Assembly (NCBI GenBank): GCA_030431455.1
Contig: JAUIJE010000022.1
Span: 1-61,049 of the forward strand
Source of the DNA: a bacterium
Lineage (GTDB): Bacteria; Myxococcota; UBA727; JAUIJE01
Reading direction: 5' to 3'
DNA: 61,049 bases
This document shows positions 1-61,049 of the stretch, piece after piece; the stretch's first letter is position 1, and each line of letters begins with the position of its first letter. The position numbers were made by a program, and so were the translations under genes. The notes under the pieces are model-generated. The model did no database searches, was not told where the DNA came from, and was given only the letters and a program-made list of their open reading frames with translations.

Positions 1-310
1 CCAGCTGGAAGTTCGGCTGTTGCGGGTTCGAGTACACGCTCCCGCAGTAGTTCGCTTCGGAGAGAAGCGTGTAGCAGTCCAACACCTGACCGTTGACCGG
101 AAGCGCCGAGCAGTCCTCGGGCTCGTCGATGATCGGGTTGTCGGGATTGTTGAGATCGTCGTTCGGGTCGTTCGGATTGTCGACCGGAGTGACGTCGATC
201 GTGCCCTGGTCGGGCGGCGGCGGTGGCGACTGGGTCGTATCGACCGGCTTCGGACAACCCGAAAGCCCAATCAGCACGAAACCCGACGCCAAGACGTAAG
301 ATTTACGCAT
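1..310 (-). CDS. Lipoprotein of unknown function (partial, C-terminus outside window)
   Basis: Only the first 103 codons are inside the window; the gene continues beyond base 1. The protein starts MRKSYVLASGF and has a short hydrophobic stretch ending in a lipobox LSGC, so it should be a lipid-anchored envelope protein. After the cysteine comes a Pro-rich linker, then an Asn/Asp/Pro-rich spacer (NPNDPNDDLNNPDNP) and then a Cys-containing region. The start is supported by a strong ribosome binding site (GGGGAGG) 6 bases before the ATG. No domain is recognised in the visible part. The linker is typical of surface lipoproteins of this bacterial group. Confidence 0.8.
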   Translation of the reverse strand, partial: MRKSYVLASGFVLIGLSGCPKPVDTTQSPPPPPDQGTIDVTPVDNPNDPNDDLNNPDNPIIDEPEDCSALPVNGQVLDCYTLLSEANYCGSVYSNPQQPNFQL

Positions 311-398
311 GTTGCGTTTCCTCCCCTTGCACCGCCGACACCATGACGACGGTCGAAATGACTGGCGACCCTGTGATCGCCTTCACGCTTGTCGGGAC

Positions 399-428
399 AC
401 AATACAGGAAGGTTGTCCGTGGGGTAAA
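399..428 (-). promoter_or_regulatory. Possible sigma-70 promoter for the lipoprotein at 1-310
   Basis: On the minus strand TTTACC (428-423) and TATTGT (404-399) are separated by 18 bases, in an otherwise gene-free stretch about 90 bases upstream of the lipoprotein start. The match is moderate only. Confidence 0.3.
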
Positions 429-521
429 TGGCCCATCCCCCATTCGGCTGATACTCCGGGGACTTACCGTGTCCCACCCCGTCCGACCCGCGCCTTCCTC
501 GTCGCACCCCGGCCAAACCAG

Positions 522-545
522 CAAAACCGAGCAAAATCAGCCCGG
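522..545 (-). terminator. Rho-independent terminator after the mla operon
   Basis: Just after the stop codon of the OmpA-like gene, the minus strand reads CCGGGC-TGATTTT-GCTCGG followed by TTTTG. The six-base stem has one G-U pair. It would end the alr-mla-OmpA transcript. Otherwise the 311-548 interval holds only the leader of the divergent-side lipoprotein gene. Confidence 0.5.
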
Positions 546-548
546 TAG

Positions 549-1793
549 CTAGCCTTCGGGCAACACCTCGGCATCCCAATCGTCCTCCCCCGCCCCCTTT
601 TGGGGGGGCGGATTTTTTTTGCTGGGGGGAGGATCTCCGGGTGGGGGGGACTTGCCCCCCTCCCTGTTTTTATTGGGTTTTTCGGATTTTTGTTCGGCAG
701 GCTTATCATTGGCGGGCGGCGTCTGGGCGGACTCGCCCGCCGGTTTTTGATCGCCCCCGCGATCGTTTTGGGCGGCTTTGCCCCCCTCGCCCGGCCCCGT
801 CTTCTCCGCCGCGGGCGCGGTGCCCGACGACCCGCCGCCCCCGCTGGCCGCGGGCTTGTGCGTTTGGGCGGTGGTCTGTTCGCCGCCCTTCGCGCCGCCG
901 GTCGTGGCCGGCTGTTCGCCCCCGGCCGCCCCCCCCTCGGTCGCGGGAGGGGACGACGCCGCGGCCGCGCCGTCGCCTGCCGCGGCCGGTGCTTGGCCCG
1001 CGATGTAGACCCGCACCCGCACGCCGCCGGTGGACTTGGCGTCCGGGCCCTTCAGCACCTCGGGCTTGAGCGCGAAGCGCGACACCGGGATGCCCGCCGA
1101 CGTGAACGCGGCCTGCACCTCTTCGGCGCGGTTTTGGGCCAAGCCCTCCGCCCGCGTCCGCTTGGTCTCCAGCAGCCCGGCGAGGCCGTCGATCTCGATG
1201 CGCACGAGGTTCTGCTCTTCGGCCTTGGTCTGCTCGACGATGTCGGCGAGCACCCGCGCGCCTTGCTCGGTTCGCGACGCCTTGCCCCGCTTGGTCTCGA
1301 GCAGGGCCTCGGTGAGCAGCACGACCTGTTCGCCCGCGAGCAGGTTGCGATCGCCCTCGGGACAACCGTCCGCGTCGCGCTCCCCGTCGATGTCCTCTTT
1401 GCGCGAGGGGCACGCGTCGAGATGGTCGGGGATGCCGTCGCCGTCGGCGTCCGCCTGGGGACAGCCGTCGGGAAAACCGCCGGGCTCATCGGGACAGCCG
1501 TCGTCGTAGTCCGCGATCATGTCCTTGTCCGCGTCGGGATCGGGACAGCCGTCGTGATCGAACATGTCGTTCAACGTCTCGGGCGTGGTGGGGCACAGGT
1601 CCACCGCGTCGTCGACCCGGTCCCCGTCCTCGTCCTTGTCGCTGCATTCGCGTTGGGTCTCGACTTGGTCTTGGTCGCGGAAGTACTGGTCGCACATCCG
1701 GGGCTCTTTTTTGGGGGGCGGGTCAGAGGCACACCCGGTGCCGCCGGGGGCGCTCATCCCGAGCAGACCGATGAGGACGAGCCGCGCGCGCAT
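549..1793 (-). CDS. Thrombospondin type 3 repeat / OmpA-like lipoprotein
   Basis: A 414-residue exported lipoprotein (signal peptide ending GGTGC). Residues about 35-145 are Asp-rich calcium-binding thrombospondin type 3 repeats (DADGDGIPD, CPDPDADKD). Residues about 150-270 resemble an OmpA C-terminal domain, with the conserved Arg-containing helix (QNRAEEVQAAF), but the usual HTD motif that holds diaminopimelate is replaced by DGLAG, so peptidoglycan binding is doubtful. The last 140 residues are a low-complexity Ala/Gly/Glu/Lys/Pro tail. The gene follows the MCE protein by 4 bases, so it is the last gene of the lipid transport operon and may anchor or brace that system in the periplasm. 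The role in lipid transport is inferred from position only. Confidence 0.85.
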   Translation of the reverse strand: MRARLVLIGLLGMSAPGGTGCASDPPPKKEPRMCDQYFRDQDQVETQRECSDKDEDGDRVDDAVDLCPTTPETLNDMFDHDGCPDPDADKDMIADYDDGCPDEPGGFPDGCPQADADGDGIPDHLDACPSRKEDIDGERDADGCPEGDRNLLAGEQVVLLTEALLETKRGKASRTEQGARVLADIVEQTKAEEQNLVRIEIDGLAGLLETKRTRAEGLAQNRAEEVQAAFTSAGIPVSRFALKPEVLKGPDAKSTGGVRVRVYIAGQAPAAAGDGAAAASSPPATEGGAAGGEQPATTGGAKGGEQTTAQTHKPAASGGGGSSGTAPAAEKTGPGEGGKAAQNDRGGDQKPAGESAQTPPANDKPAEQKSEKPNKNREGGKSPPPGDPPPSKKNPPPQKGAGEDDWDAEVLPEG

Positions 1794-1797
1794 GAGG

Positions 1798-3807
1798 TCA
1801 GAACGACGGAATGAACGGCAACAATCCGCGCAGGTCGTCGTCCTTGAACATGATGCCGACCCCGATGAAGAAGTCGGTCCCGTACCGGTGGAAGGCGGGG
1901 TCGATGTAGACGATGTCGCCGGTGGAGATCATGCGTTCGTAGTCGACCATGTTGAGGATGTCGTCGAAGCCGGCGGACAGGTACACGTAGGGCACGGGCT
2001 GAACCTTGAGGGTCGCGCGCCACCGCGGCAGGGTAAACAATGGATAGGCAGGGTCGTTGAGGTTCTGGCTTTGATTGCGCGGACCACCGAAGTTGAAGAA
2101 GTCGTTGCGCAGCTGGATGCGGTCGTCCCAGAGGAACAGGTCGGCCCCCACCCCGCCGGAGGTCTCGATGAGCCCGGCGCGGAGGATGACGATCTCGAAG
2201 AAGCGCTTGGCGAACATCGCGGTGAAGCGCAGGGTGTTGTCGTCGTACCAAGTGGACTCGCGGCGCACGAAGGCGAGGCCCCCGGGGGTGTTCTCCACGG
2301 AGTTGACCACCCGGGTGAGCTGCTCGAACGCCCCCCCGTCGTTGACCACCTCGACGAGGTAGAACTTGTCGGGGTTGGGCTGGATGCGCAGACCGAGGGC
2401 GACGTTGGCCTTGCCCCGGCGCACGCTGTACCAGGTGCCGAGGTCGATGTAGGTCTCGAGGCTGGTGACCGACTCGACGAGCTCGGCCGCGCCCACCGCC
2501 GCGCTCTCCATGCGATCCGCGAGCTTCTCGTCGGTGAGCAGCTTGCCCACGGTGCCCTCGCCGCGTTCGATCCGGCCGGTGATCTCCGAGAGGTTCTCCA
2601 GGGAGGTGTTGAGCTGGTCGAGGCTCGCCTTCATCTTCTTGATGCTCTCGCCGAAGTTGCCCTCCTCTTCGCCCACCGCGTCTTTGAGCGCCCCCGTCAC
2701 CACCTGGAGGTCGTCGGTGATCTTCTGCACGTTGGCCATGGTCTCGCGGATTTCGCCCCCGGTGGGGGGCCCCCCGTCGACGCCGGGGGTGAGCGGCTTG
2801 GTGAGGTCCTCGACGTCTTTGGAGATGCGCTCGAGGTTGGCGAGCAGGCTGGTGACCGCCTCGTCGTTCTTGTTGACCACCCGGTTGATGTCCTTGGTGG
2901 CCCGCTTGATCGAGTTGACCATGTCGCGGACGTCGGTGACCACCATCTCGTAGAGCTCGTCGAGAGGGGGATTTTCTTCGTCCCCCTCGATGAACTTGTT
3001 GATGTTGTCGGCGATGGACTCGACGTGGGCGATGGTGCGGGTGATGTTCTCGTCGGCTTGGCCCACGATGTCGCGGATGCTGGTGACCAGCTCCTCGACC
3101 TGGGTGGCGATGGTGTCGAACTGCGTTTTGCTGCGGACGTTGTGGATGCGCCCCTCGGGCTCGACCAGGGTCTTGTCCGCGCCCAGCTCCAAGAACAATG
3201 CCTTTGCCCCCAGGAGGCCGAGGCTCTCCTTCTTGAGCCAGCTGTCGGTGGGCACCTGCACGTCATTCGACACCCGCATGTCGACGCGGGCGACCTTGAC
3301 CGGGTCTTTGGGGTTGAGCCCCACCACCCCGAGGCGGGTCTCGTAGGCCACCGGATCGCCCTCCTGCCGCTCGATGCCGAGGAGCAAGCCACGCAGGGGG
3401 CTTTTCACGTCGAGCTCGCCGCGCTCGGTGGAGAGCACCACCAACACTTCCTCGGGCTCGACCTGGTCGCCGGGCTTTTTGAGCCACCGGGCCACGGTGC
3501 TGCCGTCGGGGATGAAGCCGGCCTGCTTGGGGTAGAGCGCCTCGCTGCGGTCGTCGGGGTTGGGGAGCAGCTCCTCGACGCTGACCTGGCGCAGGGTGAT
3601 GTCTTGGATTTCGCCGATTTGAAGACCGGCCACGGTGATCAACGATTTGGCTGACAGCCCCGACGCGTCGGTCATGTACGCGTAGTACGGCTCGCTGTTG
3701 AGCTCGTTGAGGGTGGACTTGCGCGACTGCGCAAAGAAATAGATGGCGACCGCCACCCCGGCGAGCACCACGAGGCCGGCGCGAAACGCGTTGGCGGTCT
3801 CGTTCAT
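1798..3807 (-). CDS. mlaD: Large MlaD-like MCE protein with inserted lipoyl-like domain and C-terminal barrel-like region
   Basis: A 669-residue protein, far longer than E. coli MlaD (about 180). An N-terminal membrane anchor (residues about 10-26) is followed by the first part of an MCE domain (about 38-75, ending VAGLQIGEIQDITL). Residues about 78-165 are an insertion with the fold pattern of a lipoyl/biotinyl carrier domain (WLKKPGDQVEPEE, LDVKSPLRGLL), with Arg129 where the modified lysine would be. The MCE domain resumes at about 168-220. A long coiled-coil region (about 220-440) follows, then about 230 residues rich in alternating strands that end in Phe, like an outer membrane barrel. 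MCE proteins form rings or tubes that carry phospholipids across the periplasm. Start chosen at ATG 3807; an in-frame GTG lies 4 codons upstream. Confidence 0.85.
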   Translation of the reverse strand: MNETANAFRAGLVVLAGVAVAIYFFAQSRKSTLNELNSEPYYAYMTDASGLSAKSLITVAGLQIGEIQDITLRQVSVEELLPNPDDRSEALYPKQAGFIPDGSTVARWLKKPGDQVEPEEVLVVLSTERGELDVKSPLRGLLLGIERQEGDPVAYETRLGVVGLNPKDPVKVARVDMRVSNDVQVPTDSWLKKESLGLLGAKALFLELGADKTLVEPEGRIHNVRSKTQFDTIATQVEELVTSIRDIVGQADENITRTIAHVESIADNINKFIEGDEENPPLDELYEMVVTDVRDMVNSIKRATKDINRVVNKNDEAVTSLLANLERISKDVEDLTKPLTPGVDGGPPTGGEIRETMANVQKITDDLQVVTGALKDAVGEEEGNFGESIKKMKASLDQLNTSLENLSEITGRIERGEGTVGKLLTDEKLADRMESAAVGAAELVESVTSLETYIDLGTWYSVRRGKANVALGLRIQPNPDKFYLVEVVNDGGAFEQLTRVVNSVENTPGGLAFVRRESTWYDDNTLRFTAMFAKRFFEIVILRAGLIETSGGVGADLFLWDDRIQLRNDFFNFGGPRNQSQNLNDPAYPLFTLPRWRATLKVQPVPYVYLSAGFDDILNMVDYERMISTGDIVYIDPAFHRYGTDFFIGVGIMFKDDDLRGLLPFIPSF

Positions 3808-3897
3808 TGCTTGTCCCACCCTCCGAAAAAGTTCCCGTGGTCTAGCACAGTCGGCCGGCCCGGGCTGGTTGTTCGTGGCCCCGGCCCGGGGCCCCGG

Positions 3898-4755
3898 TCA
3901 CGCGTTTTTGGCCGTCCAGGTCGCGAAAAACTGCTTCACGAACGGATGTTCGGACGCGAGGCAGTCCTCTTTGCTCCCCCGCACCACGATTTCGCCCTCA
4001 AACACGAACAGGATTTGGTCGGCGATCTTGAACGCCGAGGCGATGTCGTGGCTGATGACGATCGACGTGATGCCCAACGATTGTTTGGCCTGGAGGATCA
4101 TCTCGTCGACCTGATCGGTGGTGATGGGGTCCAGACCGGTGGTGGGCTCGTCGTAGAGCACGATGGTGGGCTCGAGGGCCACCGCGCGGGCGAGGCCCAC
4201 GCGTTTGCGTTGGCCCCCCGAAATCTCCGACGGAAAACGCGGGCCGAGGATGTCGGGGTCGAGCGAGAAGAGGTTCATCAGGTAGCGCACCCGCTCGTCG
4301 ATCTGGGCCACCGACATGTCTTTGCGGTGCTCGCGCAGGGGGAACGCGACGTTGTCGTAGTTGGTCATGGAGTCGAACAAGGCCGCCTGCTGAAACACCA
4401 TGCCGAACTTCGAACGCACCCGCTTGAGCTCGAGCGGCCCGAGCTTGGTGATGTCCTCGCCGTCGATGAGCACGCTCCCCGACGTGGGCTTCAGCAGGCC
4501 GATCATGTGCTTCATCAACACCGACTTGCCCATGCCCGAGCCCCCGAGCACAACCGCGACGCTGCCCTTTTCGATCTGGAGGTTGATGCCCTTGAGCACC
4601 TCCCGTGTGCCGAACGTCTTGCGCAGCTCCTTGACCTCGACCGCATACGGGGGCCGCTCGGGCATCACCGCGGTCTCGGGCGTGATCGCATCGAGGGCGG
4701 GGTTGGTCGGGGCCGGCTGGTCGGGCACCGTTTTGTCGTCGTCAAACCCGGTCAT
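3898..4755 (-). CDS. mlaF: MlaF-like ABC transporter ATP-binding protein
   Basis: The 285-residue ATPase of an MCE-type phospholipid transporter. It carries a full set of ABC motifs: Walker A GGSGMGKS, Q-loop VFQQAALF, signature ISGGQRKRVGLAR, Walker B IVLYDEPTTGLDP and H-loop VISHD. It should work in the cytoplasm on the permease encoded immediately upstream; the two genes are 3 bases apart. A Pro/Thr-rich N-terminal extension of about 35 residues precedes the ATPase domain. The MlaB (STAS) and MlaC (periplasmic carrier) genes of the E. coli operon are absent here, which is common outside gammaproteobacteria. Confidence 0.95.
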   Translation of the reverse strand: MTGFDDDKTVPDQPAPTNPALDAITPETAVMPERPPYAVEVKELRKTFGTREVLKGINLQIEKGSVAVVLGGSGMGKSVLMKHMIGLLKPTSGSVLIDGEDITKLGPLELKRVRSKFGMVFQQAALFDSMTNYDNVAFPLREHRKDMSVAQIDERVRYLMNLFSLDPDILGPRFPSEISGGQRKRVGLARAVALEPTIVLYDEPTTGLDPITTDQVDEMILQAKQSLGITSIVISHDIASAFKIADQILFVFEGEIVVRGSKEDCLASEHPFVKQFFATWTAKNA

Positions 4756-4758
4756 GGC

Positions 4759-5655
4759 TCACTTGGGCAGCGCGTTGAAGTAGATGTAGCCCTGCAAGAG
4801 CGGCTGGAGCAGTTCGGTGATGACGTAGGTCCCGACCAACACGCTCACCGACGACATCACCACCGCGGCGGTGGCCGCCTCGCCGACCCCACGCGCGCCC
4901 CCCGAGGTGTTGAAGCCTTTGTAGCAGCTGATCAACGCGACCTGCGCCCCGAAGAACGCGGCCTTGATGTAGCCCTCATAAAAATCCGGCGGGTCGAGGA
5001 TGTTCCACGTTTCGTACATGAACACCCCCGGGTCGACCCCCTCGCGCACCACCGTCATCAGGTACGAACCCAGAAAGCCGCAGCCCGTGTAGATCGACGC
5101 CAGCATCGGCAACATCAACGTCGCCGCCACCACCCGGGGCACGACCAGATACTGGATGGGCTCCACCGCCATCGTCGACAGCGCATCGATCTGCTCGGTG
5201 ACACGCATGGTGCCAAGCTCGGTGGCCATGCCCGACCCCGAGCGGCCCGCGACCATCAGGGCGGTCAGCACCGGCCCCATCTCGCGGGCCAGCGAGATCA
5301 GCGTCGCGGGCCCGACCATGGCCTCGGCCCCAAATCGCTTGAAGCCCACCAACGTCTGTAGGCCGAACACCAACCCGGTGAAAAACCCGGTGAGCACGAC
5401 GATGAACAGCGAGCCAAACCCGATGTCGCGCACATGCCGCAGGGTCTCGCTCCACCGGAACGGCCGGCGCGGCAACCAGAACAGCACCCGGCCGGTGAAC
5501 AGGACGATGTCGCCCATTTCCACAATGCCTTTGATCACCGGCTCGCCGAGCGCCGCGATCATCAGGTACAGCCGCCGCCCGATGCCCGGCTTGTCCGGGG
5601 CCTTGTCGGGGGGCTGTCCGTCGGGCTTTGGCGCGGGCGCGGGCGCGTCGGTCAT
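4759..5655 (-). CDS. mlaE: MlaE-like permease of the MCE lipid transporter
   Basis: A 298-residue MlaE/YrbE-family integral membrane protein. After a Pro/Lys-rich cytoplasmic N-terminus the family core is clear: GFFTGLVFGLQT, the REMGPVLTALMVAGRSGSGMA segment and the conserved TEQIDALSTM loop. About five or six membrane helices are expected. It pairs with the ATPase downstream and hands lipids to or from the MCE protein. The gene begins 37 bases after the alr stop. No Shine-Dalgarno sequence precedes the ATG; instead TATCGT lies 7 bases upstream, as at several other genes in this window. Confidence 0.93.
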   Translation of the reverse strand: MTDAPAPAPKPDGQPPDKAPDKPGIGRRLYLMIAALGEPVIKGIVEMGDIVLFTGRVLFWLPRRPFRWSETLRHVRDIGFGSLFIVVLTGFFTGLVFGLQTLVGFKRFGAEAMVGPATLISLAREMGPVLTALMVAGRSGSGMATELGTMRVTEQIDALSTMAVEPIQYLVVPRVVAATLMLPMLASIYTGCGFLGSYLMTVVREGVDPGVFMYETWNILDPPDFYEGYIKAAFFGAQVALISCYKGFNTSGGARGVGEAATAAVVMSSVSVLVGTYVITELLQPLLQGYIYFNALPK

Positions 5656-5668
5656 GCGCGGGACGATA
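5656..5668 (-). promoter_or_regulatory. Possible -10 element for leaderless mlaE transcript
   Basis: TATCGT (5668-5663) is followed by seven bases and the mlaE ATG. There is no Shine-Dalgarno sequence. No clear -35 element is seen. Confidence 0.4.
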
Positions 5669-5692
5669 CAGAGCGCACGCCGTTTCGCCTAG

Positions 5693-6880
5693 CTATTGGG
5701 CCACGCGGTGCACCCGGGTGGCGATGCTCGTCATCAACTCATACGCGATGGTGCCGGCCTTCGCCGCCAGGGGCCAGGGGGCGACCGCGTCGGGGCCCGT
5801 GCCCCCGAGGACAGTGCACAGCGCCCCCGGCGCGGCGATGCCCGGGCCCGCGGCGGCCACCGCGTCGGTGACGTCCACCACGATCAAGTCCATGCACACC
5901 CGGCCCAAGATCGGCGCGCGGTGGGGGCCAAACATCACGTGGCCCTGGCCGGACAACGCGCGGGGATAGCCGTCGGCATAGCCGAGCCCGAGCAGGGCGA
6001 GCTCGGTGTCGCGCGCGCAGGTGAACGTGCTGCCGTAGCTCACCTTCGCCCCCCGGGGCACCCGCTTGTGCAGCACCACCGGGGCGCGCCAGCGGAACGC
6101 GCAGCGCAGGACGTCGGCGCAGCGCCCGTCGGGAAAAGGCGAGACGCCGTACAAGCCCAAGCCGGGCCGGGCCCACCAGGTGAACCGATCGTAGGCGTTG
6201 TCGGCGAGGCGACCGGGGCGACCGGACAACGAGAGCGTGGCCGCGCTGTTGCTGATGTGGGCGATGCGCACGGTGGGCGCGCGGGCGGTGAGGTGGTCGA
6301 GCACGTCGGCGAAGCGCTCGACTTGGTGGGTGTTCATCTCGGCTTCGGCGAGGTCGGCGTTGGCAAAATGGGTCATGACCCCGGCCAACCGGAGCGCGGG
6401 GTGGGCCGCGGCCGCGTCCAGCACCGCGTCGAGGGCGGCGCGGCCCGCGCCTTCGTCGCCGGCGACGTAGACCCCTTCGCGGCTGAGCCCGGTGTCGACC
6501 GCGAGGTGTACGTCGAGGGGCCGGCCGGACGCGTGCGCGCCCAATCGTTCGACCTCGTCCACGGATCCGACCACTGCAGTGAGATTGTGCGCCCACAATG
6601 TGTCAGGATCGTCCCACCAGCACGCGCCACCGAGCACCAACAGCGGTCCCGCGTGACCCGCCGCGCGCAGCTCGCAAGCCTCTTCCACCGTGGCCACCGC
6701 GAACCGGTCGGTGTGGGGGGCGAGCGCCCGGTACGCGGGCACCGCCCCGATGCCGTAGCCCCCGGCTTTGATCACCGCGCACACCGACACGCCCGGGCCC
6801 GCGGCCCGCGCCAGCGCGTCGATGTTGTGGGCGAAGGCCGCGCCGTCGACCTCGAGGATGTTCTGCCGGTGCCGCTCCAT
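5693..6880 (-). CDS. alr: Alanine racemase
   Basis: A 395-residue fold-type III PLP enzyme that interconverts L- and D-alanine for peptidoglycan synthesis. The PLP lysine is Lys38 in AVIKAGGYGIG (usual form AVIKANAYGHG) and the catalytic tyrosine lies in KVSYGSTFTC. The C-terminal barrel is complete (LGRVCMDLIVVDVT). The reading frame continues 61 codons upstream, but that part is Cys/Arg-rich, unlike the family, and would overlap the divergent Hsp70 gene, so the ATG at 6880 is taken as the start. No Shine-Dalgarno sequence is seen before it. It lies 37 bases upstream of mlaE and probably shares a transcript with it. Confidence 0.93.
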   Translation of the reverse strand: MERHRQNILEVDGAAFAHNIDALARAAGPGVSVCAVIKAGGYGIGAVPAYRALAPHTDRFAVATVEEACELRAAGHAGPLLVLGGACWWDDPDTLWAHNLTAVVGSVDEVERLGAHASGRPLDVHLAVDTGLSREGVYVAGDEGAGRAALDAVLDAAAAHPALRLAGVMTHFANADLAEAEMNTHQVERFADVLDHLTARAPTVRIAHISNSAATLSLSGRPGRLADNAYDRFTWWARPGLGLYGVSPFPDGRCADVLRCAFRWRAPVVLHKRVPRGAKVSYGSTFTCARDTELALLGLGYADGYPRALSGQGHVMFGPHRAPILGRVCMDLIVVDVTDAVAAAGPGIAAPGALCTVLGGTGPDAVAPWPLAAKAGTIAYELMTSIATRVHRVAQ

Positions 6881-6999
6881 CGGGCCGGAGGTACGTGGCC
6901 CACGCGGCCCCTGCAAGGGGCCCACGGCGGGGGCGGAAACTAGGTCGCCGGCGACGTTATTCGATACGCTGTGCGCTCTGAGCACGGGAGTCTCCGTTG

Positions 7000-8625
7000 G
7001 TGAAAGGCAGCAGCCCCTTCTGTGTGGGCATCGATTTGGGAACCACCAACACCTGCGCGGCATTCGCCGACGGGCGCATCCCCCGTGTGATCCCCACCGA
7101 GCGGGGCCACAACCTGCTCGCCTCGGTGGTCGCGTTCGTCGACGGCAAGACCCTGATCGGTCAACCGGCCAAAGACCAACTCCTGATCAACCCCGCCGAG
7201 ACGGTGTACGGGAGCAAACGACTCATCGGCCGCGCCTACCACTCCCGTGAGGTGCAACAGCTGAAGGAGCGCTTCGCGTACCACATCGTCGAGGGCACCC
7301 GCGGCCGGTGCGCGGTGCAAATCGGCGACGACGTGCACCAGCTGACCGACATCGCCGCGATCCTGTTGCGCCAGATCGCGACCTACGCCGAGACCCACAA
7401 AGGCCAGACCGTCGACGGGGTGGTGATCACGGTGCCCGCCTTCTACCCCCAAAGCCAGCGCGAAGCCGTGCGCCAAGCGGGCAAACGCGCGGGGCTCGAC
7501 GTGTGGCGCTTGGTCAACGAGCCCACCGCGGCCGCGCTCACCTACGGGCTCGGCCGCCACGAGGATCAGAAGATCCTCGTGTTCGACCTCGGGGGCGGGA
7601 CCTTTGACGTGTCCATCGTCGAGACCGCGGGCACGATGTTCCAGGTGCTCGCCACCGGGGGCGACGGCTTTTTGGGCGGGGTCGACTTCGACATCCGCAT
7701 CACCGAGTACCTGCTCGACAAATTCGAAAAAGACACCGGCGTGGTCGTGCGCGACGACTCCACCGTCGTGCAGCGCATTCTCAACGCCGCCGAGGTCGCC
7801 AAGTGCGACCTCTCCGCGCTCCAGCACACCGAGGTGCGGCTCCCCTTCGTGGCCCAAAAGCGTGGCCGGCCCCTCGACCTCACCGAGCGCATCGATCGCA
7901 AGTTCCTTGTCGAGCTGACCGACGACCTCGTGACCCGTTGCATGACCGAGGTCGAGGCCGCGCTGTCCCGCGCCGGCTTGGCCGAGGACGACATCGACGA
8001 GGTCGTGCTCGCCGGGGGCCAGACCCGCATGCCCGCGATCCAGGACAAGCTCCACCAACTCTTCGGCCGGCCGCCGCGGCGGGGCGTGCACCCCGACGAG
8101 GTGGTGGCCCAGGGCGCGGCGCTGTTGGCCAAATCCCTCGGCCAATCCGACGGCATCCGGCTGCTCGACGTCATCTCCGTGCCCATCGGGGCCGCGGTGC
8201 GCAAGACCGACGACGACACCCCCGCGGTCAAGTACGTCATCGAGTCCAACATCCCCCTCCCCCTCGACGCGTCGATCGAAATCCCCACCACCCAAGACAA
8301 CCAAACCGAGATGGAGATCGACATCTTCCAGGGGTTCTCCACCGACGTGACCGAAGCCGAGTACATAGGCTCGGTGTTGTACGACGGGTTGCCCCTCGGC
8401 CCCGCCGGGGCCCGGGCGGTGGTGCTCACCTTCTCCGTCGACGTAGGCGGCATTTTGAGCATCAAGGCCCACCACGGCAACGACCGCGCGGCCCGGCGGC
8501 TGCCCCTGGTGGGCCGGCACCCGGACTACCTCGAGTCCTTGGTCTGGCAGCGAATGGACGAGGACACCCAAGAGTTCAAGAAGCCTGAGATCAGCCTGCT
8601 GCGCCGCTTGTTCGGCAAAGGCTGA
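7000..8625 (+). CDS. Hsp70-family chaperone lacking the C-terminal lid
   Basis: A 541-residue Hsp70 protein, about 100 residues shorter than DnaK. The nucleotide-binding domain is complete: GIDLGTTNTCAAF near the N-terminus, VFDLGGGTFDVS and VLAGGQTRMPAIQ for phosphate and adenosine contacts. The substrate-binding beta domain is present (about 385-500), but the helical lid and the acidic DnaK tail are missing; the protein ends RRLFGKG. It is probably an Hsp70 paralogue and not the housekeeping DnaK; no grpE or dnaJ is nearby. The start is a GTG with GGGAG 9 bases upstream; an adjacent in-frame TTG at 6997 is an equal alternative. It converges on the sigma factor gene with a 9-base gap. Confidence 0.9.
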   Translation: MKGSSPFCVGIDLGTTNTCAAFADGRIPRVIPTERGHNLLASVVAFVDGKTLIGQPAKDQLLINPAETVYGSKRLIGRAYHSREVQQLKERFAYHIVEGTRGRCAVQIGDDVHQLTDIAAILLRQIATYAETHKGQTVDGVVITVPAFYPQSQREAVRQAGKRAGLDVWRLVNEPTAAALTYGLGRHEDQKILVFDLGGGTFDVSIVETAGTMFQVLATGGDGFLGGVDFDIRITEYLLDKFEKDTGVVVRDDSTVVQRILNAAEVAKCDLSALQHTEVRLPFVAQKRGRPLDLTERIDRKFLVELTDDLVTRCMTEVEAALSRAGLAEDDIDEVVLAGGQTRMPAIQDKLHQLFGRPPRRGVHPDEVVAQGAALLAKSLGQSDGIRLLDVISVPIGAAVRKTDDDTPAVKYVIESNIPLPLDASIEIPTTQDNQTEMEIDIFQGFSTDVTEAEYIGSVLYDGLPLGPAGARAVVLTFSVDVGGILSIKAHHGNDRAARRLPLVGRHPDYLESLVWQRMDEDTQEFKKPEISLLRRLFGKG

Positions 8626-8634
8626 CGCTTTCCC

Positions 8635-9264
8635 CTATTCCTGCGCGCGCGGGTCTTCGGGCAGCAGCTCCCGGAGCCGCTCGAGCCCGCGCTTGAGGCG
8701 CATCTTGGCCGCGCTCTCTTTGATGTCGAGCGCCTGGGCCACCTCCTCGACGGACAGGTCAGACACAAACCGCAACACCAAGGCTTGGCGGAGCTTCACC
8801 GGCAGCTGCAGCAACGCCTGGGCGAGGTCGTCGCGCACATCGTCCAATGCCATTTGATCCTCGTCGAGGTGGACGGGCTCGACCTTGCGGGCCTGGGCCG
8901 GGGACAGGCCACTTTGCAGCAACCGGCGAAAAGGCCGCCGCAGGTGGTCGCGGGCGACGTTGGCCGCGATGGTGCACACCCAGGGCCCGAAGGGCCGCCC
9001 TTTTTCAAACCGCCCCAGGGCCTTGTACGCCTTCACAAACGCTTCCTGGGCGACGTCGTGCGCCTCGCTCGGCTCGCCCAACATGCGCAAGGCGGTGGCG
9101 TAGACCCGCGGCTGGTACAGCTGCACGAGGTGGCGGTAGTCGTCCGGGTCCCGCTCCGCGGCCTCGACCAGGCGCGCGTCCCGGGACAGATCGGCCTCGT
9201 CGCGCGGGGCGTCCCCCATCAGCGACAGGCCGAACCAAGGCAGGGACAAGACCGCGCCGGACAC
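8635..9264 (-). CDS. ECF-type RNA polymerase sigma factor
   Basis: A 209-residue sigma-70 family protein with region 2 (VYATALRMLGEPSEAHDVAQEAFVKAY in two parts, followed by PFGPWVCTIAANVARDHLRR) and region 4 (LPVKLRQALVLRFVSDLSVEEVA and the KESAAKMRLKRG helix). This is the RpoE/SigW architecture, lacking regions 1 and 3. The start is a GTG with AAGG 7 bases upstream; TAAGGT exactly 6 bases before it could also be the -10 of a leaderless promoter. An internal ATG at 9219 is possible. A very small membrane protein is encoded divergently and is a candidate partner, but it is much shorter than known anti-sigma factors. Confidence 0.92.
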   Translation of the reverse strand: MSGAVLSLPWFGLSLMGDAPRDEADLSRDARLVEAAERDPDDYRHLVQLYQPRVYATALRMLGEPSEAHDVAQEAFVKAYKALGRFEKGRPFGPWVCTIAANVARDHLRRPFRRLLQSGLSPAQARKVEPVHLDEDQMALDDVRDDLAQALLQLPVKLRQALVLRFVSDLSVEEVAQALDIKESAAKMRLKRGLERLRELLPEDPRAQE

Positions 9265-9276
9265 GGCAAAACCTTA
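9265..9276 (-). promoter_or_regulatory. Possible -10 element directly before the ECF sigma gene
   Basis: TAAGGT (9276-9271), then six bases, then the GTG start. The AAGG in the same hexamer can also serve as a weak ribosome binding site, so the two readings cannot be separated from sequence alone. Confidence 0.35.
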
Positions 9277-9345
9277 TGGGAAACGGGCACCTATGGGAAC
9301 CTTGGCCCCATGTGACCAACCCGGGGCGACAGCCGTATGTTTTGG

Positions 9346-9358
9346 TAGGATGTCTGTG
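9346..9358 (+). promoter_or_regulatory. Possible -10 element before the small membrane protein
   Basis: TAGGAT (9346-9351), then seven bases, then ATG. AGGA inside the hexamer could alternatively act as a ribosome binding site. Confidence 0.3.
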
Positions 9359-9562
9359 ATGGCCGACCCGACCCCTCTCGAATCCGACCTGCGCGACCTG
9401 TCGCGCGTGGCCGTGCCCGCCACCCTCGCCGACGCGGTCATGGCCGACGTCGCGCGCCAGCCGCGGGCCCTGTGGACGCGGTTCGCCATCGGGGCGGCGT
9501 CGTTTGGGATGTGGGCGCTGGTGATTCAGCAAGCGATCGTGTGGACCGCCGGGCGCATCTGA
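9359..9562 (+). CDS. Small single-span membrane protein
   Basis: A 67-residue protein beginning MADPTPLES. Its first 40 residues are amphipathic with an Asp/Arg/Leu-rich helix, and the C-terminal 28 residues form one membrane helix (FAIGAASFGMWALVIQQAIV). In length and layout it resembles very short products encoded next to ECF sigma genes, so an anti-sigma role is conceivable but unproven: no zinc-binding anti-sigma motif is present. AGGA lies 8 bases before the ATG; an in-frame ATG three codons upstream (9350) is possible. It is divergent from the sigma gene with 94 bases between them. Confidence 0.6.
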   Translation: MADPTPLESDLRDLSRVAVPATLADAVMADVARQPRALWTRFAIGAASFGMWALVIQQAIVWTAGRI

Positions 9563-9577
9563 CCGGGGCCGCGCCCC

Positions 9578-10240
9578 CTATTTGATCTTCTGACGCGGGG
9601 TGGAGCGGGGCTTCACGCTGTTCTTTTTGGCCAGGGCCTTGGCCGCGGCCTCGCGCGCGCCCCGGGCCGCTTCCCGGGCCGCGGGTGCAGCCACATTGGA
9701 CTTGTTGCGCAGCGGGGCCGGCCCTTTGTCGGTCTTGGACGACGACGAGGCGGCGGCGGCCCCCCCTCCGCCAAACACCCGGTAGTCAGACCGCCACACC
9801 ATCTCGAACTGCTGCGGGGGCCGCACCGAGGGCAACCGCAAGAACCGAATGCGCTTCTCGTCGCCAAACAGCAGCCCGCGGTCGGTCACGCCGAGCACGT
9901 AGCCGCCGGCGCCGATGCTGTCGCCGTGGCTGATGCGGTACGGCCCGGTGGGGCACACTTCGTTCTTCTTGAGCTCGACCAGGGCGGTCTGGGCCGCGCG
10001 GTCGACGGACACCACCGACAACCCCGCGAGCGACACCGCCTCCGGCTTTTGCCATTTTCCCATGCGGTGGAAGACCCGAAGGGTCTCGCGGTGCTGCTCG
10101 ACGCCGTCGACGGCGTACTGCACCATTTGGCGCTGGCGGGCCCGGCGCTGCTCGCTCCCGAAAATCTGGGGACAGTCGGCGGGGGTGAACACCGACGACG
10201 AAGCGACCGTGGCCGCGAGAACAAACGCAACGCCCGTCAT
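9578..10240 (-). CDS. Exported protein of unknown function
   Basis: A 220-residue protein with an N-terminal signal sequence (MTGVAFVLAATVASSSVF). The middle part (about 20-150) has two cysteines (DCPQIFG and EVCPTGPYRIS) that could form a disulfide, and repeated beta-strand patterns (VLGVTDRGLLFGDEKRIRFL). The C-terminal 70 residues are Ala/Arg/Lys-rich and of low complexity. The start ATG overlaps the cdsA stop in an ATGA arrangement, so it is translationally coupled to cdsA and is the last gene of the uppS-cdsA group. No family is recognised. Confidence 0.75.
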   Translation of the reverse strand: MTGVAFVLAATVASSSVFTPADCPQIFGSEQRRARQRQMVQYAVDGVEQHRETLRVFHRMGKWQKPEAVSLAGLSVVSVDRAAQTALVELKKNEVCPTGPYRISHGDSIGAGGYVLGVTDRGLLFGDEKRIRFLRLPSVRPPQQFEMVWRSDYRVFGGGGAAAASSSSKTDKGPAPLRNKSNVAAPAAREAARGAREAAAKALAKKNSVKPRSTPRQKIK

Positions 10241-11082
10241 GGCCCGATCAGAGGACGGATGGCGACAAGATACAAGAGGGTCCAGGGGGCCACGAAGTAG
10301 ACCGCGTCCACCCGGTCGAGCAGACCGCCGTGGCCGGGGATGATGCCCCCCGAGTCCTTGGTGTCGAACGAGCGCTTGAGCAGGCTCTCGGCCAGGTCGC
10401 CGAGGGGGGCGAGGAAGGCCGCCCCCAGGCCCACCGCGAACACGTCGATGGGGGTCATGGTCCCCGCGCGGGTGCCGAGGGCAAAAAAGAACGCGTAGGG
10501 CAACAGCAACGCCCCCGCGGCGCCGCCCACCGCGCCCTCCCAGGTCTTCTTGGGGGAGACCTTGGGGTAGAGCTTGGTGCGGCCGAAGGCGCGGCCGGCA
10601 AAGTAGGCGCAGGTGTCGTTGGACCACGTGGCGATGAGGGGCAGCCACACCCACGCGGTGTCGAGCATGGTGGCCGGGCCGCTCTCCCCCATTTCGCGCA
10701 GCTTGAACACGGTGACGTGCGCGAGCACGATGTAGGGCACCGCGAAGGCAAGCGCGGCCATGCGGGTCCACACCGTGTCCATGTCCCCGGTGCGCAGGGT
10801 GAACAACAACAGGATGCACAGGGCGGGAATCTCGACGAGCAAAAGCATGGCCGCGGGGTCTGACACCCACATGCCGAGGCCACACGCCGCGACCCCGGAG
10901 AGCACGACCACCGCGCGGGCCAACCGGTCGGGCCCCGCCACAATCTTACTGTATTCGTACAGCGACACCCCGGCCGCGAACACCAGGAAAAAGGCGATGG
11001 CCAGCCCACCGAGGTGCACAATGTAGATGAGCGCGGGAATCAGGATCAGGGCGCTGAGCACCCGGGTGGCCAAGTTGCTCAA
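10237..11082 (-). CDS. cdsA: Phosphatidate cytidylyltransferase
   Basis: A 281-residue polytopic membrane enzyme that makes CDP-diacylglycerol from phosphatidate and CTP, the branch point for phospholipids. The family signature is intact near the C-terminus: SLLKRSFDTKDSGGIIPGHG followed by GLLDRVDA. Seven or eight membrane helices are predicted. The start is TTG at 11082 with GAGG 7 bases upstream. It lies 9 bases after uppS, the usual uppS-cdsA pairing of bacteria. Confidence 0.95.
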   Translation of the reverse strand: MSNLATRVLSALILIPALIYIVHLGGLAIAFFLVFAAGVSLYEYSKIVAGPDRLARAVVVLSGVAACGLGMWVSDPAAMLLLVEIPALCILLLFTLRTGDMDTVWTRMAALAFAVPYIVLAHVTVFKLREMGESGPATMLDTAWVWLPLIATWSNDTCAYFAGRAFGRTKLYPKVSPKKTWEGAVGGAAGALLLPYAFFFALGTRAGTMTPIDVFAVGLGAAFLAPLGDLAESLLKRSFDTKDSGGIIPGHGGLLDRVDAVYFVAPWTLLYLVAIRPLIGP

Positions 11083-11091
11083 AAGAAGCCT

Positions 11092-11886
11092 CTAGGCGCT
11101 CTTGGCGCCTTCGTGGGGAACAAACGCGGCGTCGTTGTACACCGGTCCCCCCTGGAGTTGGGAGGTGGTCAGGCCGAACCGACGCTCCCGCTTCTGGTAG
11201 GCCATCAGGGCCCGGTTGAAGTCTTCGCGGGCAAAATCCGGCCACGCCACTTCGGTGAACACCAACTCCGCGTAGGCCAGCTGCCACATCATGAAGTTGG
11301 AGATGCGCCGCTCGCCGCTGGTGCGGATGAGCAGGTCGGGGTCGGGCATGTCGTGGGTGTCGAGGTGGGCCTTGACCGTCGACTCGTCGATCTCCGCGGG
11401 GTCGATCTCGCCCCGGTCGACGCCCCGGGCGATCTTCTTCAAGGCCCGGGTGATCTCCTCGCGGCCCCCGTACGACAGCGCCAGGGTCAGCCGCATGCCG
11501 TCGAGCCCGGTGGTGGCCTTTTTGCACCCATCGATCATGCGCTGCACGGTCTTGGGCAGCTTCTCGACCACCCCGATGGTCGAGAACTCGATGCCGTTTT
11601 TGATCATCGTGGGGCGCTCTTCGACCAGGTATTCGTGTAGGAGGTCCATCAGGCCCGCGACCTCGTCCGCGGGGCGCCCCCAGTTCTCGCTGCTGAACGC
11701 GAAGAGCGTGAGGTAACGAATGCCGATCTCGCGCGCGTAGGTCACGATGTCCCGCACCGACTTGGCGCCCTGCCGGTGTCCCTCCAGGCGGGGCAAGCCG
11801 CGCTCCTCGGCCCAGCGGCCGTTGCCATCCATGATGATGGCGACGTGGCGCGGCAGGGGTCCGCTTGGGGGTCGAGTGTCGGACAT
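11092..11886 (-). CDS. uppS: Isoprenyl transferase (undecaprenyl diphosphate synthase)
   Basis: A 264-residue cis-prenyltransferase that makes the C55 lipid carrier for peptidoglycan and other surface polymers. Conserved elements are HVAIIMDGNGRWA with the catalytic Asp, the GHRQGAKSV phosphate-binding segment, TLFAFSSENW, and the C-terminal DLLIRTSGERRISNFM. The ATG at 11886 follows GAGAGA; an in-frame GTG five codons upstream is an alternative. It heads the uppS-cdsA-hypothetical group. The 213 bases upstream (11887-12099) contain no gene and no recognisable terminator. Confidence 0.95.
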   Translation of the reverse strand: MSDTRPPSGPLPRHVAIIMDGNGRWAEERGLPRLEGHRQGAKSVRDIVTYAREIGIRYLTLFAFSSENWGRPADEVAGLMDLLHEYLVEERPTMIKNGIEFSTIGVVEKLPKTVQRMIDGCKKATTGLDGMRLTLALSYGGREEITRALKKIARGVDRGEIDPAEIDESTVKAHLDTHDMPDPDLLIRTSGERRISNFMMWQLAYAELVFTEVAWPDFAREDFNRALMAYQKRERRFGLTTSQLQGGPVYNDAAFVPHEGAKSA

Positions 11887-12099
11887 AGTTCTCTCTAGCA
11901 CCCAGGTTGGCGTCTGTCGGCGGCGATCTCGCTGATTTGTCGCATAACCGCCTAAAACAAACGCGTATTCAGCCTACAGTGAAGGTTGAAATCCGACCTC
12001 CGTCAACCGGCGCCCACCCCGCATGCGCACGCCCCCCGACCGGTCTCCGTGGGTGCACAGGTACTTATGTAAGCGTTTTTGTGGCCGGGGTCGCCCGGA

Positions 12100-13137
12100 T
12101 CAGTCGAGGACCGAGTCGTCCGCAAACAGGTCGAGCTCTTCCTCGGACCCGTCGACTTGTGACCCGCGGGTCAGGTCCTTGCGGAGGTCGCTCACGTCCA
12201 GGGCCATGGTCGCCTCCACCGACGGCTCCCCCCGCCGGCGGCGGCTCTGCCGGGCCGGGCGCCGCATCTTCACGTCCGTCTCTTCGCTGTCGTACGCGGC
12301 CGACGCGGACTGCGCGGGAATGAACGCGGTGGCCTCGTCGTCGTCGTCGTCGAAGTCACCGTCCTCGTAGAGCTCCTCATCGCTGGCGAAGGCCGAGGCC
12401 AACTCGCTGTCCTCGAGGGCCGCGGCCAATCCGGGGGGCCGCTCGCCCACCCCGGTGATGGCGTTGAGCGCAGACTGGGGCGCGGGGGCGGTGGCCTGCT
12501 CGTCGACCTCCACCGCCTCGGCCAGCGCATCGAGGGCCACCTGCTCCGAGCACAAGGCCCCGCCCACCTCGGTGACCACCCGGGCGAAGCCGGGGCTCAC
12601 GTCGTCGACGCTCTCGATGAACAGGTCTGGTTCGCGGTCGAGGGCGGCCATCAGGCGCGGCCGCTCCGCGAGCAACGCCTGGTGGCGGTCGGGGGGCATC
12701 TGCACCCGGAGCTTGCGGCGGGCGCGCAGACCGGCGAGGCCCTTGGTCACCAGCTGGCCGATCTCGTCTTCTTCGAGCTTGAGCGGGCGGCCGATGATCT
12801 TCTGCGCGACCTCGAGGGCGAGGATGCGGATGTCCTCGGCGGCCTCGGTGAACCGTTCGGCCCGGCGCCGAAACGCCGCCAATGCTTCTGCAGCGGCCTC
12901 CGCGAACGCCTCGGCCGCGCCCTCGCTCTGGGCCTCCTCGCGCGCCTGGTTGGCCTTCTTTTGGCCGTCGGCGAGGATGCGGTCCTTTTCCGCCTCCGCC
13001 GCCTCGATGAGTTCGGCCGCCTTCTGTTGCGCCCGGTAGACCTCTTTGTCGATGACCTTGCGGTCGGTGCCCACCGCGAGCTTGGCCGGCCGCCGCGCGA
13101 CCTGCTTGCCCCCCCCGCCTTTGATGACGCGCGCCAC
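12100..13137 (-). CDS. FliH/SctL-like stator-type protein, second of a pair, with acidic C-terminal tail
   Basis: A 345-residue protein whose first 215 residues look like the FliH/HrpE/YscL family, the peripheral stalk protein that binds the ATPase of flagellar and type III export systems: a long coiled coil rich in Ala, Glu, Gln and Lys (about 25-100) followed by the alpha/beta domain (about 100-210, IRILALEVAQKIIGR, FIESVDDVSPGFARV). The N-terminus carries VIKGGGG, matching VIKGRG in the neighbouring paralogue. From about residue 230 it continues into an acidic, disordered tail (DFDDDDDEATAF) not found in FliH. Start GTG 13137 has AGGAGA 5 bases upstream. No ATPase or other export genes are present. 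Confidence 0.75.
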   Translation of the reverse strand: MARVIKGGGGKQVARRPAKLAVGTDRKVIDKEVYRAQQKAAELIEAAEAEKDRILADGQKKANQAREEAQSEGAAEAFAEAAAEALAAFRRRAERFTEAAEDIRILALEVAQKIIGRPLKLEEDEIGQLVTKGLAGLRARRKLRVQMPPDRHQALLAERPRLMAALDREPDLFIESVDDVSPGFARVVTEVGGALCSEQVALDALAEAVEVDEQATAPAPQSALNAITGVGERPPGLAAALEDSELASAFASDEELYEDGDFDDDDDEATAFIPAQSASAAYDSEETDVKMRRPARQSRRRRGEPSVEATMALDVSDLRKDLTRGSQVDGSEEELDLFADDSVLD

Positions 13138-13153
13138 GGTCTCTCCTCGTCGG

Positions 13154-13744
13154 CTAGGCGCCGAGCACGCGCCCGAGCTCTTGCAGCTGGGTGTCCAAGG
13201 TGGCGTCGATGACCCCCGACTCGGTCTGGATGAGGATGCCACCGGGGGGAACGTTCTTGTCGATGCGGATCTCAACGCCCCGGGCCATGGACAGCGCGTC
13301 GACGAGCTTTTGCTTTTTTTGACGCAATGTCGCTGCGTTCTTCGGGTTGACCCGCAGGAACACCTCCCGGGCGTCGCTCGCGGTGGACAACGCGGCCACC
13401 GCGATGTCGATCACGGTGTCGCTCCGGGCGTCGATCTCGGCGTTGATGAGGTGCTCGGCGATGGACAGCGCGGTGCGCACCGCCTCGGCCTCGACCTCTT
13501 TGAACATGCGCTGCTCGAGGCCGCGGATTTGTTCGCGCATGTGCTCGGCCTGGTTGAAGCCCTCTTTTTGGCCTTTGTCGTGGCCCTCTTGCACCAGGAC
13601 CGCGGCTTTTTGCTGGGCCTCTTCGACGATGTGCTCGGCGCTCTCTTTGGCCTGGGCCAAAATGGCCCGGGCCTGGGCGTTGGACGGTCGGCTCGACCGC
13701 GACGAGCGCGCCTTGTCTTCCCCTCGGCCCTTGATCACCGGCAT
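13154..13744 (-). CDS. FliH/SctL-like stator-type protein, first of a pair
   Basis: A 196-residue HrpE/YscL/FliH-like protein. A basic N-terminus (MPVIKGRGEDKARSS) leads into a coiled coil (about 25-85) and an alpha/beta C-terminal domain (about 85-195) that ends IDKNVPPGGILIQTESGVID, a strand pattern typical of the family. It stops 16 bases before the second paralogue and begins 51 bases after the zinc-ribbon gene. The ATG at 13744 has no clear Shine-Dalgarno sequence, but TATGGT lies exactly 6 bases upstream. What ATPase it would bind is unknown, because none is encoded in this window. Confidence 0.78.
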   Translation of the reverse strand: MPVIKGRGEDKARSSRSSRPSNAQARAILAQAKESAEHIVEEAQQKAAVLVQEGHDKGQKEGFNQAEHMREQIRGLEQRMFKEVEAEAVRTALSIAEHLINAEIDARSDTVIDIAVAALSTASDAREVFLRVNPKNAATLRQKKQKLVDALSMARGVEIRIDKNVPPGGILIQTESGVIDATLDTQLQELGRVLGA

Positions 13745-13756
13745 GGGCCCACCATA
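13745..13756 (-). promoter_or_regulatory. Possible -10 element for leaderless SctL-like transcript
   Basis: TATGGT (13756-13751), six bases (GGGCCC), then ATG. No Shine-Dalgarno sequence is present between them. Confidence 0.45.
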
Positions 13757-13795
13757 CCCCAACGTCCGGTCCCGCGCGCCTTCGCGGCCCGCGGG

Positions 13796-14434
13796 CTACA
13801 TGTTGCCGAGGTCGGACATCTGGCCGAGCAGGTAGCGCAGCAACCCCGCGATGGCGCCGAGGGCGAGCACGGCCAGGGCCACCTTGAGCGCGGTCCGGCC
13901 GCCTTTGGCCTCCGCCCGCTGGGTCTTGAGGGGGTCGAGCTTGGTCATGGCCAAGGTGAGCACCCGCTGGGTGCCGGCCACGGCCATCGCGTCACCGGCG
14001 TCGGCGTCGCGGGCCCGGCGGTAGGCCTTGCCCGCCAAGGCGAGCTGGTCGGTCAACAGCGCGAACTGTGCAAACTCATTGTGGCGTTTGTCGTCGTGCC
14101 ACCCGTCGCGGCGCAGGGCGCGGAACTTCTCGAGCACCTCCTGCCCGGTCTCGTCGTCCGCGAGGTCGTCCACGTCGAGAGCGGGCAAGGCCAGCGCGGT
14201 GGACGGCGGCGCAGGGTCAGGCGCGGCCGCCGGCGGGGCCGGGTCGTCGGTGGCGGGCGCCGCCGCGGGGGGGGCGACCGCGACCGGTGAGGCCGGCGGG
14301 GTCTCGCCCGCGGGGGCGGGCCCGAGCCAGGTGGTGGCGGCGCAGGCCGGGCAGGTGAGCCCCACCCGGTCGCCGTCGCTGTGCCCGTGCTGGATGTCGA
14401 CGAGCTTGAGGCAGGCCGGGCACTGGGCGATCAC
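13796..14434 (-). CDS. Zinc-ribbon protein with C-terminal membrane anchor
   Basis: A 212-residue protein with an N-terminal zinc ribbon made of two CPAC knuckles (CPACLKL at residue 5 and CPACAATTW about 23 residues later), a Pro/Ala-rich linker (about 40-90), a soluble helical region (about 95-165) and one C-terminal membrane helix (VALAVLALGAIAGLLRYLL). The topology suggests a cytoplasmic zinc ribbon tethered to the inner membrane. The GTG start overlaps the stop of the LppC-like gene (GTGA), so the two are coupled. No precise family is recognised. Confidence 0.75.
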   Translation of the reverse strand: MIAQCPACLKLVDIQHGHSDGDRVGLTCPACAATTWLGPAPAGETPPASPVAVAPPAAAPATDDPAPPAAAPDPAPPSTALALPALDVDDLADDETGQEVLEKFRALRRDGWHDDKRHNEFAQFALLTDQLALAGKAYRRARDADAGDAMAVAGTQRVLTLAMTKLDPLKTQRAEAKGGRTALKVALAVLALGAIAGLLRYLLGQMSDLGNM

Positions 14435-16533
14435 CCTTGGCCGTCTCCGAGGGTGTTGAGGTTCTCGACGAGCTCGAACCGGCCGCGCTTGATTTGGAAG
14501 AACAACGGCTCGGTGGCCGAGTCGCCCACGTCGTCGAAGCGGACCAGGCCGGTGACCCCGGGGAAGTCTTTGACCCCCTGGAGGGCGTCGCGCATCGCGG
14601 CCCGGCTCTTGGGCTGTTTGCCCATCACCGCGACCATGAGGGCCCCCGCGTCGCGGCCGTGGGCCTCGAGCAACCCCGGGGGGGACCGGTGGATCTTTTG
14701 GAACACGGTGACGAACTTTTTGACGTCGGTCTTGCCGCTCTCCGACGAGAAGCCGTCGACAAACAGCGCGCCGTCGATCTGGCGGCCGAGGCGTTTGCCG
14801 AGCTCGGGGTTGTTCCACAGACTGCCGCCGAGCAGCTGCACCGGCCGCGCCTTGCTGTTGGTCGTCTTGCGGTAGGCCTGCACGGTGTACGCGTCGTCGG
14901 TGAGCAGGATGTCCTCGGCGACCAGCGCGGGGACCACGAAGCTCACCGTGCGGTAGTCGTCGGGGATGAGCAGGGCGTCGAAGTCCACGATCGGCTTGAC
15001 CTCGTCGCGGCAGGCCTCGAGCGCCTTTTTGACCTTGTACTTGTCCTCGAGCGCGCGCGCCTCGGAGCGACACGCGGTGTATTGGCCGCGCGCCTCGAGG
15101 TGCAGCCGGCCCACAATGCTCTTGGCCTCTTCGGTGAACGTGGTCTGGTCGTGGGCATAGCTCTCGATCGCGGTGACCTCACCGTTGCGTTTCTCGACCT
15201 CGTCCCAAAAGCCGTTCATCACCTCGACGCCGTAGCTGTGCCGCGGGTACACGATCGCGAACCGCTTGTGGCCGAGGCGTTCCATCGCGAGGGTGGCCAA
15301 GGCCTGGGCTTGTTTGCGCGGGGTAAAGCCCAGCCGGAAGGTCCACCCCGACAGCTCGGCCACGCCTTGCTGGCGCGACAGCGACAGCAGCGGCACCCCG
15401 TACTCGTCGGCGCGCTGGGCGATCGGCAGGGCGGTGTCGAGCAGGATGTCGCCGACGATGGCGATGACGTGGTCGGTCTCGACCAGCTCCTTGACCATGA
15501 CCCCCGCGTGCTGGGGATCGCCTTGGGTGTCGCGCACCACGAAGCGCACCCCCGCGGCCTCGTAGGTGCCGGGCCCGAGCTTCTCCGGAGGTTTGGCCCC
15601 GGCCCCGAGCAACAGCGCGGAGAGCACCCGCTCGCCATAGCCGGCAAACTTGCCGGTCAGGGGCAAGAGCACGCCGATGCTCTTCGCGTCGAGGGCCACA
15701 CGGTTCTCGAGGCGTTTTTGCAGCGCCTTGGCGTCGTCGGCGAAGCGCCCCGTCGGGTACTTGCTCAGGTAGTACTTGAGCCGCTCATCGGCCGAGGCCG
15801 CGTCCCCGAGGTGCAGGTGCACCCGGGCGAGCTTGTACGCCAACACCTCGTCGAGGATGGTGCCGGGCTGGGCCTCGGTCTCCTGCAACCGGCGCAGGTC
15901 GGTGAAGTTCACCCGTTGGTCGATGAGGGCCACGAGCTCGGCCTCGCGCGCGGCCTTCTCGTCGGGGTTGTCGGTGAGGCGGTGGGCTTGGCTCAAATAC
16001 CGAGCGGCTTCGCCCCCCTGCCCTTGGGCGGCCAACTCCCGCGACAGCTTGAGCGCGGCTTCGCGCTTCTCCGCCGGGTCGGGGATGTTCTCGACAATGC
16101 TCTTGAGTGTCGGCGCGGCCGACGCGGCGTCGCCCTGCTCGAGCTGGGACAAGGCGAGGAGGTAGCGGGCCTGGTCCGCGGCGTCGCTGGCCGGGCGCTC
16201 CAGCAGCAGCTGCTCGAGGAGCTTTTGGGCCTGCTCGGGTTGGTCTTGGTCGAGGTGAATCTGGGCCAGCGCGACCATCGCGAAGTCGACCCACGAGGTG
16301 TCGCCGTAGTCGTCGATCAACCGCTTGAGGTCCTGCTCGGCCCCGCTCAGGTCGTCGGCTTTGCGCTTGTCGATCGCCTGTTGGTACAGGGTCTCCGCGA
16401 CCTGTTCGGCGGGCAGCGACTGCCCGTCGACCATCACCATCCGATCCGAACGTTGGGTCCCCTGGGTGGTCTGGCACCCGACCGCCACCATCACCATCAA
16501 CGCCAACGACACGACACTCATGCGACACATCAT
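14431..16533 (-). CDS. LpoA/LppC-like lipoprotein with TPR-type and periplasmic-binding domains
   Basis: A 700-residue lipoprotein (signal peptide with lipobox VAVGC). Residues about 30-270 are helical TPR-like repeats (LAQIHLDQDQPEQAQKLLEQ and similar), and residues about 285-690 form a type 1 periplasmic binding protein fold (IGVLLPLTGKFAGYGERVL, IVGDILLDTALPIA). This arrangement matches LpoA/LppC penicillin-binding-protein activators and the related amide/branched-chain amino acid binding lipoproteins. In LpoA the binding domain activates PBP1a from the outer membrane; whether that holds here is inference. ATG 16533 follows GAGG; two more in-frame ATGs lie within the next four codons. It heads the operon with the zinc-ribbon protein and the two SctL-like proteins. 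Confidence 0.85.
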   Translation of the reverse strand: MMCRMSVVSLALMVMVAVGCQTTQGTQRSDRMVMVDGQSLPAEQVAETLYQQAIDKRKADDLSGAEQDLKRLIDDYGDTSWVDFAMVALAQIHLDQDQPEQAQKLLEQLLLERPASDAADQARYLLALSQLEQGDAASAAPTLKSIVENIPDPAEKREAALKLSRELAAQGQGGEAARYLSQAHRLTDNPDEKAAREAELVALIDQRVNFTDLRRLQETEAQPGTILDEVLAYKLARVHLHLGDAASADERLKYYLSKYPTGRFADDAKALQKRLENRVALDAKSIGVLLPLTGKFAGYGERVLSALLLGAGAKPPEKLGPGTYEAAGVRFVVRDTQGDPQHAGVMVKELVETDHVIAIVGDILLDTALPIAQRADEYGVPLLSLSRQQGVAELSGWTFRLGFTPRKQAQALATLAMERLGHKRFAIVYPRHSYGVEVMNGFWDEVEKRNGEVTAIESYAHDQTTFTEEAKSIVGRLHLEARGQYTACRSEARALEDKYKVKKALEACRDEVKPIVDFDALLIPDDYRTVSFVVPALVAEDILLTDDAYTVQAYRKTTNSKARPVQLLGGSLWNNPELGKRLGRQIDGALFVDGFSSESGKTDVKKFVTVFQKIHRSPPGLLEAHGRDAGALMVAVMGKQPKSRAAMRDALQGVKDFPGVTGLVRFDDVGDSATEPLFFQIKRGRFELVENLNTLGDGQG

Positions 16534-16678
16534 GCGGGCCTCATACGCCTTTTGCCAGAAACCGGCACCCCCGCGCGCCGGGTGGCGCCCCACGAACACA
16601 CGCCCCTATTGCTCGGCGCCGCAACGTGCGCCAGGGCGGAGTCGTTCTCGTTTGCCCAACCATCTTTGAGAGTTCGCT

Positions 16679-17941
16679 ATGCCCGACGCTGCGTCGTTCG
16701 CGTTCCGCCAAGTGCCGAAAACCGGCGTCATCTTCGTCACCACCGAAGCCGAAAAGCGCGGCTTCGCCCAAGGCGACGACAGCTGGTGCAACCTCGGGCA
16801 GGGCCAGCCCGAGACCGGCCCGCTCCCGCATGGCCCGGCGCGGATCGAGCGGCTCGACGTGCGCGCCGACATGTATGAGTACGCGCCGGTACCCGGGCTT
16901 CCCGACCTGCGCGCGGCGGTGGCCGACTTTTACAACCGCCGGTTCCGCCGGGGCCTGCGCAGCCAGTACACCGCCGAGAACGTCGCGATCTGCGGCGGGG
17001 GCCGGCTCGCCCTCGCCCGCGCCGCGGTCGCCCTCGGCGAGGTGAACCTCGGGCACTTTCTGCCCGACTACACCGCCTACGAAGAGCTGCTCGGGGTGTT
17101 CCGTCTGTTTCACCCCATCCCCATCCTGCTCGACCCCGACACCCGCTACCAGTTCACCGCCGAGGCCCTGCGCCGCGAAATCCTCGGCCGCGGCCTCGCC
17201 GCCATTTTGTTGTCCAACCCCTGCAACCCCACCGGGCGCACCATCGCCGGCGCCTCCCTCGCGGCCTGGATCGCGACCTGCCGGTCGTTGGAGTGCGCCC
17301 TGCTCGTCGACGAGTTTTACAGCCACTACATCTGGCGCAGCGTCGACGGCGAAGCCACCCCCATCGTGTCCGCGGCCCAGTACGTCGAGGACGTCGACAA
17401 AGACCCGGTGATCATCTTCGACGGCCTCACCAAGAACTGGCGCTACCCGGGCATGCGCATCAGCTGGACGGTGGGGCCCAAAGACGTCATCGAGGCGGTG
17501 AGCTCGGCGGGGAGTTTTCTCGACGGGGGCGGCACCCGCCCGGCCCAAGCCGCGACCATCCCCTTGCTCGAGGACGACGTCACCGACGCCGAGACCCAAG
17601 CGATCCGCACCGTGTTCGGCAAGAAGCGCGACCTGATGCTCTCCACATTTGACCGGCTGGGGATCAAGGTCGGGCTTCCCCCCGAGGGGAGCTTTTACGT
17701 GTGGGGGTCGGTGGAGAATCTCCCCCCCGGCATGAACACCGACATCGGTTTTTTCCGCACCATGCTCGAGGACAAGGTCATCACCGTCCCGGGCCAGTTC
17801 TTCGACATCAACCCCGGCCGGCGGCGCCCCGGTCGGCGCACGCGCTTCGACGCCCACGTGCGGTTCTCCTTCGGCCCCGAGCAGCACGTGCTCGAGACCG
17901 CCCTCGCCCGGCTCGAGGCCCGGCTCGCGGCGGTGGGCTGA
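16679..17941 (+). CDS. Class I/II pyridoxal-phosphate aminotransferase
   Basis: A 420-residue fold-type I aminotransferase. The PLP lysine lies in FDGLTKNWRYPGMR, and the conserved Asn and Asp are in LSNPCNPTG and ALLVDEFYSHY. Substrate specificity cannot be read from sequence; it belongs to the aspartate/aromatic aminotransferase superfamily, and the arginine near the C-terminus (RFSFG) that binds the substrate carboxylate is present. A short insertion follows the PxNPTG region and contains VDGEATPIVSAAQYVEDVD. It starts with ATG after GAGAG and ends 1 base before fmt, so the two are one transcript, although they have no obvious metabolic link. Confidence 0.88.
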   Translation: MPDAASFAFRQVPKTGVIFVTTEAEKRGFAQGDDSWCNLGQGQPETGPLPHGPARIERLDVRADMYEYAPVPGLPDLRAAVADFYNRRFRRGLRSQYTAENVAICGGGRLALARAAVALGEVNLGHFLPDYTAYEELLGVFRLFHPIPILLDPDTRYQFTAEALRREILGRGLAAILLSNPCNPTGRTIAGASLAAWIATCRSLECALLVDEFYSHYIWRSVDGEATPIVSAAQYVEDVDKDPVIIFDGLTKNWRYPGMRISWTVGPKDVIEAVSSAGSFLDGGGTRPAQAATIPLLEDDVTDAETQAIRTVFGKKRDLMLSTFDRLGIKVGLPPEGSFYVWGSVENLPPGMNTDIGFFRTMLEDKVITVPGQFFDINPGRRRPGRRTRFDAHVRFSFGPEQHVLETALARLEARLAAVG

Positions 17942-17942
17942 C

Positions 17943-18893
17943 ATGGCCCGGCTGGCCTTTTTCGGAACCCCCGCGTTCGCGGACATCGTGTTCGAGGGGT
18001 TGCTCGCGACCTGTGCGCGCCTCGACCACGAGGTGCTCGCGCTGGTGGCCCAACCGGACCGCAAGAAGGGCCGGGGCAAAAAGATGCAGCCTCCGCCCAC
18101 CAAGGTGCGCGCGATGGCCCACGACATCGAGGTGCTCCAACCCGCCACGCTCAAAAAAGGCACCGAACCGGGCGAGGCCTTCTTTGCCCGCTACCGCGCG
18201 CTCGACCTCGACCTTGCGGTGGTGGCGGCCTATGGCCGCATCATTCCCACCCGGGTGCTCAAGACCCCGCGCCAGGGGTCGGTCAATGTGCATGGATCGC
18301 TGCTCCCCCGGTGGCGGGGGGCCGCCCCGGTGCAGCGCGCGCTCCAGGCCGGCGACGGCGAGACCGGGGTCGGGCTCATGGACATGATCTACGCCCTCGA
18401 CGAGGGCGATGTGTACGTCGAGGGGCGTTTGCCCATCGTCGACGAGGACGACGCGGCCAGCCTGTCGGTGAAGGTGGCCCAGCTCGGGGCGCGCCTGCTC
18501 GACGAACACCTCGAGGCCATCCTCGCCGGCACCCTGGCCACGACCCCGCAAGCGGACGAGGGCGTGACCTATGCGTCGATGCTGGAAAAGGGCGAGGCCC
18601 GCCTCGCCTTCGACGCGCCCGCCCGCGACGTGATCAACCACGTGCGGGCGATGGTGCCCTGGCCCGGAAGCGAGATCGTGCTCGACGGGGTGGTGCACAA
18701 GGTGTTCGGGCCCCACAATGTCCCTGGAGTGGGCGCCCCGGGCACGGTGGTCGCGGCCAAGGACCAGCTCGTCATCGCCTGCGCCGAGCGCGCGGTGGCG
18801 TTCGATGAGATCCAAGCCCCGGGCAAAAAACGCCTCCCGGTGAGGAGCTTTGTCGCCGGGCGCCCCATCGCGCCGGGCACCAAGGTGGTCTGA
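17943..18893 (+). CDS. fmt: Methionyl-tRNA formyltransferase
   Basis: A 316-residue enzyme that formylates initiator Met-tRNA using 10-formyltetrahydrofolate. The N-terminal catalytic domain has FFGTPAFADIVFE and the active-site segment NVHGSLLPRWRGAAP (Asn, His) followed by LDEGDV with the catalytic Asp. The C-terminal OB-like domain for tRNA binding (about 205-316) is complete. Peptide deformylase, the usual neighbour, is not in the window. The gene begins 1 base after the aminotransferase stop. Confidence 0.96.
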   Translation: MARLAFFGTPAFADIVFEGLLATCARLDHEVLALVAQPDRKKGRGKKMQPPPTKVRAMAHDIEVLQPATLKKGTEPGEAFFARYRALDLDLAVVAAYGRIIPTRVLKTPRQGSVNVHGSLLPRWRGAAPVQRALQAGDGETGVGLMDMIYALDEGDVYVEGRLPIVDEDDAASLSVKVAQLGARLLDEHLEAILAGTLATTPQADEGVTYASMLEKGEARLAFDAPARDVINHVRAMVPWPGSEIVLDGVVHKVFGPHNVPGVGAPGTVVAAKDQLVIACAERAVAFDEIQAPGKKRLPVRSFVAGRPIAPGTKVV

Positions 18894-18906
18894 GCCCGCC
18901 CCAAGG

Positions 18907-18940
18907 AAAAACCCCCGGGGAGCGATGGCTCACCGGGGGT
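18907..18940 (-). terminator. Rho-independent terminator of the Crp/Fnr-type gene
   Basis: On the minus strand ACCCCCGG pairs with CCGGGGGT across a 14-base loop, followed by a T run. It lies 20 bases after the regulator stop codon, between the convergent fmt and regulator genes. Confidence 0.8.
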
Positions 18941-18959
18941 CGCGGGGTCGGGCCCTGCC

Positions 18960-19667
18960 TCAGCGGGCGCGGGACACGGCTTTGACGTCGAGCTCTTCGC
19001 GCACGAGCATGCCCCGGCCGCGTTGCTCGATGAAGCCACGCCGCTGGAACTCCGACAAGGCGCGCGACACCGTCTCGCGGCTGGTGCCGATGCGGGACGC
19101 GATGTGCTGCTGGGTCGGCATCTTGCGGATGATGATGCCCTCGGGGACGTCCTCGCCCGACTCCTCGCTCATCTCGATCAGGTAGCGGGCCACGCGGCCG
19201 TACACGTCGAGGAGCGCGAGGTTGCCGATGGACTCGTCGGCCCGGCGCAAGCGCACGCACACCTCGGTCATCACGTTGATGGCGATGGACGGGTAGCTGC
19301 GAATGACCTTGAGGAACTCTTTGCGCGACAACCGCAGAATCAGCGAGTCGGACGTGCAAGTCACATTGGCCGAACGCGGCTCGCCGTCGACGAGGCTGAG
19401 CTCACCGAAGAACGCGCCCGAGCCCAACGTCGAGAGGATGATCTCCCGGCCGCTGTCGCTCCAGAGCGAGACCTTCACCTCACCTTCGGAGACGACGTAG
19501 AGCGCATCGCCCGGGTCCTCGACCGAGATGACCACACTGTCTTTTTTGTAGTGCTTCTCGGTCATCAATTGGGCCAAGCGGGCCAAGTCTTCGTCTTCGA
19601 GCCCCCCGAACAGCGGAACTTCGTGGAGCAAATCAACGCTTGTGCGTTTTCCTTCAGACGTGTCCAT
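18960..19667 (-). CDS. Crp/Fnr-family transcription regulator
   Basis: A 235-residue regulator with an N-terminal cyclic nucleotide-binding barrel (about 12-130, GSGAFFGELSLVDGEPRSA, which keeps the phosphate-binding Glu and Arg-Ser of cAMP binders) and a C-terminal winged helix-turn-helix (about 160-225; recognition helix QHIASRIGTSRETVSRALSE). The retained phosphate cassette suggests a true nucleotide ligand, cAMP or a cyclic dinucleotide. There are no FNR-type iron-sulfur cysteines. ATG 19667 has GAGGGG 5 bases upstream. A strong terminator follows, so the gene is transcribed alone. Confidence 0.93.
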   Translation of the reverse strand: MDTSEGKRTSVDLLHEVPLFGGLEDEDLARLAQLMTEKHYKKDSVVISVEDPGDALYVVSEGEVKVSLWSDSGREIILSTLGSGAFFGELSLVDGEPRSANVTCTSDSLILRLSRKEFLKVIRSYPSIAINVMTEVCVRLRRADESIGNLALLDVYGRVARYLIEMSEESGEDVPEGIIIRKMPTQQHIASRIGTSRETVSRALSEFQRRGFIEQRGRGMLVREELDVKAVSRAR

Positions 19668-19713
19668 GCATACCCCTCGCAAGCGGCAAGGTAACGGCGG
19701 GCGCCGGCCTCGG

Positions 19714-20112
19714 TCAAGCCTTCACGTCGGGGTCCTTGCCCCGCTTTTCTTCCCGTCGGGTCAGGGGCCCGACATCGGGCATCCCGGCCGCGGCCACCGC
19801 GTCCTGGACCAGCCCGTTCAGCACGGTCTGGGCGTCATCGTCGAACCCGGTGAGCGCAATGGCACAGCCCCCGTCCGCGGTGCGCACCACCTCGCCCTCC
19901 CCCTGCAGAAAGTGCGCGCCATCGCGGGTGGTGAGCTGCACGAACACGCGGGTCCCGATCTCGAGCCCCTCGTCGGTGGCGATGAACAGGCCGGCCTTGC
20001 TCACGTTGAGCGCGTAATCGATGCGCGGCTCCTCGAGGGCCCCGAGCCGGTACTGGACCAGCAAAGGGACCTCGACCCGGGGGTGCCGGCGCCGGTTCTT
20101 TTCGTCGCTCAT
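19714..20112 (-). CDS. PilZ-domain protein
   Basis: A 132-residue single-domain PilZ protein. It has RRRHPR (the RxxxR arm for c-di-GMP) followed by ALNVSKAGLFIATDEGL, in which Asn replaces the usual Asp of the [D/N]xSxxG motif. The C-terminal 25 residues are charged and probably disordered. It most likely binds c-di-GMP as an effector. It lies 9 bases after the NhaC gene and just upstream of the Crp/Fnr gene. The TAAGGT that contains the NhaC stop codon is exactly 6 bases before the ATG and may be a -10 element or a weak ribosome binding site. Confidence 0.9.
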   Translation of the reverse strand: MSDEKNRRRHPRVEVPLLVQYRLGALEEPRIDYALNVSKAGLFIATDEGLEIGTRVFVQLTTRDGAHFLQGEGEVVRTADGGCAIALTGFDDDAQTVLNGLVQDAVAAAGMPDVGPLTRREEKRGKDPDVKA

Positions 20113-20124
20113 GGGCGGACCTTA
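20113..20124 (-). promoter_or_regulatory. Possible -10 element before the PilZ gene
   Basis: TAAGGT (20124-20119), six bases, ATG. The TAA is also the nhaC stop codon and AAGG could be a ribosome binding site, so this is the weakest member of the series. Confidence 0.25.
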
Positions 20125-21798
20125 CGCCGATTCCCTGTCCGTGCGCGAGCCGGAGGCCGCGGGGGTGACCTGGGCGGTGCCGGCCCCGCCCTCGTCCGAC
20201 CGCCGGCCGATGAACCAAAACACCGCGGTCAACCCGCCCCCGGCCAAGACCAGGCACGCCCCCGGGTGCAGGCCGAGGCCCACCGGGAGCGTGCCGAACA
20301 GCACCGAGAACGCCCCCACGAACAGCGCATAGGGCATCTGGGTGCGGGTGTGGTCCATGTGGTCGGACGCGGCGGCGATGGAGCTGAGCACGGTGGTGTC
20401 CGAGATCGGGCTGCAGTGATCGCCAAACACCGCGCCGGCCAAGACCGCGCTGGTGGTGCCGATGAGCATGTTGGCGAAGGCGGGATCGGCTTGGTGCGCG
20501 GCGAGCACGGGGATGATGATCGGGAACAGAATCGCCATCGTGCCCCAGCTCGTCCCCGTCGACAGGGCCATGAGCGCGGCCAGGAAGAATGTCACTGTAG
20601 GCAGGCTCCAGCCGGGCAGCGCCGTGCCCACCAGGTCGGCCACCGCCGCCCCCGCGCGGAGATCGCCCATGACCTTGCCGATGCACCAGGCGAGCACGAG
20701 CACGAGCACGGCCATGGTCATGGCCCGGATGCCGCCCACGAACGCCTCGATGGCCGCGGTCACCGACAGCGCGGACAGCGCGGTGGTGTACAGCACGCTG
20801 CACAGGCCCGCCGCCCCCGCCCCGTACAGGAGCGCGTCGTAGGACGCGTCCTGGCCCTTGGCGAACAACACGAGCAGGACCGTGCCCACCAGCACCCCCA
20901 CCGACACCACCGCGACCTGGGCCCGGGGGGGCGCGTCGTGTTGCTCCTCCATCTCGCGGGCCACCGCGTCGTCGACCAGCGGGCTCGCGCCCTCGCGCAA
21001 GACCTGCCCCGAGACGTACGCGCGCTTTTCGGCCTGGAGCATGGGGCCAAAATCCTTGCGGCTCAGGGCCACCAGCCCGACGAAGTAGAGCGCCAAAATC
21101 GGATAGAACCGCGCGGGGATGCCGTCGAGAAACACCTGGTACGGCACCGCTTCGATGCCCGCGGCTTTCATCGCCTCGCCCATGGTGGACACCTCGTACC
21201 CGATCCAGCTCGAGACCAGCGCCACCGAGGCGATGGGGGCCGCGGTGCTATCCACGATATACGAGAGTTTTTCCCGGGAGATGCGCAGGGCGTCGGTCAC
21301 CGGCCGCATGGTGGTCCCCACCAGCAGGGTCGACGCGTAATCGTCGAAGAACACCAACATGCCCAGGACCCACGTGGACATGGCCCCGGACCGGCGGGTG
21401 CGGGCGAAGCGCCGCACGAACTCCACAATGCCTTTGGAGCCGCCCCCGGCCTGGACCACCCCCACCATGCCCCCGATGAGCAGGGTGAACAAAATGACCT
21501 TCATCTTGTCGGCATCGGTCAACACCGTGACCAACAGGTCGAGCCCCTTCGGGAACGCGTGCCAATCGCCGCTCAGCTGCATCAGCCCGACGACGATGCC
21601 CCCGACCAGGCTGATCACCACCTGGTGGGTCACAAGGGCGAGCACGATGGCCAACACCGCGGGCAACAGCGCCCACAACGACGGCGGCCCGCCCGGGGGC
21701 AGGGCCAAGACCCCGCTCGCGGCCAACCCGAGCAGCGCGATGACCCCGACGAGCACCCCGCCCCACCGGGCCGGGGACGCCGCCCTGGCTGCGCTCAA
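20122..21798 (-). CDS. nhaC: NhaC-family Na+/H+ antiporter
   Basis: A 558-residue membrane transporter with about 12 helices. The family signature is intact: GTSWGTMAILFPI and GDHCSPISDTTVLSSIA, both involved in ion binding, plus FFDDYASTLLVGTTMRP in the first repeat. NhaC proteins exchange sodium for protons, or sometimes organic anions. The reading frame is open far upstream, but that part lacks membrane character and overlaps the preceding gene. The start is placed at TTG 21798, whose TTGA overlaps the stop of the upstream gene, with GGAAAG just before; this is inferred. Two adjacent small membrane proteins may be co-expressed. Confidence 0.88.
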   Translation of the reverse strand: MSAARAASPARWGGVLVGVIALLGLAASGVLALPPGGPPSLWALLPAVLAIVLALVTHQVVISLVGGIVVGLMQLSGDWHAFPKGLDLLVTVLTDADKMKVILFTLLIGGMVGVVQAGGGSKGIVEFVRRFARTRRSGAMSTWVLGMLVFFDDYASTLLVGTTMRPVTDALRISREKLSYIVDSTAAPIASVALVSSWIGYEVSTMGEAMKAAGIEAVPYQVFLDGIPARFYPILALYFVGLVALSRKDFGPMLQAEKRAYVSGQVLREGASPLVDDAVAREMEEQHDAPPRAQVAVVSVGVLVGTVLLVLFAKGQDASYDALLYGAGAAGLCSVLYTTALSALSVTAAIEAFVGGIRAMTMAVLVLVLAWCIGKVMGDLRAGAAVADLVGTALPGWSLPTVTFFLAALMALSTGTSWGTMAILFPIIIPVLAAHQADPAFANMLIGTTSAVLAGAVFGDHCSPISDTTVLSSIAAASDHMDHTRTQMPYALFVGAFSVLFGTLPVGLGLHPGACLVLAGGGLTAVFWFIGRRSDEGGAGTAQVTPAASGSRTDRESA

Positions 21799-22145
21799 GC
21801 TTTCCGCCCGAACTTCACCAGACCGAAGCCGAAGAACAGCAAAAACCCGGCCCCGACCCCGATGGCCTGGGCCATGAGCACGCCTTTGACCGCCTCGGTG
21901 GCCGCGCCCTCGACGACGCCTTTGATCACCTGGGGCTTCATCCCGTCGGCGATCTCGGGCACGTGGTACCAAGGCAACACCGAATAGCCGACAAAGGACG
22001 CGAGCACGCCGCACAGGACCACGCCGAGCAGCCCAAACGCGAACGCCTTGGACCAGCGCCCGCTCTTTTTGGCCACCGCCTCTTCATCTTTGATGACGAT
22101 TTCGACCAGCGGCCGGTCCCGTTCGATGTCTTGTTCGCTCATCAT
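21795..22145 (-). CDS. Small two-span membrane protein
   Basis: A 116-residue protein. A charged cytoplasmic N-terminus (SEQDIERDRPLVEIVI) is followed by two membrane helices (about 33-55, FAFGLLGVVLCGVLASFVGY, and about 88-108, MAQAIGVGAGFLLFFGFGL) joined by a roughly 30-residue loop. Two adjacent ATGs start the frame; AGGGGCGG lies just upstream. The stop overlaps the proposed nhaC start, so the product could be an accessory of that antiporter, but nothing in its sequence shows a function. Confidence 0.7.
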   Translation of the reverse strand: MMSEQDIERDRPLVEIVIKDEEAVAKKSGRWSKAFAFGLLGVVLCGVLASFVGYSVLPWYHVPEIADGMKPQVIKGVVEGAATEAVKGVLMAQAIGVGAGFLLFFGFGLVKFGRKA

Positions 22146-22166
22146 CCGCCCCTGTTGGGGTCAGGA

Positions 22167-22601
22167 CTACCCCCTGAGCGCAGGGGGCGAAACCCCTTTG
22201 CACAGGCCGCGGCGCTCCTCGTCGTCGAGGTGCTCCAGCGCCACCCGCCACGCGGTCTTGAGCTCCGGGCCGGCGAGCCCGAGCCGCGCGCAGCGACGCG
22301 CATACAACCGGTACGCCACCGGCTGGCCCAGCACGTGGGAGAAGAACATCGCGCTCAAACACACCGCGGGCCCGACGGACAGGCCCACCGACGCGCAGAT
22401 CGCGAGCCAGGCCCCCGAGACCCCAAAGGCCGCCGCCACCGCCACGATCGCGACCATCGTCGCGGGAATGAGCAGCAAGCCGCCGCTCAGCGTGACCTGC
22501 CGGCGAATGCCTTCGATGTCGCGCGCGATCTCCTGCGCCATGTCGCACAGGTGCGGCGCCACCGACGGCACCGTCGTCGAGGAGGTGAGACCCGCGGCCA
22601 T
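22167..22601 (-). CDS. Membrane protein of unknown function
   Basis: A 144-residue protein with two hydrophobic segments (about 37-60, SGGLLLIPATMVAIVAVAAA, and about 63-92) between a helical N-terminus (DMAQEIARDIEGIRRQV) and a charged C-terminal tail (ELKTAWRVALEHLDDEERRG). No family is recognised. It lacks a Shine-Dalgarno sequence; TACACT lies exactly 6 bases before the ATG. The preceding gene on this strand ends 12 bases upstream, so this promoter would lie within its last codons. Confidence 0.7.
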   Translation of the reverse strand: MAAGLTSSTTVPSVAPHLCDMAQEIARDIEGIRRQVTLSGGLLLIPATMVAIVAVAAAFGVSGAWLAICASVGLSVGPAVCLSAMFFSHVLGQPVAYRLYARRCARLGLAGPELKTAWRVALEHLDDEERRGLCKGVSPPALRG

Positions 22602-22613
22602 GCCGTCAGTGTA
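22602..22613 (-). promoter_or_regulatory. Possible -10 element for leaderless membrane protein gene
   Basis: TACACT (22613-22608), six bases (GACGGC), ATG. No Shine-Dalgarno sequence is present. Confidence 0.45.
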
Positions 22614-23129
22614 TCAAGTCGCGGGACCGATCTCCGGACCGGACAACAAAAGCGGATGCCGGGCGTCGACCACCCGGGCCCGCAGCTCGGAGCCGTCCTC
22701 CAAGATCTCGACCCCGCTGTCGAAAGCGTCCTCGAGGAGCGGCAACCGATTCGCCAGCCGCCCCCACACCTTGACCGGGCGCTTGTCGCGAAACGCCTGC
22801 TGCAAGGTGCGATACCCGTCTTTGTCCACCTCGACGTACACGCCGTAGGTGGCCCCCTCCGGCTCGTGCAGCGGCACCCGCAGCACACACTTGACGAAGC
22901 CGCGCGTGTGGCGCTGCCCGTCGACGTACTCGTCGATGAGCACGGTGTCCGCCCCCCGCCGCAGCCGGCGGCCCCGCTCGTCGGCGGGGATGCCCAGGGC
23001 CGCGTCCGGCAGCTGCGCGTTGAGCGCGGTCTTCTCCGTGCGCACCTGCTGCGATCCGTCGTCGTCAACCACCGTGAGGGTGGTGGCTTTGTCGGAGCGG
23101 GAGGCGGGGGACAAGGAGAGTTGATCCAT
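22614..23129 (-). CDS. DUF2199-like protein
   Basis: A 171-residue soluble protein. The C-terminal two thirds follow the DUF2199 pattern: an initial VKCVLRVPLHEPEG, then TYGVYVEVDKDGY, then VWGRLANRLPLLEDAFD and a final VVDARHPLLL. The N-terminal zinc-binding CxxC pair seen in many DUF2199 proteins is absent and is replaced by 40 unrelated residues. The function of the family is unknown. No good ribosome binding site precedes the ATG. It is divergent from the gene at 23225. Confidence 0.65.
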   Translation of the reverse strand: MDQLSLSPASRSDKATTLTVVDDDGSQQVRTEKTALNAQLPDAALGIPADERGRRLRRGADTVLIDEYVDGQRHTRGFVKCVLRVPLHEPEGATYGVYVEVDKDGYRTLQQAFRDKRPVKVWGRLANRLPLLEDAFDSGVEILEDGSELRARVVDARHPLLLSGPEIGPAT

Positions 23130-23224
23130 GAGGTGATGGGCCGCGGGGCCACTGATCGTTTACACTAGAAAAGTCGGTTCGCATCGTTTTCGAACCCGAT
23201 CTGAGCCGACATGTGGGAGGGGCG

Positions 23225-23965
23225 ATGACCCGTTACACCCGGTTGCCGAAATCGTTGCCGCAGTCGCTGCGCTACGAGAAGCCGGCCCCTTCGCCGCTGG
23301 TCAAAGCCCGGGTGCACCAAAAGCGCGCCGAGCGTTTGCGCGACGAGGAGAAGGAGCGGGCCAAGGCCGGCGAGACCGATCCCACCAAGCCGCACCTGCA
23401 GTTCCTCGAGCGCATGGCCGCGTTGCGGGCGGCCCAAGAACCCTTCCGGGAGAAGACCGAGCGCGAGTTTTTGGCGCACCTCGCGCAGGACACGGTGGGC
23501 CCCCACGAGGTGCTCGGGCACATGCTCGCCAAGCTGCCCAAGGCGCACCTCAGCCGCATCATGCAGGACGAGCGAATCGGCAAGCTCAACGCCCTCATCC
23601 TCCGCCCGGCGCGCCAGGTGCAAAAGGTCATCGACGACAACGAGCGGCTGCAGGACCTCGGCATCACGTTTCGTTCGTTTACCCAGAAGCGGCGCGACCT
23701 GAAGATCCACCTCGGGCAACAAAGCTACAAGTCTGCCCAAGCCCTCGCCCTGTACTTCACAATCATCGAGTCGGCGGCCGATCCCAAGGTTCGGAAAAAG
23801 GCCAACTGGGTGCAGGACACCGAGGTGCTCGGCCTCGCCAACGAGATTCTCCGCGACGTGGCCACCCACATCATCGAGCACATGCAGAGTCAGAAAGACC
23901 GTTTCCTCGACGTGGGCAAGCGCCGAGACGACGCGATGATGGCCAAGGGCGGCCGCAAAGCCTGA
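23225..23965 (+). CDS. Helical protein of unknown function
   Basis: A 246-residue, charged, mostly helical protein. The N-terminus is basic (MTRYTRLPKSLPQSLRYEK) and is followed by a long Lys/Glu/Arg-rich helix (VKARVHQKRAERLRDEEKER). The middle part contains VGPHEVLGHMLAKLPKAHLS and a conserved-looking DLGITFRSFTQKRRDLK. No signal peptide, membrane segment or known domain is visible. GGGAGGGG lies 4 bases before the ATG at 23225, which decides the start against an upstream in-frame GTG. It converges on the gene at 23977. Confidence 0.75.
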   Translation: MTRYTRLPKSLPQSLRYEKPAPSPLVKARVHQKRAERLRDEEKERAKAGETDPTKPHLQFLERMAALRAAQEPFREKTEREFLAHLAQDTVGPHEVLGHMLAKLPKAHLSRIMQDERIGKLNALILRPARQVQKVIDDNERLQDLGITFRSFTQKRRDLKIHLGQQSYKSAQALALYFTIIESAADPKVRKKANWVQDTEVLGLANEILRDVATHIIEHMQSQKDRFLDVGKRRDDAMMAKGGRKA

Positions 23966-23976
23966 CCCCCGCCGCG

Positions 23977-24924
23977 TCAGCGGGGGGAGCGGTTGGGGGT
24001 GCGATCGTCGTCGTCGGTGTCGCGGTCTTTGGCCCGCGGGCTGCGCGTCGGCCGCTGTCCGCTGGTGCGCTTCTTGTTGCGTTCGCTGCGCCGGCGGGGG
24101 CCGGTGGTGGACGAGGGTCGGTCGCGACCGGTGCGATCGCTTGCAGAATCATTGCGGCCGTCGCGTCCCGAGGTCGCGCGGTCCTCGCGGCCCGAGCGGC
24201 CGTCGCGCCCGGTGGTGGAGCGGCCGTCGCGACCGCTGCCCGTCGACGGCGAGGTCGACTCGCGTTTTTCGCGGGGGGCGCGGTGGCGGATGGTCGGGTC
24301 GTTGTTGTCCGCGGGGGGCTTTTCACCCGGCCCGTAGGTGCCGGGGGGATAGCCGCCGGGGGGCGGCCCGGGGTTGTTGCCCGGGGGCGGTTTTTGCGCG
24401 TCGAAGGGGAACAGGAAGGCGCTGAGCAGGCCCGCGCCCACCCCGCAGCCGCCCCCGCCGAGACAGCCGGGGACCGCCCCGGCCAGGCCACAGGGCAGAA
24501 TCAGGCTCTGGCCGTTGGGGATCGACCAGCCCTGCGATTGGTTCACGTCGTCGATCGCGCTGGCGAAAAACAGAACAGGAATGATGCCGACCAAACAGCC
24601 CCCGAGGGAGCCGACCAGCGCGCCGCACAACCCATAGGAAATCGAGCGGGAGTACATGCGATTGACCAGGCCGCCGAGGCACACCTGGTCGAAGCCGAGC
24701 ATCAGCGCCGCACACCCGGTGGGTTGCTGGGCGAACACGTCCTGCCCCGGGGCGGGGTCGGGGGCGGGCAAATACTGCGCGGCCGCGAGCTCGTCGCGAC
24801 CGGTGCTCTCGTCGTCGGGGGTCTCGTCTTGGGCGGCAGCTGCGACCGCGTACTCCCACGCGGGTCGGTCGGTGTCGGCTTGGGCCGGGGCCCAGGCGAG
24901 CGCGGCAACGAGAACGGTCAGCAT
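23977..24924 (-). CDS. Cys/Gly-rich exported membrane protein with GRDGR repeat tail
   Basis: A 315-residue protein with a signal peptide (MLTVLVAALAWAPAQAD). Residues about 65-185 contain two hydrophobic, Gly/Cys-rich segments (ISYGLCGALVGSLGGCLVGI and LPCGLAGAVPGCLGGGGCG), with seven or eight cysteines in all. The C-terminal 120 residues are disordered, rich in Arg, Asp, Ser and Gly, with GRDGR repeated four times. The start is the ATG at 24924 with GGGGGAAG upstream, because the frame further upstream is Arg/Pro/Cys-rich and has no signal. No family is recognised. The two Gly-rich segments suggest a membrane or surface protein stabilised by disulfides. Confidence 0.7.
   Translation of the reverse strand: MLTVLVAALAWAPAQADTDRPAWEYAVAAAAQDETPDDESTGRDELAAAQYLPAPDPAPGQDVFAQQPTGCAALMLGFDQVCLGGLVNRMYSRSISYGLCGALVGSLGGCLVGIIPVLFFASAIDDVNQSQGWSIPNGQSLILPCGLAGAVPGCLGGGGCGVGAGLLSAFLFPFDAQKPPPGNNPGPPPGGYPPGTYGPGEKPPADNNDPTIRHRAPREKRESTSPSTGSGRDGRSTTGRDGRSGREDRATSGRDGRNDSASDRTGRDRPSSTTGPRRRSERNKKRTSGQRPTRSPRAKDRDTDDDDRTPNRSPR
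24100..24240 (-). repeat. Degenerate in-frame repeat coding GRDGR units
   Basis: The DNA repeats short blocks around ggccgtcgcg on the plus strand, encoding GRDGR (four copies) and related GREDR/GRDRP units in the tail of the Cys/Gly-rich protein. It is a protein-coding low-complexity repeat and not a separate element. Confidence 0.6.
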
Positions 24925-25129
24925 GCTTCCCCCAAGGTGGTGAACGCCGGACGAGACTACCCGGCCGGCGCGGCGAGCGCAGGTTTTGGGGCGTGGGGCG
25001 TTCGGGTCGCACACGGACGACACCCGCGCGGGGCGCATTCAGCCGCCCGCGTGATCGGATGCACATCGGCGCGCGCCCCCCGGGGGGCGCGGTGTTCTTT
25101 GCAAACGCGCGAAGGCGGCCGGCGATTCA

Positions 25130-25162
25130 CAAAAAAATGCGGCGACCGAAAGGCCGCCGCAT
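25130..25162 (-). terminator. Rho-independent terminator of the cytochrome lipoprotein gene
   Basis: On the minus strand ATGCGGC pairs with GCCGCAT, the stem extends inward with one mismatch, and seven T residues follow. It lies 50 bases after the stop of the gene at 25212. The rest of 24925-25211 contains no gene that I can support. Confidence 0.85.
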
Positions 25163-25211
25163 GCGCTGTTCGCGTCTCGATTCGAGCCGGCCCGCCGGGG
25201 CGGGCGGGGGC

Positions 25212-27227
25212 TCAGAGCGTCTTGAGGAACGCCACCAGGTCCGCGGCCTCCGCGTCGGACAGGTGCGAGCCGGTGCCCATCAGGTCGGTGCGCACCCAGT
25301 TTTCGACAAGCGACTCGAGGGTGAGCGCGCTGCCGTCGTGCAGGTACGGGCCCGAGCGGGACAAGCCGTGCAGCACCGGGGTCTGGAACGCGTTGATGTC
25401 GGCGAGGTCGGCTTTGGACCCAATGTCATAGTTGGTGTTGTCGGTGAAGTGTTGGCCGTTGTGGCACTCGGCGCAACCCACCGCCTCGTCGTAGAAAAGC
25501 TCCCGGCCCCGGGCCGCGGCCTCGGGCAGCTCGGACGCGAGCGCGGTGCGCGCCGGCGCGGCGCGGATGGTGTCGATGAACGCGCCGATGGCGTCCATGC
25601 TGCCGTCGTCGAGACCGGTGCCGCCCATGAACGCGAGCACGGTCATGGTGTTGAGGTCGCGGTGGGTGGTGACGTCACCCGGCCAGTGGAAGGGCGCGGT
25701 CTCGAGGATGCCGCCGCCGAGCTGGGGGGTGTTGCGCGGACCGAAGGTGAACTTCCAGGTGCGCCCGTCGGTGCGGCCATCGGGGTGGCAGCTGGCGCAG
25801 CTCACCGCGCGGTTGGTGCTGATGCGGGTGTCGGTGGCGTCGTGGAACAGCTTCCGGCCGAAGGACACGTCGGCGTCGAGGGCGTCCTCGAGCAGCACGG
25901 TGGTGGTCCCGGCGAACTCGGCCACGTCTTTGAACTCCGCGGCCGCGGTGGTGCCGTTGTCCTGGGGCACAAACTTGGAGGCCACGCGGCCCTCGCGGTT
26001 GAGCATGGGGACGTCGAACGCGGTGACGCTCATGTCGAACTGGTTCCACACGTAGGCGGTGGTGCCGTCGTGGGTGATGGCAATGGCATTGGCCCCGTGG
26101 CCCACCTTGACGTGGCCCACCACGTCGTCGGCCGCGCCGGTGAGCGGACGGCGCAGGATGAGGGCGTTCTGGGTGCCTTGGTTGACCACCACTTGGCCGC
26201 GGCCACCGTCGATGAAGGCGAGCGCGGTGGGGTTGTTGAGGGCGAGACCGCCGAAACGATTCTCAAACGGGTTGAGCACGCTCGGGGGGTTGGGCTCGGC
26301 GGTGAAGCCGAAGCCGCAGTCAAAACAATCCACCGCGAGGCGCTCCTCGCCGCCGAAGTTTTGTTGTTGGTCGGCGGGGATCACGCGGGTCGGGACCACG
26401 ACCTCGTCGGTGGTGACGTTGACCTCGGTGACGCTGGGGACCACCGCGCCGAGCTCATGGGCACACCCGGAGTAGCCGCAGCCGCCGCCGCCGAACTCGT
26501 CGACGCCCGGCTCCAAGGGCGCGCGCACGGTGTCGGCGTTGGATTGGGTGTGGGCCATGGCCACGGTGTTGCCTTTGGGCGACAGGGTCACCGAGCGCAG
26601 GTGGTTGGCGTGGATGGTGGGCCCAAAGTCATTGGGGGTCGACGCGTCGATGGCGACCACGCGCCCGTCGAGCGAAGCGCGCGACACCACGCCCGCGGTC
26701 ATGTGGGTGACGTACAAATCGCCGCTGTCGAGCTGCACCACCGCGCGGGGGTCGCGGGTGCCGAGCTCGATGCGCTCGATGTTCTCACGCTGGTCGAGGT
26801 TGATGATGGCGAGGGCTTCTTCGCCGGAGAGCACCACCGCGAGGCGGCCGTCGCGCAGCTCGGTGAGGCCGACGGGCTCGACCCCGACGGTCATGGAGCT
26901 CACGACCTCGCCGGTGGCGGGATCGATGATCGACAGCTCGTGGCTGTAGCGAGAGGTCACCGCCACGCGGCCGTCGCTCAGCTCGATGAGATGGCTGGGG
27001 CCGTCCCCGACCGCCACCCGGTGCTCGACCTCCATGGACGCGCGGTCGATGATCACCACCTCGTCGTGGTCCTCGGCGGCGATGAACAGTTGCCGATCAT
27101 CGGTCGACACCATCAGCGCGCCGGACGCGGGGCTGGTGCCGGGCTCGATTTTGGTCACAGGGTTCTCGGGCTCACAGGCCATCGTCAGGGCCAGGAGCAG
27201 GCTGAGCGTCACGCCGATCTTTTTCAT
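25212..27227 (-). CDS. Lipoprotein with N-terminal beta-propeller and C-terminal dihaem cytochrome c peroxidase-like domain
   Basis: A 671-residue lipoprotein (lipobox LTMAC). Residues about 30-410 are a YVTN/SMP-30-like beta-propeller with repeated blades (DDRQLFIAAEDHDEVVIIDR, GRVAVTSRYSHELSIIDPAT). Residues about 430-671 resemble the dihaem cytochrome c peroxidase/MauG family, with two haem c sites, CASCH and CAECH. It would act in the periplasm or at the cell surface as an electron-transfer protein or peroxidase; the true activity depends on distal ligands that cannot be assigned here. Four cysteines in the propeller (GGGGCGYSGC and DCFDCGF) are unusual. GGGAGAG precedes the ATG. It is followed by its own terminator. 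Confidence 0.87.
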   Translation of the reverse strand: MKKIGVTLSLLLALTMACEPENPVTKIEPGTSPASGALMVSTDDRQLFIAAEDHDEVVIIDRASMEVEHRVAVGDGPSHLIELSDGRVAVTSRYSHELSIIDPATGEVVSSMTVGVEPVGLTELRDGRLAVVLSGEEALAIINLDQRENIERIELGTRDPRAVVQLDSGDLYVTHMTAGVVSRASLDGRVVAIDASTPNDFGPTIHANHLRSVTLSPKGNTVAMAHTQSNADTVRAPLEPGVDEFGGGGCGYSGCAHELGAVVPSVTEVNVTTDEVVVPTRVIPADQQQNFGGEERLAVDCFDCGFGFTAEPNPPSVLNPFENRFGGLALNNPTALAFIDGGRGQVVVNQGTQNALILRRPLTGAADDVVGHVKVGHGANAIAITHDGTTAYVWNQFDMSVTAFDVPMLNREGRVASKFVPQDNGTTAAAEFKDVAEFAGTTTVLLEDALDADVSFGRKLFHDATDTRISTNRAVSCASCHPDGRTDGRTWKFTFGPRNTPQLGGGILETAPFHWPGDVTTHRDLNTMTVLAFMGGTGLDDGSMDAIGAFIDTIRAAPARTALASELPEAAARGRELFYDEAVGCAECHNGQHFTDNTNYDIGSKADLADINAFQTPVLHGLSRSGPYLHDGSALTLESLVENWVRTDLMGTGSHLSDAEAADLVAFLKTL

Positions 27228-27435
27228 CCGTCTCTCCCAAAGTCGCGAACAGGTTACCCGCTCTTAAGCCTGAACTGTGCCAAACCCCACGGGTCTCGGC
27301 CACGCAGCTTTTTGCCGATCTTTCAGATACTTATCAGACCCAGGGCCGGTCCCCCGCCCCTCGAAAATCCGTGGATCCGGAAATCTGAGCCGAATTGGGC
27401 CCCACCTGCGATCCCGAGCCAGCAATACCCGCTGG

Positions 27436-27897
27436 TCAGAATCGGCCCGCCATGGCCAAGAACGACCGCATCTTCTCGTTGGATTCCCGCAGGCGCTCCC
27501 CGAGGGTGCGCACCAAGGTCCACAGCAGGTCGTAGGCGAGGTCGCGGTTCATGAACAGGAGGTCTTCGAACGCCTGCTTCTGGACCACCCCGACCACCAC
27601 CGTGCTGTTGGCGATGGCGTCGGCCGAGCGCGGCCCGTCGTCGATGAGCGCCATCTCGCCGAAGTAGTCGCCGGGGCCGAGCACGGCCAAGGCCTCTTCG
27701 CCCATGCCCGGGACCTGCTTGGAGATGCGCACCTTGCCCTTGACCACAAAGTACAGACAGTCCGCGGAGTCCCCGTCCTGGCAGATGAACTCGCCGGGCT
27801 TGAACGTCTGCTCCTCGACGATGTTCAACACTTGCGTGAGGTGGCCGGCCACCAAATTGGTGAACAGCTGCACGCGCTTGATGTCGGCCACTTCCAT
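27436..27897 (-). CDS. Stand-alone cyclic nucleotide-binding domain protein
   Basis: A 153-residue protein made of one cyclic nucleotide-binding barrel (about 5-125) and a short C-terminal helix (LVRTLGERLRESNEKMRSF). The phosphate cassette GDYFGEMALIDDGPRSADA is intact, so it can probably bind cAMP or a related nucleotide. There is no helix-turn-helix, so it is not a transcription factor; it could regulate a partner. The start is the ATG at 27897, because the extra upstream codons lie before the domain. The 208 bases downstream (27228-27435) hold no gene. Confidence 0.85.
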   Translation of the reverse strand: MEVADIKRVQLFTNLVAGHLTQVLNIVEEQTFKPGEFICQDGDSADCLYFVVKGKVRISKQVPGMGEEALAVLGPGDYFGEMALIDDGPRSADAIANSTVVVGVVQKQAFEDLLFMNRDLAYDLLWTLVRTLGERLRESNEKMRSFLAMAGRF

Positions 27898-27949
27898 GGG
27901 CCCACGATCGCACACCTCGCCCGGCCCAGCAAAAACCGCGCTGTCCCGG

Positions 27950-29053
27950 TCAACGTCGACCGAGCAGCGCCACCTCGCTGTCCGCGGAGAGCCGCAAGAC
28001 CCGGGGGGCCTTGGGCCCGACCAGCACCAGCAACAACGCGCGGTCGCCGTCGCGCATCACCGGCCCCATCAAGGCGTGTCCGTCGTCCACCGCCCTTGCC
28101 CAGACCTGCGGAAACAGATCGATCTTGCGCTCGCCGTACAGGCGGGTCTCGACGTGGGCGGCCCCGTCCTGGGCCCGGCGCACCGCGTCCAGTCCGGTGA
28201 CATCGGGGGGCGCATCGAACAGCACCGGCGCGGGGGAGATTTTCTCCGGCCGCCCGAACATCGGCTCGGGGAGGTCGCGCCGAAAGGTATCGCACGCGAT
28301 GCGCTCCAGCTCTTCGTCGGTGAAGGAGGGAAAGACCTCCATGTCGCTGCAGTCGATGAGCATGACCTCGCCCACCCCGAGGCTCACCAATGTAGCTGTT
28401 TGGCCGCCGGTCTCGACATAGGCGTAGCCGCCCCGGTTGAGCTCGACCACCCGCACGGATTGTGCGGGGGCGTCGTCGACGAGCTTGATCGTGACCGGCT
28501 CCCGCAACACCCGGTGCACCGCCCGCTCGGCGAGGTTCTGAAAGCCGGGCACCGCCATCAGGTCGGCGTCGGGCCCGAGGTCGCTCTCGCCCCGCTCGAA
28601 CAGGATGCGGTACGCCTCGCCGTTTTCGCCCACCGTGTGGAAGGTCATCGCCCCGGTGTTGGTGTTGGGGATCTCGTCGAGCACAAACCCCCGGGCGGTG
28701 CCGGAGGGGGCGGTGTAGCGGCCGATCATGCGCCACAACGAACCGGTGTGCTCCTCCTGGGCGATGAACGCTTGCCAGTGGCGGCGGCTGTCGTCCTCGA
28801 ACGACAGGGAGAAGCCACACAGGGCACCTGCAGAGACATTGCGGCACTCGGCTTTGCCCACGTGGGCGGTGCCGTCGGGGAGGTGCACAATGAACGAACA
28901 CACCGTGCCCACCGGGAGCGGCTCGGGGAGCCGCAGGGAAAAGCCCTCGTGGGCCACCTGTTGGGTGAGGGCGTCGACGTCACCGCCGGGCAGGCGCATC
29001 TTGACGCGCATCTGCACCGGGTGCCGTTGGTGTCGCCGCTGCTCGGGGGCCAT
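27950..29053 (-). CDS. PilZ-like domain protein with large unknown C-terminal region
   Basis: A 367-residue cytoplasmic protein. Residues about 1-105 resemble a PilZ domain (RRHQRHPVQMRVKMRLPGGD, then VAHEGFSLRLPEPLPVG), although the second c-di-GMP motif is degenerate (no NxSxxG). The remaining 260 residues are of unknown type, with mixed alpha/beta patterns, and contain a stretch that resembles a second degenerate barrel (VRVVELNRGGYAYVETG). It lies between the PEGA lipoprotein and the cyclic-nucleotide protein. No Shine-Dalgarno sequence precedes the ATG; TAGACT lies exactly 6 bases upstream. Confidence 0.75.
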   Translation of the reverse strand: MAPEQRRHQRHPVQMRVKMRLPGGDVDALTQQVAHEGFSLRLPEPLPVGTVCSFIVHLPDGTAHVGKAECRNVSAGALCGFSLSFEDDSRRHWQAFIAQEEHTGSLWRMIGRYTAPSGTARGFVLDEIPNTNTGAMTFHTVGENGEAYRILFERGESDLGPDADLMAVPGFQNLAERAVHRVLREPVTIKLVDDAPAQSVRVVELNRGGYAYVETGGQTATLVSLGVGEVMLIDCSDMEVFPSFTDEELERIACDTFRRDLPEPMFGRPEKISPAPVLFDAPPDVTGLDAVRRAQDGAAHVETRLYGERKIDLFPQVWARAVDDGHALMGPVMRDGDRALLLVLVGPKAPRVLRLSADSEVALLGRR

Positions 29054-29065
29054 GGCGACAGTCTA
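29054..29065 (-). promoter_or_regulatory. Possible -10 element for leaderless PilZ-like gene
   Basis: TAGACT (29065-29060), six bases (GTCGCC), ATG. No Shine-Dalgarno sequence is present. Confidence 0.45.
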
Positions 29066-29079
29066 CCGGGCGGCCGCCC

Positions 29080-29520
29080 TCAGTAGGGAATCGTGGCGTT
29101 GTCGTCTCGTTGCTGGGCAGCTTCGCGTTCGGCCGCGGTGGGCGGGTTCTCGCCGTCCTTGAGCACGGGGGACAACCGGTAGTTGTATTCCTGCGCGTAT
29201 TGGGTGGACCACTGCAAAAGCAGGCAAGAGCCCCCAAGGGTGAAGGGCACCCCGCAAATCGCGGGTACGATCACCGGCCAGATCGGCTCGGTCTGGACCA
29301 GGGTGGTCTCGAGCGGGGTGTAGCCCTCCAGCTCCACCCGCAATTTGCGTTCGTCGAAAAAGCCCGCGTCCTCCTCGAGCAGCACCGGGGCTTTGCCGCG
29401 GTCCTGCCCGTCGACGAAAACCGTGGCCCCCTCGGGGATCGACTTGATCTCGACGGTGTGGCTACAGCCCGCGCCCGCGATCAACGACACCAGGACAATC
29501 GAACCCGCCAGCCGGCTCAC
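29080..29520 (-). CDS. PEGA-domain lipoprotein
   Basis: A 146-residue lipoprotein (lipobox AGAGC). Right after the cysteine comes one PEGA repeat (VEIKSIPEGATVFVDGQDRG, ending VELEGYTPLET), a surface-associated beta module. Then follows a hydrophobic, Cys-containing segment (VIVPAICGVPFTLGGSCLLL) that could be a membrane hairpin, and a polar tail. The GTG start overlaps the trxB stop (GTGA), so it is translated with trxB. No function is known. Confidence 0.8.
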   Translation of the reverse strand: MSRLAGSIVLVSLIAGAGCSHTVEIKSIPEGATVFVDGQDRGKAPVLLEEDAGFFDERKLRVELEGYTPLETTLVQTEPIWPVIVPAICGVPFTLGGSCLLLQWSTQYAQEYNYRLSPVLKDGENPPTAAEREAAQQRDDNATIPY

Positions 29521-30488
29521 AGGCCCTGCTCCTCGAGCCAACGCTCGGCCTCGATGGCGGCCATGCAGCCGGTGCCCGCGGCGGTGATCGCCTGCCGGTA
29601 GAAGCTGTCCTGCACGTCGCCGCAGGCGAACACCCCGTCGATGTTGGTGGCGGCTTTGCCCGGTCGCGGGGTGATGTAGCCGACGTCGTCGAGGTCGAGC
29701 TGGCCTTTGAACAAGTCGGTGTTGGGCTTGTGCCCGATGGCGATGAACACCCCGTCGGTCTTGAGCTCCTTGGTCGCGCCGGTGCCAGTGTGCTTGAGGC
29801 GCACGCCCACGACCTGTTCGCGCTTGAGCGGGCCGATGCCAGCTTCCTCGACGAGGTAGGCGTCGAGGGTGTGGTTGAGTTCCCAGTGGATTTTGGGGTT
29901 GTTCTGCGCGCGCTCGACCATGATGCGCGAGGCCCGGAACTCCTCGCGCCGGTGCACGATGGTGACCTTGGTGCAGTACCGGGTGAGGAAGTTGGCCTCC
30001 TCCATCGCGGTGTCCCCGCCCCCGATGACCACGGTCTCGCGGTCTTTGAAAAACGCGCCGTCACAGGTCGCGCACGCCGAGACCCCGCCCCCGCTGGCCA
30101 TCAGCGCGGCCTCTTTGTCGACATGCAAGAGCTTTGCGTTGGCCCCGGTGGCGATGATCACCGCCTCGGCGGTGACGGTCTCGCCGCGGCTCTCGACCTT
30201 GAACGGCCGGGCCGAGAAGTCGACCTTGTCGACGTTCTGGCTTTTGACCTCGGTGCCGAAGCGCTCGGCCTGGGCCTTGAACTTCTCCATCAGCTCGGGC
30301 CCGAGGACGCCGTCGGGAAAGCCGGGGAAGTTCTCGACGTCGGACGTGATCATCAACTGACCCCCGGGGGTGTTGGGCGGCTCGCCCTCGAACACCAGCG
30401 GCTCGAGGTTGGCCCGGGCCGCGTACAACGCGGCGGTCCAGCCCGCCGGTCCCGAACCGATGATCACCACTTTGCGGTCAGCTGACAT
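29517..30488 (-). CDS. trxB: Thioredoxin-disulfide reductase
   Basis: A 323-residue FAD/NADPH enzyme that reduces thioredoxin. The FAD site GSGPAGWTAA is at residues 11-20, the redox pair is Cys139/Cys142 (CATC), the NADPH site is VIGGGDTAMEEA, and the C-terminal FAD motif is GVFACGDVQD. An aromatic Trp at position 17 replaces the usual Tyr/His. ATG 30488 is preceded by AAGGAG. It follows uvrB by 90 bases on the same strand, and its stop overlaps the PEGA lipoprotein start. Confidence 0.95.
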   Translation of the reverse strand: MSADRKVVIIGSGPAGWTAALYAARANLEPLVFEGEPPNTPGGQLMITSDVENFPGFPDGVLGPELMEKFKAQAERFGTEVKSQNVDKVDFSARPFKVESRGETVTAEAVIIATGANAKLLHVDKEAALMASGGGVSACATCDGAFFKDRETVVIGGGDTAMEEANFLTRYCTKVTIVHRREEFRASRIMVERAQNNPKIHWELNHTLDAYLVEEAGIGPLKREQVVGVRLKHTGTGATKELKTDGVFIAIGHKPNTDLFKGQLDLDDVGYITPRPGKAATNIDGVFACGDVQDSFYRQAITAAGTGCMAAIEAERWLEEQGL

Positions 30489-30578
30489 CGCGTGCTCCTT
30501 GTCGGTGGGCCGCATAGCCGACCGTGACCAAGCTGGGAACTCCCGCCTCGAGGGGCAACCGGCGGTGGCCGAAATCGG

Positions 30579-32636
30579 CTACAGCAAGGCGCGGGACTCG
30601 AGTTCGCGGATTTGGTCGCGCAAGGTGGCGGCGGTCTCGAAGTCGAGGTCGCGGGCGGCGGCGAACATCTTGTCCCGCAGCTCCGCGGCCAGCTTGGGCA
30701 CGTCCGCGGGTTTGATGTCGTCGGGCACGTTGCCGCGCTTGCGCCCCCGGCGGCGGCCGGTGCCGCGGCCTTTGCCGATGTCGTCGGGGTCGAGGTAGTC
30801 GCCGTCGACGTAGCCAAGCTCGGGGGTGATGTCGCGGATCGCCTTGGTCACGGTCTGGGGGGTGATGCCGTGCTCCTGGTTGAACTCTTCTTGGATCGCC
30901 CGCCGCCGGGTGGTCTCGTCGATGGCGATCTTGAGGGAGTCGGTCATGCGGTCGGCGTAGAGGATGGCGCGGCCATGGTCGTTGCGGGCGGCCCGGCCGA
31001 TGGTCTGGATGAGACCGGTGGCGGAGCGCAAAAAGCCCTCTTTGTCCGCGTCGAGGATCGCCACGAGGCTGACCTCGGGGAGGTCGAGGCCTTCGCGCAG
31101 GAGGTTGATGCCGACGAGCACGTCCTTTTCGCCGCGGCGGAGGGAGTTGAGGATCTCGATGCGCTCGAGGGTGTCGACGTCGCTGTGCAGGTAGACGGCT
31201 TTGATGCCGACCTCTTGCAAGTATTCGGTGAGGTCCTCCGCCATGCGTTTGGTCAGGGTGGTGACGAGCACGCGGTCGCCGGCTTTGACCGTGGTGTGGA
31301 CCTCGGCGATGAGGTCGTCGACCTGGGTGGTGACGGGGCGGACCTCGACCACGGGGTCGAGCAGACCGGTGGGGCGGATGAGCTGCTCGACGATCACGCC
31401 CTTGGCTTCGTCGATCTCGTAGTCGTTGGGCGTGGCCGAGACATAGATGACCTGGCTTTGGTGCTCGACAAACTCATGGAACTTGAGCGGGCGGTTGTCC
31501 ATCGCCGAGCCGAGCCGAAAGCCGTGGGCCACCAAGGTCTCCTTGCGCGCCCGGTCCCCGCGGTACATCGCCCCCACTTGGGGAATGGTCTGGTGGCTCT
31601 CGTCGATGACCATCAAGAAGTCGCGGGGGAAATAGTCGAGCAACGTCGGCGGGGGCTCGCCTTCGTGGCGGCCGGTGAGGTGGCGGGAGTAGTTCTCGAT
31701 GCCGCGGCAGGTCCCGGTGCTCTCCAGCATCTCGAGGTCGAACACGGTGCGTTGCTCGAGCCGCTGGGCCTCGAGGAGCAGATTTTTTTGCCGCAGGTCG
31801 GTGAGGCGGGTGGTCAGCTCGGCCCGGATGGCGTCGATGGCGCGCTGGCGTCGTTCCTTTTCGGTCACGTAGTGGCTGGCGGGCCAAATCTTGACGTGGT
31901 CGACGGTGCGCTGGCTCTTGCCCCGCAGGGGGTCGATGACGTGAATGGTCTCGACCTCGTCGCCGAAGAACTCGATGCGCAGGGCGGTCTCGTCCTCGTG
32001 GGCGGGGAAGATCTCGACGATGTCGCCCCGGACCCGGAAGGTGCCGCGGTGAAAGCTGACGTCGTTGCGCTCGTATTGGCTCTCGACGAGCTGGCGCAAG
32101 AAGTTGTCGCGCCCGATGGGGCGGCCGACCTCGACGTAGGCGGACATGTTGCGGTAGGACTCGGACGAGCCGATGCCATAGATGCAGCTCACCGAGGCCA
32201 CGATGATGACGTCGTCGCGCTCGAGCAGGCTCTTGGTCGCCGAGTGCCGCATGCGGTCGATGGCGTCGTTGATGAGCGCGTCTTTTTCGATGTACGTGTC
32301 CGACGACGGGACGTACGCCTCGGGCTGGTAGTAGTCGTAGTAGCTGACGAAGTACTCGACCGCGTTGTCGGGGAAGTAGTCTTTCAGCTCGGCGTAGAGC
32401 TGGGCCGCCAGGGTCTTGTTGTGGGCCAGCAACAACGTGGGGAGCTGGGCCTGCGCAATGACATTGGCGACGGTGAAGGTCTTGCCCGAGCCGGTGACCC
32501 CGAGCAGAACTTGGGCGTGGTCGCCGCGGGCCAACCCCTCGCACAGCTGGGTGATCGCCTGGGGCTGATCACCCCGCGGGGTGTAGACGCTGTCGAGCTG
32601 AAAGGGGCGCTTCTCGCGCCGGGCGGCCTCTTCCAC
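30579..32636 (-). CDS. uvrB: Excinuclease ABC subunit B
   Basis: A 685-residue helicase-like DNA damage-verification subunit of UvrABC. Walker A GVTGSGKT (46-53), the beta-hairpin [12 protein letters not shown] used to clamp the damaged strand, DEAD-type MVIDESH, helicase motif [11 protein letters not shown], and the C-terminal UVR motif ([15 protein letters not shown]) that binds UvrC are all present. A basic Arg/Lys-rich insertion ([12 protein letters not shown]) precedes the UVR motif. The start is GTG 32636 with no clear ribosome binding site; it begins 12 bases after the stop of the upstream lipoprotein gene. uvrA and uvrC are not in the window. Confidence 0.96.
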
Positions 32637-32648
32637 GACGCGGATCGA

Positions 32649-33170
32649 TCACGAGCTGGGGGTGGAGAACGCGTGGTCGCGCGGCCGGTCGCAGCTTTTG
32701 TTGGTGCAGATTTGAACCTTCACCGACCCTTCGATGTCGCCCTCCCCGCCTTTGACTTTGGCCGTGATCGGCACCGCGCCTTCCAGGATCACGCTCTTGC
32801 CCAGGTCGGGACCGAGGTCTTTCTCCTGGCCCGCGGGGAGCTTGACGTCCCCGTCGAGCACCCAACCGTTCTTGTTGTCGACCGCCAGGCTCACCGGGAC
32901 CCCGGTCTCTTCACCCGGCGCGTACGCATGAAACCCGTCGGCGATGGCGAGCGTGACCGTGACCTCGCCGCTCTCTTGGTTGTAGGTGGGCGTGACCTTG
33001 AGCGCGCTCTGGAAGTCGGGGAGCACGTCCTCGGCGGCCTTCTTGTCCGGCTTGACGTGCACGCCGGGCTGCTCGTTCTTGGCTTTGCCAAAGCCGCCTT
33101 CGCCCTGGTCCTTGCACCCCGCGAAGGACAACGCACCCACCCCCAACACCACCCACAACCCTCGTCGCAT
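32649..33170 (-). CDS. DsbD N-terminal-domain-like lipoprotein
   Basis: A 173-residue lipoprotein (lipobox SFAGC). Residues about 45-165 resemble the periplasmic N-terminal domain of DsbD: ADGFHAYAPGEETGVPVSLA and the C-terminal VQICTNKSC with the cysteine pair. In DsbD that domain passes electrons to periplasmic thiol proteins, but here it is a separate lipid-anchored protein and no membrane or thioredoxin-like part of DsbD is adjacent. GGAGG lies 5 bases before the ATG. It sits in the uvrB-trxB group, consistent with, but not proof of, a thiol-redox role. Confidence 0.75.
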   Translation of the reverse strand: MRRGLWVVLGVGALSFAGCKDQGEGGFGKAKNEQPGVHVKPDKKAAEDVLPDFQSALKVTPTYNQESGEVTVTLAIADGFHAYAPGEETGVPVSLAVDNKNGWVLDGDVKLPAGQEKDLGPDLGKSVILEGAVPITAKVKGGEGDIEGSVKVQICTNKSCDRPRDHAFSTPSS

Positions 33171-33265
33171 GGAGACCTCCTGACCGGCCATCTATAGCGT
33201 TGTGCCCCCCAAAACGCAGCCCGCCCTTTTGGAACAACGATCGATCCTCTACGTTCGTTCCCACC

Positions 33266-33682
33266 ATGTCAGACCTCGTGCCCCGGCCCCGGCCCGGATT
33301 TGAAAGTGCCGATGCGGCCCAGGTCCGCGACCCCAACCTCGGGCTGTTGCTGTTCGCGGCCACGCTCCGGGCGTCCATGGGCGTGCTCTGCCTCGGCGTG
33401 GCCTTGCTCTATCTCCCCGCGCACATGTGGACCCCGATTCTGAGCGGGGTGTCGATCCTGATGATCGTCAACGGCACCACGGCGGTCTGGCGGGTGGGCA
33501 GAGACCATGTGAAATCAAGGGGTTGGACGCGCCCGCTGGTGTGGGCGTTCCCCGGGTTGTCGCTGCTCATCGTGCTCGCGGCCCTGGTCTTTGGACCGGG
33601 GGTGCTCGGTCCCGACTGGCGACAGGTCGCGCAAGCGGCCGAAGCCCAGCAGCCGGCCCGATTTGAGCCCGCCGCACGGTAG
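33266..33682 (+). CDS. Membrane protein of unknown function
   Basis: A 138-residue protein with three predicted membrane helices (about 27-48, LLLFAATLRASMGVLCLGVA; about 55-72; and about 90-112, VWAFPGLSLLIVLAALVFG) and a short soluble tail. No family is recognised. ATG 33266 is chosen because the frame upstream is hydrophilic and rich in Pro. No good ribosome binding site is seen. It lies just upstream of, and in the same direction as, the kinase gene, divergent from the DsbD-like gene. Confidence 0.7.
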   Translation: MSDLVPRPRPGFESADAAQVRDPNLGLLLFAATLRASMGVLCLGVALLYLPAHMWTPILSGVSILMIVNGTTAVWRVGRDHVKSRGWTRPLVWAFPGLSLLIVLAALVFGPGVLGPDWRQVAQAAEAQQPARFEPAAR

Positions 33683-33741
33683 CGTCGAGCCCAATGGTTC
33701 GGCTACGATGACACGCGCTGTTGGGTGTGGGCTCCGTACGA

Positions 33742-35790
33742 ATGAAACCGCAAGCTTTTGGCCGTTATCTGCTGCTCGACAAGGTCGCCTCCGGCGGCAT
33801 GGCCGAGGTGTGGCGGGCCAAGCTCATCGGGGAAGCCGGCTTCGAACGCATCGTCGCGATCAAAAAGATCCTGCCCCACGTCTGTGAGGACCAGGACTTC
33901 ATCACGATGTTCACCGATGAAGCCAAGATTACGGTCCAGCTGCAGCACTCGAACATCGGCCAGGTGTACGAGTTCTCGAAACACGACGGCATCTTCTACA
34001 TCGGGATGGAGTACATCTCGGGCAAGGACCTCAAGACCATCTGGTCCTACTGCCGGTCGCGCAAGCAGGTGTTGCCCCTCGATATGGCCTGCCTGGTGGT
34101 CCAGAAGATGGCCGACGGGCTCGACTACGCCCACCGCAAGAAAGACAACTTCGGCAAAGAGCAAGGCATCGTGCACCGCGATGTCAGCCCCCAGAACTGC
34201 CTGATCAGCTGGGACGGCGAGGTCAAGGTCATCGACTTCGGCATCGCCAAGGCGGCGGGCAAAAGCGGCAAGACCCGTGCAGGGACATTGAAGGGCAAGT
34301 TCGCCTACATGTCGCCGGAACAAATCCGGGGCCTGTCCCTCGACGGCCGCGCGGACATCTTTGCCCTCGGCATTGTGTTGTACGAACTGGTCACCGGCGA
34401 ACGCGGCTTCCAGGCCGAGAGCGAGTTTTCACTGCTCGAGATGGTGCGCAACGTCGAGATCAAGCCCCCGACGATGGTCAACAAGGAAATCCCGCAAGAG
34501 CTCGAGCGCATCATCTTCAAGGCGCTGGCCAAGGACCGGGAGCACCGCTACCGCTACGCGTCCGACTTCTCCGAGGACCTGCAACGGTTCTTGCTTGGGC
34601 GGGGCAAGCCCCCCGGCCGCCACGACCTCGGCAAGTACCTCCGCGAGAACTTCACCGTCGACTACGACAAAGAACGCCTCCGCCTCGAGTCGTACAAAGA
34701 GATCCAATGGGAGGCGGTGCCCGAAGAGAGCCGCCCCCACCGCGCCGCGCCCAAAGCCCCGCCCCCCGCGTCGTTGACCGCGGTGCAGGCCGCGCTGGCC
34801 GAAGACCACACATCGACGTTCCTCGGGGACAGCGGCGCGTTCGCGGGCGAGTCCGGGACGTTCGCGCCCATGCACAGCACCCAGACCGGCGCGTCGCACC
34901 CCGGCATGAACGCCCTGCAGTCGGGCACCGGCACCGGGTACGTGATGACCGGGGGCGAGCGGGAAAACACCCAGGCCACGCCGGCCAACGTCCGGTTCGC
35001 CCCCCCGATGCAGGCCCAGACCCAGGTCGGGCCCGCGCCCAAACGCGGCGGGGTGGTGATGGGCATGGCCCTCGCGCTCGGCATCCTCGTCGTGCTCGGG
35101 CTGATCGGGGGGGGCATCGCCTGGTTCGCGTTGTCGGGCAGCGGGGTCGTCACCCTCACGGTGCAAGGACCGGCCGAGGCCGACGTGTTGCTCGACGGGG
35201 TGGCCAAAGGCACCGCCGCCCCGTCGCTCACGATCCCCGACGTGTCCAGCGGCGCCCACGACGTGATCGTGCAGACCAAGGGCTACGTGAGCAAAAGCCG
35301 CACCATCAACGTGGAGTCCGGCAAGACCGTCAACCTCAAGGTCGACCTGCAACAGGCCCCGGGGCGGATTTCGATCTCGTCCGAGCCGCCGGGTGCACAA
35401 ATCCAGCTCAACGGAAAAGACACCGGCAAGGTCACGCCCGCGACGATCTCGGCCCCCGCGGGGGTCATCCACCAGTTCTCGTTGGTGCTCGAGGACTTCA
35501 ACGTCGAGAAAATCTCGCGCAAGCTCGAGCCCGCCACCGACATCGACCTCGAGGTCCGGCTTCGGCCCGAGGTGCTGCACGTCGAGATCGCCACGGTCCC
35601 GTCGGGGGCGACGGTGGAGATCAACGGCAAGCGCATCGGCAAATCCCCGGTGAGCTTCCAGCACGACCCGAGCCTGCCCTACCCCAAGCTGGTGGCGTCC
35701 AAGCGCAAATGCAAAGACATTGAGACGACCCTGCCGCTGGAGAAGGACCGGGCCAAACAGAAGTTCGCCTTCACGCTCAAATGTAAATGA
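33742..35790 (+). CDS. Membrane Ser/Thr protein kinase with PEGA repeats
   Basis: A 682-residue Hanks-type kinase. The catalytic domain (about 8-285) has the Gly-rich loop VASGGMAEVW, Lys41, catalytic loop HRDVSPQN (145-152), DFG (165-167) and MSPEQ. A Pro/Ala-rich linker (about 330-430) follows, then one membrane helix (about 436-460, VMGMALALGILVVLGLIGGG). The external part has three PEGA-like modules (for example ISSEPPGAQIQLNGKDTGKV and ATVPSGATVEINGKRIGKS). The layout is that of a receptor kinase with a periplasmic surface or cell-wall sensing domain. A hairpin terminator follows. The ATG at 33742 is preferred over an in-frame TTG 7 codons upstream. Confidence 0.93.
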   Translation: MKPQAFGRYLLLDKVASGGMAEVWRAKLIGEAGFERIVAIKKILPHVCEDQDFITMFTDEAKITVQLQHSNIGQVYEFSKHDGIFYIGMEYISGKDLKTIWSYCRSRKQVLPLDMACLVVQKMADGLDYAHRKKDNFGKEQGIVHRDVSPQNCLISWDGEVKVIDFGIAKAAGKSGKTRAGTLKGKFAYMSPEQIRGLSLDGRADIFALGIVLYELVTGERGFQAESEFSLLEMVRNVEIKPPTMVNKEIPQELERIIFKALAKDREHRYRYASDFSEDLQRFLLGRGKPPGRHDLGKYLRENFTVDYDKERLRLESYKEIQWEAVPEESRPHRAAPKAPPPASLTAVQAALAEDHTSTFLGDSGAFAGESGTFAPMHSTQTGASHPGMNALQSGTGTGYVMTGGERENTQATPANVRFAPPMQAQTQVGPAPKRGGVVMGMALALGILVVLGLIGGGIAWFALSGSGVVTLTVQGPAEADVLLDGVAKGTAAPSLTIPDVSSGAHDVIVQTKGYVSKSRTINVESGKTVNLKVDLQQAPGRISISSEPPGAQIQLNGKDTGKVTPATISAPAGVIHQFSLVLEDFNVEKISRKLEPATDIDLEVRLRPEVLHVEIATVPSGATVEINGKRIGKSPVSFQHDPSLPYPKLVASKRKCKDIETTLPLEKDRAKQKFAFTLKCK

Positions 35791-35841
35791 GCCGCCATGA
35801 ACGCCCGGCGCGGACGACGCCCCGGTCTGACCCAAGCAAAG

Positions 35842-35862
35842 CGGCGCCTCTCGGCGCCGTTT
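35842..35862. terminator. Bidirectional terminator between kinase and sigma factor genes
   Basis: CGGCGCC-TCTC-GGCGCCG forms a seven-base stem with a four-base loop, followed by TTT on the plus strand and CTTT on the minus strand. It lies between the convergent kinase (stop 35790) and sigma factor (stop 35901) genes. Confidence 0.65.
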
Positions 35863-35900
35863 GTCGTCGTGTCCTGCGTCCCCACGGGACGGTCACGGCC

Positions 35901-36644
35901 CTATCCGCCTTGCTCCTTCAGCATGTCTTTGAGGATGCGGGAGAGCTTCTCGATCGCTTGGGCGTGACGCCGCGAGGTCCAGCTCTTCGACAAGCCGAGC
36001 TCGTTGCCCACCTCCTGCAGACTCATTTCCTTGAAGTAGTACAAGGTCAGCAGGGTGCGCTCGGCATCGGGCAAACGGGAGAGCGCCTCCCGCACGTGGT
36101 CTTTCATCTCCACGTCGAAGATGTGGTCGTCCACCGGCTTTTTGGTCTTGTCCTCGACCTGGAGGTCCTCGAGGCCTTCGAGGCTGGTCACGTAAATGGT
36201 GACAAGCTGACTGACCTGATCCGCGAGCTCTTCGATGTTGGCCTCCGCCGATTTGTGCTCGGCGGTGCTGCCCATCTGGCGGTTGGCCATGTTCTCGAGG
36301 TAGGCGGTGGCGCGCTCCTCGAACCGAATCTTTTGGTACTCGCTGCGGGACACCCAACCCATGCCGCGCAGGCCGTCGTAGATCGCGCCCCGCACGCGGT
36401 AGTACGAGAAGGTCATGAAGTTGGCGCCGCGCAGGGGGTCGTACCGGTCCGCGGCCTCGAGCAGGCCCATCATGCCGTAGCTCTCCAGGTCCGCGAACTC
36501 GATGTTCTTGGCCAGGGTCTTCTTGATTTTGGCCGCGATGGACCGCACAAACGGCGTGTACTGCTCGATGAGCGCTTCCTTGTCGAGCTTGCCGTCGGGC
36601 CCGACCTTGGGATGGGCCTTGGTGGGTGCTTTTTCGGTCGCCAT
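35901..36644 (-). CDS. Group 3 (FliA/SigB-type) RNA polymerase sigma factor
   Basis: A 247-residue sigma-70 family protein with region 2 (EFADLESYGMMGLLEAADRY, ANFMTFSYYRVRGAIYDGLR), region 3 and region 4 (LPDAERTLLTLYYFKEMSLQ and the LGLSKSWTSRRHAQAIEKL helix). It lacks region 1.1, as FliA and SigB do. No flagellar, chemotaxis or stress genes are nearby, so its regulon is unknown. ATG 36644 is preceded by GGAAGGAA. It is divergent from the DHS-like gene, and the space between them contains a perfect 7-base inverted repeat. Confidence 0.9.
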   Translation of the reverse strand: MATEKAPTKAHPKVGPDGKLDKEALIEQYTPFVRSIAAKIKKTLAKNIEFADLESYGMMGLLEAADRYDPLRGANFMTFSYYRVRGAIYDGLRGMGWVSRSEYQKIRFEERATAYLENMANRQMGSTAEHKSAEANIEELADQVSQLVTIYVTSLEGLEDLQVEDKTKKPVDDHIFDVEMKDHVREALSRLPDAERTLLTLYYFKEMSLQEVGNELGLSKSWTSRRHAQAIEKLSRILKDMLKEQGG

Positions 36645-36672
36645 CGTGTTCCTTCCCCGGGCGACATTAGCA

Positions 36673-36692
36673 CCTTGCCGCCGGGGGCAAGG
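36673..36692. promoter_or_regulatory. Perfect inverted repeat CCTTGCC-N6-GGCAAGG, candidate operator
   Basis: A symmetric dyad with 7-base arms lies in the 100-base divergent region between the group-3 sigma gene and the DHS-like gene. Just downstream on the plus strand, TATGCT (36717-36722) is a plausible -10 for the DHS-like gene, so a regulator bound at the dyad could act on either gene. Confidence 0.35.
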
Positions 36693-36744
36693 CCTTTTCG
36701 CCAGCGTCCCATGTCCTATGCTCGTCGCCCCTGAGGAGGCCCCC

Positions 36745-37734
36745 GTGATCCCTGCACCCAACGACATGCGTGAATTTCTTCGTCATCACTTTCGGCATTT
36801 CAACGCCGCCGCGTTGGTGGACGCGGCCGAGGCGTGGCGCACCCACGAGGCCGAAGGGGGCAAGATGTTCCTGGCCATGGCCGGCGCGATGAGCACCGCA
36901 GAGCTCGGTCTGTCCCTCGCGGAGATGATTCGTCAGGACAAGATCGCCGCCATCAGCTGCACCGCCAACAACGTCGAGGAGGACGTGTTCAACCTGGTGG
37001 CCCACGAGCACTACGTCCGGGTTCCGCACTACCGCGACCTGACCCCGGCCGACGAGATCGCGTTGCTGGAAAAGGGCCTCAACCGCGTCACCGACACGTG
37101 CATCCCCGAGGAGACGGCGATGCGCAAAATCGAAGAAAAACTCATCGCGCGGTGGGCGGCGGCGGATGCGTCGGGGGATCGAAAATTCCCGCACGAGTTC
37201 TTTTACGACCTGCTCTTGTCCGGCGAGCTCGAGGACGAATACCAGATCGACCCCGCCCACTCGTGGCTGTTGGAAGCCGCGAAAAAGAACCTCCCGTTGT
37301 TTGTGCCCGGGTGGGAGGACTCGACCTGCGGCAACATGTTCGTCGCCGCCACCCGTCGTGGCGACGTGAAATCCATCGCCACGGTCAAGAGCGGCCTCGA
37401 ATACATGAACCGCCTGATCGACTGGTATTACGAAAACTCCAAGCAGTGGCCGATCGGCTTTTTCCAAATCGCCGGCGGCATCGCCGGGGACTTCCCCATC
37501 TGCGTGGTCCCCTTGATCAACCAAGACCTCGAGCGCCACGAGGGCGGTGTGCCCTTGTGGTCGTACTTCTGCCAAATCTCCGACAGCACCACGAGCTACG
37601 GGTCGTATTCCGGGGCGGTGCCCAACGAAAAAATCACCTGGGGCAAACTCTCCGCCGAGTCCCCCAAGTTTGTGATCGAGTCCGACGCGACCATCGTCGC
37701 CCCCCTCGTGTTCCAATACGTCCTCGCCGACTGA
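36745..37734 (+). CDS. Deoxyhypusine synthase-like protein
   Basis: A 329-residue protein of the deoxyhypusine synthase (DHS) family, NAD-dependent enzymes that transfer the aminobutyl group of spermidine. The key lysine is conserved in NEKITWGKLSAES (human SWGKI, Lys329), and the NAD-binding and spermidine-binding segments GAMSTAELGLSLAEMI, SCTANNVEED and IAGGIAGDFP are present. Bacteria lack hypusine; some bacterial DHS relatives make homospermidine or have unknown products. The SpeD-SpeE fusion that would make its spermidine substrate begins 34 bases downstream. The start is GTG 36745 with a perfect GAGGAGG 5 bases upstream; an ATG 9 codons earlier has no ribosome binding site. Confidence 0.88.
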   Translation: MIPAPNDMREFLRHHFRHFNAAALVDAAEAWRTHEAEGGKMFLAMAGAMSTAELGLSLAEMIRQDKIAAISCTANNVEEDVFNLVAHEHYVRVPHYRDLTPADEIALLEKGLNRVTDTCIPEETAMRKIEEKLIARWAAADASGDRKFPHEFFYDLLLSGELEDEYQIDPAHSWLLEAAKKNLPLFVPGWEDSTCGNMFVAATRRGDVKSIATVKSGLEYMNRLIDWYYENSKQWPIGFFQIAGGIAGDFPICVVPLINQDLERHEGGVPLWSYFCQISDSTTSYGSYSGAVPNEKITWGKLSAESPKFVIESDATIVAPLVFQYVLAD

Positions 37735-37768
37735 GGCCCGCGACCGCGCAAGCGAAAGGACCCTGCCC

Positions 37769-39142
37769 GTGCTTGATGCCCCCGAGACCATCCTCTCCCA
37801 TCACGCGTTGCTCGACCTGTACGACTGCGACAACCGCGCGTTGCTCGACGACCTCGAAGGCATCCGTGACTTGTTCCACCGGACCGCGCGCGGGCTGAAG
37901 TGCACCATCGTCAACGAGCTGTTCCACCGCTTCACCCCGCAAGGGGTGAGCGGGGTGGTGGTCATCGCCGAGAGCCACCTCTCGGTGCACACCTGGCCCG
38001 AGCTCGGGTACGCGGCCATCGATCTGTACACCTGCGGTGACCCCGCCCTCATCGACCTGATGCCGGACATGCTCGTCGAGGCCCTGGGCGCGGGGCGCAA
38101 GGAGTACCACAAGCTGCCGCGCGGCCACGTCGACCGGCCCCCCGACTTCCGCCACCAGGACCGCATCCGGCTCTCCATGAAGGGTCTGTCCGACGACCAA
38201 AAGTGGCTGACCGACCAGTGGGCGGACCAGATTCTGTGGACCATCGCCGTCGACAACATCGTGCTCGACGTGCAGTCCGAGTACCAACGCATCCAGGTCG
38301 TCGACACCCCGCACCTCGGCCGCATCCTGGTGCTCGACGGCAACATCCAATGCGCCGAGACCGACGAGGCCGGTTACCACGAGATGATCGTGCACACCGG
38401 GCTGTGCCGCATCGGCGCGTCCTCGCCCCGGGGGGGCCGCAAGGTTCTCGTCATCGGCGGCGGCGATGGTGGGGCCGCGCGGGAGGCGCTGCGGCACCCG
38501 GACGTGGTGCAGGTCGACCTCGTCGACATCGACCAAGCGGTGATCGACGCCTGCCGCGATTATATGCCCCGGGTGTGGCACCACCCGGACCGGACCCGCA
38601 AGATCGAGGACGACCCGCGGTTTTCCATCCACATCCGCGACGGGCTCGAGTACCTCAAAGAACGCGGCGCGATGGCCGAGGCCGACAAATACGACCTCAT
38701 CGTCGTCGACGGCTCGGACCCGGTGGGCCCGGGGGTCGCGCTGTACACGCCCGCGTTCTACCAGGCGGTGTACGACGCGTTGAAAGATGGGGGCGCGACC
38801 TGCGTGCAGGGGGGCTCGTTCTGGTACCTGCCCGAGGTGTTCACCACCGTGTACACCGGACTCAGTGACATTTTCGAACACGTGGCCCCGTTCGAGTGTT
38901 TCACCGCGGTCTACCCCGGCGGGGTGTGGAACCTTCAGCTCGGGATCAAGGGGCCCTTCGACCCCGACGCGGTCGATGACGCCCGGGTCCAGAAGCTGGG
39001 CGCATTGCACTGGTACAGCACCGGGCGGCACCGGGCGGCGTTTTCGTTGCCCCCCATCGCCGAGCGGTTGCTGCAGAAGGTGCCGCCCCCGCTCGAGGAA
39101 GTGCAAGAGCAGCTCGAGAAGGTGTCGCTCACCGAGAGCTGA
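37769..39142 (+). CDS. speDE: Fusion of S-adenosylmethionine decarboxylase (SpeD) and spermidine synthase (SpeE)
   Basis: A 457-residue two-domain protein. Residues 1-125 are a bacterial AdoMet decarboxylase proenzyme: AESHLSVHTWPE contains Glu68-Ser69, where self-cleavage makes the pyruvoyl group, and Cys89 lies in the usual catalytic position (LYTCGDP). Residues about 140-435 are an aminopropyltransferase: IGGGDGGAARE (229-239), the Asp-containing LVDIDQAVID and VVDGSDPVGPG for substrate binding and catalysis. The product would be spermidine made from putrescine. After self-cleavage the small subunit would be N-terminal, and the large subunit would carry SpeE. The start is GTG 37769 with AAAGGA upstream. 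It probably forms one transcript with the DHS-like gene. Confidence 0.93.
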   Translation: MLDAPETILSHHALLDLYDCDNRALLDDLEGIRDLFHRTARGLKCTIVNELFHRFTPQGVSGVVVIAESHLSVHTWPELGYAAIDLYTCGDPALIDLMPDMLVEALGAGRKEYHKLPRGHVDRPPDFRHQDRIRLSMKGLSDDQKWLTDQWADQILWTIAVDNIVLDVQSEYQRIQVVDTPHLGRILVLDGNIQCAETDEAGYHEMIVHTGLCRIGASSPRGGRKVLVIGGGDGGAAREALRHPDVVQVDLVDIDQAVIDACRDYMPRVWHHPDRTRKIEDDPRFSIHIRDGLEYLKERGAMAEADKYDLIVVDGSDPVGPGVALYTPAFYQAVYDALKDGGATCVQGGSFWYLPEVFTTVYTGLSDIFEHVAPFECFTAVYPGGVWNLQLGIKGPFDPDAVDDARVQKLGALHWYSTGRHRAAFSLPPIAERLLQKVPPPLEEVQEQLEKVSLTES

Positions 39143-39806
39143 ACGCGGGCCAGACATCGAGGGCCGCGGCCAGACGGGCCCCGTCCTCGTAGGGCTCGAC
39201 GGGGCCGGCCAGGTGGGCGCGCAGCGAACGCAACTGCGCGGCCGGGTCGGGCGCGTCGGCGTGCCGCAGGTTGAGCGCGGTGAACACGGCGAGGCCGCGC
39301 GCGGTGAGGGCCCGGTGGGCACACAGGGTGTGGCTCAAGGTGCCGAGCCCATCGTCGGCCACGAGCAGGACCGGCACCGAGAGCGCATCGATGACGTCGA
39401 GCACCGTGTGGTGCTCGTCGATGGGCACCATCGCGCCCCCCACGCCCTCGACGAGCGCGACCTCGGCGGCGGTGCGCTGCAAAAACGCGCGGGCGGTGGC
39501 GATCACCGCCTCGGCGGTCAGCGCGCGCCCCTCGGCCCGGGCCGCCTGGTCGGGGGACAAGGGCGGGCCAAACCGGTGCGGGCTCATCGCGTCGAGGTGC
39601 GGCCCATCCACCGGCCGGCCCAGGGCCTGCAGCAATCGCCCCGCGTCGGTGTCCGCGGCCTCGTCGGGGGCGAAGCCGGACAGCACCGGCTTGAGCGCGT
39701 CCACCGCCCGGCCCTGGCCGCGCCAATGCGACAGCAAGGCACAGCTGACATGGGTCTTGCCCACGTCGGTGCCGGTGGCGGTGACAAACAGGGCGCGGGC
39801 GGTCAT
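39129..39806 (-). CDS. bioD: Dethiobiotin synthetase
   Basis: A 225-residue ATP-dependent enzyme that closes the ureido ring of dethiobiotin. The P-loop is TATGTDVGKTHVSC near the N-terminus, and the other family segments are ALKPVLSGF, VEGVGGAMVP and LNLRHAD (nucleotide-specificity loop). The ATG overlaps the bioF stop (ATGA), so the two are coupled. The last 14 bases overlap the convergent end of the SpeD-SpeE fusion gene, an unusual tail-to-tail overlap. Confidence 0.95.
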   Translation of the reverse strand: MTARALFVTATGTDVGKTHVSCALLSHWRGQGRAVDALKPVLSGFAPDEAADTDAGRLLQALGRPVDGPHLDAMSPHRFGPPLSPDQAARAEGRALTAEAVIATARAFLQRTAAEVALVEGVGGAMVPIDEHHTVLDVIDALSVPVLLVADDGLGTLSHTLCAHRALTARGLAVFTALNLRHADAPDPAAQLRSLRAHLAGPVEPYEDGARLAAALDVWPAFSSR

Positions 39807-40939
39807 GCCAAAAGGGGGCCCAAGGCCGCGACCAGGCCCGCGATGTCGTCGTCCTCGTGCAGGGCCGTGCACGCGATGCGCAGCCGGGCGGTGCCGTCGG
39901 GGACGGTGGGGGGCCGGATCGCGGTCACCCAATAGCCGGCCTCGGCCAGGGCGGCTTGGGCACCGAGCGCGCGCCGGTCGTCGCCGAGCACGACCTTGAC
40001 GATGGTGCTCTCGGTCTCGGGCAAGCCGAGACCCCGACACAATGTCTGTGCATGACTCATCGCGCGCTGACCGCGCTCGGGCTCGTCGCGCATCACCGCC
40101 AAGGCCGCGCGGGCCCCGGCCAACACCGGCGGGGGCAAGGCGGTGCTGTACACCTGGGTGCGGGCCCGCGAATGCAGCACCCGCACCACGTCGTCGGCCG
40201 CGCACACGAACCCGCCGTAGGCCCCGAGGGCCTTGGACAAGGTGCCCGCGACCAAGGGCACATCGTGGCCCCCGGTGCTGCCCCGCCCTTGGCCGAGCAC
40301 CCCCGTGGCGTGCGCGTCGTCGACGTACAGCCACGCGTCGTGTTCGCGGCAGAGCGCGGACAGTGAGGCCACGTCGGCGCGGTCCCCGTCCATGCTGAAC
40401 ACGCCCTCGGTGGCGACGAGCACGTGGGGGTGTCGGGCCCGTTCGGCCGCGAGCAAGGAGCGCAACGCGTCAAGGTCGTTGTGCGCAAAGTGGCGGACTC
40501 TGGCCCGGCTGAGCTGCGCCCCCGCGTGCAGGCACGCGTGGGCGAGCTCGTCGAGGATCACGAGGTCGTCGGGCCCGACGAGGGCGGGGATCGTGCCGGT
40601 GTTGGCGAGGTAGCCGGAGCCGAACACCAGCGCGGCGGGTTTTTGTTTGAGCTGGGCGAGGTCCTGCTCGAGCTCGTGCTGGACCGCGGCCGAGCCCGTG
40701 ACCAGGCGCGAGGCCCCCGCGCCGAGGCCGAGGGCTTGGAGCGCGTCTTGGGCCGCGCCCACCACCCGGGGGTGCTGGGACAGGCCGAGGTAATCGTTGC
40801 TCGCGAAGTTGACGAACCGTTGGCCGGTCTCGTCGAGGACGTGGCCCCCCTGGCGCCGCAACGGCACGGGCCGCCGGGCCCGGGCGGCCTGGTCCAGGGC
40901 GGCTTGTTTTTTCTGGGCAAAGTCGGACAAAGAGCGCAC
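39803..40939 (-). CDS. bioF: 8-amino-7-oxononanoate synthase
   Basis: A 378-residue fold-type I PLP enzyme that condenses pimeloyl-thioester with alanine. The PLP lysine is in AGTLSKALGAYGG, and NFASNDYLGLSQHP and YVDDAHATGVLG are diagnostic. Start GTG 40939 is the only start codon near the position where homology begins; GGGGG lies just before. It is divergent from bioB with 75 bases between the start codons. Confidence 0.95.
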   Translation of the reverse strand: MRSLSDFAQKKQAALDQAARARRPVPLRRQGGHVLDETGQRFVNFASNDYLGLSQHPRVVGAAQDALQALGLGAGASRLVTGSAAVQHELEQDLAQLKQKPAALVFGSGYLANTGTIPALVGPDDLVILDELAHACLHAGAQLSRARVRHFAHNDLDALRSLLAAERARHPHVLVATEGVFSMDGDRADVASLSALCREHDAWLYVDDAHATGVLGQGRGSTGGHDVPLVAGTLSKALGAYGGFVCAADDVVRVLHSRARTQVYSTALPPPVLAGARAALAVMRDEPERGQRAMSHAQTLCRGLGLPETESTIVKVVLGDDRRALGAQAALAEAGYWVTAIRPPTVPDGTARLRIACTALHEDDDIAGLVAALGPLLA

Positions 40940-40980
40940 GCCCCCGTCGTGGCGCAGGCGCGCGGGCTCGTCAACGCGCC

Positions 40981-41014
40981 TTGACGGGCGGTTCTGGGCC
41001 CCTAGCCTCGGCCG
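40981..41014 (+). promoter_or_regulatory. bioB promoter, apparently leaderless
   Basis: TTGACG (40981-40986), 16 bases, TAGCCT (41003-41008), six bases, then the bioB ATG. Transcription would begin on or next to the start codon. This is the only site of the leaderless series with a good -35. No BirA-type palindrome is seen. Confidence 0.55.
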
Positions 41015-42013
41015 ATGCAAACGTCCGTTGCCCCTTCGCCCGCTTCCGCCCCCTCCGATGTGCGCCACGATTGGTCGCGGGACGAGATCGAAGCCCTCCT
41101 GGCCCTGCCCTTTTTCGACCTCGCGCACCTCGCGCACACCGTGCACCGGACGCACTTCCCCGCGGGCGAGGTCCAGCTCAGCCAGCTGCTCTCGATCAAA
41201 ACCGGGGGCTGTCCCGAGGACTGCGCGTACTGTCCGCAGGCGTCGCGGTACGACACCGGCCTGGACCGCGAAGCCCTGCTCGCCGTCGACGAGGTCGTGA
41301 CCAAAGCGCGCGAAGCCAAGGCCGGGGGCGCGACCCGGTACTGCATGGGCGCGGCCTGGCGGTCGCCCAAGGGCAACGACCTCGACGTGGTCTGCACCAT
41401 GGTGCGCGAGGTCAAAGCCCTGGGCCTCGAGACCTGCGCGACCTTGGGCATGCTCGACCTCGACCAAGCCTTGACCCTCAAAGACGCCGGGCTCGACTAC
41501 TACAACCACAACCTCGACACCTCCCCCGAGGCCTACGGCGACATCATCACCACCCGCACCTACGACGACCGGCTCCAGACCCTGCGCCACGTGCGCGACG
41601 CGGGCATGTCCGTCTGCTGCGGGGGCATCGTGGGCATGGGCGAAAGCCCCACCGACCGCGCGGGCCTGCTCCACCAACTCGCGAGCATGGACCCACACCC
41701 CGAATCGGTGCCCGTGAATCTGCTGGTCAAGGTCAAAGGCACGCCCCTCGCGCAGGTGAACGACCTCGACCCGTTCGACTTTGTGCGCACCGTGGCGGTG
41801 GCGCGCGTCACCATGCCCCGCTCCCACGTGCGCCTGTCCGCGGGCCGTGAGGAGATGAGCGACGAGCTGCAAGCGTGGGCGTTCTTCGTCGGGGCCAACT
41901 CCATCTTCACCGGCGAAAAGCTGCTCACCACCAAGAACCCGGGGGGCAAAGACGGGCGGCTGTTCGCCCGGTTGGGCCTGACCCCCGAGCCGAGCCCCGC
42001 CGCGGCCGAATGA
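41015..42013 (+). CDS. bioB: Biotin synthase
   Basis: A 332-residue radical SAM enzyme that inserts sulfur into dethiobiotin. The [4Fe-4S] cysteines are Cys66, Cys70 and Cys73 (CPEDCAYC), and the [2Fe-2S]/substrate region includes [21 protein letters not shown] and the C-terminal [13 protein letters not shown]. No Shine-Dalgarno sequence precedes the ATG, and a promoter abuts it. The stop overlaps bioA (ATGA). Confidence 0.97.
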
Positions 42014-43272
42014 CCGACGACCACGTCTGGTACCCCTATGTACAGTTGGCCACGATGGCCGACCCCTTCGAGGTGGTGCACACCGAAGGGACCAAGCTGC
42101 ACCTCGCGGACGGGCGGGTGCTCGTCGACGGCATCTCGTCGTGGTGGACCGCGGCCCACGGGTACAACCCGCCCTACATCCTCGACGCGGTTCGCCGCCA
42201 ACTCTCGGTGATGCCCCACGTGATGTTGGGCGGGCTCACCCACCGCCCGGCCCAGACCCTGGCCGCCCGTCTGTGCGAGGCCGCGGGGCCCGACTTTGCG
42301 CGGGTGTTCTTCGCCGAGTCCGGCTCGGTGGCGGTGGAGGTCGCGCTCAAGATGTGTCTGCAGTCCCATTTGGACGCGGGCCGGCCCGGGCCCCCGAAGA
42401 TGGTGTGCTTCTTCGGCGGCTACCACGGGGACACCCTGGGCACGATGGCGGTGTGTGATCCCGAGGAGGGCATGCACCACCGGTTCGCGGATCTCTTGAT
42501 GCCCCATCACGTGCGACGCGTGCCCCGCACCGACGAGGAGATGGCCGCGTTCGAATCGTGGTGCGCGGCCCAAGACGACATCGCGGGCATCATCATCGAG
42601 CCCCTCGTGCAGTGCGCGGGGGGCATGCACGCCCACCCGGAAGAGACATTGCGGTGCCTGCGGCGGGCCGCGGATGCCGCGGGGGTGCCCTTGGTGTTCG
42701 ACGAGATCGCGGTGGGGCTGTTCCGCACCGGGCGCCGCTTCGCCTTCGAACACGCCGGGGTCACCCCCGACATCCTCGTGCTGGGCAAGGGGCTGACCGG
42801 CGGGGTGTGCCCGCTGTCCGCCACCCTGGCCCAACGGCACATCGTCGAACGGTTTGCGTCTTCGGACGCCTCCCGTGCCCTCATGCACGGGCCGACCTTC
42901 ACCGGTCACGCGCTCGGGTGCGCGGCGGCTTTGGCCGCCCTGGACCTGTTCGACGCGCCGGACCTGCCCGGCCGGGTCGCCGCCATCGAACGGCGGCTGC
43001 ACGCGGCCCTGGCCCCGCTCGAGGCCCTGCCCCACGTCGCGCGGGTGATCGTCCGCGGGGCGATCGGCGCGGTGGGGCTCACCTTCGTCCCCGACCGCGA
43101 CGCCTTCGTGGCCGCGTGCGCGGCCCGGGGCGCGTACATTCGGCCCATTCTCGACGTCGTGTACCTGATGCCGGCGCTGACCGTGCCCCCTTCGGATCTC
43201 GAGCTTTTGTGCCGAGTTGTCTCCGAAGAGGTGTCCGACCTGTGCCCCCCACCGCCACCACCGCCAGCGTGA
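42010..43272 (+). CDS. bioA: Adenosylmethionine-8-amino-7-oxononanoate aminotransferase
   Basis: A 420-residue class III aminotransferase that makes 7,8-diaminopelargonate. Features are WYPYVQL at the N-terminus, [13 protein letters not shown] (the Trp pair typical of BioA), [12 protein letters not shown] with Asp231, and the PLP Lys260 in [11 protein letters not shown]. Its last residues are a Pro-rich tail (CPPPPPPPA). Together with bioF, bioD and bioB it covers the last four steps of biotin synthesis; bioC and bioH for pimeloyl-ACP are not in the window. Confidence 0.96.
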
Positions 43273-43283
43273 TATCGAAAGCC

Positions 43284-44351
43284 ATGGTCGAGCGTATGCC
43301 GAAGCCAGACGACCAACGACGCGCGGTGCGCATCCCCGCGCAGTTGTTCGTGCGCGTTTTGGGCGTCGACCGGGTCGCCCACCTCCGGGAGGGCAACGTC
43401 TCGGTCAGCGGCATCTACTTCGCCACCGACGAAGCCAGCGGCGACGTCGGCGCGGTCGAGCGCCTCGAGATCCGCACCGCGGACGGGGACAAGACCCTGG
43501 TGACCACCGCGGTGTGTGTGCGGGTGGCGCGGGTCAAGGACCTGTGGAGCGGTGAGCGCATCGAAGGCGTGGCGTTTCAGTTTCTGCCCGAGGACGACGG
43601 CGTTCGCCAAGACATCAAGCGGCTCGTCGAGGCCCTCATCGACGAGCGGCTGGACAGCCCCGCGGGGGTGGTCCAGACCGATCGCACCCCCGCCGAGCTC
43701 AGCTCGGGCGCGGGCTTTTCCGGCCGGGTGTCCATCGGGGGCGTGTCCGCGGCCGGGCTCACGCTGTTCACAGAATGGCCGGTGGAGGTGGGCGCGTCCG
43801 TCTCGCTCACCATCGACGAGGGCCGCGGGGGCGAACCCATCGAGGTCGCGGGCCGCGTCGACCGCAAGACCGTGCTCACCCCCGGGGCACAGTTTCGTCT
43901 CGACGTCACCTTGTCCCAAAAGGCCGGGCTTTCGACCCCGCGCCCGGTGAGCGAAGGGGTGCGCGACCTGCTCGGCGCGCTGGTGGCGCCCCCGGTGAGT
44001 CTGCGCGGGGTGCACCGCGACCAGGCGTTGGTGGGCGACTTGTCCCGCGTGCCCCTGAGCAGCGTGTTTTCGTTCATCGAGTGGGAATCGTTCTCGGGTA
44101 CGCTGTCGTTGGCCCACGCCGACGACCGCGCCGAGGTGTATCTCCGCGAGGGGCGCCCGGTCGACGTCGACACCTCGTGGACCACCCGCGACGGGCGCCT
44201 GGCCCTCACCGCCCTGTTGGCCTGGACCGAGGGGCGCTTTTCCCTCGCCGTGGGCGACGGCGAACGCGAGGACAGTCTCGACCTGACCTTCCGCGAGCTG
44301 CTCATGGAGCACGCCAAAGACGCGGACGAGTCCTCCGAACTCGCCCACTGA
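43284..44351 (+). CDS. PilZ-PilZ-DUF4388 protein
   Basis: A 355-residue cytoplasmic protein. An N-terminal PilZ domain (about 8-120) has DQRRAVRIP and REGNVSVSGIYFATDE, with the c-di-GMP motif in an NVSxxG form. A second PilZ-like domain (about 130-225) contains RVSIGGVSAAGLTLFTEWPV. The C-terminal part (about 245-345) matches DUF4388 (LVGDLSRVPLSSVFSFIEWE, then YLREGRPVDVDTSW), a domain common in Myxococcota and often linked to signalling. Start ATG 43284 is uncertain: a GTG at 43269 overlaps the bioA stop, and neither has a Shine-Dalgarno sequence. It may be co-transcribed with bioA. Confidence 0.8.
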   Translation: MVERMPKPDDQRRAVRIPAQLFVRVLGVDRVAHLREGNVSVSGIYFATDEASGDVGAVERLEIRTADGDKTLVTTAVCVRVARVKDLWSGERIEGVAFQFLPEDDGVRQDIKRLVEALIDERLDSPAGVVQTDRTPAELSSGAGFSGRVSIGGVSAAGLTLFTEWPVEVGASVSLTIDEGRGGEPIEVAGRVDRKTVLTPGAQFRLDVTLSQKAGLSTPRPVSEGVRDLLGALVAPPVSLRGVHRDQALVGDLSRVPLSSVFSFIEWESFSGTLSLAHADDRAEVYLREGRPVDVDTSWTTRDGRLALTALLAWTEGRFSLAVGDGEREDSLDLTFRELLMEHAKDADESSELAH

Positions 44352-44356
44352 GCGCG

Positions 44357-46132
<1,776 letters not shown>

Positions 46133-46139
46133 GTTGCCG

Positions 46140-46145
46140 CTCCTT
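46140..46145 (-). promoter_or_regulatory. Ribosome binding site that points to an ATC start for hflX
   Basis: AAGGAG on the minus strand lies 7 bases before ATC 46132. No canonical start codon lies within a usable distance of it in frame. Confidence 0.6.
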
Positions 46146-46209
46146 GCGAACAGACAAAGCTAACACCTACACGCCGCGGGCGCCGGGTCAATCGACGCTG
46201 GACCGACGC

Positions 46210-48366
<2,157 letters not shown>

Positions 48367-48378
48367 TCTTGAAAGATA
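48367..48378 (-). promoter_or_regulatory. Possible -10 element for leaderless kinase transcript
   Basis: TATCTT (48378-48373), six bases (TCAAGA), ATG. No Shine-Dalgarno sequence is present. Confidence 0.5.
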
Positions 48379-48434
48379 GCGCCTTTTGCCTGCGCGTTCC
48401 TGTTTGTGGCCTCGGCCAGCCGGCGGACGGGGCC

Positions 48435-49523
48435 TCAGCCCCCGCCACAGTCCGCGATGGTGGTGACCCCGTCGCCGTTGACCGACAGGGCGCAGCGCCG
48501 TTCGGCGCCGTCATCCATGACCCAGACCACGAAGCCCTCGGCGACCCGCGCGGCCAAGTCATAGACCAGCTCGCCGGTCTGGTCGGTGGCGCGCTCGGTG
48601 GCGGCGTCGTCGAAGGTCCAGGACTCGATGAGGCCGCCGCCGGTCAGGAACACATCCTCGACCAGGTTGGTGGACCCGTCGTCGAACCGCTGCAGGTAGC
48701 TGCCGGCCCCGGATCCGTCGGGGTTGTAGATGTACTCCCCGACGAAGTCGGGGTTGGCGAGACTGTCGACGAGGTCGTTTTCGAACACGTAGACCGCGGT
48801 GCCGTCGGGCTTGACCACGTAGGTGTAGTCCCGGTGGATGCCGTTTTGGGTGTGGTCAACGGTCTGTACGTAGGCGCCGTCGTCGTCGATCTCGAGGGCG
48901 ATCATCCAGTCGGGCGAGACCTCGGTGTCCGGGTCGTCGAAGGCCCGGGTCCCGATGAACAACCCATCCGTCCGCAGCACCCCCCGGTTGCGGTAGGTGC
49001 CCTCGACGAGGCGCCATTCCTCGTCGATGTGCTCGTCGCCGTTTTGTTCGTAGCGGTAGTCGCCCCAGAAATACTCGCCCAGGCTCGACGTGCCGGTGAA
49101 CGACTGGTCGGCGCCGTCGTAGCTGTAGGTGAACACAAACTCCCACACCACCTCGCGCCCGTCGCGGAGCTGGCGCGTCTGGGTGTAGTGACCGGTGCCG
49201 TCGAGGTTGTCCACGCCGTCGACGGTGTAGGACGCGATGTCGCCCCCGCTGGGACAGACGTACTCGCCCGAGAACCGGCCAGTACTCTGATCGAACGTCT
49301 CGGCGACAATGTCCCACTGCTCGCAAGCGCCCTCGTCGTCCTGGCGCTCACCGCCGTTGGTCGCCACCGTGAGCGGGCTCGACAACGTGGCCGGCCCCCG
49401 GTGCACGTCGAGGCCCGGCACCACCGGGTCGTCGGCAAACCGCACGGTGGGCACGCCGTCATCGCAGCCGGTCGCAGCGACCACAGCGGCAAGGGCGCAC
49501 AGAGCGATCAAGGGGCGTGTCAT
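48435..49523 (-). CDS. Lipoprotein of unknown function, probable sigma-54 target
   Basis: A 362-residue lipoprotein (lipobox AATGC). The mature part is acidic and rich in beta-strands with many Tyr/Asp/Gly turns (SYDGADQSFTGTSSLGEYFW, GEYIYNPDGSGAGSYLQRFD), like repeated strand-turn units; a C-terminal pair of cysteines (CALSVNGDGVTTIADC) may form a disulfide. No family is recognised. GAGG lies 6 bases before the ATG. A near-consensus sigma-54 promoter lies 41-57 bases upstream, and the divergent operon encodes an NtrC-type activator, so nutrient- or signal-dependent expression is likely. Confidence 0.8.
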   Translation of the reverse strand: MTRPLIALCALAAVVAATGCDDGVPTVRFADDPVVPGLDVHRGPATLSSPLTVATNGGERQDDEGACEQWDIVAETFDQSTGRFSGEYVCPSGGDIASYTVDGVDNLDGTGHYTQTRQLRDGREVVWEFVFTYSYDGADQSFTGTSSLGEYFWGDYRYEQNGDEHIDEEWRLVEGTYRNRGVLRTDGLFIGTRAFDDPDTEVSPDWMIALEIDDDGAYVQTVDHTQNGIHRDYTYVVKPDGTAVYVFENDLVDSLANPDFVGEYIYNPDGSGAGSYLQRFDDGSTNLVEDVFLTGGGLIESWTFDDAATERATDQTGELVYDLAARVAEGFVVWVMDDGAERRCALSVNGDGVTTIADCGGG

Positions 49524-49563
49524 CAAAACCTCAGGACTGGCGGGCCTCGTGCATAAAGCATCT

Positions 49564-49581
49564 GAGCACGGCACGTGCCAG
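49564..49581 (-). promoter_or_regulatory. Sigma-54-type (-24/-12) promoter
   Basis: The minus strand reads CTGGCACGTGCCGTGCTC. Against the consensus TGGCACG-N4-TTGCT, 11 of 12 specified bases match. The -24 GG is at 49579-49578 and the -12 GC is at 49567-49566, ten bases apart, as required. Transcription should start near 49554, about 31 bases before the lipoprotein ATG. Confidence 0.7.
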
Positions 49582-49611
49582 TGGAAAAGCGCCCGCACCA
49601 CGGGCTTCACC

Positions 49612-49629
49612 ATGCTCTGATCGGAGCAT
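49612..49629. promoter_or_regulatory. Inverted repeat ATGCTC-N6-GAGCAT, candidate activator site
   Basis: A perfect dyad with 6-base arms lies centred about 66 bases upstream of the predicted sigma-54 start site, between the divergent lipoprotein and TonB-receptor genes. It could bind the NtrC-type protein encoded in the operon or regulate that operon itself. Confidence 0.4.
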
Positions 49630-49733
49630 ATCCGCCATTTCCGACCCCGCCAGGGCCGGGAAAAGCGGTGGATTTGCGCCGCTGGTCCGAGGGATTTCCC
49701 TGCCTTCTCAGGCGGTTCGCGCTACGAAAAGAC

Positions 49734-51749
49734 ATGCCCAGAGCCTCCCTCGCCCCCTGCCTGCTCGTGGTCCTCTGCGGCGCGCTCGGCGCCGGGCCGG
49801 CCGGGGCCCAAGACGACCTGCTGCTGCTGCCCCCCGAGGACGAAGCGCTTGACCCGGTGACCGCCCTGGCCGGGCTCAAGCCCGACACCGCGGTGGTCTA
49901 CACCGGCGAGGAGCTCTACCGGCGCGGCTACCGGACCCTCGGCGAAGCGCTGCGCGACACCGTCGGCATCTTCCAACGCCAGACCCCGGCCGGCCCTCGC
50001 TACAGCGCCCGCGGGATCAAGGACGGCCTCGCCCTCATCATCGACGGCATCCCCCACATCATCGACGGCGAACGCGACCTGCTCGACGTCGATCGCACCC
50101 TCGACCTCCGGGACCTCGAGCAGATCGAGATCGTGCGCGGTCCGTCCAGTGCCATTTGGGGGGTCACCGCCCTCGCTGGCGTGGTCCGGGTGACCACCCG
50201 CCGCCCGCTGCGCACCGGGGCGACGGTGGGCCTGCGCACCGGTCTCATCGACCCCCTCGCCCTCGGGGCCGAGACCGAGGCGTTCGGCGACGTGAGCCTG
50301 CGCCGGGGGGACGTGGGTCTGTTCGCCATCGGCCGCGCCCGGATCGGCCCGCGCCAACGCTTCCGGTACGACAACGCCCCCACCCAGTACTTCCCCATCG
50401 GGGGCGTGTTTGTGCCCGGGGCTCTCACCGACCACGACGTGCTCGCGCCCAACGACAGCGCCTACGCGGTGCGCGCGGGGGCCGAGGTGTTCGACCTCCG
50501 GGCCGATGTCTCGCACCAGAGCAACACCGAGCACACCCCGCTCTCCACATTTTCCCACGCGGTGCTCGCCGACCGTCCCGAACAGAGCGTGCGGCACCGC
50601 ACCCGCGGCCGCATCCTCCTGAACACGAGCTTCTGGCGTTTCTCCGTGCAGGGGGCCGCGTTCCTGGCCCAGCACCTCCGGGAGGACACCTTCCGGCTCT
50701 ACCCCACCGGCGACGTGCTCCCCTTCGGCGGCGACATCATCACCCGGGGGCGCACCCTGCGCGGCGGGTTTCGGCTTCGCACCGATTTTGCCCTCACCGA
50801 CGACCACCGCTTCATCGGCGCCGCGTTCGGCGAGCTCGGGCAAAACACCGCCGCGGCCGACGCCACCGATGCCCAGACCGGCGAGCGGGTGCGCGACCTG
50901 GTGCAGATCTCTGACCTCGACGCCAGCGGCACGTTGGCCGGCGAATACCAGGGCGACCTGCCCTGGGGCTTGTTCGTGACCGCGGGCGCGGCCTTGCGGT
51001 ACCGCACGGGCTTCCCGCTGTCCTTCGCCCCCCGGGCGAGCCTCGCCTACGTGCCGGTGCCGATGGTGAGCTTCCGGGTCAGCTACGCCGAGGGCACCCG
51101 CGAACCGGACAAGTTTGACCTCGGGGCTCTCTCCCGCTCGTTGGTCGCGGGCACCGTGGCCGGGGTTCGCGAAAACCCGCAGCTCCAGCCCGAACACGTC
51201 CGCAACGTCGAGGCCGGGGTCTCGCTGCGCCCCACCGCCACCACCCGCATGTCACTGGAGGCGTTCGGGGTCAGCCACGCCGGCGCGGTGGTCCAGGTGG
51301 TGCGCAACGGGGCGGTGCAGCCGGTCAACCTCGGCCCCCGCTACATCGTCGGGCTCGAGAGCGACGCCCACCTCGAACCCGTGACCGACAGCCTGTTCTT
51401 TGACGCCAACGTCACCTACGCCCAGACCCTGTATGGCCCCACCCTCAACGAAGACCTGCTCAAGGCCGTGGTCCAAGTGCGCGCCCGGTGGTGGCAACAC
51501 CTCGAAATGGGACTGCGTGCCCGCAGCAGGGTGGACTTCTCCGTCGGCGGGCTCGGCCACACCCTCGCGGTGGACGCGTTTGGCAGCTACCAACCCGCGG
51601 GCGGCCCCTTCACCCTGTCGGTGGCGGGCCAGAACCTCAACGACGCCAACGAAAGCACCCCCGCCACCCCCGGGCTCGCGGGGGCGGTGCCGGTCGACAC
51701 CCCGGGCCCTGGCCGCATGATCCTCTTCACCCTCACCGGGACGTTGTGA
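49734..51749 (+). CDS. TonB-dependent outer membrane receptor
   Basis: A 671-residue outer membrane protein. A signal peptide (CLLVVLCGALGAGPAGAQ) is followed by the plug domain (about 40-170, TLGEALRDTVGIFQRQTPAG, YSARGIKDGLALIIDGIP, IEIVRGPSSAIWGVTALAGV) and a 22-strand-type barrel. The C-terminus ends ILFTLTGTL. The ligand cannot be read from sequence. The start is ATG 49734, where the signal peptide begins. The stop overlaps the next gene (GTGA), so four genes through the response regulator form one coupled operon. Confidence 0.9.
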   Translation: MPRASLAPCLLVVLCGALGAGPAGAQDDLLLLPPEDEALDPVTALAGLKPDTAVVYTGEELYRRGYRTLGEALRDTVGIFQRQTPAGPRYSARGIKDGLALIIDGIPHIIDGERDLLDVDRTLDLRDLEQIEIVRGPSSAIWGVTALAGVVRVTTRRPLRTGATVGLRTGLIDPLALGAETEAFGDVSLRRGDVGLFAIGRARIGPRQRFRYDNAPTQYFPIGGVFVPGALTDHDVLAPNDSAYAVRAGAEVFDLRADVSHQSNTEHTPLSTFSHAVLADRPEQSVRHRTRGRILLNTSFWRFSVQGAAFLAQHLREDTFRLYPTGDVLPFGGDIITRGRTLRGGFRLRTDFALTDDHRFIGAAFGELGQNTAAADATDAQTGERVRDLVQISDLDASGTLAGEYQGDLPWGLFVTAGAALRYRTGFPLSFAPRASLAYVPVPMVSFRVSYAEGTREPDKFDLGALSRSLVAGTVAGVRENPQLQPEHVRNVEAGVSLRPTATTRMSLEAFGVSHAGAVVQVVRNGAVQPVNLGPRYIVGLESDAHLEPVTDSLFFDANVTYAQTLYGPTLNEDLLKAVVQVRARWWQHLEMGLRARSRVDFSVGGLGHTLAVDAFGSYQPAGGPFTLSVAGQNLNDANESTPATPGLAGAVPVDTPGPGRMILFTLTGTL

Positions 51750-52576
51750 AGGCCAGCGCCCTCCTCCTGCTCGCCGCGGTGGCCACTTCCCCCGCCGCCG
51801 CCGCCGACGTGGTGGCGGTGGTTGACGCGCAAAAGGGCCCCTACGCCGACGTGCTGCGAGGGCTGGGCGGCCCGCCGGTGATCGAGGCCCACGGCAAGGA
51901 CGTGGTCACCAAGATCCGCTCCCTCGCCCCCGCGACCCAGGTCATGGTGCTCGGCGAAGCCGCCCTCGCCGCCACCCGCAAGGCGGTCCCGCCCGCTCGC
52001 TACTGTGTCGGTCTGGTCCGGGCCACCGCGCTCCGCGAGGGCGAGTGCGCCATCCAGCTCGAGCCCACCCTAGAGATGCAGTTGGATTGGATCGCGCGGG
52101 CCTTCCCCGGCCGCAACCGGGTGTTGCTCCTGCGCAGCCAGGTCGAGCCCCGCCACGCCGAGCTCGCCCGCCAAGCCGAAGCCCGGGGCCTGCGGCTGGT
52201 GTTCGTCGACGTCACCGGCGGGGGCGACGCGGTCCGGGCCCTGCAAGCCGAGGTCACCACCGAGCGCGAAAAAACCGTGGTCTGGCTGCGCCCCGATGAC
52301 AAAGCGGTCAACGCCTCCACCGTGGGGCCCCTGTGCAAACGCGCCCTCGCGGCGCGGGTGGTGGCGGTGGGGTTCTCGTCGTATTTCCTCAAGGCGGGAG
52401 CGGTGGCGGCGGTGCAGCAAGACTTCGAACGCACCGGCCAACAGCTGCTGCGCCAGGCCCACGGCCCCCGGGGCCAAGCGGTCCCGCAGCACACCGGCCT
52501 CGAGGTCAACGGTCGCCTCGCGGGCCGGCTCGGGGTCTCGGTCCAGGACGGGGCCGGGGTGGTGGTGCGACGATGA
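51746..52576 (+). CDS. Periplasmic substrate-binding protein (ABC-type, TrpX-like family)
   Basis: A 276-residue exported protein with a signal peptide (LLLLAAVATSPAAAADVV). The remainder resembles the ABC substrate-binding family often annotated as TrpX/pfam04392 (VVDAQKGPYADVLRGLGG, IARAFPGRNRVLLLRSQVEP, VVAVGFSSYFLKAGAVAAVQ). No transporter permease or ATPase is nearby. Its position between a TonB receptor and a sensor kinase suggests it delivers a ligand to the kinase instead of a transporter. GTG start overlaps the receptor stop; its own stop overlaps the kinase start. Confidence 0.8.
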   Translation: MKASALLLLAAVATSPAAAADVVAVVDAQKGPYADVLRGLGGPPVIEAHGKDVVTKIRSLAPATQVMVLGEAALAATRKAVPPARYCVGLVRATALREGECAIQLEPTLEMQLDWIARAFPGRNRVLLLRSQVEPRHAELARQAEARGLRLVFVDVTGGGDAVRALQAEVTTEREKTVVWLRPDDKAVNASTVGPLCKRALAARVVAVGFSSYFLKAGAVAAVQQDFERTGQQLLRQAHGPRGQAVPQHTGLEVNGRLAGRLGVSVQDGAGVVVRR

Positions 52577-54030
52577 ACCAGCCGCCCACGACGACCGAAC
52601 GTCCCCCCATGACCCTGCGCCTCGGCATCCGCGCGCGGCTGGTGCTGTCGGTGGTGGCGGCGCTGTCCGCGGTGGTGGGCATCACCGCCACGGTGGTGGT
52701 GATGCGGGCCGAGGCCGCGCTCAGCGAGGTCGACGAGGAACGGTTCTTGGCCCTCACCGCCCAGATGGCCGACGCCGCCCGGGTGGGGGCGCTGGCCAAA
52801 AGCGAGCTGCTGCTCAAGGACGACCTCGCGCAGTTCGTGCGGTACCCGGCCCTTGTGGAGCTCACCGTGGTCGATGAAAAGGGCTCGCGCCTGTTTTTCG
52901 CCCAAGGCCCGGCCGCCGACTCGCGCCACGGGGTGACCACGTCATCGGCGATCTTGGATGTGGCCTCCGACGAGGTCACGTCCGAGCTCTCCGCGTTTGG
53001 GGTGGACAGCCCCCAAGACACCCCCCTGGGCGAGGTGCACGCGCGCTTTTCCCGGGGCAAGACCCGGCGCATCGAGGCCGGCATGCGCCGGGACATGCTG
53101 GTGGCGTTCTGGGCTGCAGCTACATTGGCGGTGGTGCTCTTGCTGTGGCTGTTCGGCCCGGTGATCGCGCGGGTGCGGACCCTCGCCGCGGCCGCGAGCA
53201 AAGTCGCCGCCGGCGAACGGGACGTGCGCGTGACCCCCGAGGGCAGCGACGAGGTCGCCGACCTCATGCAACAGTTCGACGCCATGACGTTGTCCCTCGA
53301 CGCCCAGCGCCGGGAGATCGAGAACGCGTCGGCCCAGCTCGCCGAGCGTGAGTCCCTGGCCGCCATCGGCCGGGCCACCGCGGTCATCGCCCACGAGCTG
53401 AAAAACCCCCTGGGCATCCTCCTCGGCGCCGCCGAGGTGTTGCAAAAGCCCGACCGCAAAGAGGCGGTCAAGCGCGAAGCCTTGGAGATCATCGTCGAGG
53501 AGATTCCGCGGCTCGAGCGCACCCTCACCGAGGTGCTGGACTTCGCGCGGCCCCGGCCCCTGGCCCTCAGCCCCGTCGCCCTCGGGCCCCTGCTCGAGAA
53601 GGTCAGGGACCGGGCGCTGTACCGCGGGGGCCCCCTCGAGCGGGGCGCGGTGGACATTCACCTCCCGGACGACATTGGACCGGTGTTCGTCGATGCGTTC
53701 CAGATCGAAAAGGTCCTGCTCAACCTCCTGCTCAACGCCGGCCAAGCCGGCGGCCAGCACGTCACCGTGCAGGTGGTGCCCGACGACGAGCTGGTGGCGA
53801 TTCACATCAAGGACGACGGGCCGGGCATCGATGACAAGGTGCGCGTGGATTTGTTTCAGCCGTTTGTGACCACCAAGCAGCGGGGCTCGGGTCTGGGCTT
53901 GGCCGTGGCCCGGCGGGCGGTGCGCGCCCACGGGGGCGATCTCTGGGCCGAGGCCGCCGACGAGGGCGCACATTTCGTGTTGACCTTGCCCCGCGCAGCC
54001 GGTCGAATGGGCGAAGAGGAGGTCACGTGA
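52573..54030 (+). CDS. Sensor histidine kinase (HAMP, NtrB-like)
   Basis: A 485-residue membrane kinase. Two membrane helices (about 20-44 and 176-196) bracket a small periplasmic domain of about 130 residues. A HAMP domain follows (about 197-250), then the dimerisation domain with the phosphorylated His274 in AVIAHELKNPLGIL and an ATPase domain with LLNLLLNAGQAGG, DDGPGID and SGLGLAVARRAV. The partner is the NtrC-type regulator encoded next. ATG overlaps the upstream stop (ATGA). Confidence 0.93.
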   Translation: MNQPPTTTERPPMTLRLGIRARLVLSVVAALSAVVGITATVVVMRAEAALSEVDEERFLALTAQMADAARVGALAKSELLLKDDLAQFVRYPALVELTVVDEKGSRLFFAQGPAADSRHGVTTSSAILDVASDEVTSELSAFGVDSPQDTPLGEVHARFSRGKTRRIEAGMRRDMLVAFWAAATLAVVLLLWLFGPVIARVRTLAAAASKVAAGERDVRVTPEGSDEVADLMQQFDAMTLSLDAQRREIENASAQLAERESLAAIGRATAVIAHELKNPLGILLGAAEVLQKPDRKEAVKREALEIIVEEIPRLERTLTEVLDFARPRPLALSPVALGPLLEKVRDRALYRGGPLERGAVDIHLPDDIGPVFVDAFQIEKVLLNLLLNAGQAGGQHVTVQVVPDDELVAIHIKDDGPGIDDKVRVDLFQPFVTTKQRGSGLGLAVARRAVRAHGGDLWAEAADEGAHFVLTLPRAAGRMGEEEVT

Positions 54031-55400
54031 CCCACCGCATCTTGCTCGTCGAGGACGAGACCAACTACCGCCGGGTGCTCAAGATGATGAGCGCGGATTT
54101 TGATGTGACCTTCCTCGAAGCCGAGCACGGCCGACAAGCCCTGGAGCTGCTCGAGACCGAAGAGGTCGACCTCGTCATCTGTGACATCAACATGCCGGTG
54201 ATGGACGGCATGACCCTGCTCAAAGAGCTCAAAGGCAAGAAGCTGCGCGCCCCCATCGTGATGGCCACCGCTTACGGCAGCATCGAATCCGCGGTCGAGG
54301 CCATGCGCCTCGGCGCCGCCGATTACCTGACCAAGCCCTTCGACCAGGAGCGGCTCGAGATCACCCTCAAGCGCACCCTGCGCCTCAGCGACCTGCAGCG
54401 GCTCAACGACCAACTGCGCGAGACCCTCGAGGAGCGCTACGACTTTTCGCACATCGTGGGCCGCAGCCCCGCGGTGCTGAGCGTGCTCGAGACCGCGGGC
54501 AAGGTCGCCGCCACCGAGGCCAACGTCCTGCTCGTGGGCGAGAGCGGGGTGGGCAAGGAGCTGTTCGCCCGCGCTATCCACTATAACAGCCCACGCAAGG
54601 CGGGGCCGTTTGTGGCCGTCAACTGCGCGGCACTGCCCGCGGAGCTCATCGAGGCCGAACTGTTTGGGGCCGAAGTGGGCGCGTACACCGGCGCGGTCAA
54701 ACGCCGCAAAGGCCGGGTGGAGGCCGCCCGCCGCGGCACCCTGTTCCTCGACGAGATCGGTGAGCTCCCGCTCGCTTTGCAGGCCAAGCTGTTGCGTTTT
54801 TTGCAGGAGCGCACCTATTCCCCGCTGGGGGCCGAGCGCGAACAGGAAGCGGACGTACGCTTGGTGTTCGCCACCAACAAAGACCTCGAACAAGAGGTGA
54901 ACGCGGGCCGGTTCCGCGAGGACCTGCTCTACCGCATTCGGGTCGTGCCCCTCGACCTGCCCCCTCTGCGGGACCGGGGCGAGGACGTGATCACCCTCGC
55001 CGAGGCCTTCACCGCCGAGGCCGCGGCCCAGATGGGCCGGCCCCCCCTGCCCTTCGCCGCGGCCGCGCGCACCGCGCTGTTGCGCCACGACTGGCCGGGC
55101 AACGTGCGCGAACTGAAGAACACCATCGAGCGCGCGGTCATCCTCGCCGAGGACGAGACCCTCACCGTGGCCGACCTCGGGCTGCCCGTGTCGGTGGACA
55201 CCTCCGCGCCCAAGGCGGCCGCGGTCCCGGGCCGGTATTTGTTGCCCGACACCGGCGTGGTCCTCGAGGAGCTTGAGCGCGACCTCATCGAGCAAGCCCT
55301 GGACCGCACCGGGGGCAACAAGACCCGCGCGGCCAAGCTGCTCGGCTTGTCCCGCGCGACCTTGCGGTACCGCATCGAGAAGCTCTCGATCGACGCCTAG
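54027..55400 (+). CDS. NtrC-family sigma-54-dependent response regulator
   Basis: A 457-residue protein with a receiver domain (phosphoacceptor Asp53 in VICDINMPVMD, and Lys103 in LTKPF), an AAA+ domain (about 140-375; Walker A GESGVGKE 171-178) and a Fis-type helix-turn-helix (about 420-457, NKTRAAKLLGLSRATLRYRI). The sigma-54-contacting GAFTGA loop reads GAYTGA (218-223); Tyr for Phe is a known tolerated variant in some family members. GTG start with GAGGAGG 5 bases upstream overlaps the kinase stop (GTGA). The stop shares CTAG with the convergent dehydrogenase gene. Confidence 0.95.
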   Translation: MTHRILLVEDETNYRRVLKMMSADFDVTFLEAEHGRQALELLETEEVDLVICDINMPVMDGMTLLKELKGKKLRAPIVMATAYGSIESAVEAMRLGAADYLTKPFDQERLEITLKRTLRLSDLQRLNDQLRETLEERYDFSHIVGRSPAVLSVLETAGKVAATEANVLLVGESGVGKELFARAIHYNSPRKAGPFVAVNCAALPAELIEAELFGAEVGAYTGAVKRRKGRVEAARRGTLFLDEIGELPLALQAKLLRFLQERTYSPLGAEREQEADVRLVFATNKDLEQEVNAGRFREDLLYRIRVVPLDLPPLRDRGEDVITLAEAFTAEAAAQMGRPPLPFAAAARTALLRHDWPGNVRELKNTIERAVILAEDETLTVADLGLPVSVDTSAPKAAAVPGRYLLPDTGVVLEELERDLIEQALDRTGGNKTRAAKLLGLSRATLRYRIEKLSIDA

Positions 55401-56599
55401 CGGAACGGCACGCCGGACTTCGCGAGGTCGCGCGTGATGTTCTTCTGGTGGGCCTCGTTGGTGCCGCCGCCGATCTCAAGCAGCTTCGCATCCCGCCACA
55501 GGCGCTCGACGCGGTACTCGCCGACGTAGCCGTAACCACCCAGCACTTGCATCGCGCGGTCGGCGACGTTTTTGCCCATCGTCGAGCTCACCAGCTTCAC
55601 CCCGTCGGAATCGAGCCGGTTGCCGTGCTTTTCCAAATCGAGCTGACGCGCGGTGTCGTACACGTAGGCCCGACACGCCATAAACTCTGCATAGCTGTCG
55701 CCGATGTGGCGCTGAATCTGCCCGAAGTTCGACAAGGGCTGCCCGAACGCTTTGCGCTCCTGGGCGTAGTCGACCATGACCTCGATGCTGCGCTTGGCGA
55801 TGCCGAGCGACATCGCGGCCAGGGTGAGCCGCTCGAGCTCGAGGTTGCGCATCATGTGCAGGATGGACTCACCCTCGTTGCCGATGCGCGACGACGCCGG
55901 AATTCTGCAGTCGTCGAACACCAGCTCCGCGGTGTTGGACGCGCGCATGCCCGTCTTGTCCATGATTTTTTGCCCCACCGAGAACCCGGCGTGCTCCTTC
56001 TCCACCAAGAACGTGGACAGCGCGGGCCGCTTGTCGTCGCCGCCGGTGCGCGCATACACGAGCACGCAGTCACATGTGGTCTTGCCCTCGTCGATGGTGC
56101 CGTTGGTGATCCACATCTTGCGCCCGTTGAGCACGTAGTGATCGCCGTCTTTGCGCGCGGTGGAGCTCATGCCGAGCACGTCGGTGCCGGCCCCAGGCTC
56201 GCTCATGCCCATGGCCCCCACCCACTCGCCCGAGCTCAGCTTGGGGAGCGCGCGCGCGCGCTGCTCATCGTTGCCGTTGCGGGCGAGGTTGTTGGCGCAC
56301 AACATCGCGTGGGCGAGATACGCGAGGGTGAAGCCCGGGTCCGACCAGCTCATCTCCTCGTGCACGATGCACGCGGCCACCGCGTCCATCCCTGACCCGC
56401 CGAACTTCTCGGGCACGGTGATGCCAAGCAGTCCCATTTGGCCAAGCTTGCGGAACAGCGGGAGGTTGAACTTCTCGTCGCGGTCGTGTTCGAGGGCCTG
56501 CGGCTCGATTTCGTTCTTCACAAACTGCTTCACGGTATCGCGCAGCATCTTGTGTTCTTCGGTGGGGTTGTACAGATCGAAGCGGGACAGCTCACTCAT
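55397..56599 (-). CDS. Acyl-CoA dehydrogenase, isovaleryl-CoA type
   Basis: A 400-residue FAD-dependent acyl-CoA dehydrogenase. The catalytic glutamate is not at the usual C-terminal position (EIGGGTNE instead of YEGT) but lies in NLELERLTLAA (Glu256), as in isovaleryl-CoA dehydrogenases, which keep the base in helix G. FAD-binding elements MSEPGAGTD, WITNG and QVLGGYGYVGEY are present. It probably works in leucine or branched-chain acyl-CoA breakdown, but no partner enzymes are nearby. GAGGAG precedes the ATG. The stop codon shares CTAG with the NtrC-type gene. Confidence 0.88.
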   Translation of the reverse strand: MSELSRFDLYNPTEEHKMLRDTVKQFVKNEIEPQALEHDRDEKFNLPLFRKLGQMGLLGITVPEKFGGSGMDAVAACIVHEEMSWSDPGFTLAYLAHAMLCANNLARNGNDEQRARALPKLSSGEWVGAMGMSEPGAGTDVLGMSSTARKDGDHYVLNGRKMWITNGTIDEGKTTCDCVLVYARTGGDDKRPALSTFLVEKEHAGFSVGQKIMDKTGMRASNTAELVFDDCRIPASSRIGNEGESILHMMRNLELERLTLAAMSLGIAKRSIEVMVDYAQERKAFGQPLSNFGQIQRHIGDSYAEFMACRAYVYDTARQLDLEKHGNRLDSDGVKLVSSTMGKNVADRAMQVLGGYGYVGEYRVERLWRDAKLLEIGGGTNEAHQKNITRDLAKSGVPFR

Positions 56600-56666
56600 C
56601 GGATGCTCCTCGACAAAACCGGGTGACGGGGTCGCTTAGCAACCTCTTGCCACGGACAAAACCGCT

Positions 56667-57710
56667 TCACGTCTTGAACGGCAGCGGGGCCTGGTGCCAC
56701 CCGTCCACCCGGGGCTGGCGGGGGTGCAGGTCGCCCAGCAAGTCCGCGTAACCGTTGAGCCATTGCGTGGCGCGGACCGCGCCCGACCCGAGCAGCTTCT
56801 CCTTCGCCTGAGACCACCGGGGGTGCGGGACCTGGGGGTTGACCAGCCCGTCGAAGGTGTACTCCCGGGGCACGAGGTCGTTCCAGAACGTCGACGGCAA
56901 GGTCTCGACGAACTCGATGCGCGCGATGCTCTTGATGTTCTTGAACCCGTACTTCCAGGGCACCACCAGCCGGACCGGCGCGCCATTTTGGCGGGGGAGC
57001 GCGTGGCCGTAGATGCCGGTGGCGAGCAGGGCCAGCTCGTGGACCGCTTCTTTCAGCTTCAGCCCCTCGTAGTACGGCCAGGGGAATTTGCGCGATCGCT
57101 GCCCCGGGGCCTGGCTGGGCCGGTGAAAGGACACGAACCGCACAAACCGCGCTTTGCCCAGCGGACGACACCGTTCGACCAACTTGCGCAGGGGCACGCC
57201 GGTCCAGGGCACGGCCATGGCCCAGGCCTCCACGCACCGAAAACGGTAGGTGCGCTCTTCGAGCCCAAGCCGTTCGATGTCGTCGAGGTCGAGCACCATC
57301 GGCCGCTCCACCGCGCCGGTGACCGTCACCTGCCAGGGCCGCGGCAAGAACTCAGCCACATTGCGCCAGACCGCGCTGGTCTGTGTGCCAAACTCGTAGA
57401 AGTTATTGTGCGACAGCGCGGCCGGCTCCGGGGTGAGCGGACGATCCAATGCATAGGCATGGTTGCGCGCCGCGGGGTAGCCGGGCCGGTCGAGGTCGGC
57501 CCAGGGCTCGGACAGCGGCAGGTGTTCGCCGGGGGTGCCGCGGTTCAGCCGTTCGACCTCGTTTTGGCGTGTACAGCCCCCCGCGGCGGCACACAGGCCG
57601 GCGGCCCCGACGAGAAACGCGCGCCGGTGCAGGCGGCGCGAGTGGTATTCGCGCTCGTCGGTGAGAGCGTTTTCGGGCAGCGCCCAAGGGGGGGTGCGGT
57701 GGACGAACAC
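56667..57710 (-). CDS. msrP: Protein-methionine-sulfoxide reductase catalytic subunit (MsrP/YedY)
   Basis: A 347-residue molybdopterin enzyme that repairs oxidised methionines in periplasmic proteins. The molybdenum ligand is Cys159 in FRCVEAWAM; HNNFYEFG, GLKLKEA and PVRLVVPWKYGFKNIKSI are diagnostic. The N-terminus carries a Tat motif (SRRLHRRAFLVGAAGL) and then AAGGC, a possible lipobox, so it may be a Tat-exported lipoprotein. The haem-containing membrane partner MsrQ is absent. The GTG start has no Shine-Dalgarno sequence but TACAAT lies exactly 6 bases upstream. Confidence 0.95.
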   Translation of the reverse strand: MFVHRTPPWALPENALTDEREYHSRRLHRRAFLVGAAGLCAAAGGCTRQNEVERLNRGTPGEHLPLSEPWADLDRPGYPAARNHAYALDRPLTPEPAALSHNNFYEFGTQTSAVWRNVAEFLPRPWQVTVTGAVERPMVLDLDDIERLGLEERTYRFRCVEAWAMAVPWTGVPLRKLVERCRPLGKARFVRFVSFHRPSQAPGQRSRKFPWPYYEGLKLKEAVHELALLATGIYGHALPRQNGAPVRLVVPWKYGFKNIKSIARIEFVETLPSTFWNDLVPREYTFDGLVNPQVPHPRWSQAKEKLLGSGAVRATQWLNGYADLLGDLHPRQPRVDGWHQAPLPFKT

Positions 57711-57722
57711 CCCCGCATTGTA
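57711..57722 (-). promoter_or_regulatory. Possible -10 element for leaderless msrP transcript
   Basis: TACAAT (57722-57717), six bases (GCGGGG), GTG. This is the closest match in the series to the TATAAT consensus. Confidence 0.5.
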
Positions 57723-57738
57723 CCGACCCGGGCCGCGC

Positions 57739-60318
57739 TTACTCCAGGACCTGCTCCGCCGGGAACCCGCGCAGGTTGTAGCGCGAGCTCATGACCGCGC
57801 CGTAGGCCCCGGCGGTGGCGATGAGCAGGATGTCGCCGGGCACGGTGTGGGGCAGCGGACGCGCGGTGCCGAGCGTATCGCCGGTCTCGCAGATCGGGCC
57901 CACCACGTTGGCGACCATGGCCATGGGCTCGTCGAGCCGGGTGAGGTTCACAATGTGATGGTAAGCCCCGTAGAGCGCGGGCCGAATCAGGGTGTGCATG
58001 CCCGCGTCGATGCCCACGTACTGGATGTCATCCTTTTGTTTGGTCTGGTTGACCCGGGCGAGGATGACCCCGGCCCGCGCGACCATAAACCGCCCGGGCT
58101 CGAGCCACAGCTCGACGTCGGGGGTCTCGGCTTTGACCTCAGCGAGGTGCGCGCTGAGCGCGCCGATGTCGAGAGGGGACTGACCCGGCTTTTCCACCAC
58201 CCCGAGGCCGCCGCCCAGGTCCAGGAACGTCACCTCGTCAAAGTGCCGCCGGGCCTCGAGCAGAAAGTCGGCGGTCTGGGCCCAGCTGTCCGGTTGGCGG
58301 ATGCCGCTGCCCGCGTGCGCGTGCAATCCAATGACATGGGCGCCGAGCTTTTTCACCACCCCGGCCGCGCGCTCGACCTCGCCGAGGGTGATGCCGAACT
58401 TGCTGCGCTTGCCCGCGGTGCGGACGTGGGCGTGATGGCCTTGGCCTTTGCCCGGGTCGAGGCGCAACGAGAACGACCGCCCTTCGAATACCGCGGGCGC
58501 CTGTTCGAGCACGCCGAGGTTGTCGACGTTGACCCGCACGCCTTTGTCGAAGGCCGCGGTGTACTCATCGGGGTGCGCGAAGTTGGGGGTGAACAGCACC
58601 CGCTGGGGATCGAGGTCGGGGAACAGCTCGAACACGTGGCCCAGCTCGCCGGGGGACACGCACTCCAGGCCGAGGCCACGCTCGACGAAGGTGCGCAGGA
58701 TCTCGGGGTGGGGGTTGGCCTTGATGGCAAAGAACACGCGGTCGACGGGTTTGATCGACTGCACTTGGTCGCAGGCGGCGAGCAGGGTCGGCCGGTTGTA
58801 GACGTACGTTGGGGTCGGGCCTTGGGCCGCGAGGTCGAGCAGCTCTTGGCGCCGTCCCGTCCACCACCGCGTCACCGGGTCCGCGGCTTCGGGCTCTTCC
58901 TGGTCAAAGATCTGGGCCCAGGTGCGGCCGAGCAGCTCGTCGGTGGTGTGCACCCCCGAGAACAACAACGTGTGGAGTTTTTTGACCAGCCGATCGGCCT
59001 GGTCCTCGTCGATGACGAAGGTGAAGTTCAGGTCGCTGGCCGCCTGGCTCACGAGGTGGATGCGCTGCTCCTCGAACACGCCGAGGGCGGGCCCGAGCTT
59101 GTGCAGGATGGCGCGGATGTTCTGTCCCACCAGGCTGAGGGCGGCGCAGTGTTCGATCACCGTGACCCGGCCCAGGGTGGACAGCTCGGTGGCCAACCCA
59201 CGCAGCTGATCGTCGTCGAGCGCCTGGGCGCCCGCGTCGATGGAGCAGGTCACGTTGGCTTCGGAGGTCGAGACCAAGTCGACGCTCACCCCGTGGGTCT
59301 TGAACGCGCCGAATACGTCGGCGAGAAAGCCCACCTGCTGCCACATCCCGAGGGTGTTGAGCGAGACCAGCGTGATGTTTCGTTTGTGCGAGATGGCCTT
59401 GACCCGGGCGCCCCCCGACGGGGGATTGCGGGTGATGACCGTGCCCTCGGCCTCTGGCTTTTGGGTGCAGCGGATGTGCACGGGGATGCCGGCTTTGCGC
59501 ACCGGGAGCAAGCAGCGCGGATGCAGTACCTTTGCGCCGGTGGTGGCGATCTCCTGGGCCTCTTCATAGTCGAGGGCGCGCAGCAGCCGCGCCTCGGGGA
59601 TGTCCCGCGGGTTGGCGGTGAACACCCCGGGGACGTCGGTCCAGATTTCGCAGACCTCGGCCCCGATTTGAGCGGCGAAATACGCCGCCGACGTGTCCGA
59701 CCCGCCGCGCCCGAGCAACGCGGTGTGACCGTCGGGACGGCGGGCGATGAACCCTTGGGTCACGAACACGTCCGCGCCCAAGTCGGACAACGCGGCGCGC
59801 ATGCCCTCGTCGAGCGTGATGTCGCAGGTCGCGGACAGATAGGTCCGCGGGAGGGTTCCGCTCTCGGTGGTCACCAGGTGTTCGCGGGCGTCGACAAACG
59901 CGACCGACAAGCCCGCCTTGCGCAGGTAAGCCGCGCCCAGTGTCGTCGACAAGAGCTCCCCCGCGCTCATCGCGCGCGCCCGCAGCCGGGGGCTGACCTC
60001 CTCGACCAGGGCCGCGCCTTTGACCAACCGCTCCAGGTCCGCGAGGTACATCTCCGCGTCCCCGAGCCCGTCGAGGCCCAGGTCCTTCGCGAACGCTTCG
60101 TGGCGGCGGCGGAAGTCGCCCAGGGTCTCCTCGTGCACGCCCCGCGCCGCCCCCGCGAGCACGTCCTCGAGCAGGTTGGTCATGCCCGACAGCGCCGAAC
60201 ACACCAGCACCGGGGTCATGCCCGCCGCGCGCTTCTTGTCGACTTCCGTCCGAATCGTGTCCCACTCGACGCGCCCTTTCACAGACGTGCCGCCGTATTT
60301 CATGACCGCAAAACGCAT
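57739..60318 (-). CDS. lysAC: Bifunctional aspartate kinase / diaminopimelate decarboxylase
   Basis: An 859-residue fusion of the first and last enzymes of lysine synthesis. Residues 1-470 are aspartokinase (KYGGTSV at the N-terminus, RGGSDTSAAYFAAQIGA, and two ACT-type regulatory domains with ITLVSLNTLGM and LVGQN). Residues about 475-859 are the decarboxylase, with the PLP lysine in FFAIKANPHPEIL, the HAGSG segment and the C-terminal GPICETGDTL. The family fusion LysAC is known from some gammaproteobacteria. GGGAG lies 5 bases before the ATG. It is transcribed toward msrP, 28 bases away. Confidence 0.95.
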   Translation of the reverse strand: MRFAVMKYGGTSVKGRVEWDTIRTEVDKKRAAGMTPVLVCSALSGMTNLLEDVLAGAARGVHEETLGDFRRRHEAFAKDLGLDGLGDAEMYLADLERLVKGAALVEEVSPRLRARAMSAGELLSTTLGAAYLRKAGLSVAFVDAREHLVTTESGTLPRTYLSATCDITLDEGMRAALSDLGADVFVTQGFIARRPDGHTALLGRGGSDTSAAYFAAQIGAEVCEIWTDVPGVFTANPRDIPEARLLRALDYEEAQEIATTGAKVLHPRCLLPVRKAGIPVHIRCTQKPEAEGTVITRNPPSGGARVKAISHKRNITLVSLNTLGMWQQVGFLADVFGAFKTHGVSVDLVSTSEANVTCSIDAGAQALDDDQLRGLATELSTLGRVTVIEHCAALSLVGQNIRAILHKLGPALGVFEEQRIHLVSQAASDLNFTFVIDEDQADRLVKKLHTLLFSGVHTTDELLGRTWAQIFDQEEPEAADPVTRWWTGRRQELLDLAAQGPTPTYVYNRPTLLAACDQVQSIKPVDRVFFAIKANPHPEILRTFVERGLGLECVSPGELGHVFELFPDLDPQRVLFTPNFAHPDEYTAAFDKGVRVNVDNLGVLEQAPAVFEGRSFSLRLDPGKGQGHHAHVRTAGKRSKFGITLGEVERAAGVVKKLGAHVIGLHAHAGSGIRQPDSWAQTADFLLEARRHFDEVTFLDLGGGLGVVEKPGQSPLDIGALSAHLAEVKAETPDVELWLEPGRFMVARAGVILARVNQTKQKDDIQYVGIDAGMHTLIRPALYGAYHHIVNLTRLDEPMAMVANVVGPICETGDTLGTARPLPHTVPGDILLIATAGAYGAVMSSRYNLRGFPAEQVLE

Positions 60319-60441
60319 GATGACTCCCTGGGCGTCGTTTTCTCGCCTGCGCGCGGTCCGTCAACCCGTCCACGTTGCCCGCGGGGGGCTTTTCTGCTTC
60401 GATCCGCCCCTGGGTGTCGTTCCGCACAGAAAGGTGAGCCA

Positions 60442-61049
60442 TGCCAGTGTTTCTGCTCGCGTCCCTCGCGCTGTCCATTCCTTCTCCCGCGACCGCGGAC
60501 GCAGCCGTGGCCGCCGCCGACACGCACCACGCCACCGTGCAGCTCGCCGCCGCCGATGACGAGGTCGACGAGGATGACAACCCCAACACCTTCGCCCCCC
60601 TTCGCTATTATTTTTCGTGGACGCTCGACGACGAGCTCCACCCCGAGGTCGACGACGAGGTGCCCGTCATGTGGGTGCTCGCGGCGATCCTCCCCCTCGC
60701 GGAGTTCTGGTTGCCGTACGTGATGGGCGACCCCGGCGACGGCTATTTCGCCGATACCCTCTCGGCGTTCATGGTCCACAACCTCGGCTACGTCGTGCTC
60801 GCGCCGCTCTGGATCATTCCGCCCCTCGGCTACGCCGCGTTCGTCGTCTACTTCCTTGCCCTGAAGGTCTACTTCTGGCCCCTCTCCATGCTGAACCACT
60901 ATTCACGCAGCCTGTACCGCGAGGACGCGGGTCTCGATCACCCCCTCACCGGGTTCGACAACGGGCCCCCGCCACTCCGGCGCTCGGCCCCCACCCCGGC
61001 CGCGCCCGCCGCCCCGGCGGCCCCGGTGGTCCCCGCCCCCGCGGTCGCG
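60442..61049 (+). CDS. Exported membrane protein of unknown function (partial)
   Basis: The gene continues past the end of the window; 202 codons are visible. A signal peptide (MPVFLLASLALSIPSPATAD) is followed by an acidic stretch (DDEVDEDDNPNTF) and then two or three hydrophobic segments (VMWVLAAILPLAEFWLPYV; LGYVVLAPLWIIPPLGYAAF) and an Ala/Pro-rich tail. AAAGGTGA lies 4 bases before the ATG. No family is recognised. It is divergent from the lysAC gene, 123 bases away. Confidence 0.7.

Follow-up and report, generated by a model that had tools for sequence, protein, structure and literature searches.

The MlaD-type MCE protein encoded in the window (the whole stretch of 61,049 nucleotides that was analysed) is interrupted in the beta3-beta4 hairpin of its MCE domain by a lipoyl domain of the E2 (dihydrolipoyllysine acyltransferase) type, in which the lipoylated lysine is replaced by arginine. 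Judged by its sequence, the insert is a real lipoyl domain and not a chance resemblance. It clearly exemplifies the reuse of an enzyme's cofactor-carrier domain within a lipid transporter, one that probably spans the membranes. The gene was read from ATG 3807, which matches the starts of the orthologs; the ORF delivered by the program begins four codons earlier at GTG 3819 and has 673 residues. Residue numbers were counted from ATG 3807, except for the Pfam coordinates, which were counted on the 673-residue ORF. The gene and the parts of its product are as follows.

1798 to 3807, minus strand: MlaD-type MCE protein with lipoyl-like insert, 669 residues, M1 at 3807; orthologs L066-L072
3718 to 3798, minus strand: predicted N-terminal transmembrane helix, residues 4-30; helix in the model, aligned with the MlaD transmembrane helix of 7cha/6xbd
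3592 to 3702, minus strand: first part of the MCE domain, beta1-beta3, residues 36-72; first half of Pfam MlaD, model strands 38-45, 56-59 and 62-76
3304 to 3591, minus strand: insert in the beta3-beta4 hairpin, residues 73-168; variable among the orthologs
3313 to 3543, minus strand: lipoyl-domain homology, E2 type, residues 89-165; from Pfam, NCBIfam, the tree, solved structures and an E2 profile
3421 to 3423, minus strand: codon of Arg129, which replaces the lipoylated lysine; from the alignment
3124 to 3303, minus strand: second part of the MCE domain, beta4-beta7, with the pore-loop motif SLGLLGAKALFL, residues 169-228; from the model compared with the E. coli MlaD core
2464 to 3123, minus strand: long helical stretch, residues 229-448; helices predicted with low confidence, weak coiled-coil-like Pfam matches
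1840 to 2463, minus strand: predicted C-terminal barrel, about 10 beta strands, residues 449-656; model strands 451-655, matches to OpcA and TMB10, kept in the orthologs

The MCE domain breaks off after VAGLQIGEIQDITL, which ends at residue 72, and restarts at VKVARVDMRV. Pfam MlaD covered only the first half of the domain (residues 43-78, E 5.5e-10, above the cut-off), and Pfam Biotin_lipoyl was found on residues 103-163 (E 1.7e-7; 31.4 bits, where the cut-off is 22.1). In the full-length AlphaFold2 model the MCE core reached a pLDDT of about 63-85, and residues 36-226 were superimposed on E. coli MlaD (5uw8) with a Z score of 17.0 and an rmsd of 1.4 Å over 97 residues, with the insert looped out. 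According to this model the MCE barrel is seven-stranded and otherwise intact. The insert falls between model strands 62-76 and 169-180, and its site in the model is the beta3-beta4 hairpin of the published strand numbering. The helix of residues 4-30 presumably serves as an inner-membrane anchor. The C-terminal barrel, which was modelled with moderate confidence, matched OpcA (1k24; Z 14.4, rmsd 2.4 Å over 133 residues) and the designed barrel TMB10 (8uzl; Z 13.0), and would be located in the outer membrane.

That a lipoyl-type domain interrupts the MCE domain had been proposed in an earlier note on this DNA, and the proposal was borne out by the split Pfam matches and by an E2 lipoyl profile built in this work. 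The insert scored 54.7 bits with this profile, while the best of 1000 shuffled versions of the insert scored 9.1. It was 37-47% identical to E2 lipoyl domains with a single one-residue gap, and its best relatives among solved structures, at 4.4e-18 and 4.9e-7, were likewise E2 lipoyl domains. The NCBIfam matches over residues 89-165 were to SucB-type E2. In a tree of 26 lipoyl and biotinyl domains from the same genome and its relatives, the insert grouped with the E2 domains and apart from the biotinyl domains with a support of 100/100, although its branch was very long and its exact position among the E2 domains was not fixed. The earlier note had called the domain "lipoyl/biotinyl-like"; the lipoyl part of this description holds and can be narrowed to the E2 type, while a biotinyl origin was rejected from the tree and from the missing MKM motif.

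Two further origins were considered and set aside. The lipoyl domain of periplasmic adaptors is split by a helical hairpin. Half-motifs separated in this way, as in the MFP/HlyD type, were absent, and the domain runs continuously over residues 89-165. An assembly chimera is unlikely, because more than half of the sequence differs from the genome's own E2 domain, the flanks are homologous to the orthologs in frame, and the third-codon GC of the insert resembles that of the remainder of the gene.

The models of the insert itself were of low confidence. In the full-length model its pLDDT was about 30, and MAFFT had misaligned the inserts of the orthologs onto it. When the insert was modelled as a single sequence, the pLDDT was 48 and five strands were obtained at positions compatible with a lipoyl domain. 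Among the matches that Foldseek listed for these two low-confidence models, none was to a lipoyl domain, and the single-sequence model gave nothing below E 1. The sequence homology is nevertheless strong enough that a barrel-sandwich fold of residues 89-165 is expected.

The earlier note had also read the cofactor lysine as replaced by arginine, and this was found to be correct. The lysine of the STDKVE motif corresponds to Arg129 in the insert (STERGE), so that the lysine in the D-K-V/A turn which marks E2 acceptor sites is lacking. Among 34 positions that were invariant in eight E2 domains, 15 were changed in the insert. Of the 12 such positions that lie in the beta1-beta2 loop or in the hairpin of the lipoyl lysine, 11 were changed, compared with 4 of the 22 outside these regions (Fisher p 5e-5, with the two regions chosen after the changes had been seen). 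The beta1-beta2 loop of E2 lipoyl domains participates in E1 recognition. In the hydrophobic core 18 of 23 positions were kept, a number reached by none of 100,000 shuffled sequences, and the glycine and proline positions of E2 lipoyl domains were kept as well. Changed loops around a kept core are the pattern expected of a domain reused for structural purposes. It is very improbable that the domain is still a binding partner of E1, E3 or a lipoylation enzyme, or that it is modified at another residue. Its E2-type ancestry would agree with such a role, but the acceptor lysine is arginine, both recognition loops are rewritten, and MCE domains are located in the periplasm whereas the E2 machinery is located in the cytoplasm.

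The lipoyl insert was confined to this genome among the 16 genomes of its order, and no second case was found in an MCE protein among 195 genomes of the phylum. This survey was made within the phylum, the family of the source genome is represented by one genome, and the insert is known from a single sequence. Scans of genome contigs with MCE patterns returned the same members of the order and one distant relative, with no further lipoyl insert. Scans of viral contigs found no lipoyl or MCE relatives, and plasmids gave matches to the lipoyl region only, mostly annotated as E2 and none spanning most of the query. The literature search retrieved no paper on a lipoyl domain inside an MCE protein.

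Other inserts were frequent at the same site. Among the orthologs, which come from the same order, the hairpin was loopless in L072, and about 20 residues were present in L070 and L071; L073 also carried no insert. Longer inserts without lipoyl homology, which we judge from their sequences to be helical, were present in L066-L069; about the first 16 residues of their loops are common with the protein of the window. An MCE paralog in the same genome (C8:451280; L032/L108) has an insert of 100-145 residues in the beta3-beta4 hairpin, and so have its relatives in several genomes of the order (G003, G006 and G008; L103, L104 and L105); Pfam gave no informative match for the insert of the paralog. 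A further MCE protein (G032:C334; L022/L107) carries in this hairpin a cysteine-containing insert of about 100 residues, which by eye is unrelated to the lipoyl insert. Altogether about 10 of about 120 MCE matches in 56 surveyed relatives were interrupted or shortened. As far as the sequences indicate, the beta3-beta4 hairpin is a recurrent insert site in the MlaD-type MCE family, a place where MCE rings acquire whole modules. Two other MCE proteins (L110 and L111) carry a beta4-beta5 insert, in the hairpin that bears the insert of Acinetobacter MlaD.

If this hairpin tolerates insertions, a stably folded but functionless lipoyl domain could have been fixed by drift as a neutral passenger. This explanation would be consistent with the occurrence in a single genome and with the orthologs and paralogs, whose hairpins carry no insert, about 20 residues or unrelated longer inserts. 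The core positions were kept in spite of divergence to about 40% identity, and the fold was therefore probably maintained over a long time, which makes a passenger somewhat unlikely. As variants with no, short and long inserts occur naturally in one orthologous gene, the function of such inserts in MCE proteins can be tested.

The genes next to the MCE gene are oriented in the same direction, with the mlaF-like gene, mlaE and the alanine racemase gene (alr) following upstream.

549 to 1793, minus strand: OmpA/thrombospondin-3-repeat protein, directly downstream; Pfam TSP_3 4.4e-7 and OmpA 7.8e-6, the latter just under the cut-off
3898 to 4755, minus strand: MlaF-like ABC ATPase; Pfam ABC_tran 4.8e-32, NCBIfam MlaF 1.2e-53, the latter below its cut-off
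4759 to 5655, minus strand: MlaE permease; Pfam MlaE 4e-77, NCBIfam MlaE family above the cut-off

The order alr-mlaE-mlaF-MCE-TSP3 protein is common to the locus of L072, and mlaE-mlaF-MCE is also present in that of L069. An Hsp70-like protein is encoded at 6997-8625 of the window on the plus strand, divergent from alr-mlaE-mlaF, and a similar ORF lies divergently beside mlaE in L069. Farther away, a single ORF at 57739-60318 on the minus strand combines an amino-acid kinase with an ACT domain and a PLP-dependent decarboxylase, apparently an aspartokinase/diaminopimelate decarboxylase fusion. No MlaA or MlaC was detected in the genome, which is 96.9% complete; both searches were positive in E. 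coli and Caulobacter. Four copies of the MlaE permease were present as against only three MCE matches (contigs C8, C10 and C13), and two of the MlaE ORFs adjoin each other at C8:29467-30884. With the C-terminal barrel, the adjacent mlaE and mlaF genes and the absence of MlaA and MlaC, the protein is most likely a trans-envelope MlaD of the Veillonella type.

We give an even chance to the following explanation, in which the protein is a membrane-spanning MlaD-type subunit with a lipoyl domain exapted as a non-catalytic collar or docking module of the ring. One chain would provide the inner-membrane helix, the hexameric MCE ring, the helical tunnel and the outer-membrane barrel, and would form a minimal MlaE-MlaF-MlaD lipid transporter. 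An E2-type lipoyl domain would have been gained in the beta3-beta4 hairpin within this lineage. Because the protein is exported, lipoylation and E1 recognition, both cytoplasmic, would have become useless and would have been lost, with the lysine changed to arginine and both functional loops rewritten while the core of the fold was kept. Six copies would then surround the MCE ring as a non-catalytic collar, which might stabilise the ring, contact MlaE or the neighbouring helices of the tunnel, or dock a partner; the downstream OmpA-like protein is a candidate for the latter. The earlier note had suggested an extra ring or a docking surface, and such a role is plausible. The hexamer, the periplasmic location, the direct bridging of the membranes and the collar or docking role are all inferred.

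Among the closest known systems is the trans-envelope MlaEFD of Veillonella parvula with its long MlaD (PMC10665443). Both proteins have a transmembrane helix, a single MCE domain, a long helical stretch and a C-terminal barrel of about 10 strands, and both are encoded next to mlaE and mlaF without MlaA or MlaC. The Veillonella protein has only 419 residues compared with 669 here, and the lipoyl-type domain in the MCE barrel is a feature of the present protein. An MCE barrel bearing an insert is also known from Acinetobacter baumannii MlaD, where 45-47 helical residues are located between beta4 and beta5 (PMC7677376, PMC8420772) and their function is not known (PMC7677376). The insert described here is longer (about 96 residues), of the lipoyl type and one hairpin away, between beta3 and beta4. 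With the lipoyl domains of E2, e.g. 1pmr and 9y7v, it shares the identity and the core positions given above, but it differs in the arginine, in both functional loops and in its position in a membrane transporter without an E2 catalytic domain.

MacA has a ring of lipoyl domains with a gating loop (PMC10094684), and six lipoyl-like domains could in the same manner form a closed second ring on the MCE ring and lengthen or gate the lipid tunnel. From strand parity in the published strand order (PMC8420772), the pore loop and the beta3-beta4 hairpin would be expected at one and the same end of the barrel, which would favour such an arrangement. The insert, however, is of the E2 type and not a split adaptor domain, and the linkers on its two sides, about 16 and about 4 residues long, leave its orientation free; a second ring is therefore considered unlikely. 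It is quite unlikely that, independently of the tripartite efflux adaptors, an MCE transporter has reached their lipoyl-ring-over-barrel architecture and gates or extends its lipid tunnel in this way. The protein and the adaptors MacA, AcrA and HlyD would nevertheless have in common a non-modified lipoyl-type fold, expected here from sequence, in a ring-forming and presumably periplasmic transport protein, although the domain described here is continuous, E2-like and itself inserted into another barrel.
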